Shown: positions 1 through 64,000 of the stretch, piece after piece
Position numbering within the stretch: position 1 is the stretch's first letter
Layout of the letters: each line of letters begins with the position of its first letter
Origin: Allosalinactinospora lopnorensis
GTDB taxonomy: Bacteria > Actinomycetota > Actinomycetes > Streptosporangiales > Streptosporangiaceae
DNA: 64,000 bases
Assembly (NCBI RefSeq): GCF_000981225.1
Contig: NZ_LAJC01000006.1
Span: 1 to 64,000 of the forward strand
Direction: 5' to 3'
Program-made: the position numbers and the translations under genes
Notes under the pieces: generated by a model
Told to the model about the DNA's origin: nothing
Databases searched by the model: none
Seen by the model: the letters and a program-made list of their open reading frames with translations, nothing else

Positions 1-110
1 CCAGCGGTACCGCGGACGCCAAGCAGCGCGCCCTCGAAGCGGCCGGCGTCACCGTCGGCAAGACTCCCAGCGAAGCCGCGCAACTCGTCCGTACCGCACT
101 CAGCGGGTGA
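1..110 (+). CDS. sucD: Succinyl-CoA synthetase alpha subunit, C-terminal end (partial)
   Basis: Only the last 35 codons and the TGA stop are in the window. The frame reads through AKQRALEAAGV and VGKTPSEAAQL to a short tail. This is the usual C-terminal pattern of SucD, where the alpha subunit ends with a helix after the VGKTPSE stretch. SucD forms the CoA-binding, phospho-histidine subunit of the TCA-cycle enzyme that makes ATP or GTP from succinyl-CoA. The gene runs in from the left edge and is followed directly by a strong hairpin. It is probably the end of a sucCD operon, unrelated to the accessory genes to its right. Identification rests on a short stretch only. Confidence 0.8.
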   Translation, partial: SGTADAKQRALEAAGVTVGKTPSEAAQLVRTALSG

Positions 111-150
111 CCCGTGCCGCGTCCCTGAGTGGCCGCGGCCGGTCGTGCGC

Positions 151-189
151 CGTTCATGCCGCCATCGCACGGCGATGGCGGCATGAACG
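151..189 (+). terminator. Hairpin terminator after sucD
   Basis: A perfect 18-bp inverted repeat (151-168 with 172-189) encloses a 3-base loop, 41 bases after the sucD stop. There is no T tract. This form is common for actinobacterial terminators. Confidence 0.8.
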
Positions 190-316
190 CGTTCGGCGGT
201 AATAGGACCGCGGGGGTGTGGTGCGCGCGGGAATCGGGTAGCGGGCGGACTACCGCGCGATGGCGCGGCAAGAGCGTGCGATAGGCGATGCTTATAGCGT
301 TGTCAATAGAAGTGCT

Positions 317-345
317 TTGACTTGCGCACAACGTGCCATAAGGAT
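317..345 (+). promoter_or_regulatory. Candidate sigma-70 type promoter for fdh
   Basis: TTGACT at 317-322 is followed after 16 bases by TAAGGA/T at 339-345. This resembles a -35/-10 pair. It lies about 55 bases before the proposed fdh start, in an AT-richer stretch than its surroundings. The call is by eye. Confidence 0.4.
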
Positions 346-402
346 GGTTTCAGAGCCATTCGGCTTGAACAAAACCGCCTATCGCGGATTGTGGAGTCGG
401 CC

Positions 403-1566
403 ATGTCGAAAATCGTATGTGTCCTCTATGACGATCCCGTCGATGGTTACCCGCCGGCCTACGCCCGAGATGAAATCCCCACCGTGGAAAGGTATCCGGA
501 CGGGCAGACCACACCGAGCCCGAAGGCGATCGATTTCACACCGGGCGAGCTCCTCGGTTGTGTCTCCGGGGAACTGGGGCTGCGGAACTTCCTTGAGTCG
601 CAGGGGAACACCCTGGTGGTGACCTCCGACAAGGAGGGCCCCGACTCGGTACTCGACCGCGAGCTCGAAGACGCCGAAGTGGTGATCTCACAGCCGTTCT
701 GGCCGGCCTATATGACAAGGGAGCGTATTCAAAGGGCGAAGAACCTCAAACTGATCATTACCGCGGGAATCGGTTCGGACCATATTGATCTGGACGCGGC
801 GATCGAGCGCGGAATCACCGTCGCCGAGATCACCTACTCCAACAGCATCAGTGTCGCCGAACACGTCGTGATGATGATCCTGTCCCTGGTCCGCAATTAC
901 CTCCCGTCCCACCAGTGGGTACTGGACGGGGGCTGGAACATCGCCGACTGCGTGAAGCGCTCCTACGACCTTGAGGCCATGCACGTCGGGACGGTCGCCG
1001 CCGGGCGCATCGGGAGTGCCGTGCTGCGCCGGCTCAAGCCGTTCGGCGTGCACCTGCACTACACCGACAAGCACCGGCTGCCCGCGGAGGTCGAGGAGGA
1101 GCTGGGGGTGACCTTCCACCCCACCACGCAGGACATGGTGCCGGTCTGCGACGTGGTGACCATCAACGCGCCGCTGCACCCGGAGACCGAGCACCTGTTC
1201 AACGACGAGCTCATCAACACCATGAAACGCGGCTCGTACATCGTGAACACCGCGCGAGGCAAGATCTGCGACCGGGACGCGATCGTGCGCGCCCTGGAGA
1301 GCGGCCAGCTGGCCGGCTATGCCGGCGACGTGTGGTACCCGCAGCCGGCCCCGCCCGACCACCCGTGGCGCACCATGCCGCACCACGGCATGACTCCGCA
1401 TATCTCGGGTAGCTCGCTGTCCGCCCAGGCGCGCTACGCCGCCGGCACGCGGGAGATCCTGGAGTGCTGGTTCGAGGAGCGCCCGATCAGGGAGGAGTAC
1501 CTCATCGTGCAGGGAGGTGCGCTCGCCGGCGCGGGCGCGCACTCCTACACCGCGGGTGCCAGATAG
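403..1566 (+). CDS. fdh: NAD-dependent formate dehydrogenase
   Basis: This is a cytosolic D-2-hydroxyacid-dehydrogenase-fold enzyme that oxidises formate to CO2 with NAD+. I chose the ATG at 403 (MSKIVCVLYDD), with GGAG just upstream. It gives 387 aa, close to known bacterial formate dehydrogenases; an earlier ATG at 322 adds unrelated residues. Visible motifs are the substrate asparagine in TYSNSISVAEH, the Rossmann glycine motif AAGRIG, the aspartate in YTDKHRLP that favours NAD over NADP, the catalytic Arg in NTARGK (about residue 285), Gln in YPQPAP, and the catalytic His in MTPHISG (about 333). It lies at the edge of a formyl-CoA-producing locus and converges with the lysR gene. It probably removes the formate released by the CoA-transferase and yields NADH. 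Confidence 0.92.
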   Translation: MSKIVCVLYDDPVDGYPPAYARDEIPTVERYPDGQTTPSPKAIDFTPGELLGCVSGELGLRNFLESQGNTLVVTSDKEGPDSVLDRELEDAEVVISQPFWPAYMTRERIQRAKNLKLIITAGIGSDHIDLDAAIERGITVAEITYSNSISVAEHVVMMILSLVRNYLPSHQWVLDGGWNIADCVKRSYDLEAMHVGTVAAGRIGSAVLRRLKPFGVHLHYTDKHRLPAEVEEELGVTFHPTTQDMVPVCDVVTINAPLHPETEHLFNDELINTMKRGSYIVNTARGKICDRDAIVRALESGQLAGYAGDVWYPQPAPPDHPWRTMPHHGMTPHISGSSLSAQARYAAGTREILECWFEERPIREEYLIVQGGALAGAGAHSYTAGAR

Positions 1567-1586
1567 CACACGCCGCCGTACCGTGA

Positions 1587-1623
1587 AGGGCTTCTGCCCG
1601 GCAGTGGGCCGGGCAGAAGCCCT
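1587..1623. terminator. Bidirectional hairpin terminator between fdh and lysR
   Basis: A perfect 16-bp stem (1587-1602 with 1608-1623) has a 5-base loop. It lies between the convergent stop codons of fdh (1566) and lysR (1636), so it can end transcription from both sides. Confidence 0.85.
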
Positions 1624-1635
1624 CTCTCACGGCGC

Positions 1636-2586
1636 TCAGCCGGTGCGGGGCAGCCCGCGCAGCCGCTCGCGGAGCAGACTGTCCAGCCGGCCGGCCATCG
1701 TGAGCTGATCCGCGACCTTCACCAGCGCCCTGCACAGGAGGGACTCCGGCTCGTGGTTCGGGACGAGCAGTCCGACACTTTGGGTGACGTGCGGTTCCAC
1801 CAGCGGCATCACGCGCATGTCCTCCGACACCCGGAAGGTCCGCAGCCATGTGTGCGGCATGATCGTGGCGAACGAGCCGTCCAGCACGTGCGCGTACAGC
1901 GCCGAGATCGAGTTCGTCTCCAGCTCCACGCGCGGCCGCGTATTCACCGACTCGAACGTCCTGTCCAGGAACTGGCGGTTGAGCATGTCCCCGGTCAGCA
2001 GACACAACCGCATTGTCGCCGCCTCCGCCCAGGTCACCGCCTCCTGTGTCCGGGGGGTCGACTCCCATGGGGCGAGGAGGACGTACCGCTCCCGGTACAG
2101 GGGCAGTGCCCGGATCCCGCTGCCGCACGGCGCGTCCAGGTAGGACACCGCCGCATCGATGTCGAACTCGCCGAGGGAACGGCGGATGTCCGTTGACGAC
2201 AGCGACAGCAGAGTGAGCCGCACCTGTGGGTGCTCCTGCTGGAACGGCTGGGTGAGCATGGACAGAGCGGGAAGCGCCGTCGGGATCGCGCCGATGCGCA
2301 GTGTCCCGCTCAGCTCACCGCGCATGGTCTGGAGCTCTTCGGTCAGCGCCTGCCGGTCGGCGAGGATCCGGCGGGCCCACGCCACGAGCTTCTCGCCCTC
2401 CGCGGTGAGTCCTTCGAAACGGTTGGCCCTGCGGACGATCTGGGTGTCGAACTCCGCCTCAAGCCTGCGGATCCCGGCCGACAGCGCGGGCTGGGAGACA
2501 TGGCACGCCTCCGCAGCCCGGCTGAAGTGGCCTTCCTTCGCCAGTGCGACGAGATATTCGAGCTGGCTGAACAGCACGCCGACCAA
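1636..2586 (-). CDS. LysR-family transcriptional regulator
   Basis: The 316-aa protein begins with a typical LysR winged helix-turn-helix (residues about 3-60, with FSRAAEACHVSQPALS and the conserved IRRLE helix). A periplasmic-binding-protein-like effector domain covers the rest (about 90-300). LysR proteins usually sense a small metabolite of the pathway they control. The gene is the last of a minus-strand run reductase, aldehyde dehydrogenase, lysR, with only 30 bases between the aldehyde dehydrogenase stop and this start. It is therefore probably cotranscribed and pathway-specific. The effector cannot be read from the sequence. A clear T-N11-A box was not identified. Confidence 0.9.
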   Translation of the reverse strand: MVGVLFSQLEYLVALAKEGHFSRAAEACHVSQPALSAGIRRLEAEFDTQIVRRANRFEGLTAEGEKLVAWARRILADRQALTEELQTMRGELSGTLRIGAIPTALPALSMLTQPFQQEHPQVRLTLLSLSSTDIRRSLGEFDIDAAVSYLDAPCGSGIRALPLYRERYVLLAPWESTPRTQEAVTWAEAATMRLCLLTGDMLNRQFLDRTFESVNTRPRVELETNSISALYAHVLDGSFATIMPHTWLRTFRVSEDMRVMPLVEPHVTQSVGLLVPNHEPESLLCRALVKVADQLTMAGRLDSLLRERLRGLPRTG

Positions 2587-2616
2587 CCTCCCGTACCCGG
2601 TACCGCGGACCCGGAC

Positions 2617-4158
2617 TCAGGCCTGCGGGTACAGGCTGTACGAGGGGAAGTTCCCGTAGAGCCGTTCTCCGGCCGGTCCCTGCGTGACAGCGTGCACGAG
2701 CAGTTCTCCGCCGACGAAGGCGCCGTGCCACGACGCCCCCTTGCCGCCGAAGAACTCATCGCGGTCCCCGCGGGAACGCGGCCTGTTGATGCCGACCTTG
2801 AACGCCTGGACCTCCGAGGCGAGCCGGGTGGCCATCGTCTGGTCGTCGCACGCCAGCGAGGCCACCAGTGCTCCGTTGCTGGCGTTCATCGCGGCGAGCA
2901 GTTCCGCCTCGGTGTCGACGAGCACGATGGAGTCCACCGGACCGAACGGTTCCGCGTGGTGCAGCGGAGAAGGCGCCGGCGGCTCGAGAATCGCCACGGG
3001 GGCGAAGTACGCCGAGGTCTGCTGTTCCGGGATGAACCGCCCCTCGGCCACATCGCCCTGGTAGAGCGGAACGCCTCCCCGGGCGATCGCGTCGTCCACA
3101 GCGTTCCGCAGTTCCTTGGCCTTCGCGTCGTTGATGAGCGGCCCGAAATCGAGCTTGGGCAGTGGGTCGTCCGCGGACTCCACGGCCAGCGGATGGCCGA
3201 AACTGATCTCGCGGACAACCGGAAGGTAGGTGGCGAGGAACTTGTCGAACAGCGACCGCTGCACGACGTAGCGCGGGTAGGCTGTGCAGCGCTGCTTCGC
3301 GTAGTCGAAGGACTTGCGGATATGTCCGGCCAAGGTGGGCCAGTCGCTGAACTCCCAGACACCCCAGCAGTTCAGCCCCTCCTGCTCCAGCATGTGCCGC
3401 TTGCCGGACTCCAGCACGCTCGCCGCGACCGTGCTTCCGGCACCCCGTCCGCCGACGAAGGACACACACCCGAGCTCCGGTGAGTTCACCAGGGCCGGCG
3501 AGAGCTCGGAGCCGCTTCCGCTGATCAGCGTCAACGGCAGCCCGTGCCGTGCGGCGATCGCGGTGGCCAGCGTCAGGCAGCTCACGCCCCCGTCGGTCGG
3601 CGCCTTCGCGATCACGGCATTGCCGGCCAGCGCCTGCACCAGCATTGCGTGCATCAGCACGCTCATCGGGTAGTTCCAGCTCGCGATGTTGCTCACCGGG
3701 CCCTCCAGAGGCACCCGGCCGTCCATCATCGACTCGATCTCGTCCGCGTACCACCGGACCCCGTCGATGCACCGGTCGACGTCCGAGGTCGCGCTGTGCC
3801 AGGGCTTGCCGATCTCCCAGACCAGCAGGAGCGAGAGCAGGTCCCGGTGTTCGGCCAGTTCGTCGAGGGTCTCGACCACGCGCGTCCTGCGTTCCGCGAC
3901 CGGGACCATGGCCCAGTCGCGGTGCTGCTCAGCGCTGGCACGCACGGCGCGTTCCGCTGTGGCGCTGTTGAGGCGCGGCGGGCCGGCGATAGCGCTCCCG
4001 TCCACCGGCGAGATGGCGGGCTCCGGCGCACCGTCCCGAGTCCAGCCGGCGTTCCAGTAGTTCAGCAGCCTGTCATCGTGGAAGGCTTCGGGCGCGGCGC
4101 GCTGGCAGCGACCGTACACGGCTGCCCATTCGGTTCCCGGCTTGACGTCAAGGGGCAT
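2617..4158 (-). CDS. Aldehyde dehydrogenase family protein
   Basis: The 513-aa protein has the NAD(P)-dependent aldehyde dehydrogenase fold. The N-terminal half carries the Rossmann region with SNIASWNYP and the motif VIAKAP. The general-base glutamate lies in LEQEG (about residue 257), where most family members have LELGG. The nucleophilic cysteine lies in KQRCTAYPR (about residue 290). The C-terminal region includes AEPFGPV. Both catalytic residues are kept, but the surrounding motifs are divergent, so the substrate is uncertain. The gene sits 59 bases after the ketopantoate-reductase-like gene and 30 bases before lysR, in the minus-strand arm of the formyl-CoA locus. By inference it oxidises an aldehyde produced by the neighbouring ThDP lyase. 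A CoA-acylating role cannot be excluded. Confidence 0.85.
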   Translation of the reverse strand: MPLDVKPGTEWAAVYGRCQRAAPEAFHDDRLLNYWNAGWTRDGAPEPAISPVDGSAIAGPPRLNSATAERAVRASAEQHRDWAMVPVAERRTRVVETLDELAEHRDLLSLLLVWEIGKPWHSATSDVDRCIDGVRWYADEIESMMDGRVPLEGPVSNIASWNYPMSVLMHAMLVQALAGNAVIAKAPTDGGVSCLTLATAIAARHGLPLTLISGSGSELSPALVNSPELGCVSFVGGRGAGSTVAASVLESGKRHMLEQEGLNCWGVWEFSDWPTLAGHIRKSFDYAKQRCTAYPRYVVQRSLFDKFLATYLPVVREISFGHPLAVESADDPLPKLDFGPLINDAKAKELRNAVDDAIARGGVPLYQGDVAEGRFIPEQQTSAYFAPVAILEPPAPSPLHHAEPFGPVDSIVLVDTEAELLAAMNASNGALVASLACDDQTMATRLASEVQAFKVGINRPRSRGDRDEFFGGKGASWHGAFVGGELLVHAVTQGPAGERLYGNFPSYSLYPQA

Positions 4159-4217
4159 TGAACAAACCTCCTACTCGGCGAAGTCGCGCCGTACGTGTCC
4201 ACAGCTCTGTGCGTTCC

Positions 4218-5195
4218 TCAGGCGGCGGGCTCGATCTGCGCGTTGAGCAGATCGGCGAGCGCGTGGACCACCCGGAGTGCCGGGATCTCGGTCCCCGTCA
4301 GATCGGCGAGTTCGACGACCGCGCCCAGGATCGCGTCCAGTTCGAGGGGTTTGCCCTTCTCCAGATCCTGCAGGGTCGACGTCTTGTGGTCGCCGGCCCG
4401 TTCGGCGCCGGCCAGCCGGCGCTCGATGGAGACCTCCGGGTGGACACCGAGACTCGCCGCCACCGCGAGGGTTTCGCGCATGCTCTCGATGACCAGTTCC
4501 CGGGTGTTCATGTTCTGGCAGATGCCGATCATCGACGCCCGGGTGAGCGCGCTGATCGGGTTGAAGGCGACATTGCCCATGAGCTTGACCCAGATGTCGT
4601 GGCGCAGGTCCGGTTCGACCGGGCACTTGAGGCCACCTGCGACCATCGCGTCGGCGAACTCGTGGCAGCGTGCGGACTGCGTTCCGTCCGGCTCACCGAT
4701 GGAGAGCCGGGTGCCCTCCAGATGCCGGATCTGTCCCGGAGCCGCTATCTCGGTGGCCGCGTAGACGACGCAGCCGATGGCCCGTTCCACCGGCAGCGCG
4801 GCACTGACCGCGCCGCCCGGGTCGACGGTTTCGATCCGGCGGTCCTTGAACTTGCCGGGTACCCCGTGGAAGTACCACCACGGGATACCGTTCTGCGCGG
4901 CGATGATCGTTGTTTTCTCGTGCAGCATCGGCCGGACCATCGGCCCGGCGGCGGCGTACTGGTTCGCCTTGAAACCTAGGAATATGTGGTCCACCGGCCC
5001 CACCTCGTCGGGTCGGTCGGTGGCGTACGGGTGGGCGACGAAATCGCCGCGAGGGCTGCGAACCTGCACTCCCGATTCGCGAATTGCCTGTAGGTGTGGC
5101 CCGCGTGCGATGAGGTGCACCTCGACCCCTGCGCGCTGAAGGCAGGCACCCACGTATGCGCCGATCGCGCCGGCGCCAAGAACAGCAACTCTCAC
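4218..5195 (-). CDS. Ketopantoate reductase (PanE/ApbA) family oxidoreductase
   Basis: I chose a GTG start at 5195 (VRVAVLGAGAIG), because GGAG sits at a good distance upstream and the Rossmann motif GAGAIG then falls at the very N-terminus. This gives 325 aa, the usual family length; the open frame extends upstream without similarity. The family Lys and Asn appear in KLMGNVAFNPISALT, and the C-terminal helical domain follows. Members reduce 2-keto acids to 2-hydroxy acids with NADPH; 2-dehydropantoate is the classical substrate. Here the gene leads the minus-strand operon with aldehyde dehydrogenase and lysR and is divergent from the ThDP enzyme. It more likely interconverts a 2-keto and 2-hydroxy acid of this pathway than makes pantoate. 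That role is inference. Confidence 0.85.
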   Translation of the reverse strand: MRVAVLGAGAIGAYVGACLQRAGVEVHLIARGPHLQAIRESGVQVRSPRGDFVAHPYATDRPDEVGPVDHIFLGFKANQYAAAGPMVRPMLHEKTTIIAAQNGIPWWYFHGVPGKFKDRRIETVDPGGAVSAALPVERAIGCVVYAATEIAAPGQIRHLEGTRLSIGEPDGTQSARCHEFADAMVAGGLKCPVEPDLRHDIWVKLMGNVAFNPISALTRASMIGICQNMNTRELVIESMRETLAVAASLGVHPEVSIERRLAGAERAGDHKTSTLQDLEKGKPLELDAILGAVVELADLTGTEIPALRVVHALADLLNAQIEPAA

Positions 5196-5217
5196 GATGT
5201 CTCCGTTCTTGCGCTGA

Positions 5218-5240
5218 TGTTGTATGCAGTATACAGTATG
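5218..5240. promoter_or_regulatory. Candidate GntR operator in the divergent promoter region
   Basis: The stretch contains TGTTGTATGCAGTA followed by overlapping copies of the same element (ATACAGTATG). It begins 23 bases upstream of the reductase start. A close copy in inverse orientation lies upstream of gntR at 15843-15857. A FadR-type GntR site is a reasonable reading. No binding data are available. Confidence 0.6.
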
Positions 5241-5403
5241 AAGCGACTCGGTCAACGGGTCGAGGTCCACAGTCGGGAGGGAATACGCCGTGGACATGCC
5301 GGCGCGGAATCGATCGGCGTGCCTGCGGGCGGATTCGGCATCCAGGTCACCGCATAAGCGCTCTGGACAACCAACTCGATTGGAGTCCAGTATTAGCCCA
5401 TAT

Positions 5404-5419
5404 GGTATGCAGTATGCGG
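5404..5419. promoter_or_regulatory. Second operator-like copy before the ThDP enzyme gene
   Basis: GGTATGCAGTATGCGG repeats the TATGCAGTAT core of the 5218-5240 element, 40 bases before the start of the plus-strand operon. Having one copy on each side of the divergent region suggests that both operons are controlled together. Confidence 0.5.
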
Positions 5420-5458
5420 TAGCCGCTAGACGGTAGATGTGAGGAGTTGAGGGCACAA

Positions 5459-7195
5459 ATGGCGCAGCTGGCCAATACCACGCCTGACAGCGCCACCCAG
5501 TCCAGTGCGGCGAAAGAGGTCGGTGACCCCGAGCTCATCTCCGGCGGGCATCTGGTGGCGAAAGCTTTGAAAGCGGAGGGCGTAGAAGTGATCTACACCC
5601 TCTGCGGTGGGCACATCATCGACATCTACGACGGGTGCGTCGATGAGGGCATCGACGTCGTCGATGTCCGGCACGAGCAGGTTGCCGCGCACGCCGCCGA
5701 TGGTTATGCCAGGATCACCGGACGCCCCGGGTGTGCGGTCGTCACCGCGGGTCCCGGGACGACGGACGCCGTGACGGGTGTGGCCAACGCGTTCCGCGCG
5801 GAGAGCCCCATGCTGCTGATCGGCGGGCAGGGCTCGCTTAGCCAGCACAAGATGGGGTCGCTGCAGGACCTGCCGCACGTTGACATGATGACGCCGATCA
5901 CCAAGTTCGCCGCGAGCGTCCCCGCGACCGAACGCGTGGCCGACATCGTGTCGATGGCGTTCCGCGAGGCCCACCATGGTGCACCGGGCCCGTCGTTCCT
6001 GGAGATCCCCCGGGACGTACTGGACGCGAAGGTCCCGGCGGCCAACGCCCGGATCCCCGAGGCGGGGCACTACCGCGCGTCCACGCGCAGCGCGGGCGAC
6101 CCGGAGTCCGTCGAGAAACTGGCCGACCTCGTCGCCAAGGCGGAGAAGCCGTGCATCCTGCTCGGCAGCCAGACCTGGACCTGCCGGGCCACCGAGGACG
6201 CGATCGACTTCGTACGCACGCTCAACGTACCGGCCTACATGAACGGCTCCGGGCGTGGAACGCTTCCGCCCGGCGACCCCCACCACCTGCAGCTGTCCCG
6301 CAGGTACGCGTTCCAGAACGCCGACCTGATCATCGTGGTCGGCACCCCCTTCGACTTCCGGATGGGCTACGGCAAGCGCCTTTCGAAGTCGGCGACGGTG
6401 GTCCAGATCGACCTCGACTACCGGACCGTGGGCCGCAACCGGGACGTCGACCTCGGGATCGTCGGGGACGCGGGGCGGATCCTCTCCGCTGTCACCGAAG
6501 CGAACTCCGGCCGGTCGACCAACCACTCCGCGCAGCGCAAGGCCTGGCTCGAGGAGCTGCGCGCCGTGGAGGACGAGGCGTACCAGAAGCGGCTCCCCCG
6601 CCAGCTTTCCGACGCCTCGCCGATCGACCCCTACCGCCTGGTGCACGAGATCAACGAGTTCCTGACCGAGGACTCGATCTACATCGGCGACGGCGGTGAC
6701 ATCGTCACCTTCTCCGGCCAGGTCGTGCAGCCCAAGGCGCCGGGCCACTGGATGGACCCGGGGCCGCTCGGGACCCTCGGAGTGGGCGTCCCCTTCGTCA
6801 TGGCGGCCAAGCAGGCCCTGCCGGAGAAGGAGGTCGTCTGCCTCTTCGGTGATGGCGCCTTCAGCCTCACCGGCTGGGACTTCGAGACGCTGGTCCGGTT
6901 CGACCTGCCGTTCGTCGGCATCGTCGGCAACAACTCGTCGATGAACCAGATCCGGTACGGCCAGATCGAGAAGTACGGCGCGGACCGCGGACGGGTCGGC
7001 AACACGCTCGGCAACGTCCGCTTCGGCGAGTTCGCCCGCCTGCTCGGCGGTTACGGCGAGGACGTCTCCGACCCGGCGGAGATCCGTCCCGCACTGGAGC
7101 GCGCCCGCGAGTCCGGCAAGCCGTCACTGATCAACGTCTGGGTGGATCCGGAGGTCTACGCGCCCGGGACCATGAACCAGACCATGTACAAGTGA
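5459..7195 (+). CDS. ThDP-dependent lyase/decarboxylase, 2-hydroxyacyl-CoA lyase or oxalyl-CoA decarboxylase type
   Basis: The 578-aa protein has the three-domain acetolactate-synthase-like fold. The cofactor-activating glutamate lies in [15 protein letters not shown] (about residue 72), and the ThDP/Mg motif starts at GDGAFS (about 464) and ends at NN. The ATG at 459 in 5459 is preferred over a TTG at 5447 because TGAGGG lies 5 bases upstream. It is followed 22 bases later by a formyl-CoA transferase, so its product is probably formyl-CoA. It lacks the oxalyl-CoA decarboxylase tail with SGRIKSLN and ends instead in [10 protein letters not shown]. The middle motif [12 protein letters not shown] also differs from that enzyme. 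From memory this resembles the actinobacterial 2-hydroxyacyl-CoA lyases that split 2-hydroxyacyl-CoA into a carbonyl compound and formyl-CoA. An oxalyl-CoA decarboxylase or acetolactate-synthase-like enzyme remains possible. Confidence 0.75.
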
Positions 7196-7217
7196 CCGCC
7201 CACGAGGGAGAAACAGG

Positions 7218-8447
7218 ATGGGTAAGGCACTCGAAGGTGTCCGCGTCCTCGACATGACCCATGTCCAGTCCGGGCCGTCGTGTACGCAGATCCTGGCGTG
7301 GCTGGGCGCGGATGTGGTCAAGGTCGAGTCCGTGACCGGGGACATCACGCGCAGTCAGCTTCGTGATCTGCCCGATGTGGACAGCCTCTACTTCACGATG
7401 CTGAACTGCAACAAGCGCAGCATCACGCTGAACATGAAAAGTGAACAGGGGAAAGAGCTGTTCACGAAGATGCTCGGGAAGTCCGACATTCTGGTCGAGA
7501 ACTTCGGGCCCGGGGCGGTCGACCGCATGGGCTTCACCTGGGAGCGGCTGCGGGAGATCAATCCCAGGCTGATCTATGCCTCTATCAAGGGGTTCGGTGA
7601 CGGCCCGTACAAGCACTACAAAGCCTACGAGGTCGTCGCCCAGGCCATGGGCGGATCGATGAGCACCACCGGTTTCGAGGAGGGTCCGCCGCTCGCGACC
7701 GGTGCGCAGATCGGCGACTCGGGTACCGGGATCCACACCGTGGCGGGAATCCTCGCCGCGCTGTACCAGCGGGAGCACACGGGCGCCGGCCAGCGGGTCA
7801 CCGTCGCCATGCAGCACTCGGTGCTCAACCTGTGCCGCGTCAAGTTGCGCGACCAGCAGCGCCTCACGCACGGGCCGCTTCGCGAGTACCCGAACGAGGA
7901 GTTCGGTGACGAGGTTCCCCGCTCGGGCAACGCATCCGGTGGCGGGCAGCCGGGCTGGGCGGTCAGGTGCAAGCCGGGCGGGCCCAACGATTACGTCTAC
8001 GTCATCGTGCAGCCGGTCGGTTGGGGCCCGATCGCCAAACTGATCGGCCGCCCGGAGCTCGCGGACGACCCGGAGTGGAGTACGCCGGAGGCGCGGCTCC
8101 CGAAACTGGACAAGATGTTCCAGCTGATCGAGGAATGGTCGATCAACCACGGGAAGTGGGAGGTGCTCGAAAAACTGAACGAGCACAACATCCCGTGCGG
8201 CCCCATCCTCTCCACGAAGGAACTGATCGAGGACGACTCCCTCGTGGACAACGACATGATCGTGGACGTCGACCACCCGAATCGGGGAGCCTTCTCAACG
8301 GTGGGCAATCCGATCAAACTCTCCGACTCCACGGTGGATGTCCACCGTTCACCGCTGCTCGGCGAGCACAACGAGGACGTCTATGTCGGCGAGCTGGGTG
8401 TATCAGCCACCGAGCTCGCTGAGCTCAAAGCGAACGGGGTGATCTGA
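7218..8447 (+). CDS. frc: Formyl-CoA transferase (family III CoA-transferase)
   Basis: The 409-aa protein matches Oxalobacter-type formyl-CoA:oxalate CoA-transferase along its length as I remember that sequence. Shared segments are [41 protein letters not shown], the catalytic aspartate in GDSGTGIH (about residue 167), the glycine loop before GGGQPGW, and IPCGPI. The enzyme forms an interlocked dimer and moves CoA from formyl-CoA to an acceptor acid through an aspartyl-CoA intermediate, releasing formate. The acceptor is oxalate in the classical case. A 2-hydroxy acid would fit if the upstream enzyme is a 2-hydroxyacyl-CoA lyase. The next gene begins 3 bases after the stop, so translation is likely coupled. 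Confidence 0.88.
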
Positions 8448-8449
8448 GT

Positions 8450-10587
8450 ATGACCGGAGGCAACGCTGACAAGGCGGCCGTCCGTGAAGTGGTGGCCAAA
8501 GCGCGCGCCGAAGGCCGGCAGGCGCTGACCGGGCCCGAAGGCAAGCTGGTATGCGACGCTACGGCATCCCCACGCCGGCGGAGGGCCTGGCCACGAGCCA
8601 GGACGAAGTCGTATCACTGGTCAAGAAGATCGGCACGCCGGTGGCGATGAAGATCGTCTCGCCGGACATCCTGCACAAGACCGACGCCGGCGGTGTCGTC
8701 GTCGGTGTCGACAGCGAAGCCGACGCCAAGGACGCCTACGAGAAGATCATCGCCAACGCGAAGAAGTACGACGCGTCGGCCACGATCACCGGTGTCCAGG
8801 TGCAGCAGATGGTCGGCGGCGGGCAGGAGGTCATCATCGGGTCGGTCACCGATCCGACCTTCGGCAAGGTGGTCGCGTTCGGGCTCGGTGGGGTCCTCGT
8901 GGAGGTGCTCAAGGACATCACCTTCCGCCTCGCGCCGCTGGACCGGAACGAGGCCCGCTCCATGGTGGACGGCATCAAGGCCGCCGAGGTCCTCCAGGGG
9001 GCGCGCGGCGCCGAACCGGTGGACCGCGAGGCGCTCGCTGACGTGATCCAGCAGGTCGCCGCCCTGGTGACCGACTTCCCCGAGATCAGCGAGTTCGACC
9101 TCAACCCGGTGTTCGCCACCGCCGAGGGCGCGTGCGCGGCCGACATCCGGATCCTGCTCGACGACGGTGAGGTGACCGAACCGGACCGGTACTCCCAGCA
9201 GGACATCCTGCAGGTGATGAACCGGATGATGAACCCCCGGTCGGTTGCGGTGGTCGGCGCCTCCGCGGAGGACGGCAAGATCGGCAACTCGGTGATGAAG
9301 AACCTGCAGAATGGCGGGTTCGCCGGCGGGATCTACCCGATCAACCCGAAGGCCACCGAGATCCTCGGATACAAGGCCTACCCGTCGATCACCGACGTGC
9401 CCGGTGAGATCGACGTCGCGATCTTCACCGTGCCGGCCAAGTTCGTGCTCGCCGCCATCGCCGAGTGCGGGGCCAAGGGGGTGTCCACCGCGGTCCTGAT
9501 CCCCTCGGGTTTCGCGGAGACCGGCAACGTGGAGCTCCAGGAGGAGGTCGTCGCCGCGGCCAAGCAGCACGGCGTCCGCCTGCTCGGCCCGAACATCTAC
9601 GGCTACTACTACACCCCGCAGAACCTGTGCGCCACGTTCTGCACGCCCTACGACGTGCGCGGGGGTGTCGCGCTCACCTCGCAGAGCGGCGGGATCGGCA
9701 TGGCCATCCTGGGCTACAGCCGTACGACGAAGATGGGCGTGTCCGCGATCGTGGGGCTCGGCAACAAGTCCGACATCGACGAGGACGACCTGCTGACTTA
9801 CTTCGAGCAGGACGAGAACACCCAGTGCGTCGCGATGCACCTGGAGGACCTCAAGGACGGCAAGGCCTTCGTCGAGACCGCGAAGCGCATGACCAAGAAG
9901 AAGCCGGTCGTGGTCCTCAAGGCCGGCCGCACCGCACTGGGTGCGCGTGCCGCCAGCTCGCACACGGGTGCCCTGGCCGGTGACGACAAGGTCTACGACG
10001 ACGTGCTGCGCCAGGCCGGCGTCATCCGGGCGCCCGGGCTGAACGACATGCTGGACTACGCTCGCGGGCTCCCCCTCATGCCGACCCCGAAGGGTGAGAA
10101 CGTCGTGATCATCACCGGGGCGGGCGGTTCGGGTGTGCTGCTCTCCGACGCCTGCGTCGAGGCCGGGCTGTCCCTGATGGACATCCCGCCGGACCTGGAC
10201 GAGGAGTTCCGGCGCTACATCCCGCCGTTCGGGGCCTCGGGCAACCCCATCGACATCACCGGCGGCGAACCGCCGTCGACCTACGAGGCGACCATCCGGC
10301 TCGGGCTCGAGGACCCGCGGATCCACGCGCTGATCCTCGGGTACTGGCACACGATCGTCACCCCGCCGATGGTGTTCGCGGAACTGACCGCACGCGTGGT
10401 CAACGAAGCGCGCGCCAAGGGGATCGACAAGCCGGTGGTCGCTTCGCTCGCCGGCGACACCGAGGTGGAGAAGGCGAGCGACTACCTCTTCGAGCACCGC
10501 ATCATCGCGCATCCGTACACCACGGAGCGCCCGGTCGCGGTGCTCGGGGCGAAGTACCGTTGGGCGCGTGCCGCGGGTCTGCTCTGA
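8450..10587 (+). CDS. NDP-forming acyl-CoA synthetase (acetate-CoA ligase type), frameshifted as sequenced
   Basis: The product is a fused beta-alpha acyl-CoA synthetase that makes or breaks a thioester with ATP or GTP through a phospho-histidine. The ATP-grasp part comes first (AMKIVSPDILHKTDAGG, GGGQEVIIG), then the CoA-binding domain (VAVVGASAEDGKIGNS), then the ligase domain with the phosphorylated His in SSHTGALAG. The natural N-terminus (AEGRQALTGPEGKLVCDA) is in the frame starting at ATG 8450, but YGIPTPAEGL continues in the -1 frame from 8560. Adding one C to make GCC TAC at 8558-8560 restores a protein of about 712 aa. As given, translation from ATG 8551 would yield 678 aa without the first helix. 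It may charge the substrate acid or recover energy from acyl-CoA. It is tightly coupled to frc. Confidence 0.85.
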
Positions 10588-10633
10588 CCTGGGACCACCA
10601 CCCTCCGGAAGCCATCCGTTGACACCAGCCACA

Positions 10634-10671
10634 CCCGGTGGTCCCGCAGCCGCCACTAACGGACCACCGGG
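10634..10671 (+). terminator. Hairpin between the synthetase and transporter genes
   Basis: An 11-bp perfect inverted repeat (10634-10644 with 10661-10671) has a 16-base loop, 47 bases after the synthetase stop. It could terminate or attenuate transcription before the transporter genes. The loop is long and no T tract follows. Confidence 0.45.
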
Positions 10672-10835
10672 CACCGCGGTGGATGACCGCACCGCCAGCG
10701 GTCGCCACGGCGACGACCGCAGTTAGCCGCAGGCCGAACGGCCCGGGGAGAACAAGGAGGCGATAGGCAGAGAAATCAAGGGGGCGATGGGGGTCAGCAG
10801 CTCACATCCGCACACCCAGCCAGGGAGCTCCAGTC

Positions 10836-12437
10836 ATGGACCCATCTGAAACCAACACCGGCGGCGTGCCGAGTAGGGACGCACGCTCCAAGAACGAGCC
10901 GCCGCCGGTCCCGGTACCCTCTCATTCTTCCGACTCCGCCTCGGCGGAGGGCGGTGGCAAGGGGACGCCTTCCACGCAGGATGCGGGCGCCACGGAAGAG
11001 CGCTACTGGCACGCCGGCGGGCTTGAGGCGATGCCCATACGCAAGCTGCCGAAAGCACCGCCGTCGATCCACATTCTCGGGCCGACGATGTTCCTCGTCG
11101 CGCTCGGCGTGGGGATGGGCGAGTCCTACATGTGGCCGCGTCTCGTCCTGGTCTTCGGACCGGAGATTCGCTGGCTCTTCCTGATCGGCGTGAGCCTTCA
11201 GGCCTTCGTGATGCTGGAGATGGCGCGCTACGCCATGGCGACCGGCGAGAGCATCTTCATGGGCGCGGCGCGCGTGTTCAAGCCGCTCATGTGGTTCTTC
11301 TTCGCCACAGCCATACTGGTCTATATCTGGCCGGGCCACCTCTCAGCGGGAGCCGCGGCGTTCGAGAATGTCACGGGCATCCCGTGGCAGATTACGGCGA
11401 TCACGGGGATGATCCTGGTCGGTGTGGTCTTCACACTGGCCAAGGTGATCTACAACCTCCTGGAGAACGTGCTGTCGCTCCTGATCGGCACGCTCGTCGT
11501 GGGCACCTCGGTGGTCGCCGCGCTGGTCGGCAGCTTCGAGGACGTGCTCTCCACGATCACGGGCATGTTCGCCTTCGGCTACATGCCCGACGAAGCGGTA
11601 ACAGCGGCGTGGTTCCCGGTCATCGTCGGCTCGATCGCGTTCGCCGGCCCCTCAGGCATGCAGCAGATGTGGTACACCCTCCACCTGCGGGACAAGCAGG
11701 CCGGCATGGGCGCGCACATCCCGCAGATCCGCGGCCTGGCCAACGCCAACGAGCAGGAGGCCATGCCGTCGCGGGGCTTCATGTTCGACACCGACGACCC
11801 CGAGGAGATGGAGAAGTGGAAGGGGTGGCGCAAGTGGGTCACCTTCGACGCCATCGTCCTCTTCTGGGGCATCACGATGCTGGTGACCATCGCGTTCACC
11901 GTCATCGCGCAGGCCTCCGCCCGGCTCGACCCCAACGTGGGGACGGTCATCCGCGACGGCGAGCAGGACGCCGCGCTCCAGGCCATGGCCGGCGCGTTCT
12001 CCTCGGCGGGAAGCCCGCTCCTCGGGACGATCTTCTTCTGCTTCATCGCGCTGATCGGGCTGAACGCCACCCTCGGCCTGTTCGACTCGTTCTCGCGCGG
12101 CCAGGCGGACATGACGTACTACTTCATCCCCGGCGCCCAGCGGTTCAGCCTGTCGAAGCTGTACGCCATGTTCCTGTGGGGCGTCATCGCCTTCGGCATC
12201 CTGATCCTGCTGTTCGGTCCGGCTGACGGCCCGGCGGGGATTCTGGACACCCTGGCGTTCCTGTCCACCTTCGCCATGGGGGCCTACTGCGTCGTGTTGC
12301 TGCTGGTCAACAACATGATGCTGCCGAAGAAGATCCGACCGGGGATCGTGTCGAACGCCATCATCGGTTTCGGCGCGTTGTTCTACCTCGGTGCGCTGTT
12401 CTACTCGCTGTTCGCCTTCGGGGTTGTGGTGAGCTAA
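10836..12437 (+). CDS. Nramp-fold membrane transporter lacking the metal motifs
   Basis: The 533-aa protein has a hydrophilic, low-complexity N-terminal tail of about 75 residues, followed by about 11 hydrophobic segments. The first is GPTMFLVALGVGMGESYMWP, which resembles the start of Nramp proteins. In true Nramp metal transporters this helix carries DPGN and helix 6 carries MPHN. Here the corresponding positions read GMGESY and, after FAGPSGM, QQMWYTLHL. The metal ligands therefore appear to be missing, and another substrate is likely. Its position after formyl-CoA pathway genes suggests uptake of the organic acid used by the locus. The start has AGGGAG upstream. The next gene overlaps its stop by one base (TAATG), so the two are probably translated together. 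Confidence 0.75.
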   Translation: MDPSETNTGGVPSRDARSKNEPPPVPVPSHSSDSASAEGGGKGTPSTQDAGATEERYWHAGGLEAMPIRKLPKAPPSIHILGPTMFLVALGVGMGESYMWPRLVLVFGPEIRWLFLIGVSLQAFVMLEMARYAMATGESIFMGAARVFKPLMWFFFATAILVYIWPGHLSAGAAAFENVTGIPWQITAITGMILVGVVFTLAKVIYNLLENVLSLLIGTLVVGTSVVAALVGSFEDVLSTITGMFAFGYMPDEAVTAAWFPVIVGSIAFAGPSGMQQMWYTLHLRDKQAGMGAHIPQIRGLANANEQEAMPSRGFMFDTDDPEEMEKWKGWRKWVTFDAIVLFWGITMLVTIAFTVIAQASARLDPNVGTVIRDGEQDAALQAMAGAFSSAGSPLLGTIFFCFIALIGLNATLGLFDSFSRGQADMTYYFIPGAQRFSLSKLYAMFLWGVIAFGILILLFGPADGPAGILDTLAFLSTFAMGAYCVVLLLVNNMMLPKKIRPGIVSNAIIGFGALFYLGALFYSLFAFGVVVS

Positions 12438-13006
12438 TGGGAACGACATCGAGATCCCGCGCTCCGTCACCGATCACTCCGTTAGGGCTCGTCGAGCTCG
12501 CCGTTCCGGGAATCGCGATCGGGTTGCTGTGCGGCCTGTTCGCGGCGCTGATATCCACCCTTGGCGGACTGTCGCTGGGGTTCATGGCGACCTCCGCGAT
12601 GGCCATGGGCGTGCCTATGGCCATCGCAGGGGGCGGTTACTGCGTCCTCCTCGCTCTGGGGTGGTTCCAGATCGGAACCGTTGGTCCCATGGCGGCCTAT
12701 TGGGCGGTCTGCTTCCCGCTCGCGCGGTTGGTCCACGAGTTCGCCATGGCCTACACGTTCGACTACGACACGGTCCTGCGGGAGCCCCTGTGGTCGTTCC
12801 TGCTGTTCCAGGCGATGTTGAGCGTCGGCTTCGCCATCGGTTTTCTCTGGTTGCACGAGCGAATCGCGCCGCGGTGGCTTCTGCGCATCCAGGTTCACAA
12901 CCCGCTCGCGAATGCGCTGCTCGACCGCTATTCGGCGCACGCGAGCACCATGCTACGGCGTAGGGAGGAGAAGAGAGCGGACAAGAAACGCTCACCCTCG
13001 CGCTGA
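12437..13006 (+). CDS. Membrane protein of unknown function coupled to the transporter
   Basis: The 189-aa protein has about four hydrophobic segments (starting at residues about 20, 45, 70 and 115) and a basic C-terminal tail rich in R and K (RRREEKRADKKR). I do not recognise a family. Its ATG overlaps the stop of the Nramp-fold transporter by one base, so the two proteins are probably made in fixed ratio. It may be an accessory subunit of that transporter, which is inference from position only. A 10-bp stem-loop follows, marking the end of this transcription unit. Confidence 0.7.
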   Translation: MGTTSRSRAPSPITPLGLVELAVPGIAIGLLCGLFAALISTLGGLSLGFMATSAMAMGVPMAIAGGGYCVLLALGWFQIGTVGPMAAYWAVCFPLARLVHEFAMAYTFDYDTVLREPLWSFLLFQAMLSVGFAIGFLWLHERIAPRWLLRIQVHNPLANALLDRYSAHASTMLRRREEKRADKKRSPSR

Positions 13007-13023
13007 TTAACCCGATGACGTTC

Positions 13024-13050
13024 GTGCCCGGGCAGAACCGGCCCGGGCAC
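13024..13050 (+). terminator. Hairpin terminator after the membrane-protein pair
   Basis: GTGCCCGGGC at 13024-13033 pairs perfectly with 13041-13050 across a 7-base loop, 18 bases after the stop at 13006. It separates the transport pair from the TerC-family gene. Confidence 0.7.
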
Positions 13051-13087
13051 CTACCAACTTGCGCAAAAACCCTGAGGAGAACCGCGC

Positions 13088-14143
13088 ATGGATGTCCAAC
13101 CCTGGGTTTGGGGAGCGACGTTAACCGTCCTGATCGCTGTGATCGCGGTCGACTTCTTCGTCGTCGTTCGCAACCCTCGTGCACCGTCGATGCGTGAAGC
13201 GACGCTCTGGGTCTCCCTGTACGTGTCGCTCGCGATCGCGTTCGGCATCGGCCTGGGCTTCGCGGCCGGGGGCGATCAGAGTATCGATTTCTTCACCGGC
13301 TGGATCGTCGAGTACTCGTTGAGTGTCGACAACCTGTTCATCTTCATCCTGATCCTGGGCTCCGGGTTCGCGGTACCTCCACGGCACCGCCAGCGCGTAC
13401 TGCTGGTCGGTATCGTGCTCGCGCTGCTCTTCCGCGGTATCTTCATCGCGCTCGGCGCGGCCGCGGTCGAGGCGTTCGCCGGTGTCTTCTACCTCTTCGG
13501 CGCGATCCTGCTGTACACGGCCTGGAAACTGGTCACGGCCGACGAGGAGGAGGACGAGGAGTACAAGGAGAACGCCGCGGTGCGCCTGGTGCGCCGGGTG
13601 CTGCCGACCACCGACCGCTACCACGAAGCGAAGCTCACGGTGCGGATCGACGGCAAGCGATATTTCACTCCGATGATGCTCGTCATGATCGCGATCGGGT
13701 TGACCGACATCATCTTCGCCCTCGACTCGATCCCGGCGATCTTCGGTATCACCCAGGAGCCCTACATCGTGTTCACCGCCAACGCGTTCGCGCTTATGGG
13801 GCTACGCCAGTTGTACTTCCTCATCGGCGGTCTCCTGGACAAGCTCATCTACCTGAGTAAGGGACTCGCGGTCGTTCTCGGTTTCATCGGGGTCAAACTG
13901 GTCCTGCACGCCCTGCACGAGACCACCGACCTGCATGTACCGGAGATTCCGACCCTGGTTTCCCTCGTGGTGATCCTCGTGACGCTCACCATCACGGCGG
14001 TGGCCAGTCTGGCCAAGAGCGGCCTGGCCAAGAGCGAAGCGGACGAGAGCGCGGCACGGACTCGGGAGGAGACGACACCCTCGGACCCGTCGGACAGGGA
14101 CGACGACCTGGACGCCGCTGGAACGAACGCCTCCCACGACTAG
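13088..14143 (+). CDS. TerC-family integral membrane protein
   Basis: The 351-aa protein has about eight to nine membrane helices. It contains the TerC/Alx signature pieces EYSLSVDNLFIF and DIIFALDSIPAIFGI, whose paired acidic residues in membrane helices are linked to metal (mainly manganese) export in this family. A charged linker (DEEEDEEYKE) lies in the middle, and an acidic, disordered tail follows residue about 320. AGGAGA is positioned upstream of the ATG. A terminator precedes it and the intergenic region after it is long, so it looks like a separate single gene, not part of the catabolic pathway. The substrate is inferred from the family only. Confidence 0.88.
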   Translation: MDVQPWVWGATLTVLIAVIAVDFFVVVRNPRAPSMREATLWVSLYVSLAIAFGIGLGFAAGGDQSIDFFTGWIVEYSLSVDNLFIFILILGSGFAVPPRHRQRVLLVGIVLALLFRGIFIALGAAAVEAFAGVFYLFGAILLYTAWKLVTADEEEDEEYKENAAVRLVRRVLPTTDRYHEAKLTVRIDGKRYFTPMMLVMIAIGLTDIIFALDSIPAIFGITQEPYIVFTANAFALMGLRQLYFLIGGLLDKLIYLSKGLAVVLGFIGVKLVLHALHETTDLHVPEIPTLVSLVVILVTLTITAVASLAKSGLAKSEADESAARTREETTPSDPSDRDDDLDAAGTNASHD

Positions 14144-15017
14144 GTGGTGCCGCCTGGCCGGAACCCAGGAGCGATCACCTGGTCGTTCCCCCTTGTGAGG
14201 CAGGAAGATCAGCGCATACTGTAGGCAAAACCCGTGGAAGGGTGAGGACCGATGCGAACGACGACTCACGCCCTCTGCCAGCGGCCGCCCCCGGCGGGCA
14301 CCGTCATCGGCGTGCCGTGCTGCATGCCGGCGGCGGGCGAGGCGGACACCGTCGCGCGAGGATGTCCGCGCACCGTCACCGGGGCTTGAAACGGCCTCGG
14401 CGACGGTGCGCGGGCACCTGGAGCGAACTCTTAGGCGCGTCGGGCCTCACCATTGGCGCCCCCTGCGTAGCCGCGCCGTGATCCGGCTACTTGGTCCTCC
14501 CTCCGGACATGTGCGTGCTACGCAGGGGCGCAAAGCAGATCCGCGTCGGGCCCCGGTCGCTTTCGGGCGGAAAGACCGAAGGCAATTCCAATGGGAAAGA
14601 GGAAAGTACGCACTGTTCTAGACCGGTGCGCGTCCGCTCCCGCTACAACCCCATATCGCTTGCGTGTCCAATGTCTACGCTCTGTCAACAAGAAAGTCCT
14701 GGCGCGTCTATTAGGTAAAGTCGGGAATGATTTCAGGTTACCTGTGTACGCGTAGATGAAATTCGGGTATTCTATAGGGTGATAAGAGCCCGCCATTGGG
14801 CGAGTTGAGTTTCCAAACGTCCGTACCCCTCGGTGACGACCATCTGGATCTGGCGTTGTGAACGCCGGTGGCGGAGGCCAGTGTGGTAAAGCGGAGGAAG
14901 GGAACGGGCGCCGGATCGGCCAGTGCTACCGCCCCCAGCGCTGGCCGATTTGGTATTTGCCCGGCCGGTCAAGCGGTGTACTGCCGGGGTTGAATATGCG
15001 CGGTTATCAGCGGATCC
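14144..15017. other. Long intergenic region with one strong hairpin
   Basis: This 870-base stretch holds no convincing gene. A short frame at 14252-14389 (about 45 codons) has no recognisable similarity. GCATACTGTAGGC at 14214-14226 resembles the inverse of the gntR operator element. The rest is AT-richer than the neighbours, especially 14640-14790. Confidence 0.5.
14366..14413. other. Extended inverted repeat of unknown role
   Basis: A perfect 12-bp stem (14366-14377 with 14402-14413) continues into an inner 6-bp stem with one G-U pair, giving a long hairpin in RNA. It is 220 bases after the terC stop, so it is not an obvious terminator for that gene. Confidence 0.5.
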
Positions 15018-15761
15018 CTAGCCGCGCGGAGCGGTTCTCCTCCGCCGGCGCAGCGGCACCGCCGGCGCTTCGTTCTTCGGCTCGGCCTTGAGCTGCTCCA
15101 GATAGGACAGCCGGGTCCGCTCCGTGTGCTCGCGCATGATCCGAGAGGCGGCCTCGCTGTCGCCCTTCTCGATCGCGTTGACCAGCTGCCGGTGCTCCTG
15201 CCAGGCTTGCTCGCCCCGCTGTCGGGCGATGGGCGTGTAGTACCAGCGCACCCGGCGGTCGACCTGCGTCACGAAGTCGAGTAGCACCTTGTTGTCGGAC
15301 AGTTGGGTCACATACCGGTGCAATTCTGCGTTGGCGGCGACCATTCCGTCGATGTCGTCGGAGGCGACCGCGGCCTCGCCCTGGTCGCAGAGCTCGCGCA
15401 GCCGCGCGACCCCGTCAGCGTCCGCCGACTGGGCGGCGAGCCGGGCCGACTCACCCTCCAGGACGCAACGTACGGCCAGGAGCTGGTCGACCTCCTGCTC
15501 GGTCGGTGCGTGCACGAACGCGCCGTAGCCGGGGCGCAGATCCACCCAGCCGTCCGAGTTCAGTAGTTGCAGCGCCTCGCGGACCGGCTGCCGCGACACG
15601 CCAAGCGTCTCGGCCAGCTCGCTCTCGACCAGGTGCTGCCCGGGCGCCAGGTTGCCCGAGATGATCAGCTCTTGCATGGCCTCGTAGACGCGCTCTCGGA
15701 GCGGGGCCGGTCGATCGATCCGGCGTCCCAGCACATCCTGGGCCAACTCGGTCGACTGCAT
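15018..15761 (-). CDS. GntR-family regulator, FadR subfamily
   Basis: The 247-aa protein has an N-terminal GntR winged helix (about residues 20-85, with LVESELAETLGVSRQPVREAL). A helical FCD ligand-binding domain follows (about 90-230), with the metal-site style motif NAELHRYV and the later histidine in EHRQLVNAI. FCD-type GntR proteins usually bind an organic acid or acyl-CoA and repress the catabolic genes for it. The element TTGTTGTATGCTGTA lies about 85 bases upstream of the start and recurs in the divergent promoter region at 5218-5240. It probably controls itself and the formyl-CoA operons. The C-terminal tail is arginine-rich. Confidence 0.9.
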   Translation of the reverse strand: MQSTELAQDVLGRRIDRPAPLRERVYEAMQELIISGNLAPGQHLVESELAETLGVSRQPVREALQLLNSDGWVDLRPGYGAFVHAPTEQEVDQLLAVRCVLEGESARLAAQSADADGVARLRELCDQGEAAVASDDIDGMVAANAELHRYVTQLSDNKVLLDFVTQVDRRVRWYYTPIARQRGEQAWQEHRQLVNAIEKGDSEAASRIMREHTERTRLSYLEQLKAEPKNEAPAVPLRRRRRTAPRG

Positions 15762-15842
15762 GTGGACTCCAAAGCTCGGGGGCGCTGTCTCCGCTGCTGA
15801 CTATCAGCGATTAGCGCCTATCAACAGTCATCGTCGACTGCC

Positions 15843-15857
15843 TACAGCATACAACAA
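15843..15857. promoter_or_regulatory. Candidate GntR autoregulatory operator
   Basis: Read on the minus strand, this is TTGTTGTATGCTGTA. It differs from the 5218 element at one of the 14 aligned bases. It lies 82 bases upstream of the gntR start. Confidence 0.6.
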
Positions 15858-16976
15858 CCAACATGTCATCCCCGTGATCATCTCCGTGTGAGTCCGGTCA
15901 CCGTCGCATTGCATTCGGAACCTCTTCTGTGACTTCCGTATGATGGAGACACGCTCTTTCTTTCCTCAATTCGCCGCTATCGCATAACAGCGAAGAGGGT
16001 ATCCGAAATAGGCCGGCGACTGCCGGATTCCGGGTCGTTCTGTGTTATTCGACGTTCCCATCGGCGCGAGGTGACTATCCCGTTCGTGCGGGACGCGCTG
16101 CCGATACCGGTCGCATTCCTTAGCCTCGCGAATTCCGGCGGTCTGCGCAAATGCCTCCGCCCGCGACCGTGGGGGACGGCAGGTGCCCACCGCGGCGAGA
16201 AGCACCGCCGACCTGCTGCAAGAGCGCCTCGAACGGGATGGTGGAGTCGAGGGCGCGCGATGGGTGCGGGAAAAGCTCGGGACACGCGGTGCCGGCGCCG
16301 CGTGGTGGTCCGGGGAGGGCCGAGCGCAGCCGTGAATTGCGTCCGGGGCCCGACAAGTGCCGGACTGAGCAGACGGGGGAGTCCCGGACGCCGAAACCGT
16401 CGACGGGCGGTGCTCGGTTTCCAGGGGCCCCGCACCATGGCCGGCCTGCCGACGCCCGCGAACCGGCGAGGCGTCCGGTAACACACGCGGCCCGGTGATG
16501 GCATTCCCGAGTTGCGCGCACGACACCCGGACATGCTGTGGACCGAGCCGGCCACTGAGGACGCCCTTGACAGGCCCGAGGGGGCGCGGTTCCGCCGAAG
16601 CGGGCGCCCGCGTACGGCTCTCTTCCGGTCCGGCGCCGACCTCCACGCGGAGTGCGGTGGTGAAGGGCATGTGCCCGTTGCCTCAGAGCGCCGGAATCCT
16701 CAAGAACAGGGCCGCACATACCATCTTCCGCTGGTACAGTAACCCGGTCAGATCGTTGTTTTGGAAGGTCGCACGGGTTCATGGCCCGAGACACGGCAGG
16801 TCAGAATCCCGGACCCACGACCGACCAGTTACTCGGTCACATTGAGGCGGACACGCCTGCCCGGCGTAGCAGCAGTTGCCACTCCGAGGTCGCGTGGTTG
16901 AAGGTTCGGCGGGTAGGGATTGCCATGGCGTATTTCCTTCTGCCCATGACATTGCCTGGGCTATCCGGCGTATGGC
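15858..16976. other. Intergenic region without a recognisable gene
   Basis: About 1.1 kb lies between gntR and the decayed GTPase gene. Several long open frames exist on both strands at 16070-16850, but their translations are arginine- and proline-rich without motifs. They look like chance frames in GC-rich DNA. I see no RNA gene. Confidence 0.5.
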
Positions 16977-17517
16977 GCGGATGCCGACAGCAGGTCAGCG
17001 CTGTCGACCACAATCGTCGTCACAGAGGTTTGGCGTTGGCAGGATCGTACTGGTCAGCACGGTCTTTGAAATCCCGCCGGTGATGACCGAGACCTTCGTG
17101 ACGGAGGCGAGCGTGGAACACGGCGAGACGTCGGACACGCCGTTCGAGAAGACCGCCATCGCCATGGAGTTCAGTGGCATTCCCCCTGACCAGGAACTGA
17201 TCTCCTCCATGTTCGTTACTCCCGGGCAGCCGAGGTGCCGAGCTGATAACTTCGAGGCCGTCGACTATTTTGCGACGAATCGGCGGATTCCCCCCATCGT
17301 GGCGTTGAACAGACCCGGCGGTTTTCTCGGCCACTCCGTCGAGCAGGTACGCGAAGCTCTGGAGGTCGACTCGAAGGTGCGGATCGCTGGTTTCGACGCC
17401 CAGACGAGAAGTCACGCGGCGGTGTACTCACCACGCTGCTGCGCCACCCGGCGGAGCGTCCGAAGAACACCGAGCTCGTTGGCTGACGCCTCGAGGCTGG
17501 CGCCAGTCCCCCTGTAA
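16977..17517 (+). pseudogene. Decayed Ras-like GTPase of the conservon (CvnD) type
   Basis: The translation aligns by eye with the intact CvnD protein encoded at 46588-47169. The pre-P-loop strand TTIVVT is in one frame; the P-loop remnant RFGVGR continues in the next frame from 17026, so a frameshift falls inside the motif. Then follow FEIPP for SEIEP, TEAS for TAAS, MFVTPGQPR for LFGTPGQDR, NFEAVDYFATNRRI for SFEAVDFFERRGI, VREALEVDSKV for VRAALKIGPHV, and DAQTR for DARGDR. The P-loop lysine is replaced by Arg, and about 25 residues after the switch region are missing, so no GTPase activity is expected. It lies just before the StyA-like gene, which suggests that gene came from a former conservon. 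Confidence 0.7.
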
Positions 17518-17539
17518 CCTGGCAGAAAGCAAATTTCTG

Positions 17540-18790
17540 ATGCGTAAAATCCTCATTGTCGGCGCTGGCCAATCAGGCCTGCATCTGGCCCATGGTCTGC
17601 TGACCTACGGATACGACGTCACCCTGATCACCAGCCAATCCTCGGCCGAGATCCGCACCGGACGACCGGCGATCACCCAGATCACCTATCCGACCGTCCT
17701 GGGCTACGAACGCGAACTCGGCCTCGACTTCTGGAGTGTTCAGGCGCCGAAGATCGACAGGGCGAAGGTCCACGCCTATCCGCCCGGAGGCACCACTCCC
17801 ATGGCCTTCTCCGGCGGCTTCGACGAGTACGCGATCTCGATCGACCGCCGTGTGAAGATGGCGGACTGGCTCGAGTACTTCGAGGACCGCGGCGGCAAGG
17901 TCGTCATCCACGGGGTCACCGTCAGCGACCTCGACTATTTCTCCCGGATGTTCGACCTCGTCATCATCGCCGTGGGGGGCGGCGAACTGGGGGCGCTGTT
18001 CGACGTCGACCGCACACGCGGCATCGGCCAGTGCGACCGGGTGCTCGCCCAGGCGCACATCTACAATGTCGCGACCGAACCCGGTGAGAGCGATTCGATC
18101 GCGTGGGTGGGGTCGTCCTCCGACGCCTACAGCATCTTCTTCGTGCCGATCCTCACCGCGGAAGGCCCCTGCCACTCGCTGTTCCTCGTGGACAAGCCGG
18201 GCGGGCCGATGGACCAGTGGCGCGGCCGGACCAAGCCGGAAGAGCAGTGGGCCCTGATGAAGGAGGCGCTGCAGACCTACATGCCGCAGTTCTACGAGCG
18301 ATGCGAGGACGCGGAACTGGTCGACGGCAGGAGTCGGCTGATCGAGACGGTCTCCCCGCAGGTGCGCAAGCCGGTGGGCGTCCTGCCCTCGGGCGGGCGC
18401 GTCCTGGGAATCGCCGATGTCGTTATCACCTCGGATCCCTTCGCGGGACAGGGCTGGAACAATTCCACCCGGTGCGCCAAGAGCTACCTGGAGAGCATCC
18501 TCGAACATGGCAACAAGCCCATCGACGAGGAGTTTCTCTCGGGTATGTTCGCCCGGTTCTGGGAGTACGGACAACACGCCGAGAAATGGGCGAACATCAT
18601 CTCCTCTTTCGGTGAGGAGCCGCCTCCCCCGCACTTCCAGGAGATCCTCCAAGGTGCCTTGACCTACTCGGAGATCGCCGACCGCTGGATCCAGGCCTGG
18701 GACTACCCGCCGGACTACCAGGAGTGGCTCTACGACCCCGAGCTCGCCCGGAAATACCTGGCCGAGGTCAAGGCCGCCCACGAGTCCTGA
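17540..18790 (+). CDS. StyA-like flavin monooxygenase (styrene/indole monooxygenase family)
   Basis: The 416-aa protein starts with an FAD-binding Rossmann motif (ILIVGAGQSGLHLAHGL) and has the family layout. It contains an arginine after the second strand (SAEIRTGRPAITQ), a middle substrate domain, and the late FAD motif around GIADVVITSDPFAGQGWN. StyA-type enzymes are group E monooxygenases. They use FADH2 from a separate reductase to epoxidise alkenes or indole; no reductase gene lies nearby. The start has only a weak ribosome site. It directly follows a decayed conservon GTPase and ends in a strong terminator before the PKS. It may therefore be a leftover conservon partner and not a tailoring enzyme of the PKS. 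The substrate is unknown. Confidence 0.82.
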   Translation: MRKILIVGAGQSGLHLAHGLLTYGYDVTLITSQSSAEIRTGRPAITQITYPTVLGYERELGLDFWSVQAPKIDRAKVHAYPPGGTTPMAFSGGFDEYAISIDRRVKMADWLEYFEDRGGKVVIHGVTVSDLDYFSRMFDLVIIAVGGGELGALFDVDRTRGIGQCDRVLAQAHIYNVATEPGESDSIAWVGSSSDAYSIFFVPILTAEGPCHSLFLVDKPGGPMDQWRGRTKPEEQWALMKEALQTYMPQFYERCEDAELVDGRSRLIETVSPQVRKPVGVLPSGGRVLGIADVVITSDPFAGQGWNNSTRCAKSYLESILEHGNKPIDEEFLSGMFARFWEYGQHAEKWANIISSFGEEPPPPHFQEILQGALTYSEIADRWIQAWDYPPDYQEWLYDPELARKYLAEVKAAHES

Positions 18791-18818
18791 AGGCGCGGTG
18801 CGGTAGCGAGAAGTTCTG

Positions 18819-18853
18819 CGGCCCGGTTGCTCTCACGGAGAGCAACCGGGCCG
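18819..18853 (+). terminator. Strong hairpin terminator after the StyA-like gene
   Basis: A perfect 16-bp stem (18819-18834 with 18838-18853) has a 3-base loop, 28 bases after the stop at 18790. It insulates this gene from the PKS genes downstream. Confidence 0.85.
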
Positions 18854-19511
18854 TGTCTGTGTAGGCGGTGTGCAGGCAGTTCAGTAAACCTGAACATCAG
18901 AACTGTCCGGTATTGACGTATGCCCGAATCACGGAGTAGTTCACCGCTGCTGATCCCGCTACGAGTATGCCCCAGTGGGGCTCTGCCCCCATGCGCGCGC
19001 CGGAGCGCCCGCCGCGACCACGCGTCTGCGGATTCCGGTGCAGGTCAGCCGGTCTCTGGGCAGTGCAGCGCGCGTCGCGGTGGTTTCCCGGGAAACCAAC
19101 AGCGCTTCTTTGCGTTTTCTCAGAACTCGACAATATTTGTCAGGTTGTAGGGCATAACTGCATGCCCGAAACAAAAGTGTCCATTGCCCAGGTATGGGGA
19201 CGAGAGTTACGCTCGCGAAGACACTTACCCTATGAGGACTATATCGCGTCTTGTGTGACATAAGCCATAAATCATCGACTGTGTCATCCGGGCAACACGG
19301 CATTTTCGATCACCCCCCGAGTAACGCTTCGACGCAAGAACGGAAACGTGTCACGCCACCTCATTCTGATTAGACATACCCGTCTCGGCTGCATTGCGGC
19401 CATGATGCATACCAGCGAGTCCCTGGTTGTCGGATTAATCGGAGCGGAAACGGATGCAGGGTCCAAGGGAGAAGCACTGCGGCGCCGTGAGCAAATGGAA
19501 TGAGGGAAATA
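18854..19511 (+). other. Leader region of the PKS operon
   Basis: The 650-base stretch before the first PKS gene is AT-richer than the genes. It holds no convincing coding frame. A 6-bp inverted repeat GGGCAT/ATGCCC at 19150-19167 could be an operator. A promoter for the PKS operon is expected here, but I cannot fix its position. Confidence 0.4.
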
Positions 19512-22500
19512 ATGCCTAGTGAGCATTTTTCCAAAATGTCCGGAGTGGGGGTCGAAGCGGCCGACGCCGTCGCGGTAATCGGATTATCCTGCCGCCTTCC
19601 GAAAGCAGCTGACCCCGACGCTTTCTGGAAACTCCTGCGTGACGGGACAAGCGCCGTCACGGAGGTTCCCCATGGCAGGTGGGACACGGGCTCAAGCACC
19701 GGGCCAGGCGTTTTTGCGGGCGGTTTGCTCAACGACGCCGACCGCTTCGACGCGGACTTTTTCGGCATTTCACCGGGAGAAGCCGCCGCCATGGGCCCCC
19801 AGCAGCGGCTCATGCTCGAATTGAGCTGGGAGGTACTGGAGAACGCGCGCATCGTCGCGGCCGACCTCCGCGGGACGCGGACCGGCGTGTTCATCGGAGC
19901 CGTCGCAGACGACTACGCGGCCCTCCGCCAGGAGTATGGGGCTGAAGCCATCGCCCCGCACAACCTGACGAAGCTGAACCGCGGTTCCATCGCCAACCGG
20001 GTCTCCGCCACCCTCGGCCTGCAAGGGCCCGGCCTCACTGTGGATTCGGGGCAGTCCTCCTCACTCGTCGCTGTGCACATGGCATGCGAAAGCCTGCGGC
20101 GCGGCGAGTGCACGACAGCCATCGCCGGCGGAGTGAGCCTGAACATCACCGCCGAGTCGACGATGCGGGCGGTGAAGTTCGGCGCACTCGCCCCGGACGG
20201 ACGCTGCTCCACCCTCGATTCCCGTGCCAACGGCTATGTCCGCGGTGAAGGCGGCGGGGCGGTGGCGCTGAAACCCCTGCCGCAGGCGCTGGCAGACGGC
20301 GACCGGGTCATATGCGTGATCCGGGGCGGCGCGGTGAACAACGACGGTATCTCCGAAGAGCGGACCGCGCCTGATCGGCGAGGTCAGGAGGACGTCCTTC
20401 GGCGGGCCTGCGAACAGGCCGGGATCGCCCCTGCCGACCTCGCCTACGTCGAACTCCACGGCGCCGGGACAAGAGACGGCGATCCCGCCGAAGCCGCCGC
20501 TTTGGGTGCCGTACTGGGACGAGGCCGTCCCGCGGATTCGCCGTTGCCGGTCGGATCGGCCCAGACCAACGTGGGACACCTGGAAGGGGCCGCGGGGATC
20601 GCGGGACTGCTCAAGACGGCCCTGAGCATCGCGCACCGAGAGCTTCCCCCGAGCTCCGGTTCCGCGGTCCTCGATCCGCGGATTCCGCCGCCGGAACCAG
20701 GTCTGCGGATACAGCGCGATCTAGGCTCCTGGCCCGAAACCGGGCGTCCGCTGCTCGCCGGGGTCGCGTCCTTCGGCATGGGGGGCGGGACCAACTGTCA
20801 TCTCGTGCTGGCCGAGTCGCCGGCTGCCGAGCGCGCAGGCGCGCGGCCGGGCGACCGCGCAGGTATGTCCGCCCCGGCAACGCGGTCCCCGCTGGTGCTA
20901 CCCGTCTCGGCCCGAACCGGGAACGCACTGCGTGCACAGGCCGCACGGCTCCACGATGCCGTTGAGAACGATCCGGGAATCCGTGCGGTGGACGTCGGAC
21001 TCTCCTTGGCCACCACCCGTTCGCTCTTCGACGAGCGTGCCGCCGTCCTCGCCGACGACCGCGCCGGCCTGCTCCAGGGCCTGACCGCACTGTCCCGGGG
21101 CGCCGCTGCGCCCAACGTACTCCGCGGCAGTGCGCGCGCCGCGGGCGCGGTCGTGTTCGTCTTCCCCGGCCAGGAGTCGCAGTGGACAGGTATGGCCACC
21201 GAACTCCTCGACTCCTCCCCAGTGTTCCGCCAGGAGATGGCGGCGTGCGCCGACGCCCTCGCCCCGCACATCGGCTGGTCGCTGAACGACGTCGTGCGAG
21301 GGGTCCCAGAGGCTCCTCCGGTGGAAAACCCGGACATCGCCCATCCCGTGCTGTGGGCGACCATGGTGTCGCTGGCGGCGGTGTGGCGCTCGCTTGGTGT
21401 CGAACCGGCGGCCGTGACCGGCTGCGCGGGGGGCGAGATCGCGGCGGCCTACGTGGCCGGCGCCCTGTCGCGCGAGGATGCCGCCGCAGTCGTCGCGGTG
21501 TACGGACGGGCGGTCGCCTCAGCGGCGGACAGGGGTGCGATGGCCTCCGTGCGCCTTCCCGCCGAACGGGTGAACCGGCACGCCGCGCTCCGCGGCGGCC
21601 GCCTGCATCTCGCGGCCGTCAACGGTCCCATGTCCTGCGTTGTCGCCGGCGAACCGGGTGCCCTGGAAGAGCTGGTCGCCGAATACCGAGCCGAGGGAAT
21701 CGACGCACACAGAACCGACGCGGACCACGCGGCCCATACTCCCGAGATGGAGGCCGTACGGGAGTGGTTCCTCGGCGAGCTCGGCGACGTCACCCCCGCG
21801 GCGCCGGCCACCCCCCTCTACTCGACGGTCACCGGCGCACGCCTCGACAGCGCCGCGCGTATGGACGCCGAGTACTGGTACGGCAATCTCAGCAGCACCG
21901 TGCGGTTCGAGCAGGTCACACGTGCCCTCATCGACGACGGCCACGGAATTTTCGTCGAGGTCGGCCCGAGCCCTGTTCTCACCGATGGGATCATCGAAAC
22001 TCTCGACGCCGCCGGCGGTACAGGTGCCGCGGTGGGATCGCCGTGCCGTGGCGAATGCGGCTGGGCGCGGCTACTGCGTTCGGCCGCGCAGGCGCACGTC
22101 CACGGGGCCGCGCTCGACTGGGGGGCGGTCTATGCAGGCCACGAAGCCGACTTGGTCGATCTGCCGACCTACGCCTTCCAGCGCAAGCGCCACCGGCTGC
22201 CCCCTCCCGGCAGCGCGGGCGATGCGGGCTCCCTTGGTTTGGCACCCGCCGGGCATCCGCTTCTGGGCGCCGCCGTCGAACTGGCCGGGGACAACAGCAC
22301 CCTGTTGACCGGCCGGCTGTCGATACGGACGCATCCCTGGCTCGCGGACCATGCCGTATCCGGCGCTGTTCTGTTTCCCGGAACAGGGTTCGTCGAGTTG
22401 GCCACCTGGGCCGGTGCTCAGGTCGGCTGCGACCGGCTGGACGAGTTGGTCCTGGAGGCCCCACTGGCCCTGCCGGAGCAGGAGGGTGTGCAACTGCAGG

Positions 22501-25500
22501 TCATCATGGGCGCTGAGGAGGAGTCCGGTCAGCGGTCCGTGACCGTGTACTCTCGCCCGGCCGATCAGGAGGGCGAGCCGTGGCTGCGGAATGCCACCGG
22601 TGTGCTGAGCAGTACGAAGCAGGAACCGACGCCGGGCATCGGCGCCTGGCCGCCCACCGGGGCGGTACCGGTCGACGTGGACGGCGTCTATGCGGAACTC
22701 GCCGAGCGCGGTTACTCCTACGGCCCCGCCTTCCGCGGACTGCGGGCCGCGTGGCGGCGCGGTACCGACCTCTTCGCTGAGGTGACCCTGGCCGAGGAGG
22801 TCCGGGCCGACGCCGCAGCGTTCGGCGCGCATCCGGCGCTGATCGACACCGCGCTGCACGTGCTGTCGGCGGGTCCGTCCGCCGCCGACACCGGGATCCG
22901 GTTGCCGTTCTCCTGGGCCGGGGTGTCCCTCCACGCGGTGGGTGCGTCAACTGTGCGTGTGCGGTTGTCCCCGGCCGGTCCCGACGGTGTGGCACTGATG
23001 GTGACCGATACCGCGGACACCCCGGTGATGTCGGTCGACAGATTGGTGATGCAACCCGAAGCATCCCAGCGGTCGCGCGCCGGCCACGGTTCCGCGATCG
23101 AGGACTCACTGTTCGAACCGGACTGGGTCCAGGTGCCCGTACCGCCCGAGGCGAGGACGGATCGGTGGGCCGCGGTGGGCGCCGTCGGCGTTGCGGTGGG
23201 AGCGGCGAACACCTACCCGGATCTGGTGTCACTGGACACGGCGATCGATGCGGGAGCACCTGTCCCCGATGCGGTGCTCGCCGCGTGCCCGTCCGATCCC
23301 GCCGCCGATGGCGCGGCGGCCGCGCACGCGGCCGCGCACCGCGGACTGGCCCTGGTCAAGGAGTGGTTGTCCGATGACCGCTTCGCCTCCTCGCGGCTGA
23401 TCGTGGTGACTCGGGGGGCGGTGTCGGCATCGGACGGGGAGGAGGTGACCGACCCGGCGCAGACGCTGGTGTGGGGACTGGTTCGCTCGGCCCAGGCGGA
23501 GCACCCCGGCCGGTTCGTCCTGCTCGACATCGACGGTGCGGAGGAGTCCCACCGTGTGCTGCGGGCGGTGCTGGCCTCGGAAGAGCAGCAGTTGGCGCTG
23601 CGGCACGGTATCCCCTACGCCCCGCGCGTGGCCCGGGTCGCCGCGGACGGGGTCCTGCTGCCTCCGCCGGACTGCTCGGCCTGGCGACTGGACGTCACGA
23701 GCGGGGGGACTCTGGAGAACCTGGCACTGCTGCCCTGCCCGGAGGCGACCGCCCCTCTCGCGCCCGGCCAGGTGCGGATCGCGGTGCGCGCGGCCGGCGT
23801 GAACTTCCGGGACATCGTCGTCGCGCTCGGCATGGTCGCCACCGAGGACACCATGGGCAGTGAGGGCGCGGGCGTGGTCGTCGAGGTCGGGCCGCAGGTC
23901 AGCGATCTGGCCCCCGGGGACCAGGTGATGGGGCTGTTCTCCCGCGCGTTCGGTCCTCTCGCGGTCGCCGATCGCCGCACGATCGCGCGGATCCCGGCAG
24001 GGTGGTCGTTCGCGCAGGCGGCGTCGCTGCCGATCGTTGCGCTGACCGCCTATCAGGGCCTGGTGGACGTGGCCGGGCTGCGGCCGGGCGAAACGGTGCT
24101 GGTACACGCGGCCGCCGGCGGTGTGGGGATGACCGCGGTCCGACTGGCCCGGTACCTGGGCGCGGAGGTCTTCGCGACCGCCCATCCCGCGAAGTGGGAC
24201 TCGCTGCGGGCCTTGGGACTGGACGACGACCACATCGCCTCCTCCCGGTCCCTGGACTTCGAGAAGCGGTTCCTGCACGCCACCGGCGGCCGGGGGATGG
24301 ACGTGGTGTTGAACTCGCTGTCCGGGCGGTTCGTGGACGCCTCGCTGCGTCTGCTGGCCCGGGGCGGCCGGTTCGCCGAGATGGGCAAGACCGACATTCG
24401 CGAACCCAGTGAAGTGGCCGCCACGTACCCCGGTAGGAGCTACGAGGCGTTCAACCTCCCCAGCGTCCACCCGGAGCGTGTCGAGGAGATGCTGGCCGAG
24501 GTGCTCGGACTGGTCGAGCGCGGCGACCTGCCGCTGCCGCCGCTGCGTACGTGGAGCGTCCACAACGCGCCGGAGGCACTCCGGTTTCTCAGCCGGGCCC
24601 GCCACGTCGGCAAGATCGTCCTGACCCTGCCGCCGCCACTCGACCCCGACGGCACCGTGCTGATCACCGGCGGGACCGGAACGCTGGGTGGTCTGGTCGC
24701 CCGGCACCTCGTGACCGAACACGGCGTCCGGCATCTGCTCCTGGCCGGCCGGCGCGGCCACGATGCTCCCGGCGCGGCCGAGCTGGCGGACGAACTGCTC
24801 CGGTTGGGCGCCCAAGTGTCGGTGCAGGCGTGCGATGCCGCCGACCGCGACGCACTCGCCGAGCTCATGGCCTCAGTTCCCGAAGGGCGCCCACTGACGG
24901 CGGTCGTGCACGCCGCGGGGGTCCTCGACGACGCCCCGCTCCTCTCGTTGACCGCAGAGCAGGTCGACCGGGTCCTGCGCCCGAAGGTGGACGCGGCGTT
25001 GAACCTGCACGAGCTCACCGAGCAGCGGAACCTGTCGGCGTTCGTCCTGTTCTCTTCGGCAGCGGGCATCGTGGGCGGGGCAGGGCAAGGCAATTACGCG
25101 GCGGCCAACGCCTTCCTGGACGCGCTGGCCCACAACCGCCACGCACACGGTCTGGCCGCTGTATCGCTGGCCTGGGGGCTGTGGGAACCGTCCAGCGGCA
25201 TGATCAGCCATCTCGATGATGCCGATCTGGCCCGAATGCGGCGCGGCGGCTTCGCACCCATGCCCGCCGAACACGGCCTGGCCCTGCTGGACACCGCTCT
25301 GGTACTCGGCCGCCCGTTCCTGGTCCCGGCGCGGCTGGACGCGGCGGCCCTGAGTGCGGACCCCGGTCCGCAGCCCTCCGTGCTGCGCGACCTCCTTCCC
25401 AGCCGGCACACATCGGCCACCGGAGCCGACGACGACCGACCGGACCTGGCCCAACGACTCGGTGACATGCCCGAAACCGACCGCGATCGTTTCTTGCTGG

Positions 25501-25967
25501 ACCTGGTCCGCGGCCATGTCGCTCGCGTCCTGGGCCATGGCGACCCCGAAAGCGTCCAGCCCGGCCGCTCCTTCGTCGAGAACGGATGCGACTCACTCAC
25601 TGCCGTCGAACTGCGCAACCGCATTGGCGCGGCCACCGGTCTACGGCTCCCCGCCACACTGCTCTTCGACCACCCGACACCGACCGCGCTCGCCGCGCGA
25701 CTGCGGGACGATCTCCTGCCCGGCCCGCCGGCGAGCACCGAGCCCGCCCGCGACGAGGAGGAGCTCCGCAGAACCGTGGACTCCATCCCACTGGACCGGC
25801 TCCGGGAGGCGGGCCTGCTGGATGCGCTTCTGGAACTCGCCGACAACTCCTCGGACGAGAAGGGACGTGCGCAACCACCGGACGAAGACGAATCCATCGA
25901 CGAGATGGAGGTCGAGGACCTGCTGAAGCTCGCCTTGCACAACGACGACGCCGACAGCGGAGACTGA
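19512..25967 (+). CDS. Type I polyketide synthase, KSQ-AT(inactive)-DH-ER-KR-ACP
   Basis: The start is ATG 19512, with TGAGGGA upstream; 2151 aa. Domains by residue: KS 12-430, AT 545-840, DH 910-1190, ER 1390-1690, KR 1715-1900, ACP 1985-2055, then an acidic C-terminal docking region. The KS active site reads VDSGQSSSL, so Gln181 replaces Cys: a KSQ that decarboxylates and does not condense. The AT motif reads TGCAGGEIA where GHSxGE is expected, so the nucleophile is Ala639 and the domain should be dead, although the later His remains. DH keeps [15 protein letters not shown] and [12 protein letters not shown] keeps [13 protein letters not shown] keeps GGTGTLGG, the LDD motif of B-type KRs, and Tyr in GQGNY. 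ACP keeps GCDSL. The next PKS gene begins one base after the stop. A KSQ module with a full reductive loop is unusual. Confidence 0.92.
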
Positions 25968-25968
25968 G

Positions 25969-28900
25969 ATGACGATGGACCACGAACGACTCGTCACGGC
26001 GCTGCGCTCGTCTCTGAAGGAGACCGAACGCCTGCGCAAGCAGAATGAGCAACTTATCGAAGCGTCGCCGGAGCCGATTGCTGTTGTGGGGATGGGGTGT
26101 CGTTTTCCGGGGGGTGTTGGTTCTCCTGAGGGTTTGTGGGAGTTGTTGTGTGCGGAGGTGGATGCGGTTTCGGGGTTTCCTGCTGATCGGGGGTGGGATC
26201 TGGCGGGGTTGTTCGATGCTGATCCTGATGTGGGGGGCAGGAGTTATGCGCGTGAGGGGGGGTTTCTTTATGGGGCGGGGGAGTTTGATGCGGGTTTTTT
26301 TGGTGTGGGTCCGCGTGAGGCTGTGGCGATGGATCCGCAGCAGCGGTTGTTGTTGGAGACGTCGTGGGAGGCGGTTGAGCGTGGTGGTATTGATCCGGTT
26401 TCGTTGTCCGGTTCCCAGACGGGGGTGTTCGTCGGGGTGATCTCCCAGGACTACGGACCACGGATGCACCAGACGCGGGACGACCACGGCGGTTACCTGC
26501 TGACGGGCAACGCCGCCAGCGTCGCCGCCGGGCGGGTGTCCTACACCCTGGGGCTGGAAGGACCCGCGGTCAGTGTCGACACCGCGTGTTCGTCCTCGCT
26601 GACGGCCGTACACCAGGCATGCCGGGTACTGCAGCGGCAGGAGTGCACTCTGGCGTTGGCGGGCGGTGTGACCGTGATGTCGAGCCCGGGGCTGTTCCTC
26701 GAGTTCTCGCGGCAACAGGGGCTGTCACCGGATGGCCGGTGCCGGTCCTTCTCGGCGGACGCGCAGGGCACGGGCTTCTCAGAGGGCGCGGGCGTCCTGC
26801 TGCTGGAGCGGCTCTCCGACGCCCGCCGCAACGGCCACCCGATCCTGGCGGTGATCCGTGGCAGTGCGGTCAACCATGACGGCGCGTCGAACGGATTGAC
26901 CGCTCCGAACGGTTCCTCGCAGCAGCGTGTGATCCGCCAGGCGCTGGCCGATGCCCGGATCGGCCCCGAGGATGTCGATGCGGTGGAGGCGCATGGCACC
27001 GGCACCACCCTTGGTGACCCGATCGAGGCCCAGGCGATCCTGGAGACCTACGGGCGGGATCGCCCCGCCGACCGGCCGCTGCGGCTCGGCTCGCTCAAGT
27101 CCAACATCGGACACACGCAGGCCGCCGCCGGGGTGGGCGGGATCATCAAGATGGTGCTGGCCCTGCGCAATGGCGTCTTACCGCGGAGCCTGCACATCGG
27201 CCGGCCCTCACCCCATATCGACTGGTCCTCCGGTGCGGTCGAGCTGCTGTCCGAGGCGGCGCCGTGGCCCGAGACCGGCCTGCCGCGCCGGGCGGCGGTC
27301 TCCTCATTCGGCATCAGTGGCACCAACGTCCACATGATCGTCGAGAGCGCGCCGCCCGAAGAGGAGGCGCAGGACGGCGATGGGGCGGCCCCCGGTCGCA
27401 TCGGCACCCCGCCCCAGCACGAGACGGACGACGATACCCCGGAGCGGAGCGGCGGATCCGTGCCCGCAGTGCCGTGGGCGTTCTCGGGCCGTACCCAGCA
27501 GGCGCTGCGAGCCCAGGCCCTGGGGCTGCGGGAGCATGTCCGGAATCGTCCCGATCTGGACACGACCGACATCGGGTACTCGCTAGCGACCACACGTTCG
27601 CGCTTCGAACACCGTGCGGTGGTGGTCGCCCGCGATCGCGAGGAGTACCTCCTCGCCCTGGAAGCGCTGGCCAGGGGCGAATCCGCGCCCAGTGCCGTCC
27701 AAGGCCCCGGTACGCAGCCGGGCAGGACCGCCTTCCTGTTCACTGGTCAGGGCAGCCAGCGTCCGGGGATGGGCCGGGAACTCTACGCGGCCTTCCCCGT
27801 CTTCGCCGGCGCCCTCGACGAGATCTGCGCGCTTTTCGAGCCCGATCTGGACCGCCCACTGCGTGAGGTCATGTTCGCTCCGGCGGGCACACCAGACGCG
27901 GACCTGCTCGATCAGACCGCCTTCGCTCAGCCCGCGCTGTTCGCGCTGGAGGTCGCGCTCTACCGGCTGCTGGAGCAGCACGACCTGGCTCCCGACGTCC
28001 TGCTCGGGCATTCCATCGGTGAGATCGCGGCCGCTCACGTCGCCGGTGTACTGACACTGCCCGACGCCTGCACCATGGTCGCAGCCCGGGGCCGGCTCAT
28101 GCAGGAGCTGCCGCCCGGCGGTGCGATGATCGCCGTGCAGGCGCCCGAAGACAAGGTCCAGGCGTCCCTGGAGGGGCGCGGCGACCATGCCGCGGTCGCC
28201 GCTGTCAATGATCCCGCATCGACCGTGATCTCCGGTGACGCGGATGCCGTTGCGGAGATCGCCCGCGAATGGGAGGCGCGGGGAAACCGGACCAAACGCC
28301 TTCGGGTCAGCCACGCCTTCCACTCGCCGCGCATGGCCCCGATGCTCGACGACTTCCACCGCGTCTGCGGGAAGCTCTCCTTCCAGGCCCCCCGTATCCC
28401 CGTCATATCCGACCTCACCGGTCAGCCTCTCACCGCGGAGGAAGCGACGGATCCCCAGTACTGGGTCCGGCACGTTCGGCACACCGTTCGCTTCAGCGAC
28501 GGAATAACCGGCCTCCACGCCCAGGGGGTCAGCACCTTCGTGGAACTCGGCCCTGCCGCCGTCCTCACCCCGATGGTCGATGACTGCCTCGCCGAGCAGG
28601 CCGAGACCGCGCCGGGCCGACCGGAGGGAGCGGACGGCGCCGCTGCGCTCATCCCCGTCCTGCATCGTGACCGCTCAGAGTCCAGCTCCCTGATCGACGC
28701 GCTGGCGCGGGCCTTCGTCCACGGCGTCCCGGTCGACTGGACCCCCCTGTTCCGCGCGGCCCGCACCGTGGACCTGCCGACCTACCCGTTCCAACGCCGG
28801 CGCTACTGGCTGGTACCGGCGGAACCGTCCCCGGAACCGGCGCTGAGCGGGCGGGACGCCGCGGAGCAGCGGTTCTGGGAGGCCGTCGACCGCCGGGATC

Positions 28901-31028
28901 TCGATGCGCTGATGGCCGCCACGCAGATCAGCGGCCATCGCGAGGACCTGCGCCCGGCCCTGGAGACGGCGCTCGGGGCGCTGTCCGATTGGCATCGGCG
29001 ATCTGACGAGCGGTCGCAGGTGGCCGACTGGGGGTACGCCATGGAGTGGAAGCCCGGACGGCAGGCGCCCCCTGCCCTCGAACAACCGCTGTCCGGCACA
29101 TGGTGCTCGTGGTTCCGCGTGAACACGCCGGACACCCGTGGGTGGCGGGATGCGCCGCGGTGCTGACCAGGCACGGCGCCCGTGTTAAAGAGATCACGCT
29201 GGGCGACGTCGACGATGATGCGCTCGCCGGGCAGGTGTACGACGCGCTCCGCAGCGCTTCGGCGGGTGGCCACGCGGCCACCGGGGTGCTGTCGCTGCTG
29301 GCGTTGGCGGAGAGCCCGCACCCCGAGCGCCCGTCGACACCGCGCGGTCTCGCCTTGACGCTGGCCCTGGTCCAGGCCCTCGACGAGGCCGAGGTCGAGG
29401 CACCGTTGTGGTGCGCCACCTGTGCCGCGATGCGGGTGACCGATTCCGATCGAGGATCCGGCACGGCGCAGGCACAGGTGTGGGGCTTGGGGCAGGTCAT
29501 CGCCGTAGAGCACCCTGAGCGGTGGGGCGGGCTGGTCGACCTTCCCGACACCCCCGATCGACGGACGCGGAGGCTGCTGGGAGGCGTGCTCGCGAACGCG
29601 GCCGGCGAAGACCAGGTGGCCGTACGGCCGTCAGGGGTGTTCCACCGCCGCATCGCCCGAGCCGCGCAGGCGATGAACGGCACGCCGTGGCAGCCAGAGG
29701 GGGCCGTGCTGATCACCGGCGCGACCGAACCCCTGGGTGCGCATACCGCACGCCGGCTGGCACGCGACGGCGCCAGAAACCTCGTACTGGTCGTTCCCCG
29801 GGGAGCCGAGGCCGAGGGGGCGCGCACGCTCGCCGCCGATGTGGCCGGCCTGGGCGCCGCTGTCACCTTCCTCGACTGCGACCCTGCCGACCGGAATGCG
29901 CTGGCACGGGCGCTCGGCACGCTTTCCGGCAGCGTTGACCAGCCACTGACAGGCGTGGTGCACGCCGCTGGGACGAGTGACGACGGCGACCTCTCCCCAC
30001 TCACACTCGAACGCCTCGACCGGCTGATGCGGGCGAGGGTGGGCGGTGCGCTCAACCTCCACGAACTCACCGAGCACCTGGACCTGTCGGCGTTCGTGCT
30101 GTTCTCCTCCATGGCGGGAGTCTTCGGAGCCGAAGGCCAGGGGGGTCAGGCCGCGGCCTACGCGGCCCTGGACGCGCTCGCCCAGCACCGCAGGGCCCGG
30201 GGAATGGCGGCGACCTCGGTCGCGTGGGGACCGTGGAGCGAGGAGGACACCGCTGAGGACGACCCGGCGAGGGCGAAGCTGCTGCACCGATCAGGGCTGA
30301 CCCCGATGCCGCCGGATCCGGCGCTCACGGCGCTGCTGCAGGCCGCGGGTCAGAGGCAGGCCTTCCTGACCATGGCCGATGTGGACTGGGAGCGGTTCGC
30401 CGTCGCCTGGACCGCGGTACGGCGCTGTCGGCTGCTCGACGATCTTCCCGAGGTTCAGGACATCCTCGCGCCGGTCCCGGCGCAGTCCAATGACCCCGCG
30501 TCCGCCGCGTCGGACCTGCGGCAGACCCTGACCGGCCTGTCCGAAGCCGAGCGGGAGCACGTACTGCTGGACCTGGTCCGGACGAACACCGCGGCGGTAC
30601 TGGACCACTCCGACCTGAGCGCGGTCGCCGCCGGCCGCGGGTTCATGGAAATGGGAGTGGAATCACTGTCCGCGGTCGAACTCCGCCATCGGTTGGAAGT
30701 CGCCACCGGCCTGCGGCTGCCGACCACTGTGGTCTTCGACCACCCCACCCCGTTCGCGCTCGCCGGCTACCTCACGACCCAGATCACCGACATCGAAGCG
30801 GAATCCTCATCCGCACGTGCACTGGCAGAACTCGACGAGCTGCACGCCGCCCTCTCCGACCCCGCCATGAGCGATGCCGCCCGGAACAGAGTGGTGGAGC
30901 GTATGCGCAAGGTCCTGGCCGAATTCGACGATCCCGCGACCCACCATTACAAGACGGCCGACGACCTCACGCACGCCACGGACGACCAGCTTCTCGACTA
31001 CATCGATGAGGAGTTCGGGATCTCCTGA
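25969..31028 (+). CDS. Type I polyketide synthase, KS-AT(malonyl)-KR(inactive)-ACP, frameshifted as sequenced
   Basis: A coiled N-terminal docking helix is followed by KS with Cys207 in DTACSSSL and both histidines (EAHGTGT, SNIGHTQ). AT has Ser682 in GHSIGE and HAFH, which points to malonyl-CoA. After the AT comes a KR with its structural subdomain. The frame changes at about 29103: GTW continues as [10 protein letters not shown] in the -1 frame. One extra G in the run TGG-TG would restore a protein of about 1687 aa. The KR looks dead: the catalytic Tyr of GQGNY is Gln (codon 30147-30149), and the NADPH motif GGTGxLG reads GATEPLG. The ACP motif is GVESL. A helical docking tail ends in YIDEEFGIS. 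The chain should keep its beta-keto group here. Confidence 0.88.
26071..26438 (+). repeat. Near-identical KS segment, copy 1 (GT-rich codons)
   Basis: These 368 bases match 31273-31640 with only a handful of differences. The codons end mostly in G or T (GGT, GTT, TTG, GAT, TTT), while the flanking PKS sequence prefers C or G. The edges are sharp, near 26438. This suggests gene conversion or a transferred segment. Confidence 0.85.
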
Positions 31029-31173
31029 GCTCCGTCGCACTGCTCGCACTTCCGCAAGGGCCGAACCCGTGTGTCCTCAGCCGCCCGGAGGCAGGTGCCA
31101 GGCAACGACATCCCGCAGCAGAACGGAGGAAGGGGCATCCGCCCGAAGCGGGCGAGCCGCCCCGAAGGTACAG

Positions 31174-34100
31174 ATGACCAACGAGCAGAAACTCCGTGAC
31201 GTCCTCAAGAAGATGACCGTCGATCTGCGCCACGCGCGCAACCGCGTGCACGAGATGAGCGAGAGGGAACACGAGCCGATTGCTGTTGTGGGGATGGGGT
31301 GTCGTTTTCCGGGGGGTGTTGGTTCTCCTGAGGGTTTGTGGGAGTTGTTGTGTGCGGAGGTGGATACGGTTTCGGGGTTTCCTGCCGATCGGGGGTGGGA
31401 TCTGGCGGGGTTGTTCGATGCTGATCCTGATGTGGGGGGCAGGAGTTATGCGCGTGAGGGGGGGTTTCTTTATGGGGCGGGGGAGTTTGATGCGGATTTT
31501 TTTGGTGTGAGTCCGCGTGAGGCTGTGGCGATGGATCCTCAGCAGCGGTTGTTGTTGGAGACGTCGTGGGAGGCGGTTGAGCGTGGTGGTATTGATCCGG
31601 TTTCGTTGTCCGGTTCCCAGACGGGGGTGTTCGTCGGGGTAGTGGCCCAGGACTACGGGCCCCGGATGCACGAGGCTGAGGGGGGAATGGAGACCTACCT
31701 GCTGACGGGCAACGCCGCCAGCGTCGCCGCCGGGCGGGTGTCCTACACCCTGGGGCTGGAAGGACCCGCGGTCAGTGTCGACACCGCCTGTTCCTCGTCC
31801 CTGACCGCACTCCACCTCGCGTGCCAGGCCCTGCGCCGCGATGAGTGCTCCCTGGCGCTGGCCGGCGGTGTGACCGTGATGGTCGACCCCGGGCCGTTCG
31901 TCGCCTTCAGCCGGCAGCGCGGTCTGGCACCCGATGGCCGGTGCAAGCCGTTCGCCGCGGCGGCAGACGGGACCAGTTGGTCCGAGGGCGTGGGGATGCT
32001 CCTGGTCGAACGCCTCTCCGACGCCCGCCGCAACGGCCACCCGGTCCTGGCGGTGATCCGCGGCAGCGCGGTCAACCAGGACGGCAGGAGCAGCGGCCTG
32101 ACCGCTCCGAACGGTTCCTCGCAGCAGCGTGTGATCCGCCAGGCGCTGGCTGATGCCCGGATCGGCCCCGAGGATGTCGATGCGGTGGAGGCGCACGGCA
32201 CCGGCACCACCCTTGGTGACCCGATCGAGGCCCAGGCGATCTTGGAGACCTACGGGCGGGATCGCCCCGCCGACCGGCCGCTGCGGCTCGGCTCGCTCAA
32301 GTCCAACATCGGGCACAGCAGTGCGGCCGCCGGAGTCGGCGGTGTGATCAAAATGGTGCTGGCCCTGCGCAACGGCGTCCTGCCGCGGAGCCTGCACATC
32401 GACGCGCCCACTCCGCACGTGGACTGGTCGGCGGGATCGGTGGAACTGCTGTCCGAGGCGGCACCGTGGCCCGAGACCGGTCGGCCGCGCCGGGCGGCGG
32501 TCTCCTCATTCGGTATGAGCGGGACCAACGCCCACGCCATCCTGGAGGAGACGCCCGCCGACACCGACCCGTCCGAAGGTGGGAGTCCCCCGGCGCCTGC
32601 CGGAGCCGCGGCCCTGCCGTGGATGGTGTCCGGCCACAGCGAGGAGGCGCTTCGTGCCCAGGCGCTGCGGCTGTACGAGCACGTGCGGGCCGCACCGGAT
32701 ACGGACGCGGCCGACATCGGGCACAGCCTGGCCACCGGCCGGACCGACCTCGCGCACCGCGCGGTGGTGATCGGTCGCAGCACAGAGGAATTCCTGGCAG
32801 GTCTGCAAGCGGTCGCCGCCGGAGAACGTGCCTCCGGGGTCACGCGTGCGAAGGCGAGGGAGGGGGAGCGGGCGGTCTTCGTCTTCCCGGGACAGGGCTC
32901 CCAGTGGGCCGGGATGGCACTGGGACTGCTCGACACCGCGCCGGTGTTCGCCGACCGCATCGCTGCGTGCGAGAAGGCGCTGGCGCCCTACGTCGGCTGG
33001 TCGCTCACTGCCGTGCTGCGGGGGGAGCCCGGCGCGCCCGCACTCGACCGGGCCGACATCGTCCAGCCGGTGCTGTTCTCGATGATGGTGTCCCTGGCCG
33101 AACTGTGGCGCTTCCACGGGGTGCACCCCTCCGTGGTGGTCGGGCACTCCCAGGGGGAGATCGCCGCCGCGTGTGTGGCCGGTGCGCTCTCCCTCGAGGA
33201 CGCCGCCCGGATCGTCGCCCTACGCAGCCGCCTTGCCTCGGCCCTGTCCGGTGCGGGTGCCATGATGACGCTGGCGCTGTCCGCGGAACAGGCCGCGGCC
33301 CGACTGGAGCGCATCGCCGCCGAAGTGACGATCGCCGCGGTCAACGGGCCCGACACGGTGGTGCTCTCCGGTGACCGGCAGCCTATCGAGGACCTGCTCG
33401 CGCAGTGCTCGGCGGAGGGGGTGCACGCGCGCCGCATCGATGTCGACTACGCCTCGCATTCTCCGCAGGTGGAAAAGCTGCGGGAACGGATCGTGGACGC
33501 ACTCTCCGGGATCAGCCCGCAGCACGCCGAGGTCCCGTTCTTCTCGACGGTGACCGGCGGACGTGTCGAAGGGCGGAGTCTCGGCCCCGAGTACTGGTAT
33601 CGCAACCTCCGCAACACCGTGCTGTTCGAGCCGACCATCCGCGCACTGCACGAGCACGGAAGCAGCGCATTCATCGAGGTGAGCCCACATCCGATCCTGA
33701 CCTACGGGGTCGAGCAGACACTGGAGGCGGCAGGCCGGGAGAACGCGTCCGTTCTCGGCACACTGCGCCGGGACGAGGACGGCCCGGTGCGCTTTCTGAC
33801 CTCGCTCGCCGAGGCACACGTGCGTGGCCTCCCGGTAGGCTGGAAACCGGTCTTCGCACCCTACGGCGCACGGCGGGTCGACCTGCGACGTATGCCTTCC
33901 AGCACCGCCGCTATTGGCTGGAGCCGCTCGCGTCCACGGGGTACCCCACCGCAGCGATCCGCGCACCGGACCCGTCGTCTACAGCGGATCCGGCGGCAGC
34001 CGGTTCAGCGCTGACGGAGCGCCTGGCCGGACGCCCGGACGCCGAGCGCACGGCCGTCCTGCTGGACCTGGTGCGCACCGGGGCGGCCAGGGTACTGGGA

Positions 34101-35162
34101 CGCCCGGCCGCGGAGGATATCGGCACGGACCAGACTTTCCTGGAGCTGGGTTTCAGTTCCCTCACCGCGCTCGAACTCCGCAACGAACTGAACACCGTCA
34201 CCGGGTTGCGCCTGCCCGCGGCCGCGGCCTTCTCCCACCCCACACCGGCCGAGTTGGCCCGGCACCTGGACGGTGAGCTTCAGGAACGACTCCGTACCGA
34301 ACCAGGGGAGCCCGAGATCGCGGATACTTCCCCGGACGAGGCGGCGGACGGAGTGGTCGAGCTGTTTCGGCGATCCTGCCGCACAGGCAGGATCGGCGAA
34401 GGGATCGAGCTCATCCAGGCGGCGTCCCGGTTCCGGCCGACCTTCACCGACGCGGCCGGGTTCGGGGCGCCGCCCCGCCCGGTCCGCCTCTCAGAGGGCC
34501 CGGCACGGCCGCACCTGATCTGTCTGCCGTCGTTGGTGATGCTTTCCGGGGTGCAGGAGTACGCGCGCTTCGCCGCCGGGCTGCGCGACCTGCGGGAGGT
34601 CCAGGTCATCCCGCAACCGGGGTTCACCCCCGGCGAACCGCTCCCGGCCAGTATCGAAGCGGTCGTGGACGTACAGGTGCGAGCACTCTGTGCCTGCGCA
34701 GCGGGCGAACCGTTCGTCCTCGTCGGCCGCTCCTCCGGGGGGTGGGTCGCCCATGCCGTGACCGAGCGGCTTGAGGAGGCGGGAGTCGGGCCCGAGGTGC
34801 TGGTACTGGTGGACACTCCGCTGCCCGAAGACCAGGCCGTTCTCCCCGTCCTCGGGGCGGGCATGCTCGAACGGGAGCGGCAGTTCGGCTCCATGGACCT
34901 GGACGGCGTCAACGCGATGGGGGCTTACCTGCGGCTGTTCGCGGAATGGTCGCCGAAGCCGGTCTCGGCCCCGTCGCTGATGATCCTCCCGGACGAACCG
35001 GTCCGCGACCACACGGGGCTGCTGCCGGGCGGCGACGACTGGCGTTTCACCTGGGACCTGCCGCATCTGACGCTCGAGGTCACCGGGGACCACCTCACCA
35101 TGATGGAGGAGCACGCCGAGTCGACCGCGCTGGCGCTGCACACCTGGCTCGAACAACGGTGA
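31174..35162 (+). CDS. Type I polyketide synthase, KS-AT(methylmalonyl)-ACP-TE, frameshifted as sequenced
   Basis: The ATG at 31174 has GAAGG upstream and begins a docking coiled coil ([13 protein letters not shown]). KS is complete, with Cys in DTACSSSL (codon 31789). AT has GHSQGE and YASH, which points to methylmalonyl-CoA. The frame changes at about 33886 inside the post-AT linker: VDL continues as [10 protein letters not shown] in the -1 frame. One missing C (CTG CCG ACG) explains this and restores about 1329 aa. No KR, DH or ER is present. The ACP motif is GFSSL, with Ser in place of the usual Asp before the carrier Ser (codon 34158). The thioesterase keeps Ser in GRSSGG (34731), Asp in VDTPLPED and His in [10 protein letters not shown]. 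It should release an unreduced beta-keto chain. Confidence 0.88.
31273..31640 (+). repeat. Near-identical KS segment, copy 2 (GT-rich codons)
   Basis: This is the partner of 26071-26438 at a constant offset of 5202 bases. Further shared blocks follow in both KS domains (for example 26892-27110 with 32094-32312), but those have ordinary C/G-ending codons. Confidence 0.85.
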
Positions 35163-35169
35163 ACTCTTC

Positions 35170-35245
35170 GTCGCGATCTTGCGCTCCTTGCCCGGGCCTG
35201 GCCACCTGACGTGGCGCACGCCGGAAAGGAGCGCAAGATCGCGAC
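35170..35245. terminator. Long hairpin terminator after the PKS genes
   Basis: A perfect 20-bp inverted repeat (35170-35189 with 35226-35245) starts 8 bases after the PKS stop. The 36-base loop itself contains GCCAC/GTGGC. The methyltransferase gene converges from the right, so it may act in both directions. Confidence 0.8.
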
Positions 35246-35421
35246 CGGGCTCCGGGACCACGAGGGATACGGTGGTCGGCGGCGGAGAGCCGTCCAGATT
35301 CCCGAAGGCCCCTGAGAGGTGAACTACACGGGAGCCGGCGATCCGGGCAGGTGCCGCACCCTCAGTGAACGCCTGAGGGGTCCGGCAGGTGGATCACCTG
35401 GATTCCGGTGATCCGGTGCGG

Positions 35422-36114
35422 TCATTTGGCCGTTCCTTCGAAGAGCGCGACACATCCGCGGGTCGTGAGCGTGAAGTCGTCGAAGCGCTTCGCCAATTCG
35501 TTCCGGAGGTCGGAAAGAGAGTCGCCGGCGTTGTTGAACAGACCTTTCCCCTGATACGCCGCCATAAGACGGCGGGCCTGGGAGGTGATCGGCACGCCGT
35601 GGGCGAGAACCGTGGTCCCGAAGAAGCGGCCTCCGGGCCGGAGCACACGGTTGATGTGGTCGAAAATCACGCCTTTCTGTGTGAAGTCGCCCGGGACGCA
35701 GTGCAGGAACAGCGACATCGCGACCGAATCGAGTGATCCTTCGGGGATCGGGAATTCTTCGAGTGCGTTGGCCTCGTAGGTCTTCGTTGGATGTCCGGCG
35801 ACCCGGCGGCTCGCCCGGGCCAGCGGAACCGGGTTCAGATCCAGCAGATGGATCTCGGAGCTCCGTTTGTCGACCTGAGCCTTCTTCAGGAAGTATCCGG
35901 TTCCCACCCCGATGTCCAGGTGCCGGTCTCCGACGTTGCGCCGGTACTGGGCAGTGATATTGCGGCGTGGGCAGCGCCAGATCCAGCTCATGGAGAACCG
36001 GAGCACATAAAGGTCGTAGATGGCGAGAAGCAGCTTGCTGTAAATGGCGGCGCCGGCGTAAGCATCCGGTTGAGAGGGGTTGGGGGTCGCATCGTGGGGA
36101 GTTTCCTGCGCCAT
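35422..36114 (-). CDS. Class I SAM-dependent methyltransferase
   Basis: I chose ATG 36114 because GGAAGG lies just upstream; this gives 230 aa. SAM-binding motif I is LDIGVGTGYFL, the acidic end of the second strand is HLLDLNPVPL, and motif post-I/II is DSVAMSLFLHCVP, followed by LRPGGRFFGTTVL. The sequence around YDLYVLRFSMSWIWRCP is typical of small methyltransferases found beside polyketide synthases, but the exact family is not certain to me. It lies 78 bases after the FAD oxygenase gene on the same strand and converges with the PKS operon. A likely role is O-methylation of the PKS product, for example a 4-hydroxy-pyrone. That is inference. Confidence 0.82.
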   Translation of the reverse strand: MAQETPHDATPNPSQPDAYAGAAIYSKLLLAIYDLYVLRFSMSWIWRCPRRNITAQYRRNVGDRHLDIGVGTGYFLKKAQVDKRSSEIHLLDLNPVPLARASRRVAGHPTKTYEANALEEFPIPEGSLDSVAMSLFLHCVPGDFTQKGVIFDHINRVLRPGGRFFGTTVLAHGVPITSQARRLMAAYQGKGLFNNAGDSLSDLRNELAKRFDDFTLTTRGCVALFEGTAK

Positions 36115-36192
36115 GGAACCTTCCAAGGGTCTGGTGGAGCGCGGTGTTCCGGTGTGCTCGACCGAAGGCCTCACACGACCGTCACGCAGGTC

Positions 36193-37572
36193 TCACTTGT
36201 GCAGAATCGCGCCGGACGTGCTGTCAGTGACGGTGGACGCCGCTGGACGGCGCCACCCGGCGGTCAGGACGCGCAGCATGATGGCCGGCCGCAACAGCCG
36301 CGCGGGCGGGTCCAGCAGGAACGCGACGCGGATGAACTGGGTGGCGAGGACGGCGTCATGCGAGGCTTCCGCCTGCAGGCGGCGGAGGTAGGGGGCGAGG
36401 ACCCGCATCGACAGCGGCTGAGACCCTTCCACCCCGGGCAGCGCCAGGTCGGCGGCTGCCGCGCTTTGCCATGCCACTCCGATCGGGGTGGCCGCGGCCC
36501 GGAAGAACCGGTGCGGGAGGTTGTGCTTGCTGTGTTTCAGGCAGTCGCGCAACGCCAAGGCCTCAAGCCCGGCGAGCGACATTCCCTGCCCATAGATCGG
36601 GTTGAAACTGCACAGTGCGTCGCCGACGACGAGCAGTCCCTCGGGGAAACGGCGCAGCCGGTCGTAGCGTCGCCACCGGTTCGCCGGGAACTTGAACATC
36701 GACACCGTATCGAGTCGTTCCGCGTTGCGGATCGCCTCGATGGCGTGCGGCGGCAGGAACTCCGCGGCGAAAGCCACCCTGGCGTCGAAGTCGGCGGGCG
36801 GATCGTGGTCCACACACCCATAGGTGGTGAACAGCCACGTGTCGTTCTCCTGCCGGATCAGTGCCCCACCGGTCGGGCGGTCGGGTGTCGCGCCGACGAT
36901 GATCGACTTTTCCTGCAGGGCATTCGGTTGCAGTCGTAAGGGCTCGGTGACGTAGGCCACCTTGACAACCAGCTCTTCCTCCTGCGGACGCTCGTATCCG
37001 AGTTCCGCGAGCCATGCGGGTGTGCGGGCGCCGCGTCCCATCGCATCGACGACGAGGTCGGCGGCGAAGACCTCCTCCTCACTGCCGTCAGCGCGGTGCC
37101 GGACCCGGACCCCGGTCACCCGGTCGCGGGTCTCGGTGGTGACCAGGTCGACGACGTCGTACTGGTCGGCGATCGTGATATTGGGCACCGTCCGCACCCG
37201 GGTGCGAATGTGGTGTTCCAGGTAGGGGCGGGTGGCCAGATAGGTCGGTACACCGGGCTGCATGTCGGTGGACAGCAGTTGACCGGATGGCGCGAAGGGG
37301 AATTCCCGGTAGTCGTGGACGACCGGAGCTCCTCCGGCCGCGAGGTCGCTCAGCAGCCCCGGGAAGAGCTCGTCGAGAGCCTGGGATCCCCGAGGGAGCA
37401 TTCCGTGCGTGTGTTTTCCTTGGGGAACGCCTCCCCGGTGTTCGCTTGTCGTGGGGAGTCGATCTCGCTCGACGAGCGTCACCCGCTCGTAGGTGTCGGC
37501 CAGTACCCGTGCGGCGAGTAGCCCCGCCATACCGGCTCCGAGGACCACAGCATGATCGTCGGCCCCTCCCAT
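36193..37572 (-). CDS. FAD-dependent oxygenase (epoxidase-like)
   Basis: ATG 37572 follows a strong AGGAGGT, giving 459 aa; the longer open frame adds unrelated residues. FAD motifs are AVVLGAGMAGLLAARVLAD at the start, the DG-like segment LVVDAMGRGARTPAWL, and GLLVVGDALCSFNPIYGQGMS near residue 320. The stretch RGGVPQGKHTHGMLPRG and the overall layout resemble flavin epoxidases of polyether clusters (the MonCI/Lsd18 type) as I remember them. Halogenase or geranylgeranyl-reductase-like relatives are alternatives, but the WxWxIP halogenase motif is not seen. It is probably cotranscribed with the methyltransferase and tailors the PKS product. Confidence 0.82.
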   Translation of the reverse strand: MGGADDHAVVLGAGMAGLLAARVLADTYERVTLVERDRLPTTSEHRGGVPQGKHTHGMLPRGSQALDELFPGLLSDLAAGGAPVVHDYREFPFAPSGQLLSTDMQPGVPTYLATRPYLEHHIRTRVRTVPNITIADQYDVVDLVTTETRDRVTGVRVRHRADGSEEEVFAADLVVDAMGRGARTPAWLAELGYERPQEEELVVKVAYVTEPLRLQPNALQEKSIIVGATPDRPTGGALIRQENDTWLFTTYGCVDHDPPADFDARVAFAAEFLPPHAIEAIRNAERLDTVSMFKFPANRWRRYDRLRRFPEGLLVVGDALCSFNPIYGQGMSLAGLEALALRDCLKHSKHNLPHRFFRAAATPIGVAWQSAAAADLALPGVEGSQPLSMRVLAPYLRRLQAEASHDAVLATQFIRVAFLLDPPARLLRPAIMLRVLTAGWRRPAASTVTDSTSGAILHK

Positions 37573-38611
37573 CTGCCACCTCCTGTGTGTTGGGCACGCC
37601 ACAAGCTGTCCCAAACCAGACAGCCTCAAATGTCGTCCCTCGGGGGTTGCGGCATCAAACCCCTTTCACCTCGGATTCCATCGGCGATACGCAACATTTA
37701 TCGGTGTCGTGCCGTTTTCCCTCATAAGAGCCCTTCAGTGGCGGTACGCTGGCAAAAGAGTAGAATTCCCAGCTCTGTTGTCCACGAGTTTTGGATGACC
37801 CCCTGACAGATTCTGGACAGGGTTTAAATGGGCTGCCCGGCCCTTGAAGGCCTTTGTATTTCTTGTTGTCCGTTTTCGTATTCCGCGGATCATCGTGGTG
37901 CACCGGGGCGGGAAGCGCGCGATGGTGTACCGATGGGTGCCGGGCATCTGCAGGGACGGCAGGTGTTGTCCGAGCTCCGAAGGCGGCGGTACGCCCGCGG
38001 AGACGCGGAGGTACACGTTGTGTTGTTGTGACCGGCCGCGTTTAGGACGGCTGGTTTCGCCGGAAGTGCGACCTGGACCGCGGGCACGGGGACGTATCGG
38101 GTGAGGACCACGGCTGCTCCCACGTGATGCTGCTGGGGCCCGCCTCGATCGAGCTCGGGCACGAGTTTGAGCGAGTTGGACGAGAACACTCCGTTCGCGT
38201 TCGGTACCAACCCTGGGCCCGTGCGCCGTGGGCCTCGCGACCGGCCCGGAGGAGCCGGCCGAGCCGAGGGCCGCTGAGGACGCGCAGGTGGGCGGGAAAC
38301 CATCCCGTACCGCGAGTGGGCCCTTTCCCGCATGAGGGGCGAGGAGCCGGGTGGTTTCGTATACCGCTCCCCGCTGGGCGGGACCGCTGTGGCGCGTTCG
38401 GGAGCCTGACACCTCAGCCGCGGCCGGCGGATACCCGTGTGCGCGGTCGTGCCGCGAGCTGCCGCGGAACACTCCGGCCTCCTCGGTCCGCCGTTGCCCC
38501 ACGGCGGTCGCGGATCGCCGCCCCTGTGGATTACCCCCAGATGCTTTACGCCGGTAACCGGAGTGGTTACTATCAAGCTCGGTTTACTGGTAACAATGAG
38601 AGGGGTGCGGC
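37573..38611. other. Intergenic region with an operator-like repeat at its end
   Basis: About 1 kb lies between divergent genes. I see no coding frame with recognisable similarity. The left part must hold the promoter of the FAD/methyltransferase unit. The right end contains the repeated GGTAAC/GTTAC elements listed separately. Confidence 0.45.
38551..38595. promoter_or_regulatory. Operator-like GGTAAC repeats before the hydrolase
   Basis: Copies of GGTAAC or its inverse GTTAC occur at about 38553-38558, 38565-38570 and 38588-38594, just upstream of the hydrolase start (38612). The pattern suggests a dimeric repressor site overlapping the promoter. A matching regulator is not obvious; the AraC-type gene downstream is one candidate. 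Confidence 0.45.
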
Positions 38612-39433
38612 ATGGACTGGACGTTGGGGCAGCGCCACGAGACCGCGCAGGGGATCGTGCGCTGGGAGAGCTGGGGAGGAGGAAGCCCTGTCGTACTTCT
38701 GCACGGAACGCCGTTCTCCTCGTACGTGTGGCGCGACATCGCCGCGGCGCTCGCCACCCGCTACCAGGTGTTCGTCTGGGACATGCCCGGCTACGGCCAG
38801 TCGGAGATGCGTCGGGACCAGGACGTCTCCCTGGCGGCGCAGGGGCGCCTCTTCGTCGATCTCCTGGCGCACTGGGGACTGCACCGGCCGCGGGTGGTGG
38901 CGCACGACTTCGGGGGCGCGGTCGCGCTGCGCGCACACCTGCTGCACGGCGTGCTGTATGCGCGCCTGGCCCTGCTCGACGCGGTGGCGGTGGCTCCCTG
39001 GGGCTCCCCGTTCTTCCGGCTCGTCGCGCAGCACGCCGACGTGTTCGGCCAACTGCCGGAGGCGCTGCATCGTGCGCTGGTGCGCGAGTACGTGACCTCG
39101 GCCAGCAGTCGCGGTCTGCGGCCGGACGTCCTTGACCGGTTGGTCGAGCCGTGGCTCGGCGAACTCGGGCAGTCGGCCTTCTACCGGCAGATCGCCCAGA
39201 ACGACCAGCGCTACACCGACGAGATCCAGGGACGGTACGGCGAGCTGGGCCTGCCTGTGCTGGTGGGGTGGGGGTCTGATGACACCTGGCTTCCGCCGGA
39301 GCGCGGCCGCGCCCTGGCCTCGCAGATTCCGGGCGCACGCCTGGAGATGATCGCCGAGGCCGGGCATCTGGTTCAAGAGGACGCCCCCGTACAGGTCGCC
39401 ACCCTTCTCGGCGACTTCCTCGGAGAGGAGTAG
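38612..39433 (+). CDS. Alpha/beta hydrolase with an aspartate nucleophile (epoxide hydrolase / dehalogenase type)
   Basis: The 273-aa protein has the alpha/beta hydrolase fold. The oxyanion motif is LLHGTPFSSYVW, the nucleophile elbow is VVAHDFGGAVAL (Asp at about residue 99), the acid is in GWGSDDTWLP, and the catalytic His is in EAGHLVQED. An Asp nucleophile is typical of epoxide hydrolases and haloalkane or haloacetate dehalogenases, while esterases use Ser. GAGAGGGG precedes the start. It lies 1 kb from an epoxidase-like gene and just before a detoxification-type group, so either epoxide opening of a natural product or self-protection is possible. Confidence 0.83.
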   Translation: MDWTLGQRHETAQGIVRWESWGGGSPVVLLHGTPFSSYVWRDIAAALATRYQVFVWDMPGYGQSEMRRDQDVSLAAQGRLFVDLLAHWGLHRPRVVAHDFGGAVALRAHLLHGVLYARLALLDAVAVAPWGSPFFRLVAQHADVFGQLPEALHRALVREYVTSASSRGLRPDVLDRLVEPWLGELGQSAFYRQIAQNDQRYTDEIQGRYGELGLPVLVGWGSDDTWLPPERGRALASQIPGARLEMIAEAGHLVQEDAPVQVATLLGDFLGEE

Positions 39434-39556
39434 TGCGGGGAGCGCGGCCTCCGCGAGTCCGATGGGACTTCCGGGTGTTCCCTCCTTTCCCGGCGGCCGC
39501 GAAGTGGGGTGGGACGCCGGCGGCACTAGGCAACGTCGGCGCGACATGGCACGATC

Positions 39557-40012
<456 letters not shown>

Positions 40013-40017
40013 CTGGC

Positions 40018-40428
40018 ATGGACATCACCATTCACGCGAGCTTCCTTCCGCACGACGACCCGGACGCCTCCCTGGCCTTCTTCCGTGACACCCTCGGCTT
40101 CGAGGTCCGCAATGACGTCGGGTACGGCGGGATGCGCTGGATCACGGTCGGTCCTGCCGACCAGCCCGGGACGTCCGTCGTCCTGCACCCGCCGTTCGCC
40201 GACCCCGGCGTCACCGAGGACGAGCGCCGCACCATCGCCGAGATGATGGCCAAGGGCACCTACGCCATGCTCCTCCTAGCCACCAAAGACCTCGACGGCG
40301 TCTTCGCGCGGCTGCAGGCCGGCGACGCCGAGGTCGTCCAGGAGCCGACCGAACAGCCGTACGGCGTTCGCGACTGCGCCTTCCGCGATCCCGCGGGCAA
40401 CATGATCCGCATCCAGGAGCGGCACTGA
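40018..40428 (+). CDS. VOC (glyoxalase/bleomycin resistance) family protein
   Basis: The ATG at 40018 gives 136 aa. The two babababb repeats of the vicinal-oxygen-chelate fold are visible: a first strand IHASFLPHDDPDASLAFFR with a helix, and a second half ending in VRDCAFRDPAGNMIRIQE, where the conserved DPxGN and the metal-position Glu sit. Family members bind metal or trap small toxic molecules. The function here is not known. It is tightly linked to the upstream AraC gene and followed by remains of a second VOC gene. Confidence 0.85.
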   Translation: MDITIHASFLPHDDPDASLAFFRDTLGFEVRNDVGYGGMRWITVGPADQPGTSVVLHPPFADPGVTEDERRTIAEMMAKGTYAMLLLATKDLDGVFARLQAGDAEVVQEPTEQPYGVRDCAFRDPAGNMIRIQERH

Positions 40429-40439
40429 GCCCGTCCGAC

Positions 40440-40565
40440 GATCGCGGCAATGAACTGCACAGACGGCGCTGTGAAGGCGCCCACGCGACGCCGGTGGCGG
40501 CCGCCCGGGGGGCCACCGTCACCGATCCCGATGGCAACGTCCCCGAGCTGATTCAGGACCGATGA
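40440..40565 (+). pseudogene. Remnant of a second VOC-family gene
   Basis: The frame ending at the TGA 40563-40565 reads ATVTDPDGNVPELIQDR. This is the usual C-terminal end of a VOC protein (DPDGN followed by a conserved Glu). Upstream of about residue 25 from the end it no longer resembles the fold, and no start with an N-terminal half exists. The stop overlaps the start of the PPOX gene. It looks like a deleted duplicate of the neighbouring VOC gene. Confidence 0.6.
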
Positions 40566-41014
40566 GTACCGACCCCCGCTCCCGTGCTCAGCGCCGTCGT
40601 GACACCGAACATCGGCTCACCCACGACAAAGACGTCTGGGTGGCCAGTGCCTCGGCGGACGGTGCGCCGTACCTGGTGCCGCTGTCCTTCGACTGGGACG
40701 GCGAGGCACTGCTGATGGCCACGCCGGCCGACAGCCCGACCGGCAGGAACCTGGCCGCCACCCGGGCCGTTCGGCTGGGGCTGGGCCACACCCGCGACGT
40801 GTCCATGATCGAGGGTGAAGTCGAGGTCATCGAGATCGACGCGTTGCCGCGGGAGCGGGGTGACCGGTTCGTCGCGCACACCGGCTTCGACCCGCGTGCG
40901 CTGGCCACGCCGTACCGCTGGTTCCGCGTCTCTCCGCGCCGAATCCAGGCTTGGCGCGAGGTGAACGAGATGCCCGGCCGCGAGCTGATGCGCGGCGGCC
41001 GCTGGTTGGTCTGA
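40562..41014 (+). CDS. Pyridoxamine 5'-phosphate oxidase-fold (PPOX class) protein
   Basis: The 150-aa protein has the split-barrel flavin-binding fold. DVWVASASADGAPYLVPLSF is the typical first strand pair, LLMATPADSPTGRNLAA carries the phosphate-binding turn, and VRLGLGHTRDVSMIEGEVEVIE follows. It ends with WFRVSPRRIQAWREVNE. Relatives use FMN or F420 to reduce or oxidise small molecules. The cofactor cannot be decided by eye. The gene sits between the VOC gene and a UvrA-like ATPase, consistent with a detoxification group. Confidence 0.82.
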   Translation: MSTDPRSRAQRRRDTEHRLTHDKDVWVASASADGAPYLVPLSFDWDGEALLMATPADSPTGRNLAATRAVRLGLGHTRDVSMIEGEVEVIEIDALPRERGDRFVAHTGFDPRALATPYRWFRVSPRRIQAWREVNEMPGRELMRGGRWLV

Positions 41015-41267
41015 CGCCTCGGCAGGGCGCGCCGCGTGGCCGGCGGCCAGAGACGCCACGGGCCGAAGCGGTGTGGACGCCTGGTTCTTGCGCCGGACGG
41101 GGCCGCGTCACCCCGGCCGACACCCGCCGATCAGGTGGACAGCGGACCGTTGCCGCGACCGCGCCGACGAAGGAGAACCGGACGTACTGCTCGAAGCTGG
41201 TTAGATCGAGCCAGGCGACGCCGACGGAGACCGCGCAGGCGGCCCCCGCCCAACAGATGGAGAAACG

Positions 41268-43703
<2,436 letters not shown>

Positions 43704-44636
43704 CCGGGGCCTTCGCGGGCACCGTGCGACGAGTTCTCCCATCTGTTCCGTCTCCTCCCACTCGAATCACGATGAAAAACGTCCAATGGACGCGCGGGCG
43801 GCAAAGCCTTCCGGGTTCGTCGGCGCCCGGCTTCCGAAAAGCGGATTTCCAGGATCTCCGCGAGTCCGCGCCGATTAGGGCAGGGCCCCGCGGACCTCCT
43901 TTTCGACGATGAGGTCTCGAGGTTCTTCGCCCCGGTACGGCGGTGCCGCGCGGTTTCCGCTTCGCCGCGGAGTGTCTCAAAACGAGACCGGTCTTTTCCG
44001 GAACGCTCCGCCCGCAAGCGGTCGTCGCCACAGGCGCCCTTGCGCTTCCTCGTCTGGGAGAGGGAGTCGCCTGGAGGGCTCCGAAATCGAGACCGTGGCT
44101 CTGACCGGCCTTGATGGTGTCCGGTACGGGGTGTGAGGACTCGGCGCCGTGCCGGCTTTCCCGGCCTCGGAAAGCTCCGGCGAGGCTCCGTGCTCTCCTG
44201 ACGGACCGGGGGAGCGCTGCCGGCCGTCCACGACCGTGCGATCCTCTTTCGATGCCACCTCGTCTCCGGAGTAGTTTCCGAATCCTTTACGTGTTGGCAA
44301 AGCTACTTTATGTGATTGCCAGAATATCGGCGCTGCGCTCCCCCATTCAACGCTGAGAACGTGCAGGTTTCCCGCTCTCGGCGAGAGCAAACGCCTGTAG
44401 TCTGCCGAAGGCGGAACGATTCCCATCTCGGTTATCGTGCAGGTCATCGACCTCTCTGTCTGGAAGTGGCTCCTATCACGCCTGTGGCTGATCAAGGTAA
44501 GCCAAACGTGACTTGAGTTTTAGGATTGCTGTCTTCACCATGATCATGCAGGTCGTTAAGGGCGGGACGAGAGGGGCGTTGGCGCATCATGTGCAGGCCG
44601 TCCCCGAACTAGCGAACGAATCGTGAGGAAATCCGC
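43704..44636. other. Intergenic region without a recognisable gene
   Basis: This stretch of 930 bases has no frame with recognisable motifs. It is AT-richer from 44260 to 44640, where the promoter of the following gene is expected. No strong hairpin was found. Confidence 0.45.
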
Positions 44637-45845
44637 ATGGTCGGTGCGATCACCACGGAGCGTCATGAGCGTCTACGGAAGGAGGTGCGGGCTTTCGCCG
44701 AGAGTGAGGTGCTCCCCCGAGTACCGGACATGGAAAGGTCGCGCGCCATCCAACACCGGTTGGCCCGGCTGATCGCCCAGCAGGGCTGGATCGGCGTGAC
44801 AATCGGTCGCGAGCACGGCGGGATGGGCCTGGGGCACCTGTCGAAGACGATCATCATCGAAGAGTTGGCGCGGGTCAGCGGTGCCATGGGGGCCATGGTG
44901 CAGGCCTCTCAGCTGGGTGTGGCCAAGATCCTGCACTACGGCAACGAGACGCAGAAGAAGACCTGGCTGCCCGCCATATCCGACGGAGACTGCCTGCCTA
45001 CGATCGCCGTGACCGAGCGCGAGTCCGGTGGTTACGTCCTTGGTATGACGGCGAGTGCGGTGCGCGACGGTGACGACTACATCATCAACGGCCGCAAGGT
45101 GTTCGTCGGAAACAGCCACGTCGGCGACCTGCACGGTGTCGTCGTCCGCACCGGGCCCGGCTCCAAGGGATTATCGGCGTTCCTGGTGGAGGCGGACCGC
45201 CCCGGTTTCTCGCTCGGTCCGCACGCCGGGACCATGGGCCTGCACGGGTTCAGCTTCGGCGAACTCATCTTCGACGACTGCCGCGTCCCCGCGGCGAACC
45301 TGCTCGGGTCCGAGGGCGACGGTCTGGCGGTGGCCTATTCCTCCAGCATCCTGTACGGAAGAGCCAACCTCGCGGCGGTCTCCTTAGGTATCCACCAGGC
45401 GCTGCTGGACGAGACCAGCAAGTACGTCACCACGCAGCACCGCTACGGTGAGCCGCTGTGCGAACTCCCCTCGATCAAGCTGAAGCTGGGTCAGATGCAG
45501 TCTCGGCTGATGATCTCCCGCCTCGCCCTCTACCATGCAGTACACCTACTGGACCAGGGACTGCCCTGCGACGCGGAGCTGATGAACGCCAAGCTCATCA
45601 ACGTCGAGAACGCCCTGGACACCGCGCGCAACGCGATGGAGGCGCACGCCGCCTGCGGGCTCTACACCGATCGGCCGATCGAACGGTACCTGCGCGACGC
45701 GCACCACATCTTCGCCCCTGCCGGTACCTCCGACGTCCAGCTTCTCCGGCTCAGCGAAGTAGCGCTGGGGACGGAGAAGAGGCAGTGGTCGCAGCGGTTC
45801 GCCGCTCCCCTGGAAGCCGAGAGTGAATTCGCTCCCGTCCCCTGA
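44637..45845 (+). CDS. Acyl-CoA dehydrogenase-fold flavoprotein lacking the catalytic glutamate
   Basis: The 402-aa protein has the acyl-CoA dehydrogenase layout: an N-terminal helical domain to about residue 120, the beta domain with AVTERESGGYVLG and GRKVFVGNSHVGDL, and C-terminal helices with RYGEPLCELPSIK. GTGAGGAAA precedes the start. In typical members the base is Glu in YEGTSEIQ; here that place reads APAGTSDVQ, with Ala. The alternative position used by isovaleryl-CoA dehydrogenase (LDLER) reads ILYGR. Normal alpha,beta-dehydrogenation is therefore doubtful. Relatives without the base act as flavin oxygenases or on carrier-bound substrates in natural-product pathways. It stands alone, with a terminator behind it. 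Confidence 0.8.
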   Translation: MVGAITTERHERLRKEVRAFAESEVLPRVPDMERSRAIQHRLARLIAQQGWIGVTIGREHGGMGLGHLSKTIIIEELARVSGAMGAMVQASQLGVAKILHYGNETQKKTWLPAISDGDCLPTIAVTERESGGYVLGMTASAVRDGDDYIINGRKVFVGNSHVGDLHGVVVRTGPGSKGLSAFLVEADRPGFSLGPHAGTMGLHGFSFGELIFDDCRVPAANLLGSEGDGLAVAYSSSILYGRANLAAVSLGIHQALLDETSKYVTTQHRYGEPLCELPSIKLKLGQMQSRLMISRLALYHAVHLLDQGLPCDAELMNAKLINVENALDTARNAMEAHAACGLYTDRPIERYLRDAHHIFAPAGTSDVQLLRLSEVALGTEKRQWSQRFAAPLEAESEFAPVP

Positions 45846-45928
45846 CCAGGGACACCCAGTGGTCGGGCGGTGCACCGCTCGCGGTTTGAGCGGAACCGGT
45901 GACCCCCTCCCACAAGTCCTCAGCCACA

Positions 45929-45968
45929 AAAAAGAGGAACGCGGTCGCAATTCCGCGTTCCTCTTTTT
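45929..45968. terminator. Rho-independent bidirectional terminator
   Basis: A perfect 16-bp stem (45929-45944 with 45953-45968) has an 8-base loop, an A run on the left and a T run on the right. It lies between the convergent acyl-CoA dehydrogenase-like and GAF-protein genes and can work for both. Confidence 0.9.
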
Positions 45969-45988
45969 CATGGCACCGTCCGGCGGTA

Positions 45989-46552
45989 CTACTCCGCGCG
46001 TCCTTCACGCCGGTGGACAAGATCGATCAGTTCGGCGGCCCTCTCCTTGATGAGCTCCAGGCCGGGGCGGCCCCAAGGGCGCACCTCGCGGTCCACGACG
46101 CAGATCGTGCCGAGAGTCGTCCCCGTTCGGTCGATGAGAGGGGCGCCCAGGTAGGAGCGGATGCCGATCTTGTCGACCACCGGGTTGCCGGCGAACCGGG
46201 GATAGTCGCAGACGTCGTCCAGCACCAGCGGGAGGCGCCGGGCCACCACATGCGGGCAGTAGCCGTGGTCGCGAGGCATCATCCGGTCCGGTTCCACGCT
46301 GGGGGCGGAGTCCGCCAGTGCGGAATTGGCCTGTGTGGGGCCGACGTGCAGTCCGGCGAAGTACTGGCGCTCCTCGTCGATGAAGTTGACCATCGCGAAC
46401 GGGGCGCCTGTGGTCTGGGCGAGGTCGCGCGCGAACTGATCGAATTCCTGGTCAGGGGTTTCCCCCAGGCCGAGCTCACGCAGCCGCGCCATGCGCTGGG
46501 GCACCTCGCGGTCCATAGGGGTCAGTAGGTGGCCTTGGGAGTCTTGGGTCAC
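45989..46552 (-). CDS. GAF-domain protein of the conservon
   Basis: The 187-aa protein consists of one GAF domain (about residues 30-175): FDQFARDLAQTTGAPFAMVNFID, RDHGYCPHVV, then the strand YLGAPLIDRTGTTLGTICVVD. GAF domains bind small ligands or tetrapyrroles or serve in signalling. The Cys in GYCPHVV could be a ligand residue, but this is not shown. It is the last gene of the conservon operon, 35 bases after the GTPase gene, where many Streptomyces conservons have a cytochrome P450. It may be an input or output module for the GTPase. Confidence 0.82.
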   Translation of the reverse strand: MTQDSQGHLLTPMDREVPQRMARLRELGLGETPDQEFDQFARDLAQTTGAPFAMVNFIDEERQYFAGLHVGPTQANSALADSAPSVEPDRMMPRDHGYCPHVVARRLPLVLDDVCDYPRFAGNPVVDKIGIRSYLGAPLIDRTGTTLGTICVVDREVRPWGRPGLELIKERAAELIDLVHRREGRAE

Positions 46553-46587
46553 GACGGAGCTCCATATCTGGCAGATCTTCGATCGGA

Positions 46588-47169
46588 CTATGCGGAATGA
46601 GAAGACATGGCGGTGAGCAGATACTGGACCAAGGAGACCAGTACGGAGGTCGCGGAACGGTCGCCACGCGCGTCGCAGAGCACGACGGGCACGTGGGGCC
46701 CGATTTTAAGGGCGGCTCTCACCTCCTCGGAGTCGTATCGGAAGGCCCCATCGAACTCGTTGATCGCGATGAGGAAGTGGATGCCCCGGCGTTCGAAGAA
46801 ATCGACCGCTTCGAAACTGGTCTCCAGGCGACGCGGGTCGACCAGGATGACCGCACCCAGTGCCCCCGTGGAGAGTTCATCCCACATGAACCAGAAACGG
46901 TCTTGGCCGGGTGTTCCGAACAGGTAGAGGACGTACCGGGGATCGAGGGTGAGACGACCGAAGTCGAAGGCCACGGTGGTGGTGGCCTTGTTCTCTACCC
47001 CCGCCAGGTTGTCGGTGCCGATGCTGGCCGCGGTGATGAGCTCCTCGGTGCTCAACGGCTCGATCTCGCTCACCGATCCGATGAAGGTCGTCTTCCCGAC
47101 GCCGAAGCCGCCCGCGACCAGGACTTTGACCGCAGTGGGGAACAGGTCAGAGTCGTTTTCGTAGGCCAT
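46588..47169 (-). CDS. cvnD: Ras-like small GTPase (CvnD)
   Basis: The 193-aa protein has the P-loop GGFGVGKTTF (about residues 17-26), the switch region TTTVAFDFGR, the G3-like LFGTPGQDRF, and a base-recognition segment around NEFDGA in place of NKxD. It is the MglA-like ATP/GTP-binding protein of conservons, which cycles GTP under control of the roadblock protein and couples to the sensor kinase at the membrane. Its start overlaps the end of cvnC by 23 bases. A decayed relative lies at 16977-17517. Confidence 0.92.
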   Translation of the reverse strand: MAYENDSDLFPTAVKVLVAGGFGVGKTTFIGSVSEIEPLSTEELITAASIGTDNLAGVENKATTTVAFDFGRLTLDPRYVLYLFGTPGQDRFWFMWDELSTGALGAVILVDPRRLETSFEAVDFFERRGIHFLIAINEFDGAFRYDSEEVRAALKIGPHVPVVLCDARGDRSATSVLVSLVQYLLTAMSSHSA

Positions 47170-47524
47170 CGAGCACCGCCTCTAGCACACTTCTGTCAGT
47201 GGGGCTGGCCGCGGCGTGCGGGGAGCGCGTGGTCACCGCTCCGCAGTCGACCAGATCGGAAAGGAGAACCTTGGTGACCATCGCGGGCAGTCGCAGATGC
47301 GCCGCGACCTCCGCCACCGAAGTCGGACCGTTGCACAGACCAAGCGCCTGAGCATGTTCCGGGGCCAGCTGCGTCGTGGCGATCTGGCCGGTGGCCATCA
47401 CCAGGGATAGCAGATCCAGACTCTTGGTAGGGCTCGTGCGTCCGTTGCTTACCGTATAGGGGCGCACCAAGCGTCCGGCGTCCTCATCGAGCCACAACTC
47501 GTCGTCATGAACCGCCATGGGCAC
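47147..47524 (-). CDS. cvnC: DUF742 protein (CvnC)
   Basis: The 125-aa protein has the DUF742 pattern: RLVRPYTVSNGRTSP, a winged-helix-like middle (SVAEVAAHLRLPAMVTKVLLSDLVDCGAV), and a tail that ends in LEAVLDGLRKRL. In conservons this protein works with the sensor kinase, roadblock protein and GTPase; its exact action is not known. The start overlaps the end of cvnB by 20 bases; the ATG at 47518 is an alternative start. Confidence 0.92.
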   Translation of the reverse strand: MPMAVHDDELWLDEDAGRLVRPYTVSNGRTSPTKSLDLLSLVMATGQIATTQLAPEHAQALGLCNGPTSVAEVAAHLRLPAMVTKVLLSDLVDCGAVTTRSPHAAASPTDRSVLEAVLDGLRKRL

Positions 47525-47942
47525 CAGAGTAGGTAGTCATTGTCCGGGCAGGAGTGGCCAGGAACGGACGGACGCTCTTGATCAGTTGCGACATCTCGTA
47601 GCCGAGGACGCCGGCGTCGGTCTCCCGGTCTGCCAGCACCGCCAGAACCGAGCCGAAGCCGGCCGACGAGATGAAAAGCAGGGTGTTCTCGAGTTCCACC
47701 ACCACTTGCCGGACGATGTCACTGCCGCCGAACTTGGCTCCGGCGCCGCGTGAAAGGGAGAACAGCCCGGAGGCGATCGCGGCCATTTGCTCCGCGTCGG
47801 CACGATCCAAGCCGTGGACGGCTTTCATCAGACCGTCTGAGGACAGCAGGACGGTACTACGGGTATACGGAACACGCTCGACCAGGTTGCTCAACAACCA
47901 GGCGAGGTCTGATTCCTGGCTTGGGGGGACAGCGCTCACCAT
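47505..47942 (-). CDS. cvnB: Roadblock/LC7-domain protein (CvnB)
   Basis: The 145-aa protein is a single roadblock/LC7 domain: LAWLLSNLVERVPYTRSTVLLSSDGL, then DRADAEQMAAIASGLFSLS, and GFGSVLAVLADRETDAGVLGYEM. In bacterial systems of the MglA/MglB kind, roadblock dimers control nucleotide turnover of the partner GTPase; here the partner is CvnD. It lies 39 bases after cvnA. Confidence 0.92.
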   Translation of the reverse strand: MVSAVPPSQESDLAWLLSNLVERVPYTRSTVLLSSDGLMKAVHGLDRADAEQMAAIASGLFSLSRGAGAKFGGSDIVRQVVVELENTLLFISSAGFGSVLAVLADRETDAGVLGYEMSQLIKSVRPFLATPARTMTTYSGAHGGS

Positions 47943-47981
47943 TGTGGATGGCTCTCCTTCGGGGGCATGGAATGCTCTTGG

Positions 47982-49907
47982 TCAGCTGGTGTTGTCGGGA
48001 CGACCCGAGGGGCCGTTCTCGTTCTCCTTCTCTTCCTCGGCGCGGCTGACGCCTCCCCGGAAAGCGGCCATTAGACCAGGGGAGTGATCGGTGTCTGCTT
48101 CATCGCGTCGGGATGTGGGGGAATCACGCAGCTGAGGCGCCAGGTGCGTTTGCACGCGACGCTGTGGCAACGGCGGGCGTTCGCTGCGGTCGGTCCGATC
48201 GTGGGAGGGGAGATCAGCCGCGGGAGCGGATCGGACGGTCTGGTTGGGGTTCTGCGGGCGCTGGGCGCCGGATTCCCGTTCGGGCAGCGGGGGACGCGAC
48301 GGGGGGTCCGAGTGGTTGCTGTACGACCCGTTGGTGCGGTTCTCAGCGGCGTACTGGTGGTAGTCCCTCGCCGGAGGCTGTCCGGAGCCGGAGCTGTGGC
48401 CGGAGACGGAGGAGGGGGGTGGCTCCGCCGAGTGTGGCGGAGGGGAGGCGGAGTGGGCGGAGGCGGCCGGTGCCGCGACCGCCATGGCCGGAACGGGCTC
48501 CGGACGGGCGGGTTGTTCCGGACGGGCGGGTTGTTCCGGACGGGCGGGTTGTTCCGGACGGGCGGGTTGTTCCGGACGGGCGGGGAGGTGCGGGCGGGCC
48601 GACTGCTCCGGACGGGCGGGCTGCTCCGAACGAGCCGGCTGCGTTCGTGCCTGGACCTCGTGGTCCTGGGGCGAGGAGCCGACCAGCTTCTTCGGCAGTA
48701 CGACGACGGCCTGGGTGCCGCCGTAGACATTGGGCTGAAGCTGGACCTTCGCGCCGTTCTTGCGGGCGAGGGTCGAGACCACGAACAGTCCGATCCGGCC
48801 GTCGCGCAGCAGCTCGCTGAGGTTGATCTGCTCGGGGTCGGCGAGCAGGTTGTTCATCTGGCGCTGATCGGAGGGCTGCATCCCCAGGCCGCGGTCCTCG
48901 ACCTCGATGACCACGCCGGCGGTGACGGTGTCGGTGCGGAGCAGCACCTGGGTGTGGGGCGGGGAGAACTTGGTGGCGTTCTCGATGAGCTCGGCGATCA
49001 GGTGAATGACGTCAACAACGGCACTGCCGTCCAGGGTGCCCTCGATCGGGGGCACCACCTTGACGCGTGAATAGTGCTCGACCTCGGCAACGGCCGAGCG
49101 CAGTACCTCGTACAGGCTCACCGGCTTGCTCCACTGCCGCCGCGATGCGGCACCGCCGAGCACAGCGAGGCTTTCCGACTGGCGGCGCATACGGGTGGCG
49201 AGGTGGTCGATGGTGAACAGACCCTTCAGCAGATCGGGATCCTCGACCTGGGCCTCCAGCTCGTCGAGCAGGCCGATCTCCCGGTGGACCAGTGACTGCA
49301 TCCGCCGGGCGACGTTGACGAACACCTCCACCTGCTGTCCGGACTCCTGCTGTCCGGACTCCTGCGGTTCGGCGGAGACACGCCGTTCGACGCCGCCGTT
49401 GGGTTTGACGGCCGCTACGTGCAGGACGGCGTTCTGCGCGGCGCACTGGCCCTTCTGCAGCTCGTGTTCGAGCAGCACGAACGGCTCGCTCTCCTCATCG
49501 GGCGGGGCGCCCACGCTGGACGGCGCGAAGTACTCGCCGTTCCGCACCCTCTCGACCAGCCGCTGGAGGTTCTCCTGGCCTCGGGCACTGGAGAACCTCA
49601 GGGCATCGAGCCGGTCGTGCACCTGGGCGGTGGCGCGCTTGGCGCCGTAAACGGCGACGAGCAGGATGATCACGGCTCCCGCTCCGGCCACGGCCGGTAT
49701 CACAGTGGCAGCGGCGGAAGAGGGCGAGAGAAGGAGGAACGCCACCGCCGCCGCCCCCAGGAGCGCCATGAAGGCCGCGGGAAGCACGGAAACCCGCATA
49801 TGGAGGGCGGGTATGCCGCTCGGGGTATGCGTGTATCGGGCGGAGCGCCTGCCATGCCGCCGGACGTGCCGGCGTTCGGCGGTAAAAGTCGGGGGGAGTT
49901 CAGACAT
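47982..49907 (-). CDS. cvnA: Conservon sensor kinase-like protein (CvnA)
   Basis: The 641-aa protein has two membrane helices near the N-terminus (about residues 40-60 and 65-90). A helical dimerisation region with the H-box-like IDHLATRMRR follows, then a GHKL ATPase domain with N box LIAELIENATKFS, G1 EDRGLGM and G2 GLFVVSTLARKNGA (to about residue 410). The remaining 230 residues are disordered, rich in Pro, Arg, Ser and Gln, with tandem PARPEQ repeats. There is little extracellular part between the helices, so input may come from the membrane or cytosol. It leads the operon cvnABCD plus GAF gene. Confidence 0.9.
   Translation of the reverse strand: MSELPPTFTAERRHVRRHGRRSARYTHTPSGIPALHMRVSVLPAAFMALLGAAAVAFLLLSPSSAAATVIPAVAGAGAVIILLVAVYGAKRATAQVHDRLDALRFSSARGQENLQRLVERVRNGEYFAPSSVGAPPDEESEPFVLLEHELQKGQCAAQNAVLHVAAVKPNGGVERRVSAEPQESGQQESGQQVEVFVNVARRMQSLVHREIGLLDELEAQVEDPDLLKGLFTIDHLATRMRRQSESLAVLGGAASRRQWSKPVSLYEVLRSAVAEVEHYSRVKVVPPIEGTLDGSAVVDVIHLIAELIENATKFSPPHTQVLLRTDTVTAGVVIEVEDRGLGMQPSDQRQMNNLLADPEQINLSELLRDGRIGLFVVSTLARKNGAKVQLQPNVYGGTQAVVVLPKKLVGSSPQDHEVQARTQPARSEQPARPEQSARPHLPARPEQPARPEQPARPEQPARPEQPARPEPVPAMAVAAPAASAHSASPPPHSAEPPPSSVSGHSSGSGQPPARDYHQYAAENRTNGSYSNHSDPPSRPPLPERESGAQRPQNPNQTVRSAPAADLPSHDRTDRSERPPLPQRRVQTHLAPQLRDSPTSRRDEADTDHSPGLMAAFRGGVSRAEEEKENENGPSGRPDNTS
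48501..48644 (-). repeat. 18-bp tandem repeat inside cvnA
   Basis: There are eight consecutive 18-bp units. Four (48501-48572) are identical and the others have diverged. They encode repeated PARPEQ in the disordered tail of CvnA. Copy number could vary between strains. Confidence 0.9.
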
Positions 49908-50761
49908 AAGCGTCCTCGATAGGTGAGGGCCCGGTCGACAACAAGATCACGATAGCGACTTCTTGTCATTGGTGCGGAAAAAGTACACATTTGTGTTGTT
50001 GCGGCTGGCGGCGTTCCTTATATCCCGCCGGCGTGATGACCTGGTTTCAGCCACCTCACCCTCGAGCATGTCGATGCCGGTGAGCGCGAAGCGGCTCCGG
50101 TCGGGGCGCGATCCCGCCGTTCTGGCTGGAGTGTTCTCCGACCTTGCTTGTCAGCTTGTGGCGGCCTGACAGGGCCGTACTACTCGTGGCGGTCGGGGGA
50201 TTTCCACATGGCGACTCCCCAGGGAGCCCGGCCGCCGGAGCAGCTCCTCTCGGTTCCCTGAACGACTCTGCCAGTTCGGCGCACACTCCGCACGACCCTG
50301 CTCCGCCATGCTGTTCCAAGCCGTCGTCGTAGCGCGGGGCGGGAGCGAACGAGTCGAGTTCAGGGACGTGGTCAGTATGCACTGAGTGCATTCATGCCTC
50401 CAACCGGTCACCGCGTTGCCGCACCAAGAAAGGGCGAAACGCTGGGTATGCTCCCCTGGTTGGTTGTTGAGGGGCCTTGAGTACGCCCTTGTGCTTGGGA
50501 GCCATGCAGTGGCCTCGTGAACGCTCGGCGACTCTGCTCCGTGAGGCGGTGCCGTGGCTAGCCTCCGCCAGGGAGGGACGTTATCACGTACACTCCCCTG
50601 ACCGACCCCACCGGCCCATGCGAACCCCTCGCCTCGCGGCTCCGCCCCCTGCGTTACGGCGGCGACAAAAGCGTGCCGTCGGCCCGCGGCGGCCTCGTGG
50701 ACGGGAAGCGGATGGCGGCCCCCTGCGCCTGGAAAGAGGGAGATATGGGTAGAGGCACGAC
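49908..50761. other. Intergenic region between cvnA and the L7/L12-like gene
   Basis: About 850 bases. A minus-strand frame at 50056-50391 has composition unlike its surroundings but no motif I recognise, so I do not call it a gene. The AT-richer stretch at 49930-50010 is a likely promoter area for the conservon. Confidence 0.45.
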
Positions 50762-51118
50762 ATGAGCCTGCTGCTGATGCTCTTGGCGCTGATCGGAGCC
50801 GTGGCCGTGCTCGGCCTCGGAGCCCTTGTGATGGACCGCCTGCGGCAGGGGAGCGGGCCGCGGCAGGTCGACTGGCCGCAGAGGCCCCCTCCGGCCACGG
50901 AGAACGGTCCGACACAGGTCGGCGGGTACACGCTGCTTTCGGGGGCGGTCGCCGAGGAACCGCCGCCTCTGCTCCCGGAGGCCACCGTCGCGCGCGTGCG
51001 CCAACTGGTCGCCGAGGGGCAGGAACTCGACGCGATTAGGTTCGTGCAGGCGCAGACCGGTGTGGACGTGCAGCGGGCCCGGGAGGTCGTGGCCTGGATC
51101 CGCGACGGGCGGCTCTGA
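50762..51118 (+). CDS. Membrane-anchored protein with a ribosomal L7/L12-like C-terminal domain
   Basis: The 118-aa protein begins with one membrane helix (residues 3-24), followed by a proline-rich linker. Its end (VRQLVAEGQELDAIRFVQAQ and VDVQRAREVVAWI) has the helix-strand-helix pattern of the L7/L12 C-terminal domain. It lacks the ribosome-binding N-terminal half of true L12, so it is not the ribosomal stalk protein. Such small proteins are frequent in actinobacteria; their role is not known. GGGAG lies about 20 bases before the start. Confidence 0.75.
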   Translation: MSLLLMLLALIGAVAVLGLGALVMDRLRQGSGPRQVDWPQRPPPATENGPTQVGGYTLLSGAVAEEPPPLLPEATVARVRQLVAEGQELDAIRFVQAQTGVDVQRAREVVAWIRDGRL

Positions 51119-51159
51119 ACCGGTTCCGGCAGCGGGAGCGCCCAGCCGTCGTGTGCGGT

Positions 51160-52560
51160 TCACGGCCGGGGGAGGACGTCCTGGAGTTCCGGGAACGCCT
51201 TCATGTACCCCCGCAGCAGAGTGCGTGCCGCTGTGACGGAGTCCACCAGGGGATGGGTGGCGAACGCGCGGAGGGCGGGCGTGCGGGACCCGGCGCGCAC
51301 CGCTTCGATCACATCCCGCTCCACCGACTTCACCGCGTGCACCAGCGCTGATCGGTGCCCGGTCAGCGGCCCCGCCGTGAGGGGGCGGGCTCCGCTCGCG
51401 TCGACCAGGCAGGGGACCTCCACGACCGCCTCGTCGTCGAGTCCGGGGATCGCGCCCCGGTTGCGCACGTCGAGGATCAGCCGGGAGGGCTCGTCGTGCG
51501 CGATGGCCCGCATGACGGCGAGCGCCACCTCCTCGTAGCCGCCGCCGTCGAGGTCCTTCTCGGCGCGCTGCACATCTCCCGCGACGCGCCGGTTGTCGGC
51601 CATGTAGCTCTGCTCCCGCTCCAGGCGGGCCCGCTCCCACAGGTCCAGGGCCCCGATCGGCCGTGCGGCGGCCTCCCGGTAGAAGGAGTCCTGCTGGGCG
51701 ACCAACTGCTCGCCGCGGGTCTGCCCGCCGCCGGCCACCGTTTCGGCGATTGCGCCGCGCGCCTCGCGCGCCATGTAGTAGTAGTGCAGGTACTCGTTGG
51801 GCAGGGCGCCGATCGCGCGTATCCACTCGGCGCCGAACAGTCGGCCTTCCTCGAACGAGGTCAGCGAGTTCTCATCGGTGAGCAGTTCCGGCAACCGGTC
51901 GCGGCCGTCGGCCCAGAGGCCGGTCAGCCACCCCAGATGGTTCAGTCCCGCGTATTCGAAGCGCGCGCCTGCCGGATCGGTGCCTAGGGCGCGCGCGGCC
52001 CGCCGCCCCAGACCGATGGGGGAATCACAGATTCCGATGACGCGGTCGCCGAGTACCGCTGACATCGCTTCGGTGACCAGTCCGGCCGGGTTGGTGAAGT
52101 TCACCACCCATGAGCCGGGGGCGTGCTCGGCGATCGTCCGTGCCAGGCACTTGGCGACCGGGAGGGTGCGCAGCCCGTAGCTGATCCCTCCGGCGCCGAC
52201 GGTCTCCTGGCCCAGCACGCCCGCGTCCAGCGCCACGCGCTCGTCCAGTACCCGGCCCTGCACACCGCCGACGCGGATCGCCGAGAAGACCATGGCGCAG
52301 CCGTGCAATGCCGCCTCAAGACTGCTCTCCACGCGCACCGCCAGCTTCGGTTCACCGTGCGCGGTGCGGTGCGCCTCGCGCTGCCGTGCCAGTACGGCGC
52401 CGATGGCGCGCAGCCGGCGGTCGTCGGTATCGAACAGCACCAGCTCGGAGATGACCGCGCCACCGCCTTCGGCTCTGTCCTCGCGCAGCGTATCGGCGAG
52501 CAGCGCCCGGTGCACCAGCGGGACCCGGAATCCGCCCCCGCCCAGGATCGTCAGCCGCAT
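51160..52560 (-). CDS. Family 4 glycoside hydrolase (6-phospho-beta-glucosidase type)
   Basis: I chose the ATG at 52560 (MRLTILGGGGF) with AAGGGGG upstream, which puts the NAD-binding glycine motif at the N-terminus; 466 aa. GH4 enzymes use NAD+ and a divalent metal in a redox elimination mechanism. Visible residues are NFTNPAGLVTEA, the metal-binding Cys in GICDSPIG, His in GLNHLGW, and the Tyr-rich YLHYYYM segment. The likely substrate is a 6-phospho-glycoside. It is divergent from a PfkB-type sugar kinase gene, which fits joint sugar metabolism. Confidence 0.9.
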   Translation of the reverse strand: MRLTILGGGGFRVPLVHRALLADTLREDRAEGGGAVISELVLFDTDDRRLRAIGAVLARQREAHRTAHGEPKLAVRVESSLEAALHGCAMVFSAIRVGGVQGRVLDERVALDAGVLGQETVGAGGISYGLRTLPVAKCLARTIAEHAPGSWVVNFTNPAGLVTEAMSAVLGDRVIGICDSPIGLGRRAARALGTDPAGARFEYAGLNHLGWLTGLWADGRDRLPELLTDENSLTSFEEGRLFGAEWIRAIGALPNEYLHYYYMAREARGAIAETVAGGGQTRGEQLVAQQDSFYREAAARPIGALDLWERARLEREQSYMADNRRVAGDVQRAEKDLDGGGYEEVALAVMRAIAHDEPSRLILDVRNRGAIPGLDDEAVVEVPCLVDASGARPLTAGPLTGHRSALVHAVKSVERDVIEAVRAGSRTPALRAFATHPLVDSVTAARTLLRGYMKAFPELQDVLPRP

Positions 52561-52707
52561 GGCCGCCCCCTTCCCGGTCGATCCCCGTGCAATCACCCTA
52601 GTGCGCGCGGTACGCCGGAAAGCGGTGCACGTCGGGACGCCTCATCACCGGCTTCTTTGCATACCCTGCACTTCTAAGACCGCTTTCGATCGGGGCAGGG
52701 GTTCGAC

Positions 52708-53868
52708 ATGACGACTCAGGCGCGCGCGGACGGGGAGGAGCACGAGGCGGAGCAGGGATACGACAAGCTGGAGTCCACTCCGCTGGTCGGTGAACCGCGC
52801 GATGTGCTCGCGGGTGCGCGGGAACCGGACAGCCCCGCTCTTGACCTCGTGCTCAGCGGCACGGTGTTCTTCGACATCGTTCTCACCGGACTGACCGCGC
52901 CACCCGCGTCGGGGACCGAGGTGCCGGCCGAGGGGATGGGGTCGTGCCCCGGAGGCGTGGCCAATCTCGCCGTCGCCGCGTCGCGGCTCGGGCTGCGCAC
53001 GGCGGTCTCCGCCGCGTTCGGCGAGGACGTCTACGGTGATTTCTCCTGGGAGACCCTTGAACGGCAGGAGATGGTGGACCTCTCGGCGTCCCGGCGTATT
53101 CCGGATTGGCACTCGCCGTTCACGGTCTCGCTCGCCTACCGGGGCGACCGCAGCCTGGTGACGCACGAGCACCCGTCGCCGATCCCGTTGTGGGAGATGG
53201 CGCGCGGACTGCCGCAGGCCCGCGCGGCGTTCGTGAGCCTGTGCCCCGACCGCGACCTGCCGGAATGGGCGCTCACGCAATCGGGCAACGGAGCGAAGCT
53301 CTTCGCCGACGTCGGCTGGGACGAGAGCCAGACGTGGTGCGATTCGGTCCTGGAGCAGTTGGAACACTGCCACGCCTTCGTGCCCAACGCCATTGAGGCC
53401 ATGTCCTACACGCGGACGGGGAGCCCGGCGTCGGCGCTGGCGCGGCTCATGGACTACGTGCCGGTGGCGGTGGTTACCGACGGCCCGCGCGGCGCGCTCG
53501 CCACCGACCAGCTCACCAACGAGAGCGCCGAGGTCGAAGGGCTCGTCATGGAGGCCATCGACACGACAGGGGCGGGCGACGTGTTCGGTGCCGGTTTCAT
53601 CGTCGGGACGCTCGCCGGATGGCCGCTGGAGCAGCGGCTGCGGTTCGCCAACCTGGCAGCGGCACTGTCTGTGCAGCACACCGGTGGTTCACTGTCGGCC
53701 CCGGGGTGGGCGGACATCGCCGCTTGGTGGGTGCGTGCCCACACCGGGCAGAGCGAGTCCGAACGGCGGCTGGCCCGGGACTATGCGTTCCTCTCCGAAC
53801 TCGTGCCCATGCCGTGGCTGCCCACCGAGCAGCGGCGGGCTAGCGCGACGATCGGGCTGCGGCACTAG
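52708..53868 (+). CDS. PfkB-family carbohydrate kinase
   Basis: The 386-aa protein has a poorly conserved N-terminal 45 residues and then the ribokinase fold. The substrate loop is CPGGVANLAVAASRLG and the family signature is DTTGAGDVFGAGFI, with the catalytic Asp. VVTDGPRGA precedes it as the strand before the signature. It phosphorylates a sugar or nucleoside with ATP; the substrate is not determined by sequence alone. It lies 147 bases from the divergent GH4 gene and is followed by a hairpin. Confidence 0.88.
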   Translation: MTTQARADGEEHEAEQGYDKLESTPLVGEPRDVLAGAREPDSPALDLVLSGTVFFDIVLTGLTAPPASGTEVPAEGMGSCPGGVANLAVAASRLGLRTAVSAAFGEDVYGDFSWETLERQEMVDLSASRRIPDWHSPFTVSLAYRGDRSLVTHEHPSPIPLWEMARGLPQARAAFVSLCPDRDLPEWALTQSGNGAKLFADVGWDESQTWCDSVLEQLEHCHAFVPNAIEAMSYTRTGSPASALARLMDYVPVAVVTDGPRGALATDQLTNESAEVEGLVMEAIDTTGAGDVFGAGFIVGTLAGWPLEQRLRFANLAAALSVQHTGGSLSAPGWADIAAWWVRAHTGQSESERRLARDYAFLSELVPMPWLPTEQRRASATIGLRH

Positions 53869-53881
53869 CCGACCCGGTACG

Positions 53882-53903
53882 GCCCCGGCGGTCCCGCCGG
53901 GGC
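53882..53903. terminator. Hairpin terminator after the PfkB kinase
   Basis: A 9-bp stem GCCCCGGCG with its inverse at 53895-53903 closes a 4-base loop, 14 bases after the stop. The small membrane-protein gene converges from the right, so it may serve both. Confidence 0.7.
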
Positions 53904-53915
53904 GGCGGAGTCCGG

Positions 53916-54068
53916 TCAGGAGCGCTGTCTCTTCAGCCACCCCCAGACGGCCGTGGCGAGGAACAGGATCACACCGATGACTGTGAGCCAGAACAGGCCC
54001 TCGACGATGATGCCCAGTACGGCCAGAACCAGCCAGAGCACCAGCAGGAACAGGATGAACCCGAGCAT
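53916..54068 (-). CDS. Small hydrophobic membrane protein (50 aa)
   Basis: The frame encodes MLGFILFLLVLWLVLAVLGI followed by a second helix (EGLFWLTVIGVILFLATAVWG) and a basic end (LKRQRS): two short membrane helices, with a positive tail for orientation. GGAAGGAG is positioned about 6 bases before the ATG. Proteins with this exact style are widespread in actinobacteria and have no known function. The frame is too short for the usual gene-length cutoff. Confidence 0.75.
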   Translation of the reverse strand: MLGFILFLLVLWLVLAVLGIIVEGLFWLTVIGVILFLATAVWGWLKRQRS

Positions 54069-54161
54069 GGCGACTCCTTCCGGTGGTGGAGGACATGCTC
54101 TGGGAGGGCATACCCTCCCGTTGACCGCGGTATGCGACCGGCAGGAGGGGCACGGCGCCGG

Positions 54162-54251
54162 CTAGAGCCGCTGCTTCGCCGCGTTCGTCAAGCGGCTGAC
54201 CAGCATGAAGGAGCCGATGCTGACGGCCGCGACCACGGCGAGTCCGAACAT
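54162..54251 (-). CDS. Possible 29-aa membrane peptide downstream of the BCCT transporter
   Basis: The frame encodes MFGLAVVAAVSIGSFMLVSR followed by a basic end (LTNAAKQRL), one possible membrane helix. It begins 38 bases after the BCCT stop on the same strand, with AAGGG close to the ATG and GGAGG further upstream. Some transporters have small accessory subunits of this size, but nothing here proves that it is translated. Confidence 0.35.
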   Translation of the reverse strand: MFGLAVVAAVSIGSFMLVSRLTNAAKQRL

Positions 54252-54289
54252 GCCCTTGTCGACTTCCTCCCCACGGCTGAAGCCGGCGG

Positions 54290-56098
54290 TCAGCCGTTCG
54301 CGGCAGCGCTGTCCGAGCTCCGGTCGCCCGCCCCGTTGCCGTTAGGCGCACTGCGGCCGTTGACGGAGGTCCCGGTGAGCCTGCTCTCGGTGCCGCCGTC
54401 CGGATCCCCTGACTCGTCCGCCGGCGATATCTCCAGTTGGAAGTCACCGTCGTGGTCCTGGGCCCCCGCGATGACCGCTGCCGTGACGATCTCCTCGCCC
54501 TTGGCCGAACGCAGCACCGTCGGGTCGCGCCTGAGGTCGCGCACCAGGGCCGCGCAGAGCAGCATGATGATGATCGCGAAGGGGGCCGCCACGATGATCG
54601 TGAGGTTCTGCAGTCCGGTGAGCGCGTCGGTCCCGCCGATCAGCATCATGACGGCCGCCACACCGCCCATCATCACCCCCCAGAAGACCGTGATCGGCCG
54701 ATTGGGCTCGATGGCGCCGTGCTGCGACATGGTCCCCATGATGATGGACGCGGAGTCGGCGCCGGTGATGAAGAAGATCCCGATGAGCACCATCACCGCC
54801 AGGGTCACGAACGTGGTGGCCGGGAACTGCTGCAGTACGGCGAACAGTTGCGCCTCGGCCTCGCCGCCACCGGCGGCGGAGATGGCGTGGCCGCCCTGTT
54901 CGAGCCTGAGTGCCGAGCCGCCCATGACACAGAACCAGACCAGGCTGAGCGTGCTCGGAACCAGGATGACGCCGCCGATGAACTGGCGGATCGTCCGGCC
55001 GCGGCTGATGCGCGCGATGAACATGCCGACGAACGGGGACCAGGAGATCCACCAGGCCCAGTAGAAGACCGTCCAGGCCGACAGCCATTCCTCGGTGTCG
55101 GCGCCGCCGAGGCCGGCGGTGCGGGACGACATGGCGAACAGGTGGTTGAAGTAGCCGCCGAGAGCGGTCGGGATCAGGTTGAGGACGAAGACGGTGGATC
55201 CCATGGTGAGCAGGAAGACCAGAAGGGCGAAGGCGAGAGCCAGGTTGGTGGTGGACAGCCATTTGATGCCCTTGGCCACGCCCGAGACCGCCGATAGCAG
55301 GAAGCAGAACATCAGCGTGCCGATGATGCTGAGCAGCACCGGGTTGCTGGTGCCGCCGATCCAGCCCAGTTCCTGGAGGCCGCCGGCGATCTGCAGGGTG
55401 CCCAGGCCCAGCGATGCCGCGGTGCCGAAGAGTGTGGCGAACAGCGCGAAGACGTCGATGACGCATCCGGCGACGCCGTTGGCGTGCCGCTCACCAATCA
55501 ACGGGGTGAAGGCGGCGCTGATGAGCTGGCCGCGACCGCGGCGGAAGGTGCCGTAGGCGATGGCCAGGCCGACGATGGCGTAGATGGACCATGGGTGCAG
55601 CGTCCAGTGGAAGAGCGTCGTCGCCATGGCGTGCTCGACGCTCCCTCCCGCGGTTCCCGGAGGAGACTCGGTGAAATGCGAGACGGGTTCGCCGACCCCG
55701 TAGAAGACCAGGCCGATCCCCATGCCGGCACCGAACATCATGGCGATCCACGACAGGGAGTTGAACTCCGGCTCCTCGTCGTCGCGTCCCAGCCTGATGC
55801 CGCCGTACCTGCTGAAGGCGAGCCAGAGGGCGAACACAACGAAGCCGGACGCGGCCAGGACGAACGCCCAGCCACCGTTGTGGATGAGCACCGCCAGCGC
55901 ACCGGCGGAGATGTCACTGAGCGAGTCGCGGCGGAGTGCGCCCCATAGCAGGAAGGCGATTCCGAGAACCGCCGCGGTTCCGAAGACGGTGCGGTTGGTC
56001 TTGGGTGCACGGTCCGCTTTGGACGTCTCGGGAGGTTCCCAGAGCAGGTCCTCGGTGCTGATCTCGCCGTTGTTGGAGTTGCCGTTGTCTACCGCCAC
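54290..56098 (-). CDS. BCCT-family betaine/choline/carnitine transporter
   Basis: The 602-aa protein has about 12 membrane helices between residues 40 and 525. The BCCT signature is present: MFGAGMGIGLVFYGVGEP in the substrate helix and YWAWWISWSPFVGMFIARIS with the aromatic box. The glycine-rich GMGIGL is the form found in sodium-coupled betaine transporters such as BetP. A long acidic C-terminal tail (about 75 residues, rich in S, G, D and N) follows, where osmotic sensing may reside. The start is GTG at 56098. It probably imports glycine betaine or a related solute under osmotic stress. Confidence 0.92.
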   Translation of the reverse strand: MAVDNGNSNNGEISTEDLLWEPPETSKADRAPKTNRTVFGTAAVLGIAFLLWGALRRDSLSDISAGALAVLIHNGGWAFVLAASGFVVFALWLAFSRYGGIRLGRDDEEPEFNSLSWIAMMFGAGMGIGLVFYGVGEPVSHFTESPPGTAGGSVEHAMATTLFHWTLHPWSIYAIVGLAIAYGTFRRGRGQLISAAFTPLIGERHANGVAGCVIDVFALFATLFGTAASLGLGTLQIAGGLQELGWIGGTSNPVLLSIIGTLMFCFLLSAVSGVAKGIKWLSTTNLALAFALLVFLLTMGSTVFVLNLIPTALGGYFNHLFAMSSRTAGLGGADTEEWLSAWTVFYWAWWISWSPFVGMFIARISRGRTIRQFIGGVILVPSTLSLVWFCVMGGSALRLEQGGHAISAAGGGEAEAQLFAVLQQFPATTFVTLAVMVLIGIFFITGADSASIIMGTMSQHGAIEPNRPITVFWGVMMGGVAAVMMLIGGTDALTGLQNLTIIVAAPFAIIIMLLCAALVRDLRRDPTVLRSAKGEEIVTAAVIAGAQDHDGDFQLEISPADESGDPDGGTESRLTGTSVNGRSAPNGNGAGDRSSDSAAANG

Positions 56099-56356
56099 AG
56101 TTTTCCACGCCCCGTTTTCAGGCGCGCCTCCTCCTTACTCTGCTCTCCGGTTGTGGGGCAGGGGCGAACAGAGCGCCGTTTCGTTTCGGGGTGCGGCGAT
56201 GAACGCGTGCGCTCGCCTGCTCCGGACGCGGCGGAAACCGCGGCCTCCGGCGGGCGTCCGGCCGGACCCCTGATCAGGGCAGACCAATGGGTCCGGAGCA
56301 GCGCTGCGGGCATCTCCAAGGCTAAGGGGTCGCAGATGGACAGGCAGATCGCGGGG

Positions 56357-57202
56357 TTACCCGGGCGAGCACGGCCAGGATCCGTCGACCACGGTCCCGT
56401 GACCGGGTTTCTGCCTGTCGAGCCACTCCTGGCGGTTCCGGGCATAGGCCAGCGCCCATTCCACCTGGCGGTCGTGCAGTTCGGACAGGGCCAGCCCGGC
56501 GATGCCGGGGTGGCGCGCGCCGATCTCCCGCGCCAGCGCCAGGCACGCGGTCGCGTCGCCGTGCGCGGTGTGGGCGCCGGTCAGTTCGACTCCGTAGAAA
56601 TCGCACATCGCCGCGAGGTTGCGAGGACCCCTCCGGTAGGGATCGATCCCGCGGTCGATGACCAGAGGGTCGATAACGGGGCTCGGCAGCCCGGACAGCC
56701 ACTCGGTCAACGGTTTCATTCCGTGCCGCCGCAGTTCCGCCGAGAGGACGCCGAGATCGAAGGGCGCGTTGAAGATGACCAGCCCGTCTCCGGCGAGCAG
56801 GTGGCCGGTGAGGGTCTCGGTGATCTCCTGCAGCGCCTCCTCAACGGGGATCCCCTCGGAGCGGGCGTACTCGTTGCTGATCCCGTGGACGCTGATGGCC
56901 TCGGCCGGGATCTCGCGCTCGCCCGGATCGACGAGCCAGGTACGGGCGGTGCCCGAGGCGTCCACGAGGGCCGCCGAAACGAGGAACGCCTCGGACGGGT
57001 CGTTCGACGAGGTCTCGCAGTCGTACCCGAAGAGGGGCCGGGTGTGCCAGCCGGGGTGGTCACCGCGTGGCGGGGGAGCCGGGCGGGGTTCGTGTTCGGA
57101 GCAGTAGGTGCGCCAGCGCCCGTCCTCCTTGAGCACCGCGCCGGTCCTGACGGCAACGTCGGCACCGCAGGTGGTGCAGGTTCCGGGATAGCGATTGCGC
57201 AT
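56357..57202 (-). CDS. DnaQ-like 3'-5' exonuclease with an N-terminal zinc-ribbon-like segment
   Basis: The 281-aa protein has the DEDDh exonuclease motifs: Exo I FGYDCETSSNDP (D-x-E), Exo II FNAPFDLGVL, and Exo III AHTAHGDATACLAL with the catalytic His and Asp. The first 40 residues contain CTTCGAD and YCSEHEP, a possible zinc site. Such proteins degrade single-stranded DNA or RNA ends. This one is separate from the polymerase III epsilon subunit, which is usually shorter and lacks the N-terminal cysteines. Confidence 0.87.
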   Translation of the reverse strand: MRNRYPGTCTTCGADVAVRTGAVLKEDGRWRTYCSEHEPRPAPPPRGDHPGWHTRPLFGYDCETSSNDPSEAFLVSAALVDASGTARTWLVDPGEREIPAEAISVHGISNEYARSEGIPVEEALQEITETLTGHLLAGDGLVIFNAPFDLGVLSAELRRHGMKPLTEWLSGLPSPVIDPLVIDRGIDPYRRGPRNLAAMCDFYGVELTGAHTAHGDATACLALAREIGARHPGIAGLALSELHDRQVEWALAYARNRQEWLDRQKPGHGTVVDGSWPCSPG

Positions 57203-57540
57203 GGGCGCGCCCCCTGTATCTCCTCGCTCGCGGTAATCATAGGTGTGGCCTGTGACAGTACAGGCGCGTACCGCTTACAACGTCGCCCACGGCGTGATGG
57301 TGCCGGCCGCGCACCAGGGCGAACCGTGCTGTCACCGATTCCTCCCGGAGGATGGCCCGGCCTTTAGGCCGGGGAGGAAGTCAAGGCACGAAGTCGGCTC
57401 TCCGCCCCTGACATGGGATATGGTGCACTCGGGTAGACCCCCCTAACGCGCGAGTTAGTGCGCGAAGGGAAGCGAGGGGAAAGCCGAGGTAAGGCGCCTG
57501 CTTCCCGCCGGACGTTGCCGGTCGTAGCGAAGGGGAGAAC
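57203..57540. other. Intergenic region with an IS200/IS605 end-like hairpin
   Basis: No gene is seen. The region holds the stem-loop at 57356-57384 listed separately and a small inverted repeat CCTGT/ACAGG at 57249-57264. A plus-strand frame crossing it (57243-57446) has no recognisable similarity to a transposase. Confidence 0.45.
57356..57384 (+). mobile_element. Solo right-end-like element of the IS200/IS605 type
   Basis: CCCGGCC-TTTA-GGCCGGG forms a 7-bp stem with a TTTA loop and is followed by GAGGAAGTCAA. A stem-loop of this kind directly before a TCAA or TCAC cleavage site is the usual right end of IS200/IS605 elements and the 3' end of their TnpB guide RNA. No transposase or left end is seen within 3 kb, so it would be a relic or a non-autonomous copy. 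Confidence 0.5.
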
Positions 57541-57762
57541 ATGAGCCTGGACGAAGCGGCACGTCAACTCGAAGCCGCCATCCACGACGCGCGCGTGTCG
57601 TTCGACTGCATCGCGCTGGAGGAGCTCGAGAGGGCGCACACCAACGCGATAACCGCACGGGCGTCGGTCGACGCGGCGGAGTACGCGATCCGTGTGGAGT
57701 TGGAGCGGCGGCGGGAGGAGACCGAAACGGCAGAGGAAGAAGAGGAGGAGTCGCGGGGGTAA
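57541..57762 (+). CDS. Small coiled-coil protein of unknown function (73 aa)
   Basis: The protein is predicted to be almost fully helical and highly charged, with a run of acidic residues near the end (ETETAEEEEEESRG). GAAGGGGAG lies 4 bases before the ATG, which supports it as a real gene. No family is recognised. It is on the same strand as, and 154 bases before, another small unknown gene. Confidence 0.7.
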   Translation: MSLDEAARQLEAAIHDARVSFDCIALEELERAHTNAITARASVDAAEYAIRVELERRREETETAEEEEEESRG

Positions 57763-57916
57763 CCTCCCTGTCCTCCTGAGTGAGGGCGGTTCCTCTCTGC
57801 CGTGCGGGTGGAGGCCGCGGTTTCGGTGGGTTCCCGCTTCGCGGTGCTGCGCCGGACGGCGGTACCCCGCAGATCGGTATCGAACTCGCGTTCTAGAGGC
57901 GGGGTATCCTGGAAGC

Positions 57917-58294
57917 ATGTCAGAACAGCAGCTGCCCGCGGCGTGGCCGGCCGGTGTGCACCCGCCCGGTTCGGAGTCCTTCGAGCGGACCGCGGTGGGC
58001 TGGCTGCTCGACCACGTCCCGGCGGACTACCGGATGCACGGCGTGCTGAGCCGGCATCCGGTCGCGCTCTCGCGACTGGCCCGCCAGCACGTCGCCTCCT
58101 CCCTGGAGGGAGCGCGCCAGGGGTACCGCACCGCGCGGGTCGAACTCCGCGACGTTCTGCCCCCACACGCCATTGACCAGGTCATGGATGCCTATCTGAC
58201 CGAGGGGCGGCGTATGGCGTCGGTCCTGCGCGCCGTCGAGGCCCTCGACGACGCATTGCGCGCCGCGGCCGCCCAGCAGGCCGGCGGTGTCTGA
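57917..58294 (+). CDS. Hypothetical protein (125 aa)
   Basis: The ATG at 57917 has GGAAG closely upstream; an earlier open frame from 57692 lacks a site and is low-complexity. The protein is mostly helical, with conserved-looking parts such as RTAVGWLLDHVPADYRMHGVLSRHP and residues ending in EALDDALRAAAAQQ. No family is recognised. It ends 5 bases before the convergent cupin-like gene. Confidence 0.72.
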   Translation: MSEQQLPAAWPAGVHPPGSESFERTAVGWLLDHVPADYRMHGVLSRHPVALSRLARQHVASSLEGARQGYRTARVELRDVLPPHAIDQVMDAYLTEGRRMASVLRAVEALDDALRAAAAQQAGGV

Positions 58295-58299
58295 GGTCC

Positions 58300-58875
58300 T
58301 CACCCGGCGACGCGGACCACCACAGCGGTCTCGGTGCCGGTGTTGACGAGCCGGTGCCGGTCGCCGGCGGCGAGCACGCGGGCGCGGTCGGTGTCGAGCT
58401 CCTGGACCGCCAGCATCTCGCCGTCCGGGGCGGACGTCACCATGTGCGCCCGGCCGTGCGCCAGGTAGAGCACGCCTGATCCGGAGGCCGCGCCGCCGAG
58501 TGCGGGAAGCGCGACGAACTCGTTCGGCTCCAGCGCCACAGCGGCGATCCGCATGCGTCCGGTCGCCCGGCGGCGGGCGGGGCGCGGAGCGGGCTGCCAG
58601 TGGCCGCGGCGGCGGGGCCAGAACGCCGGGCGGGCCAGGACAGCGGACGCCTCGCGCGCGGTGGCGGTGAACTGCCCGACCGTGGGCGTGCCGCGGGCCG
58701 CCAGATGGGCGTAGCCGGTGGGCTGGCCGGCGAGCGCGATATCGCCGATTCCCTCGGGGAACGGCGGCGCGGCGGTGGGAGCGGGATCCTGGGCGGGAAC
58801 GTCCGCCCAGGGGTACTCCGTCCAGGGCGTGGCACGGAGGCGTGGGCGGGTGGAGGTCGAGACGTCGTGCGGCAT
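58300..58875 (-). CDS. Cupin-like protein of unknown function
   Basis: I chose the ATG at 58875 because AAGGA lies 9 bases upstream; 191 aa. The C-terminal third (VALEPNEFVALPALGG, GVLYLAHGRAHMVTS, VLAAGDRHRLVNTGTETAVV) has the strand-turn pattern of a cupin barrel. The metal-binding His of the first motif is not clearly kept. The N-terminal half is proline- and arginine-rich. It could be a non-enzymatic cupin or sensor. No substrate can be proposed. Confidence 0.6.
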   Translation of the reverse strand: MPHDVSTSTRPRLRATPWTEYPWADVPAQDPAPTAAPPFPEGIGDIALAGQPTGYAHLAARGTPTVGQFTATAREASAVLARPAFWPRRRGHWQPAPRPARRRATGRMRIAAVALEPNEFVALPALGGAASGSGVLYLAHGRAHMVTSAPDGEMLAVQELDTDRARVLAAGDRHRLVNTGTETAVVVRVAG

Positions 58876-59510
58876 TGCTGGCGGTCCTTCGTGGATGGTG
58901 CGCCTGGTCAGAGGCATCGGCGCTTGAGTACTGGGCTCGTCCGGCCGCCCGGAACGGATCACCGGGAAGAGGCCGCGGAGAGTCTCAGGGGCTCCGGCGG
59001 CGGCCGGGGATGTGGGTTCGCGGAGAACGAGGAGGCGCGTGGCGCTCGGCCTGGCTCAGTGGAGGCGACACGAAGCCGGACACGACGCACCGGCCACACG
59101 GCGAGAGGTCCCGGGGACCTTGCGGGCCATGGCTGCCAGGTGCGTACGCGGATGCATGTCCGTAAGCAGACCAACCCCGGGTGGCGATGTCAAGCTGAGA
59201 GGGCGCGCCGCGATGTTGAATTCCTCACGACGCCGGTAGCCGGGCCGCCTATGTCCGGAATACCATTCTTCGCCTGGCCGGAATTTGTGCCGGATGCGTT
59301 GCAGTGCAGCAGGGTATGGCTGAGAATCTCGAAGCGGCCGGAGGGAGAATCGGAAGCCGCAGGAGCAGGGAGCGGCTGAGACCGGTACCGCAAGGGGACG
59401 CCGCGGGAGGCGGGCGTGCCGCACCCCGGTTCCCGCGAGCGACTCGGAACAGCAGGAAAGCGGGAAGCCCGCGCCCACGCGCATCGAGCCGGGCACACCG
59501 GAGGTGACTG
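58876..59510. other. Intergenic region without a recognisable gene
   Basis: About 630 bases. Several long frames exist on both strands, but their translations are arginine-rich without motifs. No strong hairpin or RNA gene is seen. Confidence 0.45.
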
Positions 59511-60173
59511 TTGGCGGACTCGCGGAGCATCGGGGGCTCCGCCGCCGTGTCCGGGGCGAACGGGGCGATGTGGGCACGCCTCGCCGTACGCGCGCTGGTC
59601 AGCTGCTCCGCCGGGGTCATGGCGGCCGGCTTCTTCGACTGGCGTGCAGGGGCGCTGGTCGCGGGGCTGACCGCGTTCAGCTTCGTGCTGCTCACAGTCG
59701 TGCCCGCGCCTCGGACCTCGTGGCTCCCGGCCCTGTATGGGCGCCACCGCCTGCTATGCGAGCTGCGGCGGCACGGCTACCGGGTGGTGCCCGACGACGC
59801 CTCCCGCTACCTCGTGGTGGGCCCGGGAGGGGGTTACCTGCTGGATACGCGCGTTTGGCAGCACGCGGTGTCCCGTGGTCCGCGCGACTGGCGGATCGGG
59901 GAGCGTCCCGCCTCTCGTGTGGTGGACCGGATGGTCGAGTACGCGACACGGCTGGAACAGGCCGCGGGTCCGCCGGACCGGGCGACCGCGCTGCGGATCG
60001 TGCCGGTCATCATGGTGGTCGGTCGGCTGCCGGAGCCGGTGATGCGCGCGGGGCGGGGAATCATCGCCCGCCCCCGGGACGCCGTTCGCTACCTTCTGCA
60101 GCAACCGGAGATCCTGGAGCCGGTGGAGATCGAGGAGTTCGCCGACGGAGTCGAGCGCCTCCGCGCGCGCTGA
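59511..60173 (+). CDS. Membrane-anchored NERD-like hypothetical protein
   Basis: A TTG start at 59511 is proposed because GGAGGT lies 5 bases upstream; 220 aa. Residues about 20-65 form two membrane helices, and a soluble domain follows with the pattern YRVVPDDASRYLVVGPGGGYLLDTRVW. This resembles nuclease-related NERD-like domains, in which a strand pair displays an acidic residue. The catalytic motif is incomplete, and the assignment is tentative. Confidence 0.65.
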   Translation: MADSRSIGGSAAVSGANGAMWARLAVRALVSCSAGVMAAGFFDWRAGALVAGLTAFSFVLLTVVPAPRTSWLPALYGRHRLLCELRRHGYRVVPDDASRYLVVGPGGGYLLDTRVWQHAVSRGPRDWRIGERPASRVVDRMVEYATRLEQAAGPPDRATALRIVPVIMVVGRLPEPVMRAGRGIIARPRDAVRYLLQQPEILEPVEIEEFADGVERLRAR

Positions 60174-60344
60174 AGCGGCTCTCGCCGCCTGTCCTGCGGC
60201 TCGGACGGCAGCGCCGGGTCCGAGGCGCTGTTCCGGGTGACTTTGTCGTGCTCACGCACTGAATCACGGAAAAGGTGCGAGATCGCCACGTATTTCGGCA
60301 AAGGTGATGTTCCGCCTGCCCGGGAAACCGTAGATTCTTGGGAT

Positions 60345-60947
60345 ATGACCGACCGGGACCTGTTACATGCTCTGCGCTCCAACCGCGTGCGCCCCTCCGA
60401 GGCCTACGCGCGGCTGTTCGACGCCTACGGGGAAGAGCTCTACGAGCTGTGCTGGTCGTTGTTGGAGGATGCCGATGTCGCGCAGACGGTGCTGCGCGAC
60501 ACCTTCATCGTCGTCCGGGCGCACATCGACCGGCTTCCCAACGAACGGAGGCTCCGCGATTGGCTGTTCGCCGTGGCGGAAGCCGAATGCGAGCGTCACC
60601 TGCGGGTCATCGAGGCCGGTTCCACTCTCCAGGAGGTACCGGACTCCGGAGTGCGGTACCCCCCGTGCCTTCGGGTGCGGGTGCTCAGTGGAGTGACCGG
60701 TCCCGACCTGTCCGGGTACCGCGCGCACATCGCCCAGCGAGCCGACTCCTTCGACCGGAAGGGGTTCCCGGTTCCGCCCTCGGCGAGACGGTCGGACGGC
60801 CCGGTCTCGCGTGTACTTCCGGGGTTCGTCATGGCCGCGTGCGCGCTGCTCATCGTGGTGCTGGCGTTCTACGTGTTCACGAGGCAAGCACCCGAGGACA
60901 CCACCTCGTGGATCATCGACCCGAGTGTGCAGGGCAGCGACCGTTGA
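60345..60947 (+). CDS. Sigma-factor-like protein with region 2 only and a C-terminal membrane helix
   Basis: The 200-aa protein starts like ECF sigma factors: FDAYGEELYELCWSLLEDADVAQTVLRDTFIVVRAHIDRLPNE has the region 2 pattern, and RLRDWLFAVAEAECERHLR continues it. No region 4 helix-turn-helix follows. After a linker there is one membrane helix (VLPGFVMAACALLIVVLAFYVF) and a short tail. It may act as a membrane-bound regulator or anti-sigma-like decoy, not as a complete sigma factor. The function is not proven. Confidence 0.7.
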   Translation: MTDRDLLHALRSNRVRPSEAYARLFDAYGEELYELCWSLLEDADVAQTVLRDTFIVVRAHIDRLPNERRLRDWLFAVAEAECERHLRVIEAGSTLQEVPDSGVRYPPCLRVRVLSGVTGPDLSGYRAHIAQRADSFDRKGFPVPPSARRSDGPVSRVLPGFVMAACALLIVVLAFYVFTRQAPEDTTSWIIDPSVQGSDR

Positions 60948-61075
60948 TCAGGGCCGGAGGGGCGACACTCCCGGGAACCCGGGAACCCGGTAGACACGGC
61001 GGCCCGGCGTAGACCATGGGAGGTATGGGGCCATTCTCCGCGCCGGGCCGCAATAAGCGCTTGAGTCCGACTTGG

Positions 61076-61594
61076 TCAGCTCAGCCTTATGTGCGAGGTA
61101 TCCCCGTGGAAGCCGGCGGCCTCGGCGCGCTTCACCGAGGCGGCGATCTCCTGCTCGGCCTCGTGCCGACCGGTCCAGGTGGCGCCCTCCACCGATTTAC
61201 CGGGCTCCAGGTCCTTGTACACGCTGAAGAAGTGCTCGATCTCCAGGCGCTCGAACTCGCTCACGTGGTGGATGTCGCGCAGGTGTTCCATGCGCGGGTC
61301 GGTGGCGGGGACGCACAGCAGCTTGTCGTCGCCGCCGGCCTCGTCGCGCATCCGGAACATCCCCACGACCCGGCAGCGGATCAGGCAGCCGGGAAAGGTG
61401 GGGTGCTTCAGCAGGACGAGGGCGTCGAGAGGGTCGCCGTCGTCACCGAGCGTCCCCTCGATGAAGCCGTAGTCGGCGGGGTAACTGGTCGAAGTGAACA
61501 GCATCCGGTCCAGGCGGATCCGACCGCTCTCGTGATCCATCTCATACTTGTTGCGCTCGCCCTTAGGGATCTCGATCGTGACGTCGAATTCCAT
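61076..61594 (-). CDS. ppa: Inorganic pyrophosphatase
   Basis: The 172-aa protein is a family I soluble pyrophosphatase. It begins with [20 protein letters not shown], has [16 protein letters not shown] and the metal-binding signature [10 protein letters not shown], followed by later acidic residues ([13 protein letters not shown]). It hydrolyses pyrophosphate to two phosphates with Mg2+ and drives biosynthesis. It is of the usual actinobacterial length and divergent from the DD-peptidase gene, an arrangement common in actinomycetes. Confidence 0.96.
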
Positions 61595-61680
61595 GCTGTT
61601 CTCGGCTCCCCTTACGACATACTGTCGCTACGTAGTTCTTTCGTAGTTTTTCCGAATGCCAACGGAAGGCAGGTACCGGG

Positions 61681-63039
61681 GTGCGGCAGGTGCGGGCCCG
61701 AGCGCTGCTTACCTTGGCCACGCTCAACATATTCGTGCTCGTGGCAGGCGTGGTCGCTCTGGATGTCATCGAGTCCCGCCCACCGGCGACAACGCCGTAC
61801 CCCGCCGCCTTCGCCGAGGACGGACCGGACATGGCGCCGCCGGACGCCGCTCCGATCAATCCTGACCGGCTCGCGGACAAGCTTGATGATCCCATGTCGG
61901 ATTCCGGGTTTGATGACGGGCTCTCCGCTTATGTCGCCGACGCCCGGAGCGGCCGGACTCTCTACGACAGGGACGCCGCGGAGTCCGCGGTCCCCGCGTC
62001 GACGACGAAGATCGTCACCGCCGTTACCGCACTGCACTCCGTCGGTCCCGACGAACGTATGCACACCCGTGTGGTCCAGGAGGACGATCGGATCATCCTG
62101 GTCGGCGCCGGCGACCCCACGCTGACGGAGAGCGCCGACTCCGATACCTATCCCCGTGTCGCGACGCTGGAAGAACTCGCCGACCAGACGGCGGCCGAAC
62201 TGCGTGAGTCCGGGACGGAATCCGTCAGCCTCGGTTATGACAATTCCCTCTATCCGGGCCCTGACACCGGGCCCGGCTGGAAACCCAACTACATCAACGA
62301 GGGCAGCACCGCCCCTGTACACGCCCTGATGCTCGACGGCGGGCGTGTCCACCCGGACCAGCACTACAGCGAACGCGTGGGCGACCCGCCCCGGGCCGCC
62401 GCCGACGCCTTCGCGGACCGGCTCCGGGAGGCCGGCGTGGACGTCACCGGGGAGCCTGAGCCCGCTGAGGCCGGCGGCGGAGCGGCCCCTGTCGCGAGCG
62501 TGCCCTCGGCGCCGATCTCCGCGCTGGTGGAGAAGATGCTGCTGGAGAGCGACAACAACATCGCCGAGGCGCTGCTCCGACAGGTCGCGATCGCCAAGGG
62601 CGAGGAGGCATCGTTCGAGGGCGCCGGCGATGCGGCCCGTGCGGTGCTGGACGAACTCGGCATCGACGGTGTGCACATTGAGGACGGCAGCGGCCTCTCG
62701 GTGAACAACCAGGTCACGGCGAAGGCGCTGGTCGATCTGCTGCTGCTCTCGGCCGAGCCCGAGCATCCCGACCTGCACTACGCGCTCACCGGCCTGCCGA
62801 CCGCCCGTTTTACCGGAACCCTGGACGACCGCTACGCCCGCGGCAGCGACTCCTCCGCCGGTGCGGGTGTGGTCCGCGGCAAGACCGGAACGTTGAGCGG
62901 TGTCAGCACGCTGGCCGGCACCGTCTACGACTCCGACGGCCGACTGCTGCTCTTCGCGTTCATGGCCAATGACCCAGGGGCCACGGGCAGGGCCATCGAT
63001 GTCTTCGCCAGCGCGATCGCGGAATGCGGCTGCGCGTAA
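61681..63039 (+). CDS. dacB: D-alanyl-D-alanine carboxypeptidase/endopeptidase (PBP4 type)
   Basis: The 452-aa protein has an N-terminal membrane helix (about residues 8-28) and then a class C penicillin-binding domain: SxxK in ASTTKIV, SxN in SDNNIAEALL, and KTG in GKTGTLSG. The extra domain between SxxK and SxN is typical of the PBP4/DacB group. It trims peptidoglycan peptides outside the membrane. The start is GTG at 61681, with GGAAGGCAGG upstream. It is divergent from ppa. Confidence 0.92.
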   Translation: MRQVRARALLTLATLNIFVLVAGVVALDVIESRPPATTPYPAAFAEDGPDMAPPDAAPINPDRLADKLDDPMSDSGFDDGLSAYVADARSGRTLYDRDAAESAVPASTTKIVTAVTALHSVGPDERMHTRVVQEDDRIILVGAGDPTLTESADSDTYPRVATLEELADQTAAELRESGTESVSLGYDNSLYPGPDTGPGWKPNYINEGSTAPVHALMLDGGRVHPDQHYSERVGDPPRAAADAFADRLREAGVDVTGEPEPAEAGGGAAPVASVPSAPISALVEKMLLESDNNIAEALLRQVAIAKGEEASFEGAGDAARAVLDELGIDGVHIEDGSGLSVNNQVTAKALVDLLLLSAEPEHPDLHYALTGLPTARFTGTLDDRYARGSDSSAGAGVVRGKTGTLSGVSTLAGTVYDSDGRLLLFAFMANDPGATGRAIDVFASAIAECGCA

Positions 63040-63059
63040 CCGATAGCACCGGCTGTCGG
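63040..63059 (+). terminator. Weak hairpin after dacB
   Basis: An 8-bp stem containing one G-T pair (63040-63047 with 63052-63059) has a 4-base loop, beginning one base after the stop. Confidence 0.4.
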
Positions 63060-63211
63060 CTGACACCTTTCCGCAAATTCTGTCGAACCGCCTTGGCCCC
63101 GGCTTCGTGTAACGGGCTGACAGCGAGCAAGCAGAAAGCGGACACAGCGACCAGGAAGCTGATTCCCCAGTCGTAGGTCCGCGGCGCGGCCGCACTGGAG
63201 AGGACGCTTGG

Positions 63212-64000
63212 ATGCGACGCGAGAACAGGATTTATTCGTTAGCCGCAGGGGTGCTCGGCCTTGCCCTGGCCGCCGGCTGTGCTGGTGCCGCTTTCTCGGA
63301 TAGTGGCGCCCCCTACGACTCGGGTGAGGAAGAACAGGCTGCCGATGAGGCTGGCGGCGGTGCGCTCAAGGTAGTCGAGAACGAGGAATTCGGCGAGATC
63401 GTCACCGACGCTGAGGGTTTCACGTTGTACCGGTTCGACGATGACTCGGCTGATCCGCCGCAGTCGAACTGCGACGGTGACTGCGCCGAGGCCTGGCCGC
63501 CCGTTGAGCTTACCGAAGATACCACTATTGAGGGCGCCGACGCCTCCGGTCTCGGGAGTGTGACGCGTTCCGACGGTACCGAGCAGGCGACCCTTGGCGG
63601 GTGGCCGTTGTACCGCTACGCCGAGGACAGCGCTCCCGGCGACATCAACGGTGAGGGTGTCCAGGACACCTGGTACACCGTGAGCCCCACCGGGGCGAAG
63701 GCGGCCGAGGAGTCCGGTGGTGGCGCGAGCGCCAAGGGAATCTCGCTGACCGTCACGGGCGACAGTGAGCTCGGCGAGATCGTCACCGACGCTGAGGGTT
63801 TCACGTTGTACCGGTTCGACGATGACTCGGCTGATCCGCCGCAGTCGAACTGCGACGGTGACTGCGCCGAGGCCTGGCCGCCCGTTGAGAGCGCCGACGA
63901 GATCTCGTTCAACGGCGACGAATCGCTGCTCGGGAGTGTGACGCGTTCCGACGGTACCGAGCAGGTGACCCTCGACGGCTGGCCGTTGTACCGCTACGCC
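63212..64000 (+). CDS. Lipoprotein with secreted repeats (partial, runs off the window)
   Basis: The ATG at 63212 follows GGAGAGGA. The N-terminus has a basic start, a hydrophobic stretch and a lipobox (LALAAGC), so it is a lipoprotein anchored outside the membrane. Two repeats of about 125 residues follow, each with TDAEGFTLYRFDDDSADPP, then CDGDC, AEAWPP, and a second half with GSVTRSDGTEQ and GWPLYRYA. This is the pattern of the secreted repeat of unknown function found in actinobacterial lipoproteins such as SCO0930. The paired cysteines and His/Tyr-rich pattern may suit redox or metal binding. The end of the gene is outside the window. Confidence 0.88.
   Translation, partial: MRRENRIYSLAAGVLGLALAAGCAGAAFSDSGAPYDSGEEEQAADEAGGGALKVVENEEFGEIVTDAEGFTLYRFDDDSADPPQSNCDGDCAEAWPPVELTEDTTIEGADASGLGSVTRSDGTEQATLGGWPLYRYAEDSAPGDINGEGVQDTWYTVSPTGAKAAEESGGGASAKGISLTVTGDSELGEIVTDAEGFTLYRFDDDSADPPQSNCDGDCAEAWPPVESADEISFNGDESLLGSVTRSDGTEQVTLDGWPLYRYA
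63390..63508 (+). repeat. 119-bp direct repeat in the lipoprotein gene, copy 1
   Basis: Identical to 63771-63889 at every base. Synonymous sites are also the same, so the duplication or conversion is recent. Confidence 0.92.
63771..63889 (+). repeat. 119-bp direct repeat in the lipoprotein gene, copy 2
   Basis: The second copy, 381 bases downstream of the first. The remaining parts of each protein repeat have diverged. Confidence 0.92.

Follow-up and report, generated by a model that had tools for sequence, protein, structure and literature searches.

Modular polyketide synthases (PKSs) that begin with a decarboxylative KSQ-AT-ACP loading module, in which glutamine replaces the cysteine of the KS, include those of pikromycin (PikAI, 7uwr), GfsA (7vee/7vef), tylosin and monensin. 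The first PKS protein of the cluster analysed here, gene 1, is like these loaders in having glutamine for cysteine, in retaining both histidines, in its place within the KSQ clade and at the N-terminal position, and in having an AT and an ACP downstream. It differs from them in that the AT is predicted to be dead and has methylmalonyl extension-type ancestry, in its complete DH-ER-KR loop, and in the Lys351Gln substitution and glycine insertion of the KSQ itself. The thiotetronate loaders TueA and TlmA are KSQ-ACP modules with no AT, for which loading by the malonyl transferase of fatty acid synthase (FAS) has been proposed (PMC5518548). Like gene 1 they have a KSQ and an ACP without a working cis AT and need charging in trans, but they contain neither an AT remnant nor reductive domains, whereas in gene 1 a dead AT persists and the KSQ is altered. 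In module 12 of the irumamycin PKS (PMC11672594) the AT is also dead, and a neighbouring AT has been proposed to serve it; this is an extension module, however, and is not linked to a KSQ.

Organization of the gene cluster

The window analysed comprises 64,000 nucleotides of contig NZ_LAJC01000006.1 from Allosalinactinospora lopnorensis, and all coordinates refer to it (Table 1). No stop codon interrupts the 2151 codons of gene 1, which show normal coding periodicity, and the order of its Pfam domains is KS-AT-DH-psKR-ER-KR-ACP. It has the glutamine and the clade membership of a KSQ, yet carries reductive domains and is predicted to have no active AT. Compared with a fully reducing extension module it possesses an AT-DH-ER-KR-ACP section of extension descent, but Gln181 stands where the condensing cysteine would be.

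Table 1. Features of the PKS cluster and its flanks, with coordinates in the window
Feature	Coordinates	Strand	Basis or remarks
Hypothetical gene travelling with the monooxygenase	16876..17517	+	
Styrene/indole-monooxygenase-like flavoprotein	17540..18790	+	Conserved beside related KSQ PKS genes
Gene 1, probably chimeric PKS, KSQ-AT0-DH-psKR-ER-KR-ACP with C-terminal docking region, 2151 aa	19512..25967	+	Intact frame, Pfam
KSQ domain, residues 15-450	19554..20861	+	Gln181, Thr318Ala, Lys351Gln; His316 and His356 intact; extra Gly
Inferred fusion point, KS-AT linker, residues ~441-500	20832..21011	+	Sliding identity, trees
AT domain, predicted dead, methylmalonyl-type ancestry	21132..22151	+	GCAGGE, Arg664Tyr, HAAH; predicted fold intact
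DH domain	22224..23081	+	Intact motifs
Structural KR subdomain (SpnB Rossmann)	23229..23681	+	Pfam
ER domain	23694..24626	+	Intact
KR domain	24627..25301	+	Intact: GGTGTLGG, Ser, [13 protein letters not shown]-type motif
ACP	25464..25736	+	DSL serine intact
Gene 2, docking-KS-AT(malonyl, HAFH)-KR-ACP	25969..31028	+	Pfam; one-base frameshift near 29090-29107
Gene 3, docking-KS-AT(methylmalonyl, YASH)-ACP-TE	31174..35162	+	Pfam; one-base frameshift near 33884
Class I methyltransferase	35422..36174	-	
MonCI/Lsd18-like flavin epoxidase (polyether-type)	36193..37629	-	

The active sites of the KSQ and AT domains

The KS motif of gene 1 reads VDSGQSSS, where the codon CAG at 20052-20054 specifies Gln181 in place of cysteine. 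Within the AT motif GCAGGE, TGC at 21423-21425 changes the histidine to cysteine and GCG at 21426-21428 changes the serine to alanine. The codons thus confirm the two substitutions on which the original prediction was based, glutamine for the KS cysteine and alanine for the AT serine. The AT has suffered further losses, since Arg664 is replaced by tyrosine (21501-21503) and YASH has become HAAH. From these residues the AT is predicted to be catalytically dead, and the ACP of gene 1 not to be loadable by the normal mechanism. AlphaFold models of KS-AT (17 sequences, mean pLDDT 81.6) keep the AT fold and match known KS-AT didomains; the predicted fold is thus intact, a result that carries no information on activity.

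Indel errors are appreciably frequent in the assembly, and it might be suspected that the two active-site codons arose by sequencing or assembly error, or that two genes were joined by misassembly. This is highly improbable. The codons for the His-Ser-Gln section of the AT differ by six bases from those of the closest homologous AT (GGC CAT TCG CAG, in contig C4 of the same genome) and the change from cysteine to glutamine needs several base changes, so read errors were rejected. The differences are in frame and span multiple bases, the exchange of cysteine for glutamine occurs within a 142-member KSQ clade, and the AT carries the additional coordinated losses Arg664Tyr and HAAH. Moreover the reading frame crosses the fusion point without a break, and the putative parent modules are only about 55-70% identical to gene 1, which argues against a collapsed repeat.

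The decarboxylation site of a KSQ comprises two histidines, a lysine, the HGTGT motif and the GGTN loop. Both histidines are kept in gene 1, but the other three elements are altered. Thr318 is replaced by alanine (20463-20465), converting HGTGT to HGAGT, a change found in three other KSQs. Lys351 is replaced by glutamine (20562-20564), converting GSxKTN to GSAQTN; the lysine is present in 141 of 142 KSQs, and glutamine at this position is unique among them. An extra glycine (residue 424, ~20781-20783) lies in the loop SFGM-GGTN, and is absent from all 101 others compared. In a simulation of the reaction of a homologous malonyl KS the two threonines of HGTGT hold the thioester and two histidines hold the carboxylate, with the lysine sometimes taking the place of a histidine (PMC12267109). 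Because of Lys351Gln, Thr318Ala and the insertion into the GGTN loop, the KSQ of gene 1 is probably poor or inactive; some decarboxylation may persist, since the catalytic glutamine and both histidines are kept.

Comparison with other KSQ modules

A sample of 142 other KSQ modules, some of them from closely related strains, was surveyed. The arrangement KSQ-AT-ACP-KS is found in 126, bearing out the expectation that a KSQ loader normally comes with an active AT and without reductive domains. Eight have no working AT, of which four have no AT at all (L133, L189, L195 and L199) and four have lost the serine (GAGLGE in L058; GHLDGE in L128, L132 and L134). The AT-less KSQs keep the lysine, and the GGTN loop where this is displayed; loss of the AT alone therefore does not relax a KSQ. 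Only two modules, L223 and L226, contain a reductive domain upstream of the next KS, besides a remnant in genome G023. These two are KSQ-AT-KR-ACP, and so have a reductive domain in a KSQ module as in gene 1, but they present the reverse case, with an intact AT and a degenerate KR whose cofactor and catalytic motifs are lost. No intact reductive loop is present in any of the 142. Among the sequences sampled a dead or missing AT beside a KSQ is thus uncommon but recurrent, while the intact reductive loop of gene 1 is unique. A literature search, with poor coverage of subscription journals, brought up no example of a full reductive loop in a KSQ module.

It had been proposed that neither loading nor chain extension by gene 1 could be explained by known rules. 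For loading this was too strong, given that KSQs with dead or absent ATs recur (8/142) and that trans-loading has been proposed for TueA and TlmA (PMC5518548); for the reductive loop it stands.

Two forms are seen among the modules without a working AT. In L133, L189, L195 and L199 the AT is cleanly excised, with the KS-AT linker running into the post-AT linker and ACP, and the next modules have their own ATs. In L128, L132 and L134, which come from three genomes of one genus, the AT is shrunken.

The survey bears on one alternative for gene 1, namely that it is an ordinary KSQ starter loaded in trans. The ACP would receive malonyl or methylmalonyl from the FAS malonyl transferase or from one of the ATs of genes 2 and 3, the KSQ would decarboxylate this to acetyl or propionyl, and DH-ER-KR would be idle. 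Such a role would be consistent with the intact Gln181, His316 and His356, with the recurrence of AT-less and AT-dead KSQ loaders (4 + 4 among 142), with the FAS supply proposed for the KSQ-ACP loaders TueA and TlmA (PMC5518548), and with the presence of discrete ATs in the genome. Yet it is rather unlikely, because no other KSQ compared has Lys351Gln or the GGTN insertion, while AT-less KSQs keep that lysine, and the lysine and the threonine pair of HGTGT have substrate-handling roles in the simulation (PMC12267109). An idle loop should also decay, as the trapped KR of L223 and L226 has done and the loop of gene 1 has not.

Evidence for a chimeric origin of gene 1

Identity in sliding windows divides gene 1 into two parts. 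Residues 1-440 are mostly ~50-80% identical to the loading KSQs of contigs C4 and C58 of the same genome, versus 27-63% to the extension KSs of those contigs. From residue ~480-500 onwards the similarity reverses, and gene 1 resembles the first extension module of C4 and C58, AT-DH-(ER)-KR-ACP. Phylogenetic trees divide it in the same manner. The KSQ falls inside a 103-member KSQ clade with a support of 1.0, adjoining those of G023 and C4 (0.96), while the dead AT (AT0) clusters with the first-extension ATs of C4, C58 and G021 (0.99). The layout expected of the parent is found in the first protein of the G021 locus, KSQ-AT0-ACP-KS-AT-DH-ER-KR-ACP, where the loading AT is already dead (GAGLGE).

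Gene 1 was thus very probably formed by joining a loading KSQ to the AT-DH-ER-KR-ACP of a first extension module. The mosaic is evident from the comparison of sequences; we infer the deletion event, a single deletion within the KS-AT linker in which the loading AT, the loading ACP and the extension KS would have been lost. Neither this chimera of KSQ and extension module, seen by sliding identity and in the trees, nor the degradation of the KSQ had been noticed in the original prediction. Gene 1 looks like a natural record of the fusion of loading and extension modules inside the KS-AT linker. This linker is a junction that is also cut by PKS engineers.

Related loci were sought with a 440-aa KSQ query. 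Within the family, the nearest KSQ loci include those of G023 (68% identical), contigs C4 (65%) and C58 (63%) of the same genome, and G021 (61%); a scan of the contigs of the same genome with the full-length gene 1 protein returned only distant KS-AT modules. In G023, C4 and G021 the monooxygenase gene adjoins that for the KSQ, the clusters of G023 and G021 both end in a related TE, and the small hypothetical gene is common to G023 and C4. On these shared features, the gene 1, G023, C4 and G021 loci are assigned to one family of related clusters. The remainder of the G021 locus (L058 with L089/L090) encodes KS-AT-ACP and KS-AT-DH-KR-ACP-TE. It shares with the gene 1 cluster the neighbouring monooxygenase, a related KSQ, related AT, DH, ER and KR domains of module 1, a related TE and a dead loading AT, but there the loading module stands apart from extension module 1, whose KS and AT are active. 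In G023 (L033, with neighbours identified by tblastn), a complete genome, the KSQ and part of an AT are fused to the end of an ER followed by KR-ACP-TE, the latter part being in another frame. From its sequence L033 is a pseudogene belonging to this cluster family, attributable to deletion and frameshift.

Constraint upon the individual domains

Changes at near-invariant alignment columns were counted by a leave-one-out procedure, the control sets not being the same from domain to domain. The KSQ of gene 1 is changed at 9 of 120 such columns (141 others: median 1, maximum 8) and the AT at 7 of 34 (241 others: maximum 5), and each is the most deviant of all those compared. The corresponding counts are 0/16 for DH, 2/63 for ER, 0/33 for KR and 0/5 for ACP. 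Comparison of the KSQ and AT together with the loop gives P = 0.005, with P = 0.06 for the KSQ alone and P = 0.0004 for the AT alone. The earlier view that DH, ER, KR and ACP are apparently intact is therefore upheld, their motifs being present and near-invariant positions showing no excess of change.

Tajima relative rate tests with G021 as outgroup indicate that the AT is accelerated (61 versus 29, P = 0.001; 66 versus 21, P = 1.4e-6). DH, KR and ACP are not, the KR being slower than that of C58, and the KSQ is slightly faster, mostly without significance. Gene 1 provides domain-by-domain evidence on which parts later left selection.

These rates are pertinent to the suggestion that the cluster is dead or dying, in which case the fusion would have disabled the assembly line, and the other domains would remain intact only for want of time to decay. 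One frameshift is present in each of genes 2 and 3, and the KR of gene 2 (29691-30365) is predicted to be inactive because its catalytic lysine, tyrosine and asparagine are lost (GQGGQAAAY). Furthermore the closest KSQ relative, that of G023, is a remnant left by deletion and frameshift, in a genome that is complete in one contig. However, a codon-usage scan finds frameshift-like breaks elsewhere in the assembly (L076, L077, L078, L080, L083 and others); the scan is crude and many of its weak calls are false, so only strong, Pfam-checked breaks were used, and these split the conserved genes for isocitrate lyase, CstA and a DSHCT helicase. This suggests that the assembly is prone to indels, and the two breaks here may be assembly errors. 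Because breaks of the same type affect conserved genes they are weak evidence of decay, and were set aside as a sign of it. Gene 1 itself is open throughout with normal periodicity, and its AT has long been relaxed where its DH, KR and ACP have not. A dying cluster is accordingly judged unlikely.

Possible function of gene 1

With a dead AT and a KSQ that is probably impaired, the ACP of gene 1 would have to be charged in trans. The intact DH-ER-KR-ACP, when trapped KRs have decayed in other modules, speaks for a loop in use, and hence for the arrival of a beta-ketoacyl or similar group from outside. The original prediction had offered two ways out, another acyl source or a loop acting upon a chain delivered from outside, and both are considered to be the right ones. 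The explanation preferred here combines a deletion fusion, KS and AT domains that persist as relaxed scaffolds, charging of the ACP in trans and a working reductive loop; taken as a whole it is plausible but falls short of probable. That the loop works is itself proposed tentatively. The AT may have lost its activity ahead of the fusion, at a time when the module still extended chains, and the intact loop would then reflect earlier use without present use.

If charging in trans takes place and the loop works, malonyl could be transferred to the ACP by the FAS malonyl transferase or by the malonyl AT of gene 2, and the first carbon-carbon bond would be made by a KS outside the gene 1 protein, either a FabH-type KAS III or the KS of gene 2. 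Another possibility is that the ACP receives an acyl group already in the beta-oxo, hydroxy or enoyl state. Reduction of a beta-ketoacyl-ACP by KR, DH and ER would yield a short, saturated acyl group as starter. In the neighbourhood of the PKS genes no cognate trans-AT, acyl ligase or KAS III could be recognised; discrete AT and KAS III matches in the genome are possible trans sources, none of them tied to the cluster. In one form of the proposal a loading module with no working KS or AT acts as a dedicated reduction platform. Other enzymes, such as FabD of FAS together with a KAS III, would make a beta-ketoacyl group that is placed on the ACP and reduced by DH-ER-KR, and the saturated chain would start a short modular PKS. 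This is conceivable but doubtful. If the loop is in use, it represents a route of polyketide initiation outside the standard loading rules. Gene 1 is also a warning to cluster-annotation software that starter units should not be predicted from KSQ and AT signatures alone.

Gene 2 (malonyl, with a KR predicted to be dead) and gene 3 (methylmalonyl, no reduction) would then add two unreduced units. Since neither unit is reduced and a TE comes last, the simplest predicted product is a triketide pyrone such as a 6-alkyl-4-hydroxy-3-methyl-2-pyrone, which might be tailored by the methyltransferase and the flavin oxygenases. The nocapyrone cluster was weighed as a relative in this connection; it is described in a genome announcement without domain detail, and membership is not claimed.

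Two further observations concern the neighbouring genes. A homologue of the MonCI/Lsd18-like epoxidase with 64% identity adjoins a PKS AT fragment on contig C66 (G000:C66, L095). Where their KS begins, genes 2 and 3 share a 368-bp tract (26071-26438 and 31273-31640) that is 98.6% identical and has a GC3 of ~0.58 versus ~0.86 in the remainder of these genes; it is a recoded or gene-converted repeat.
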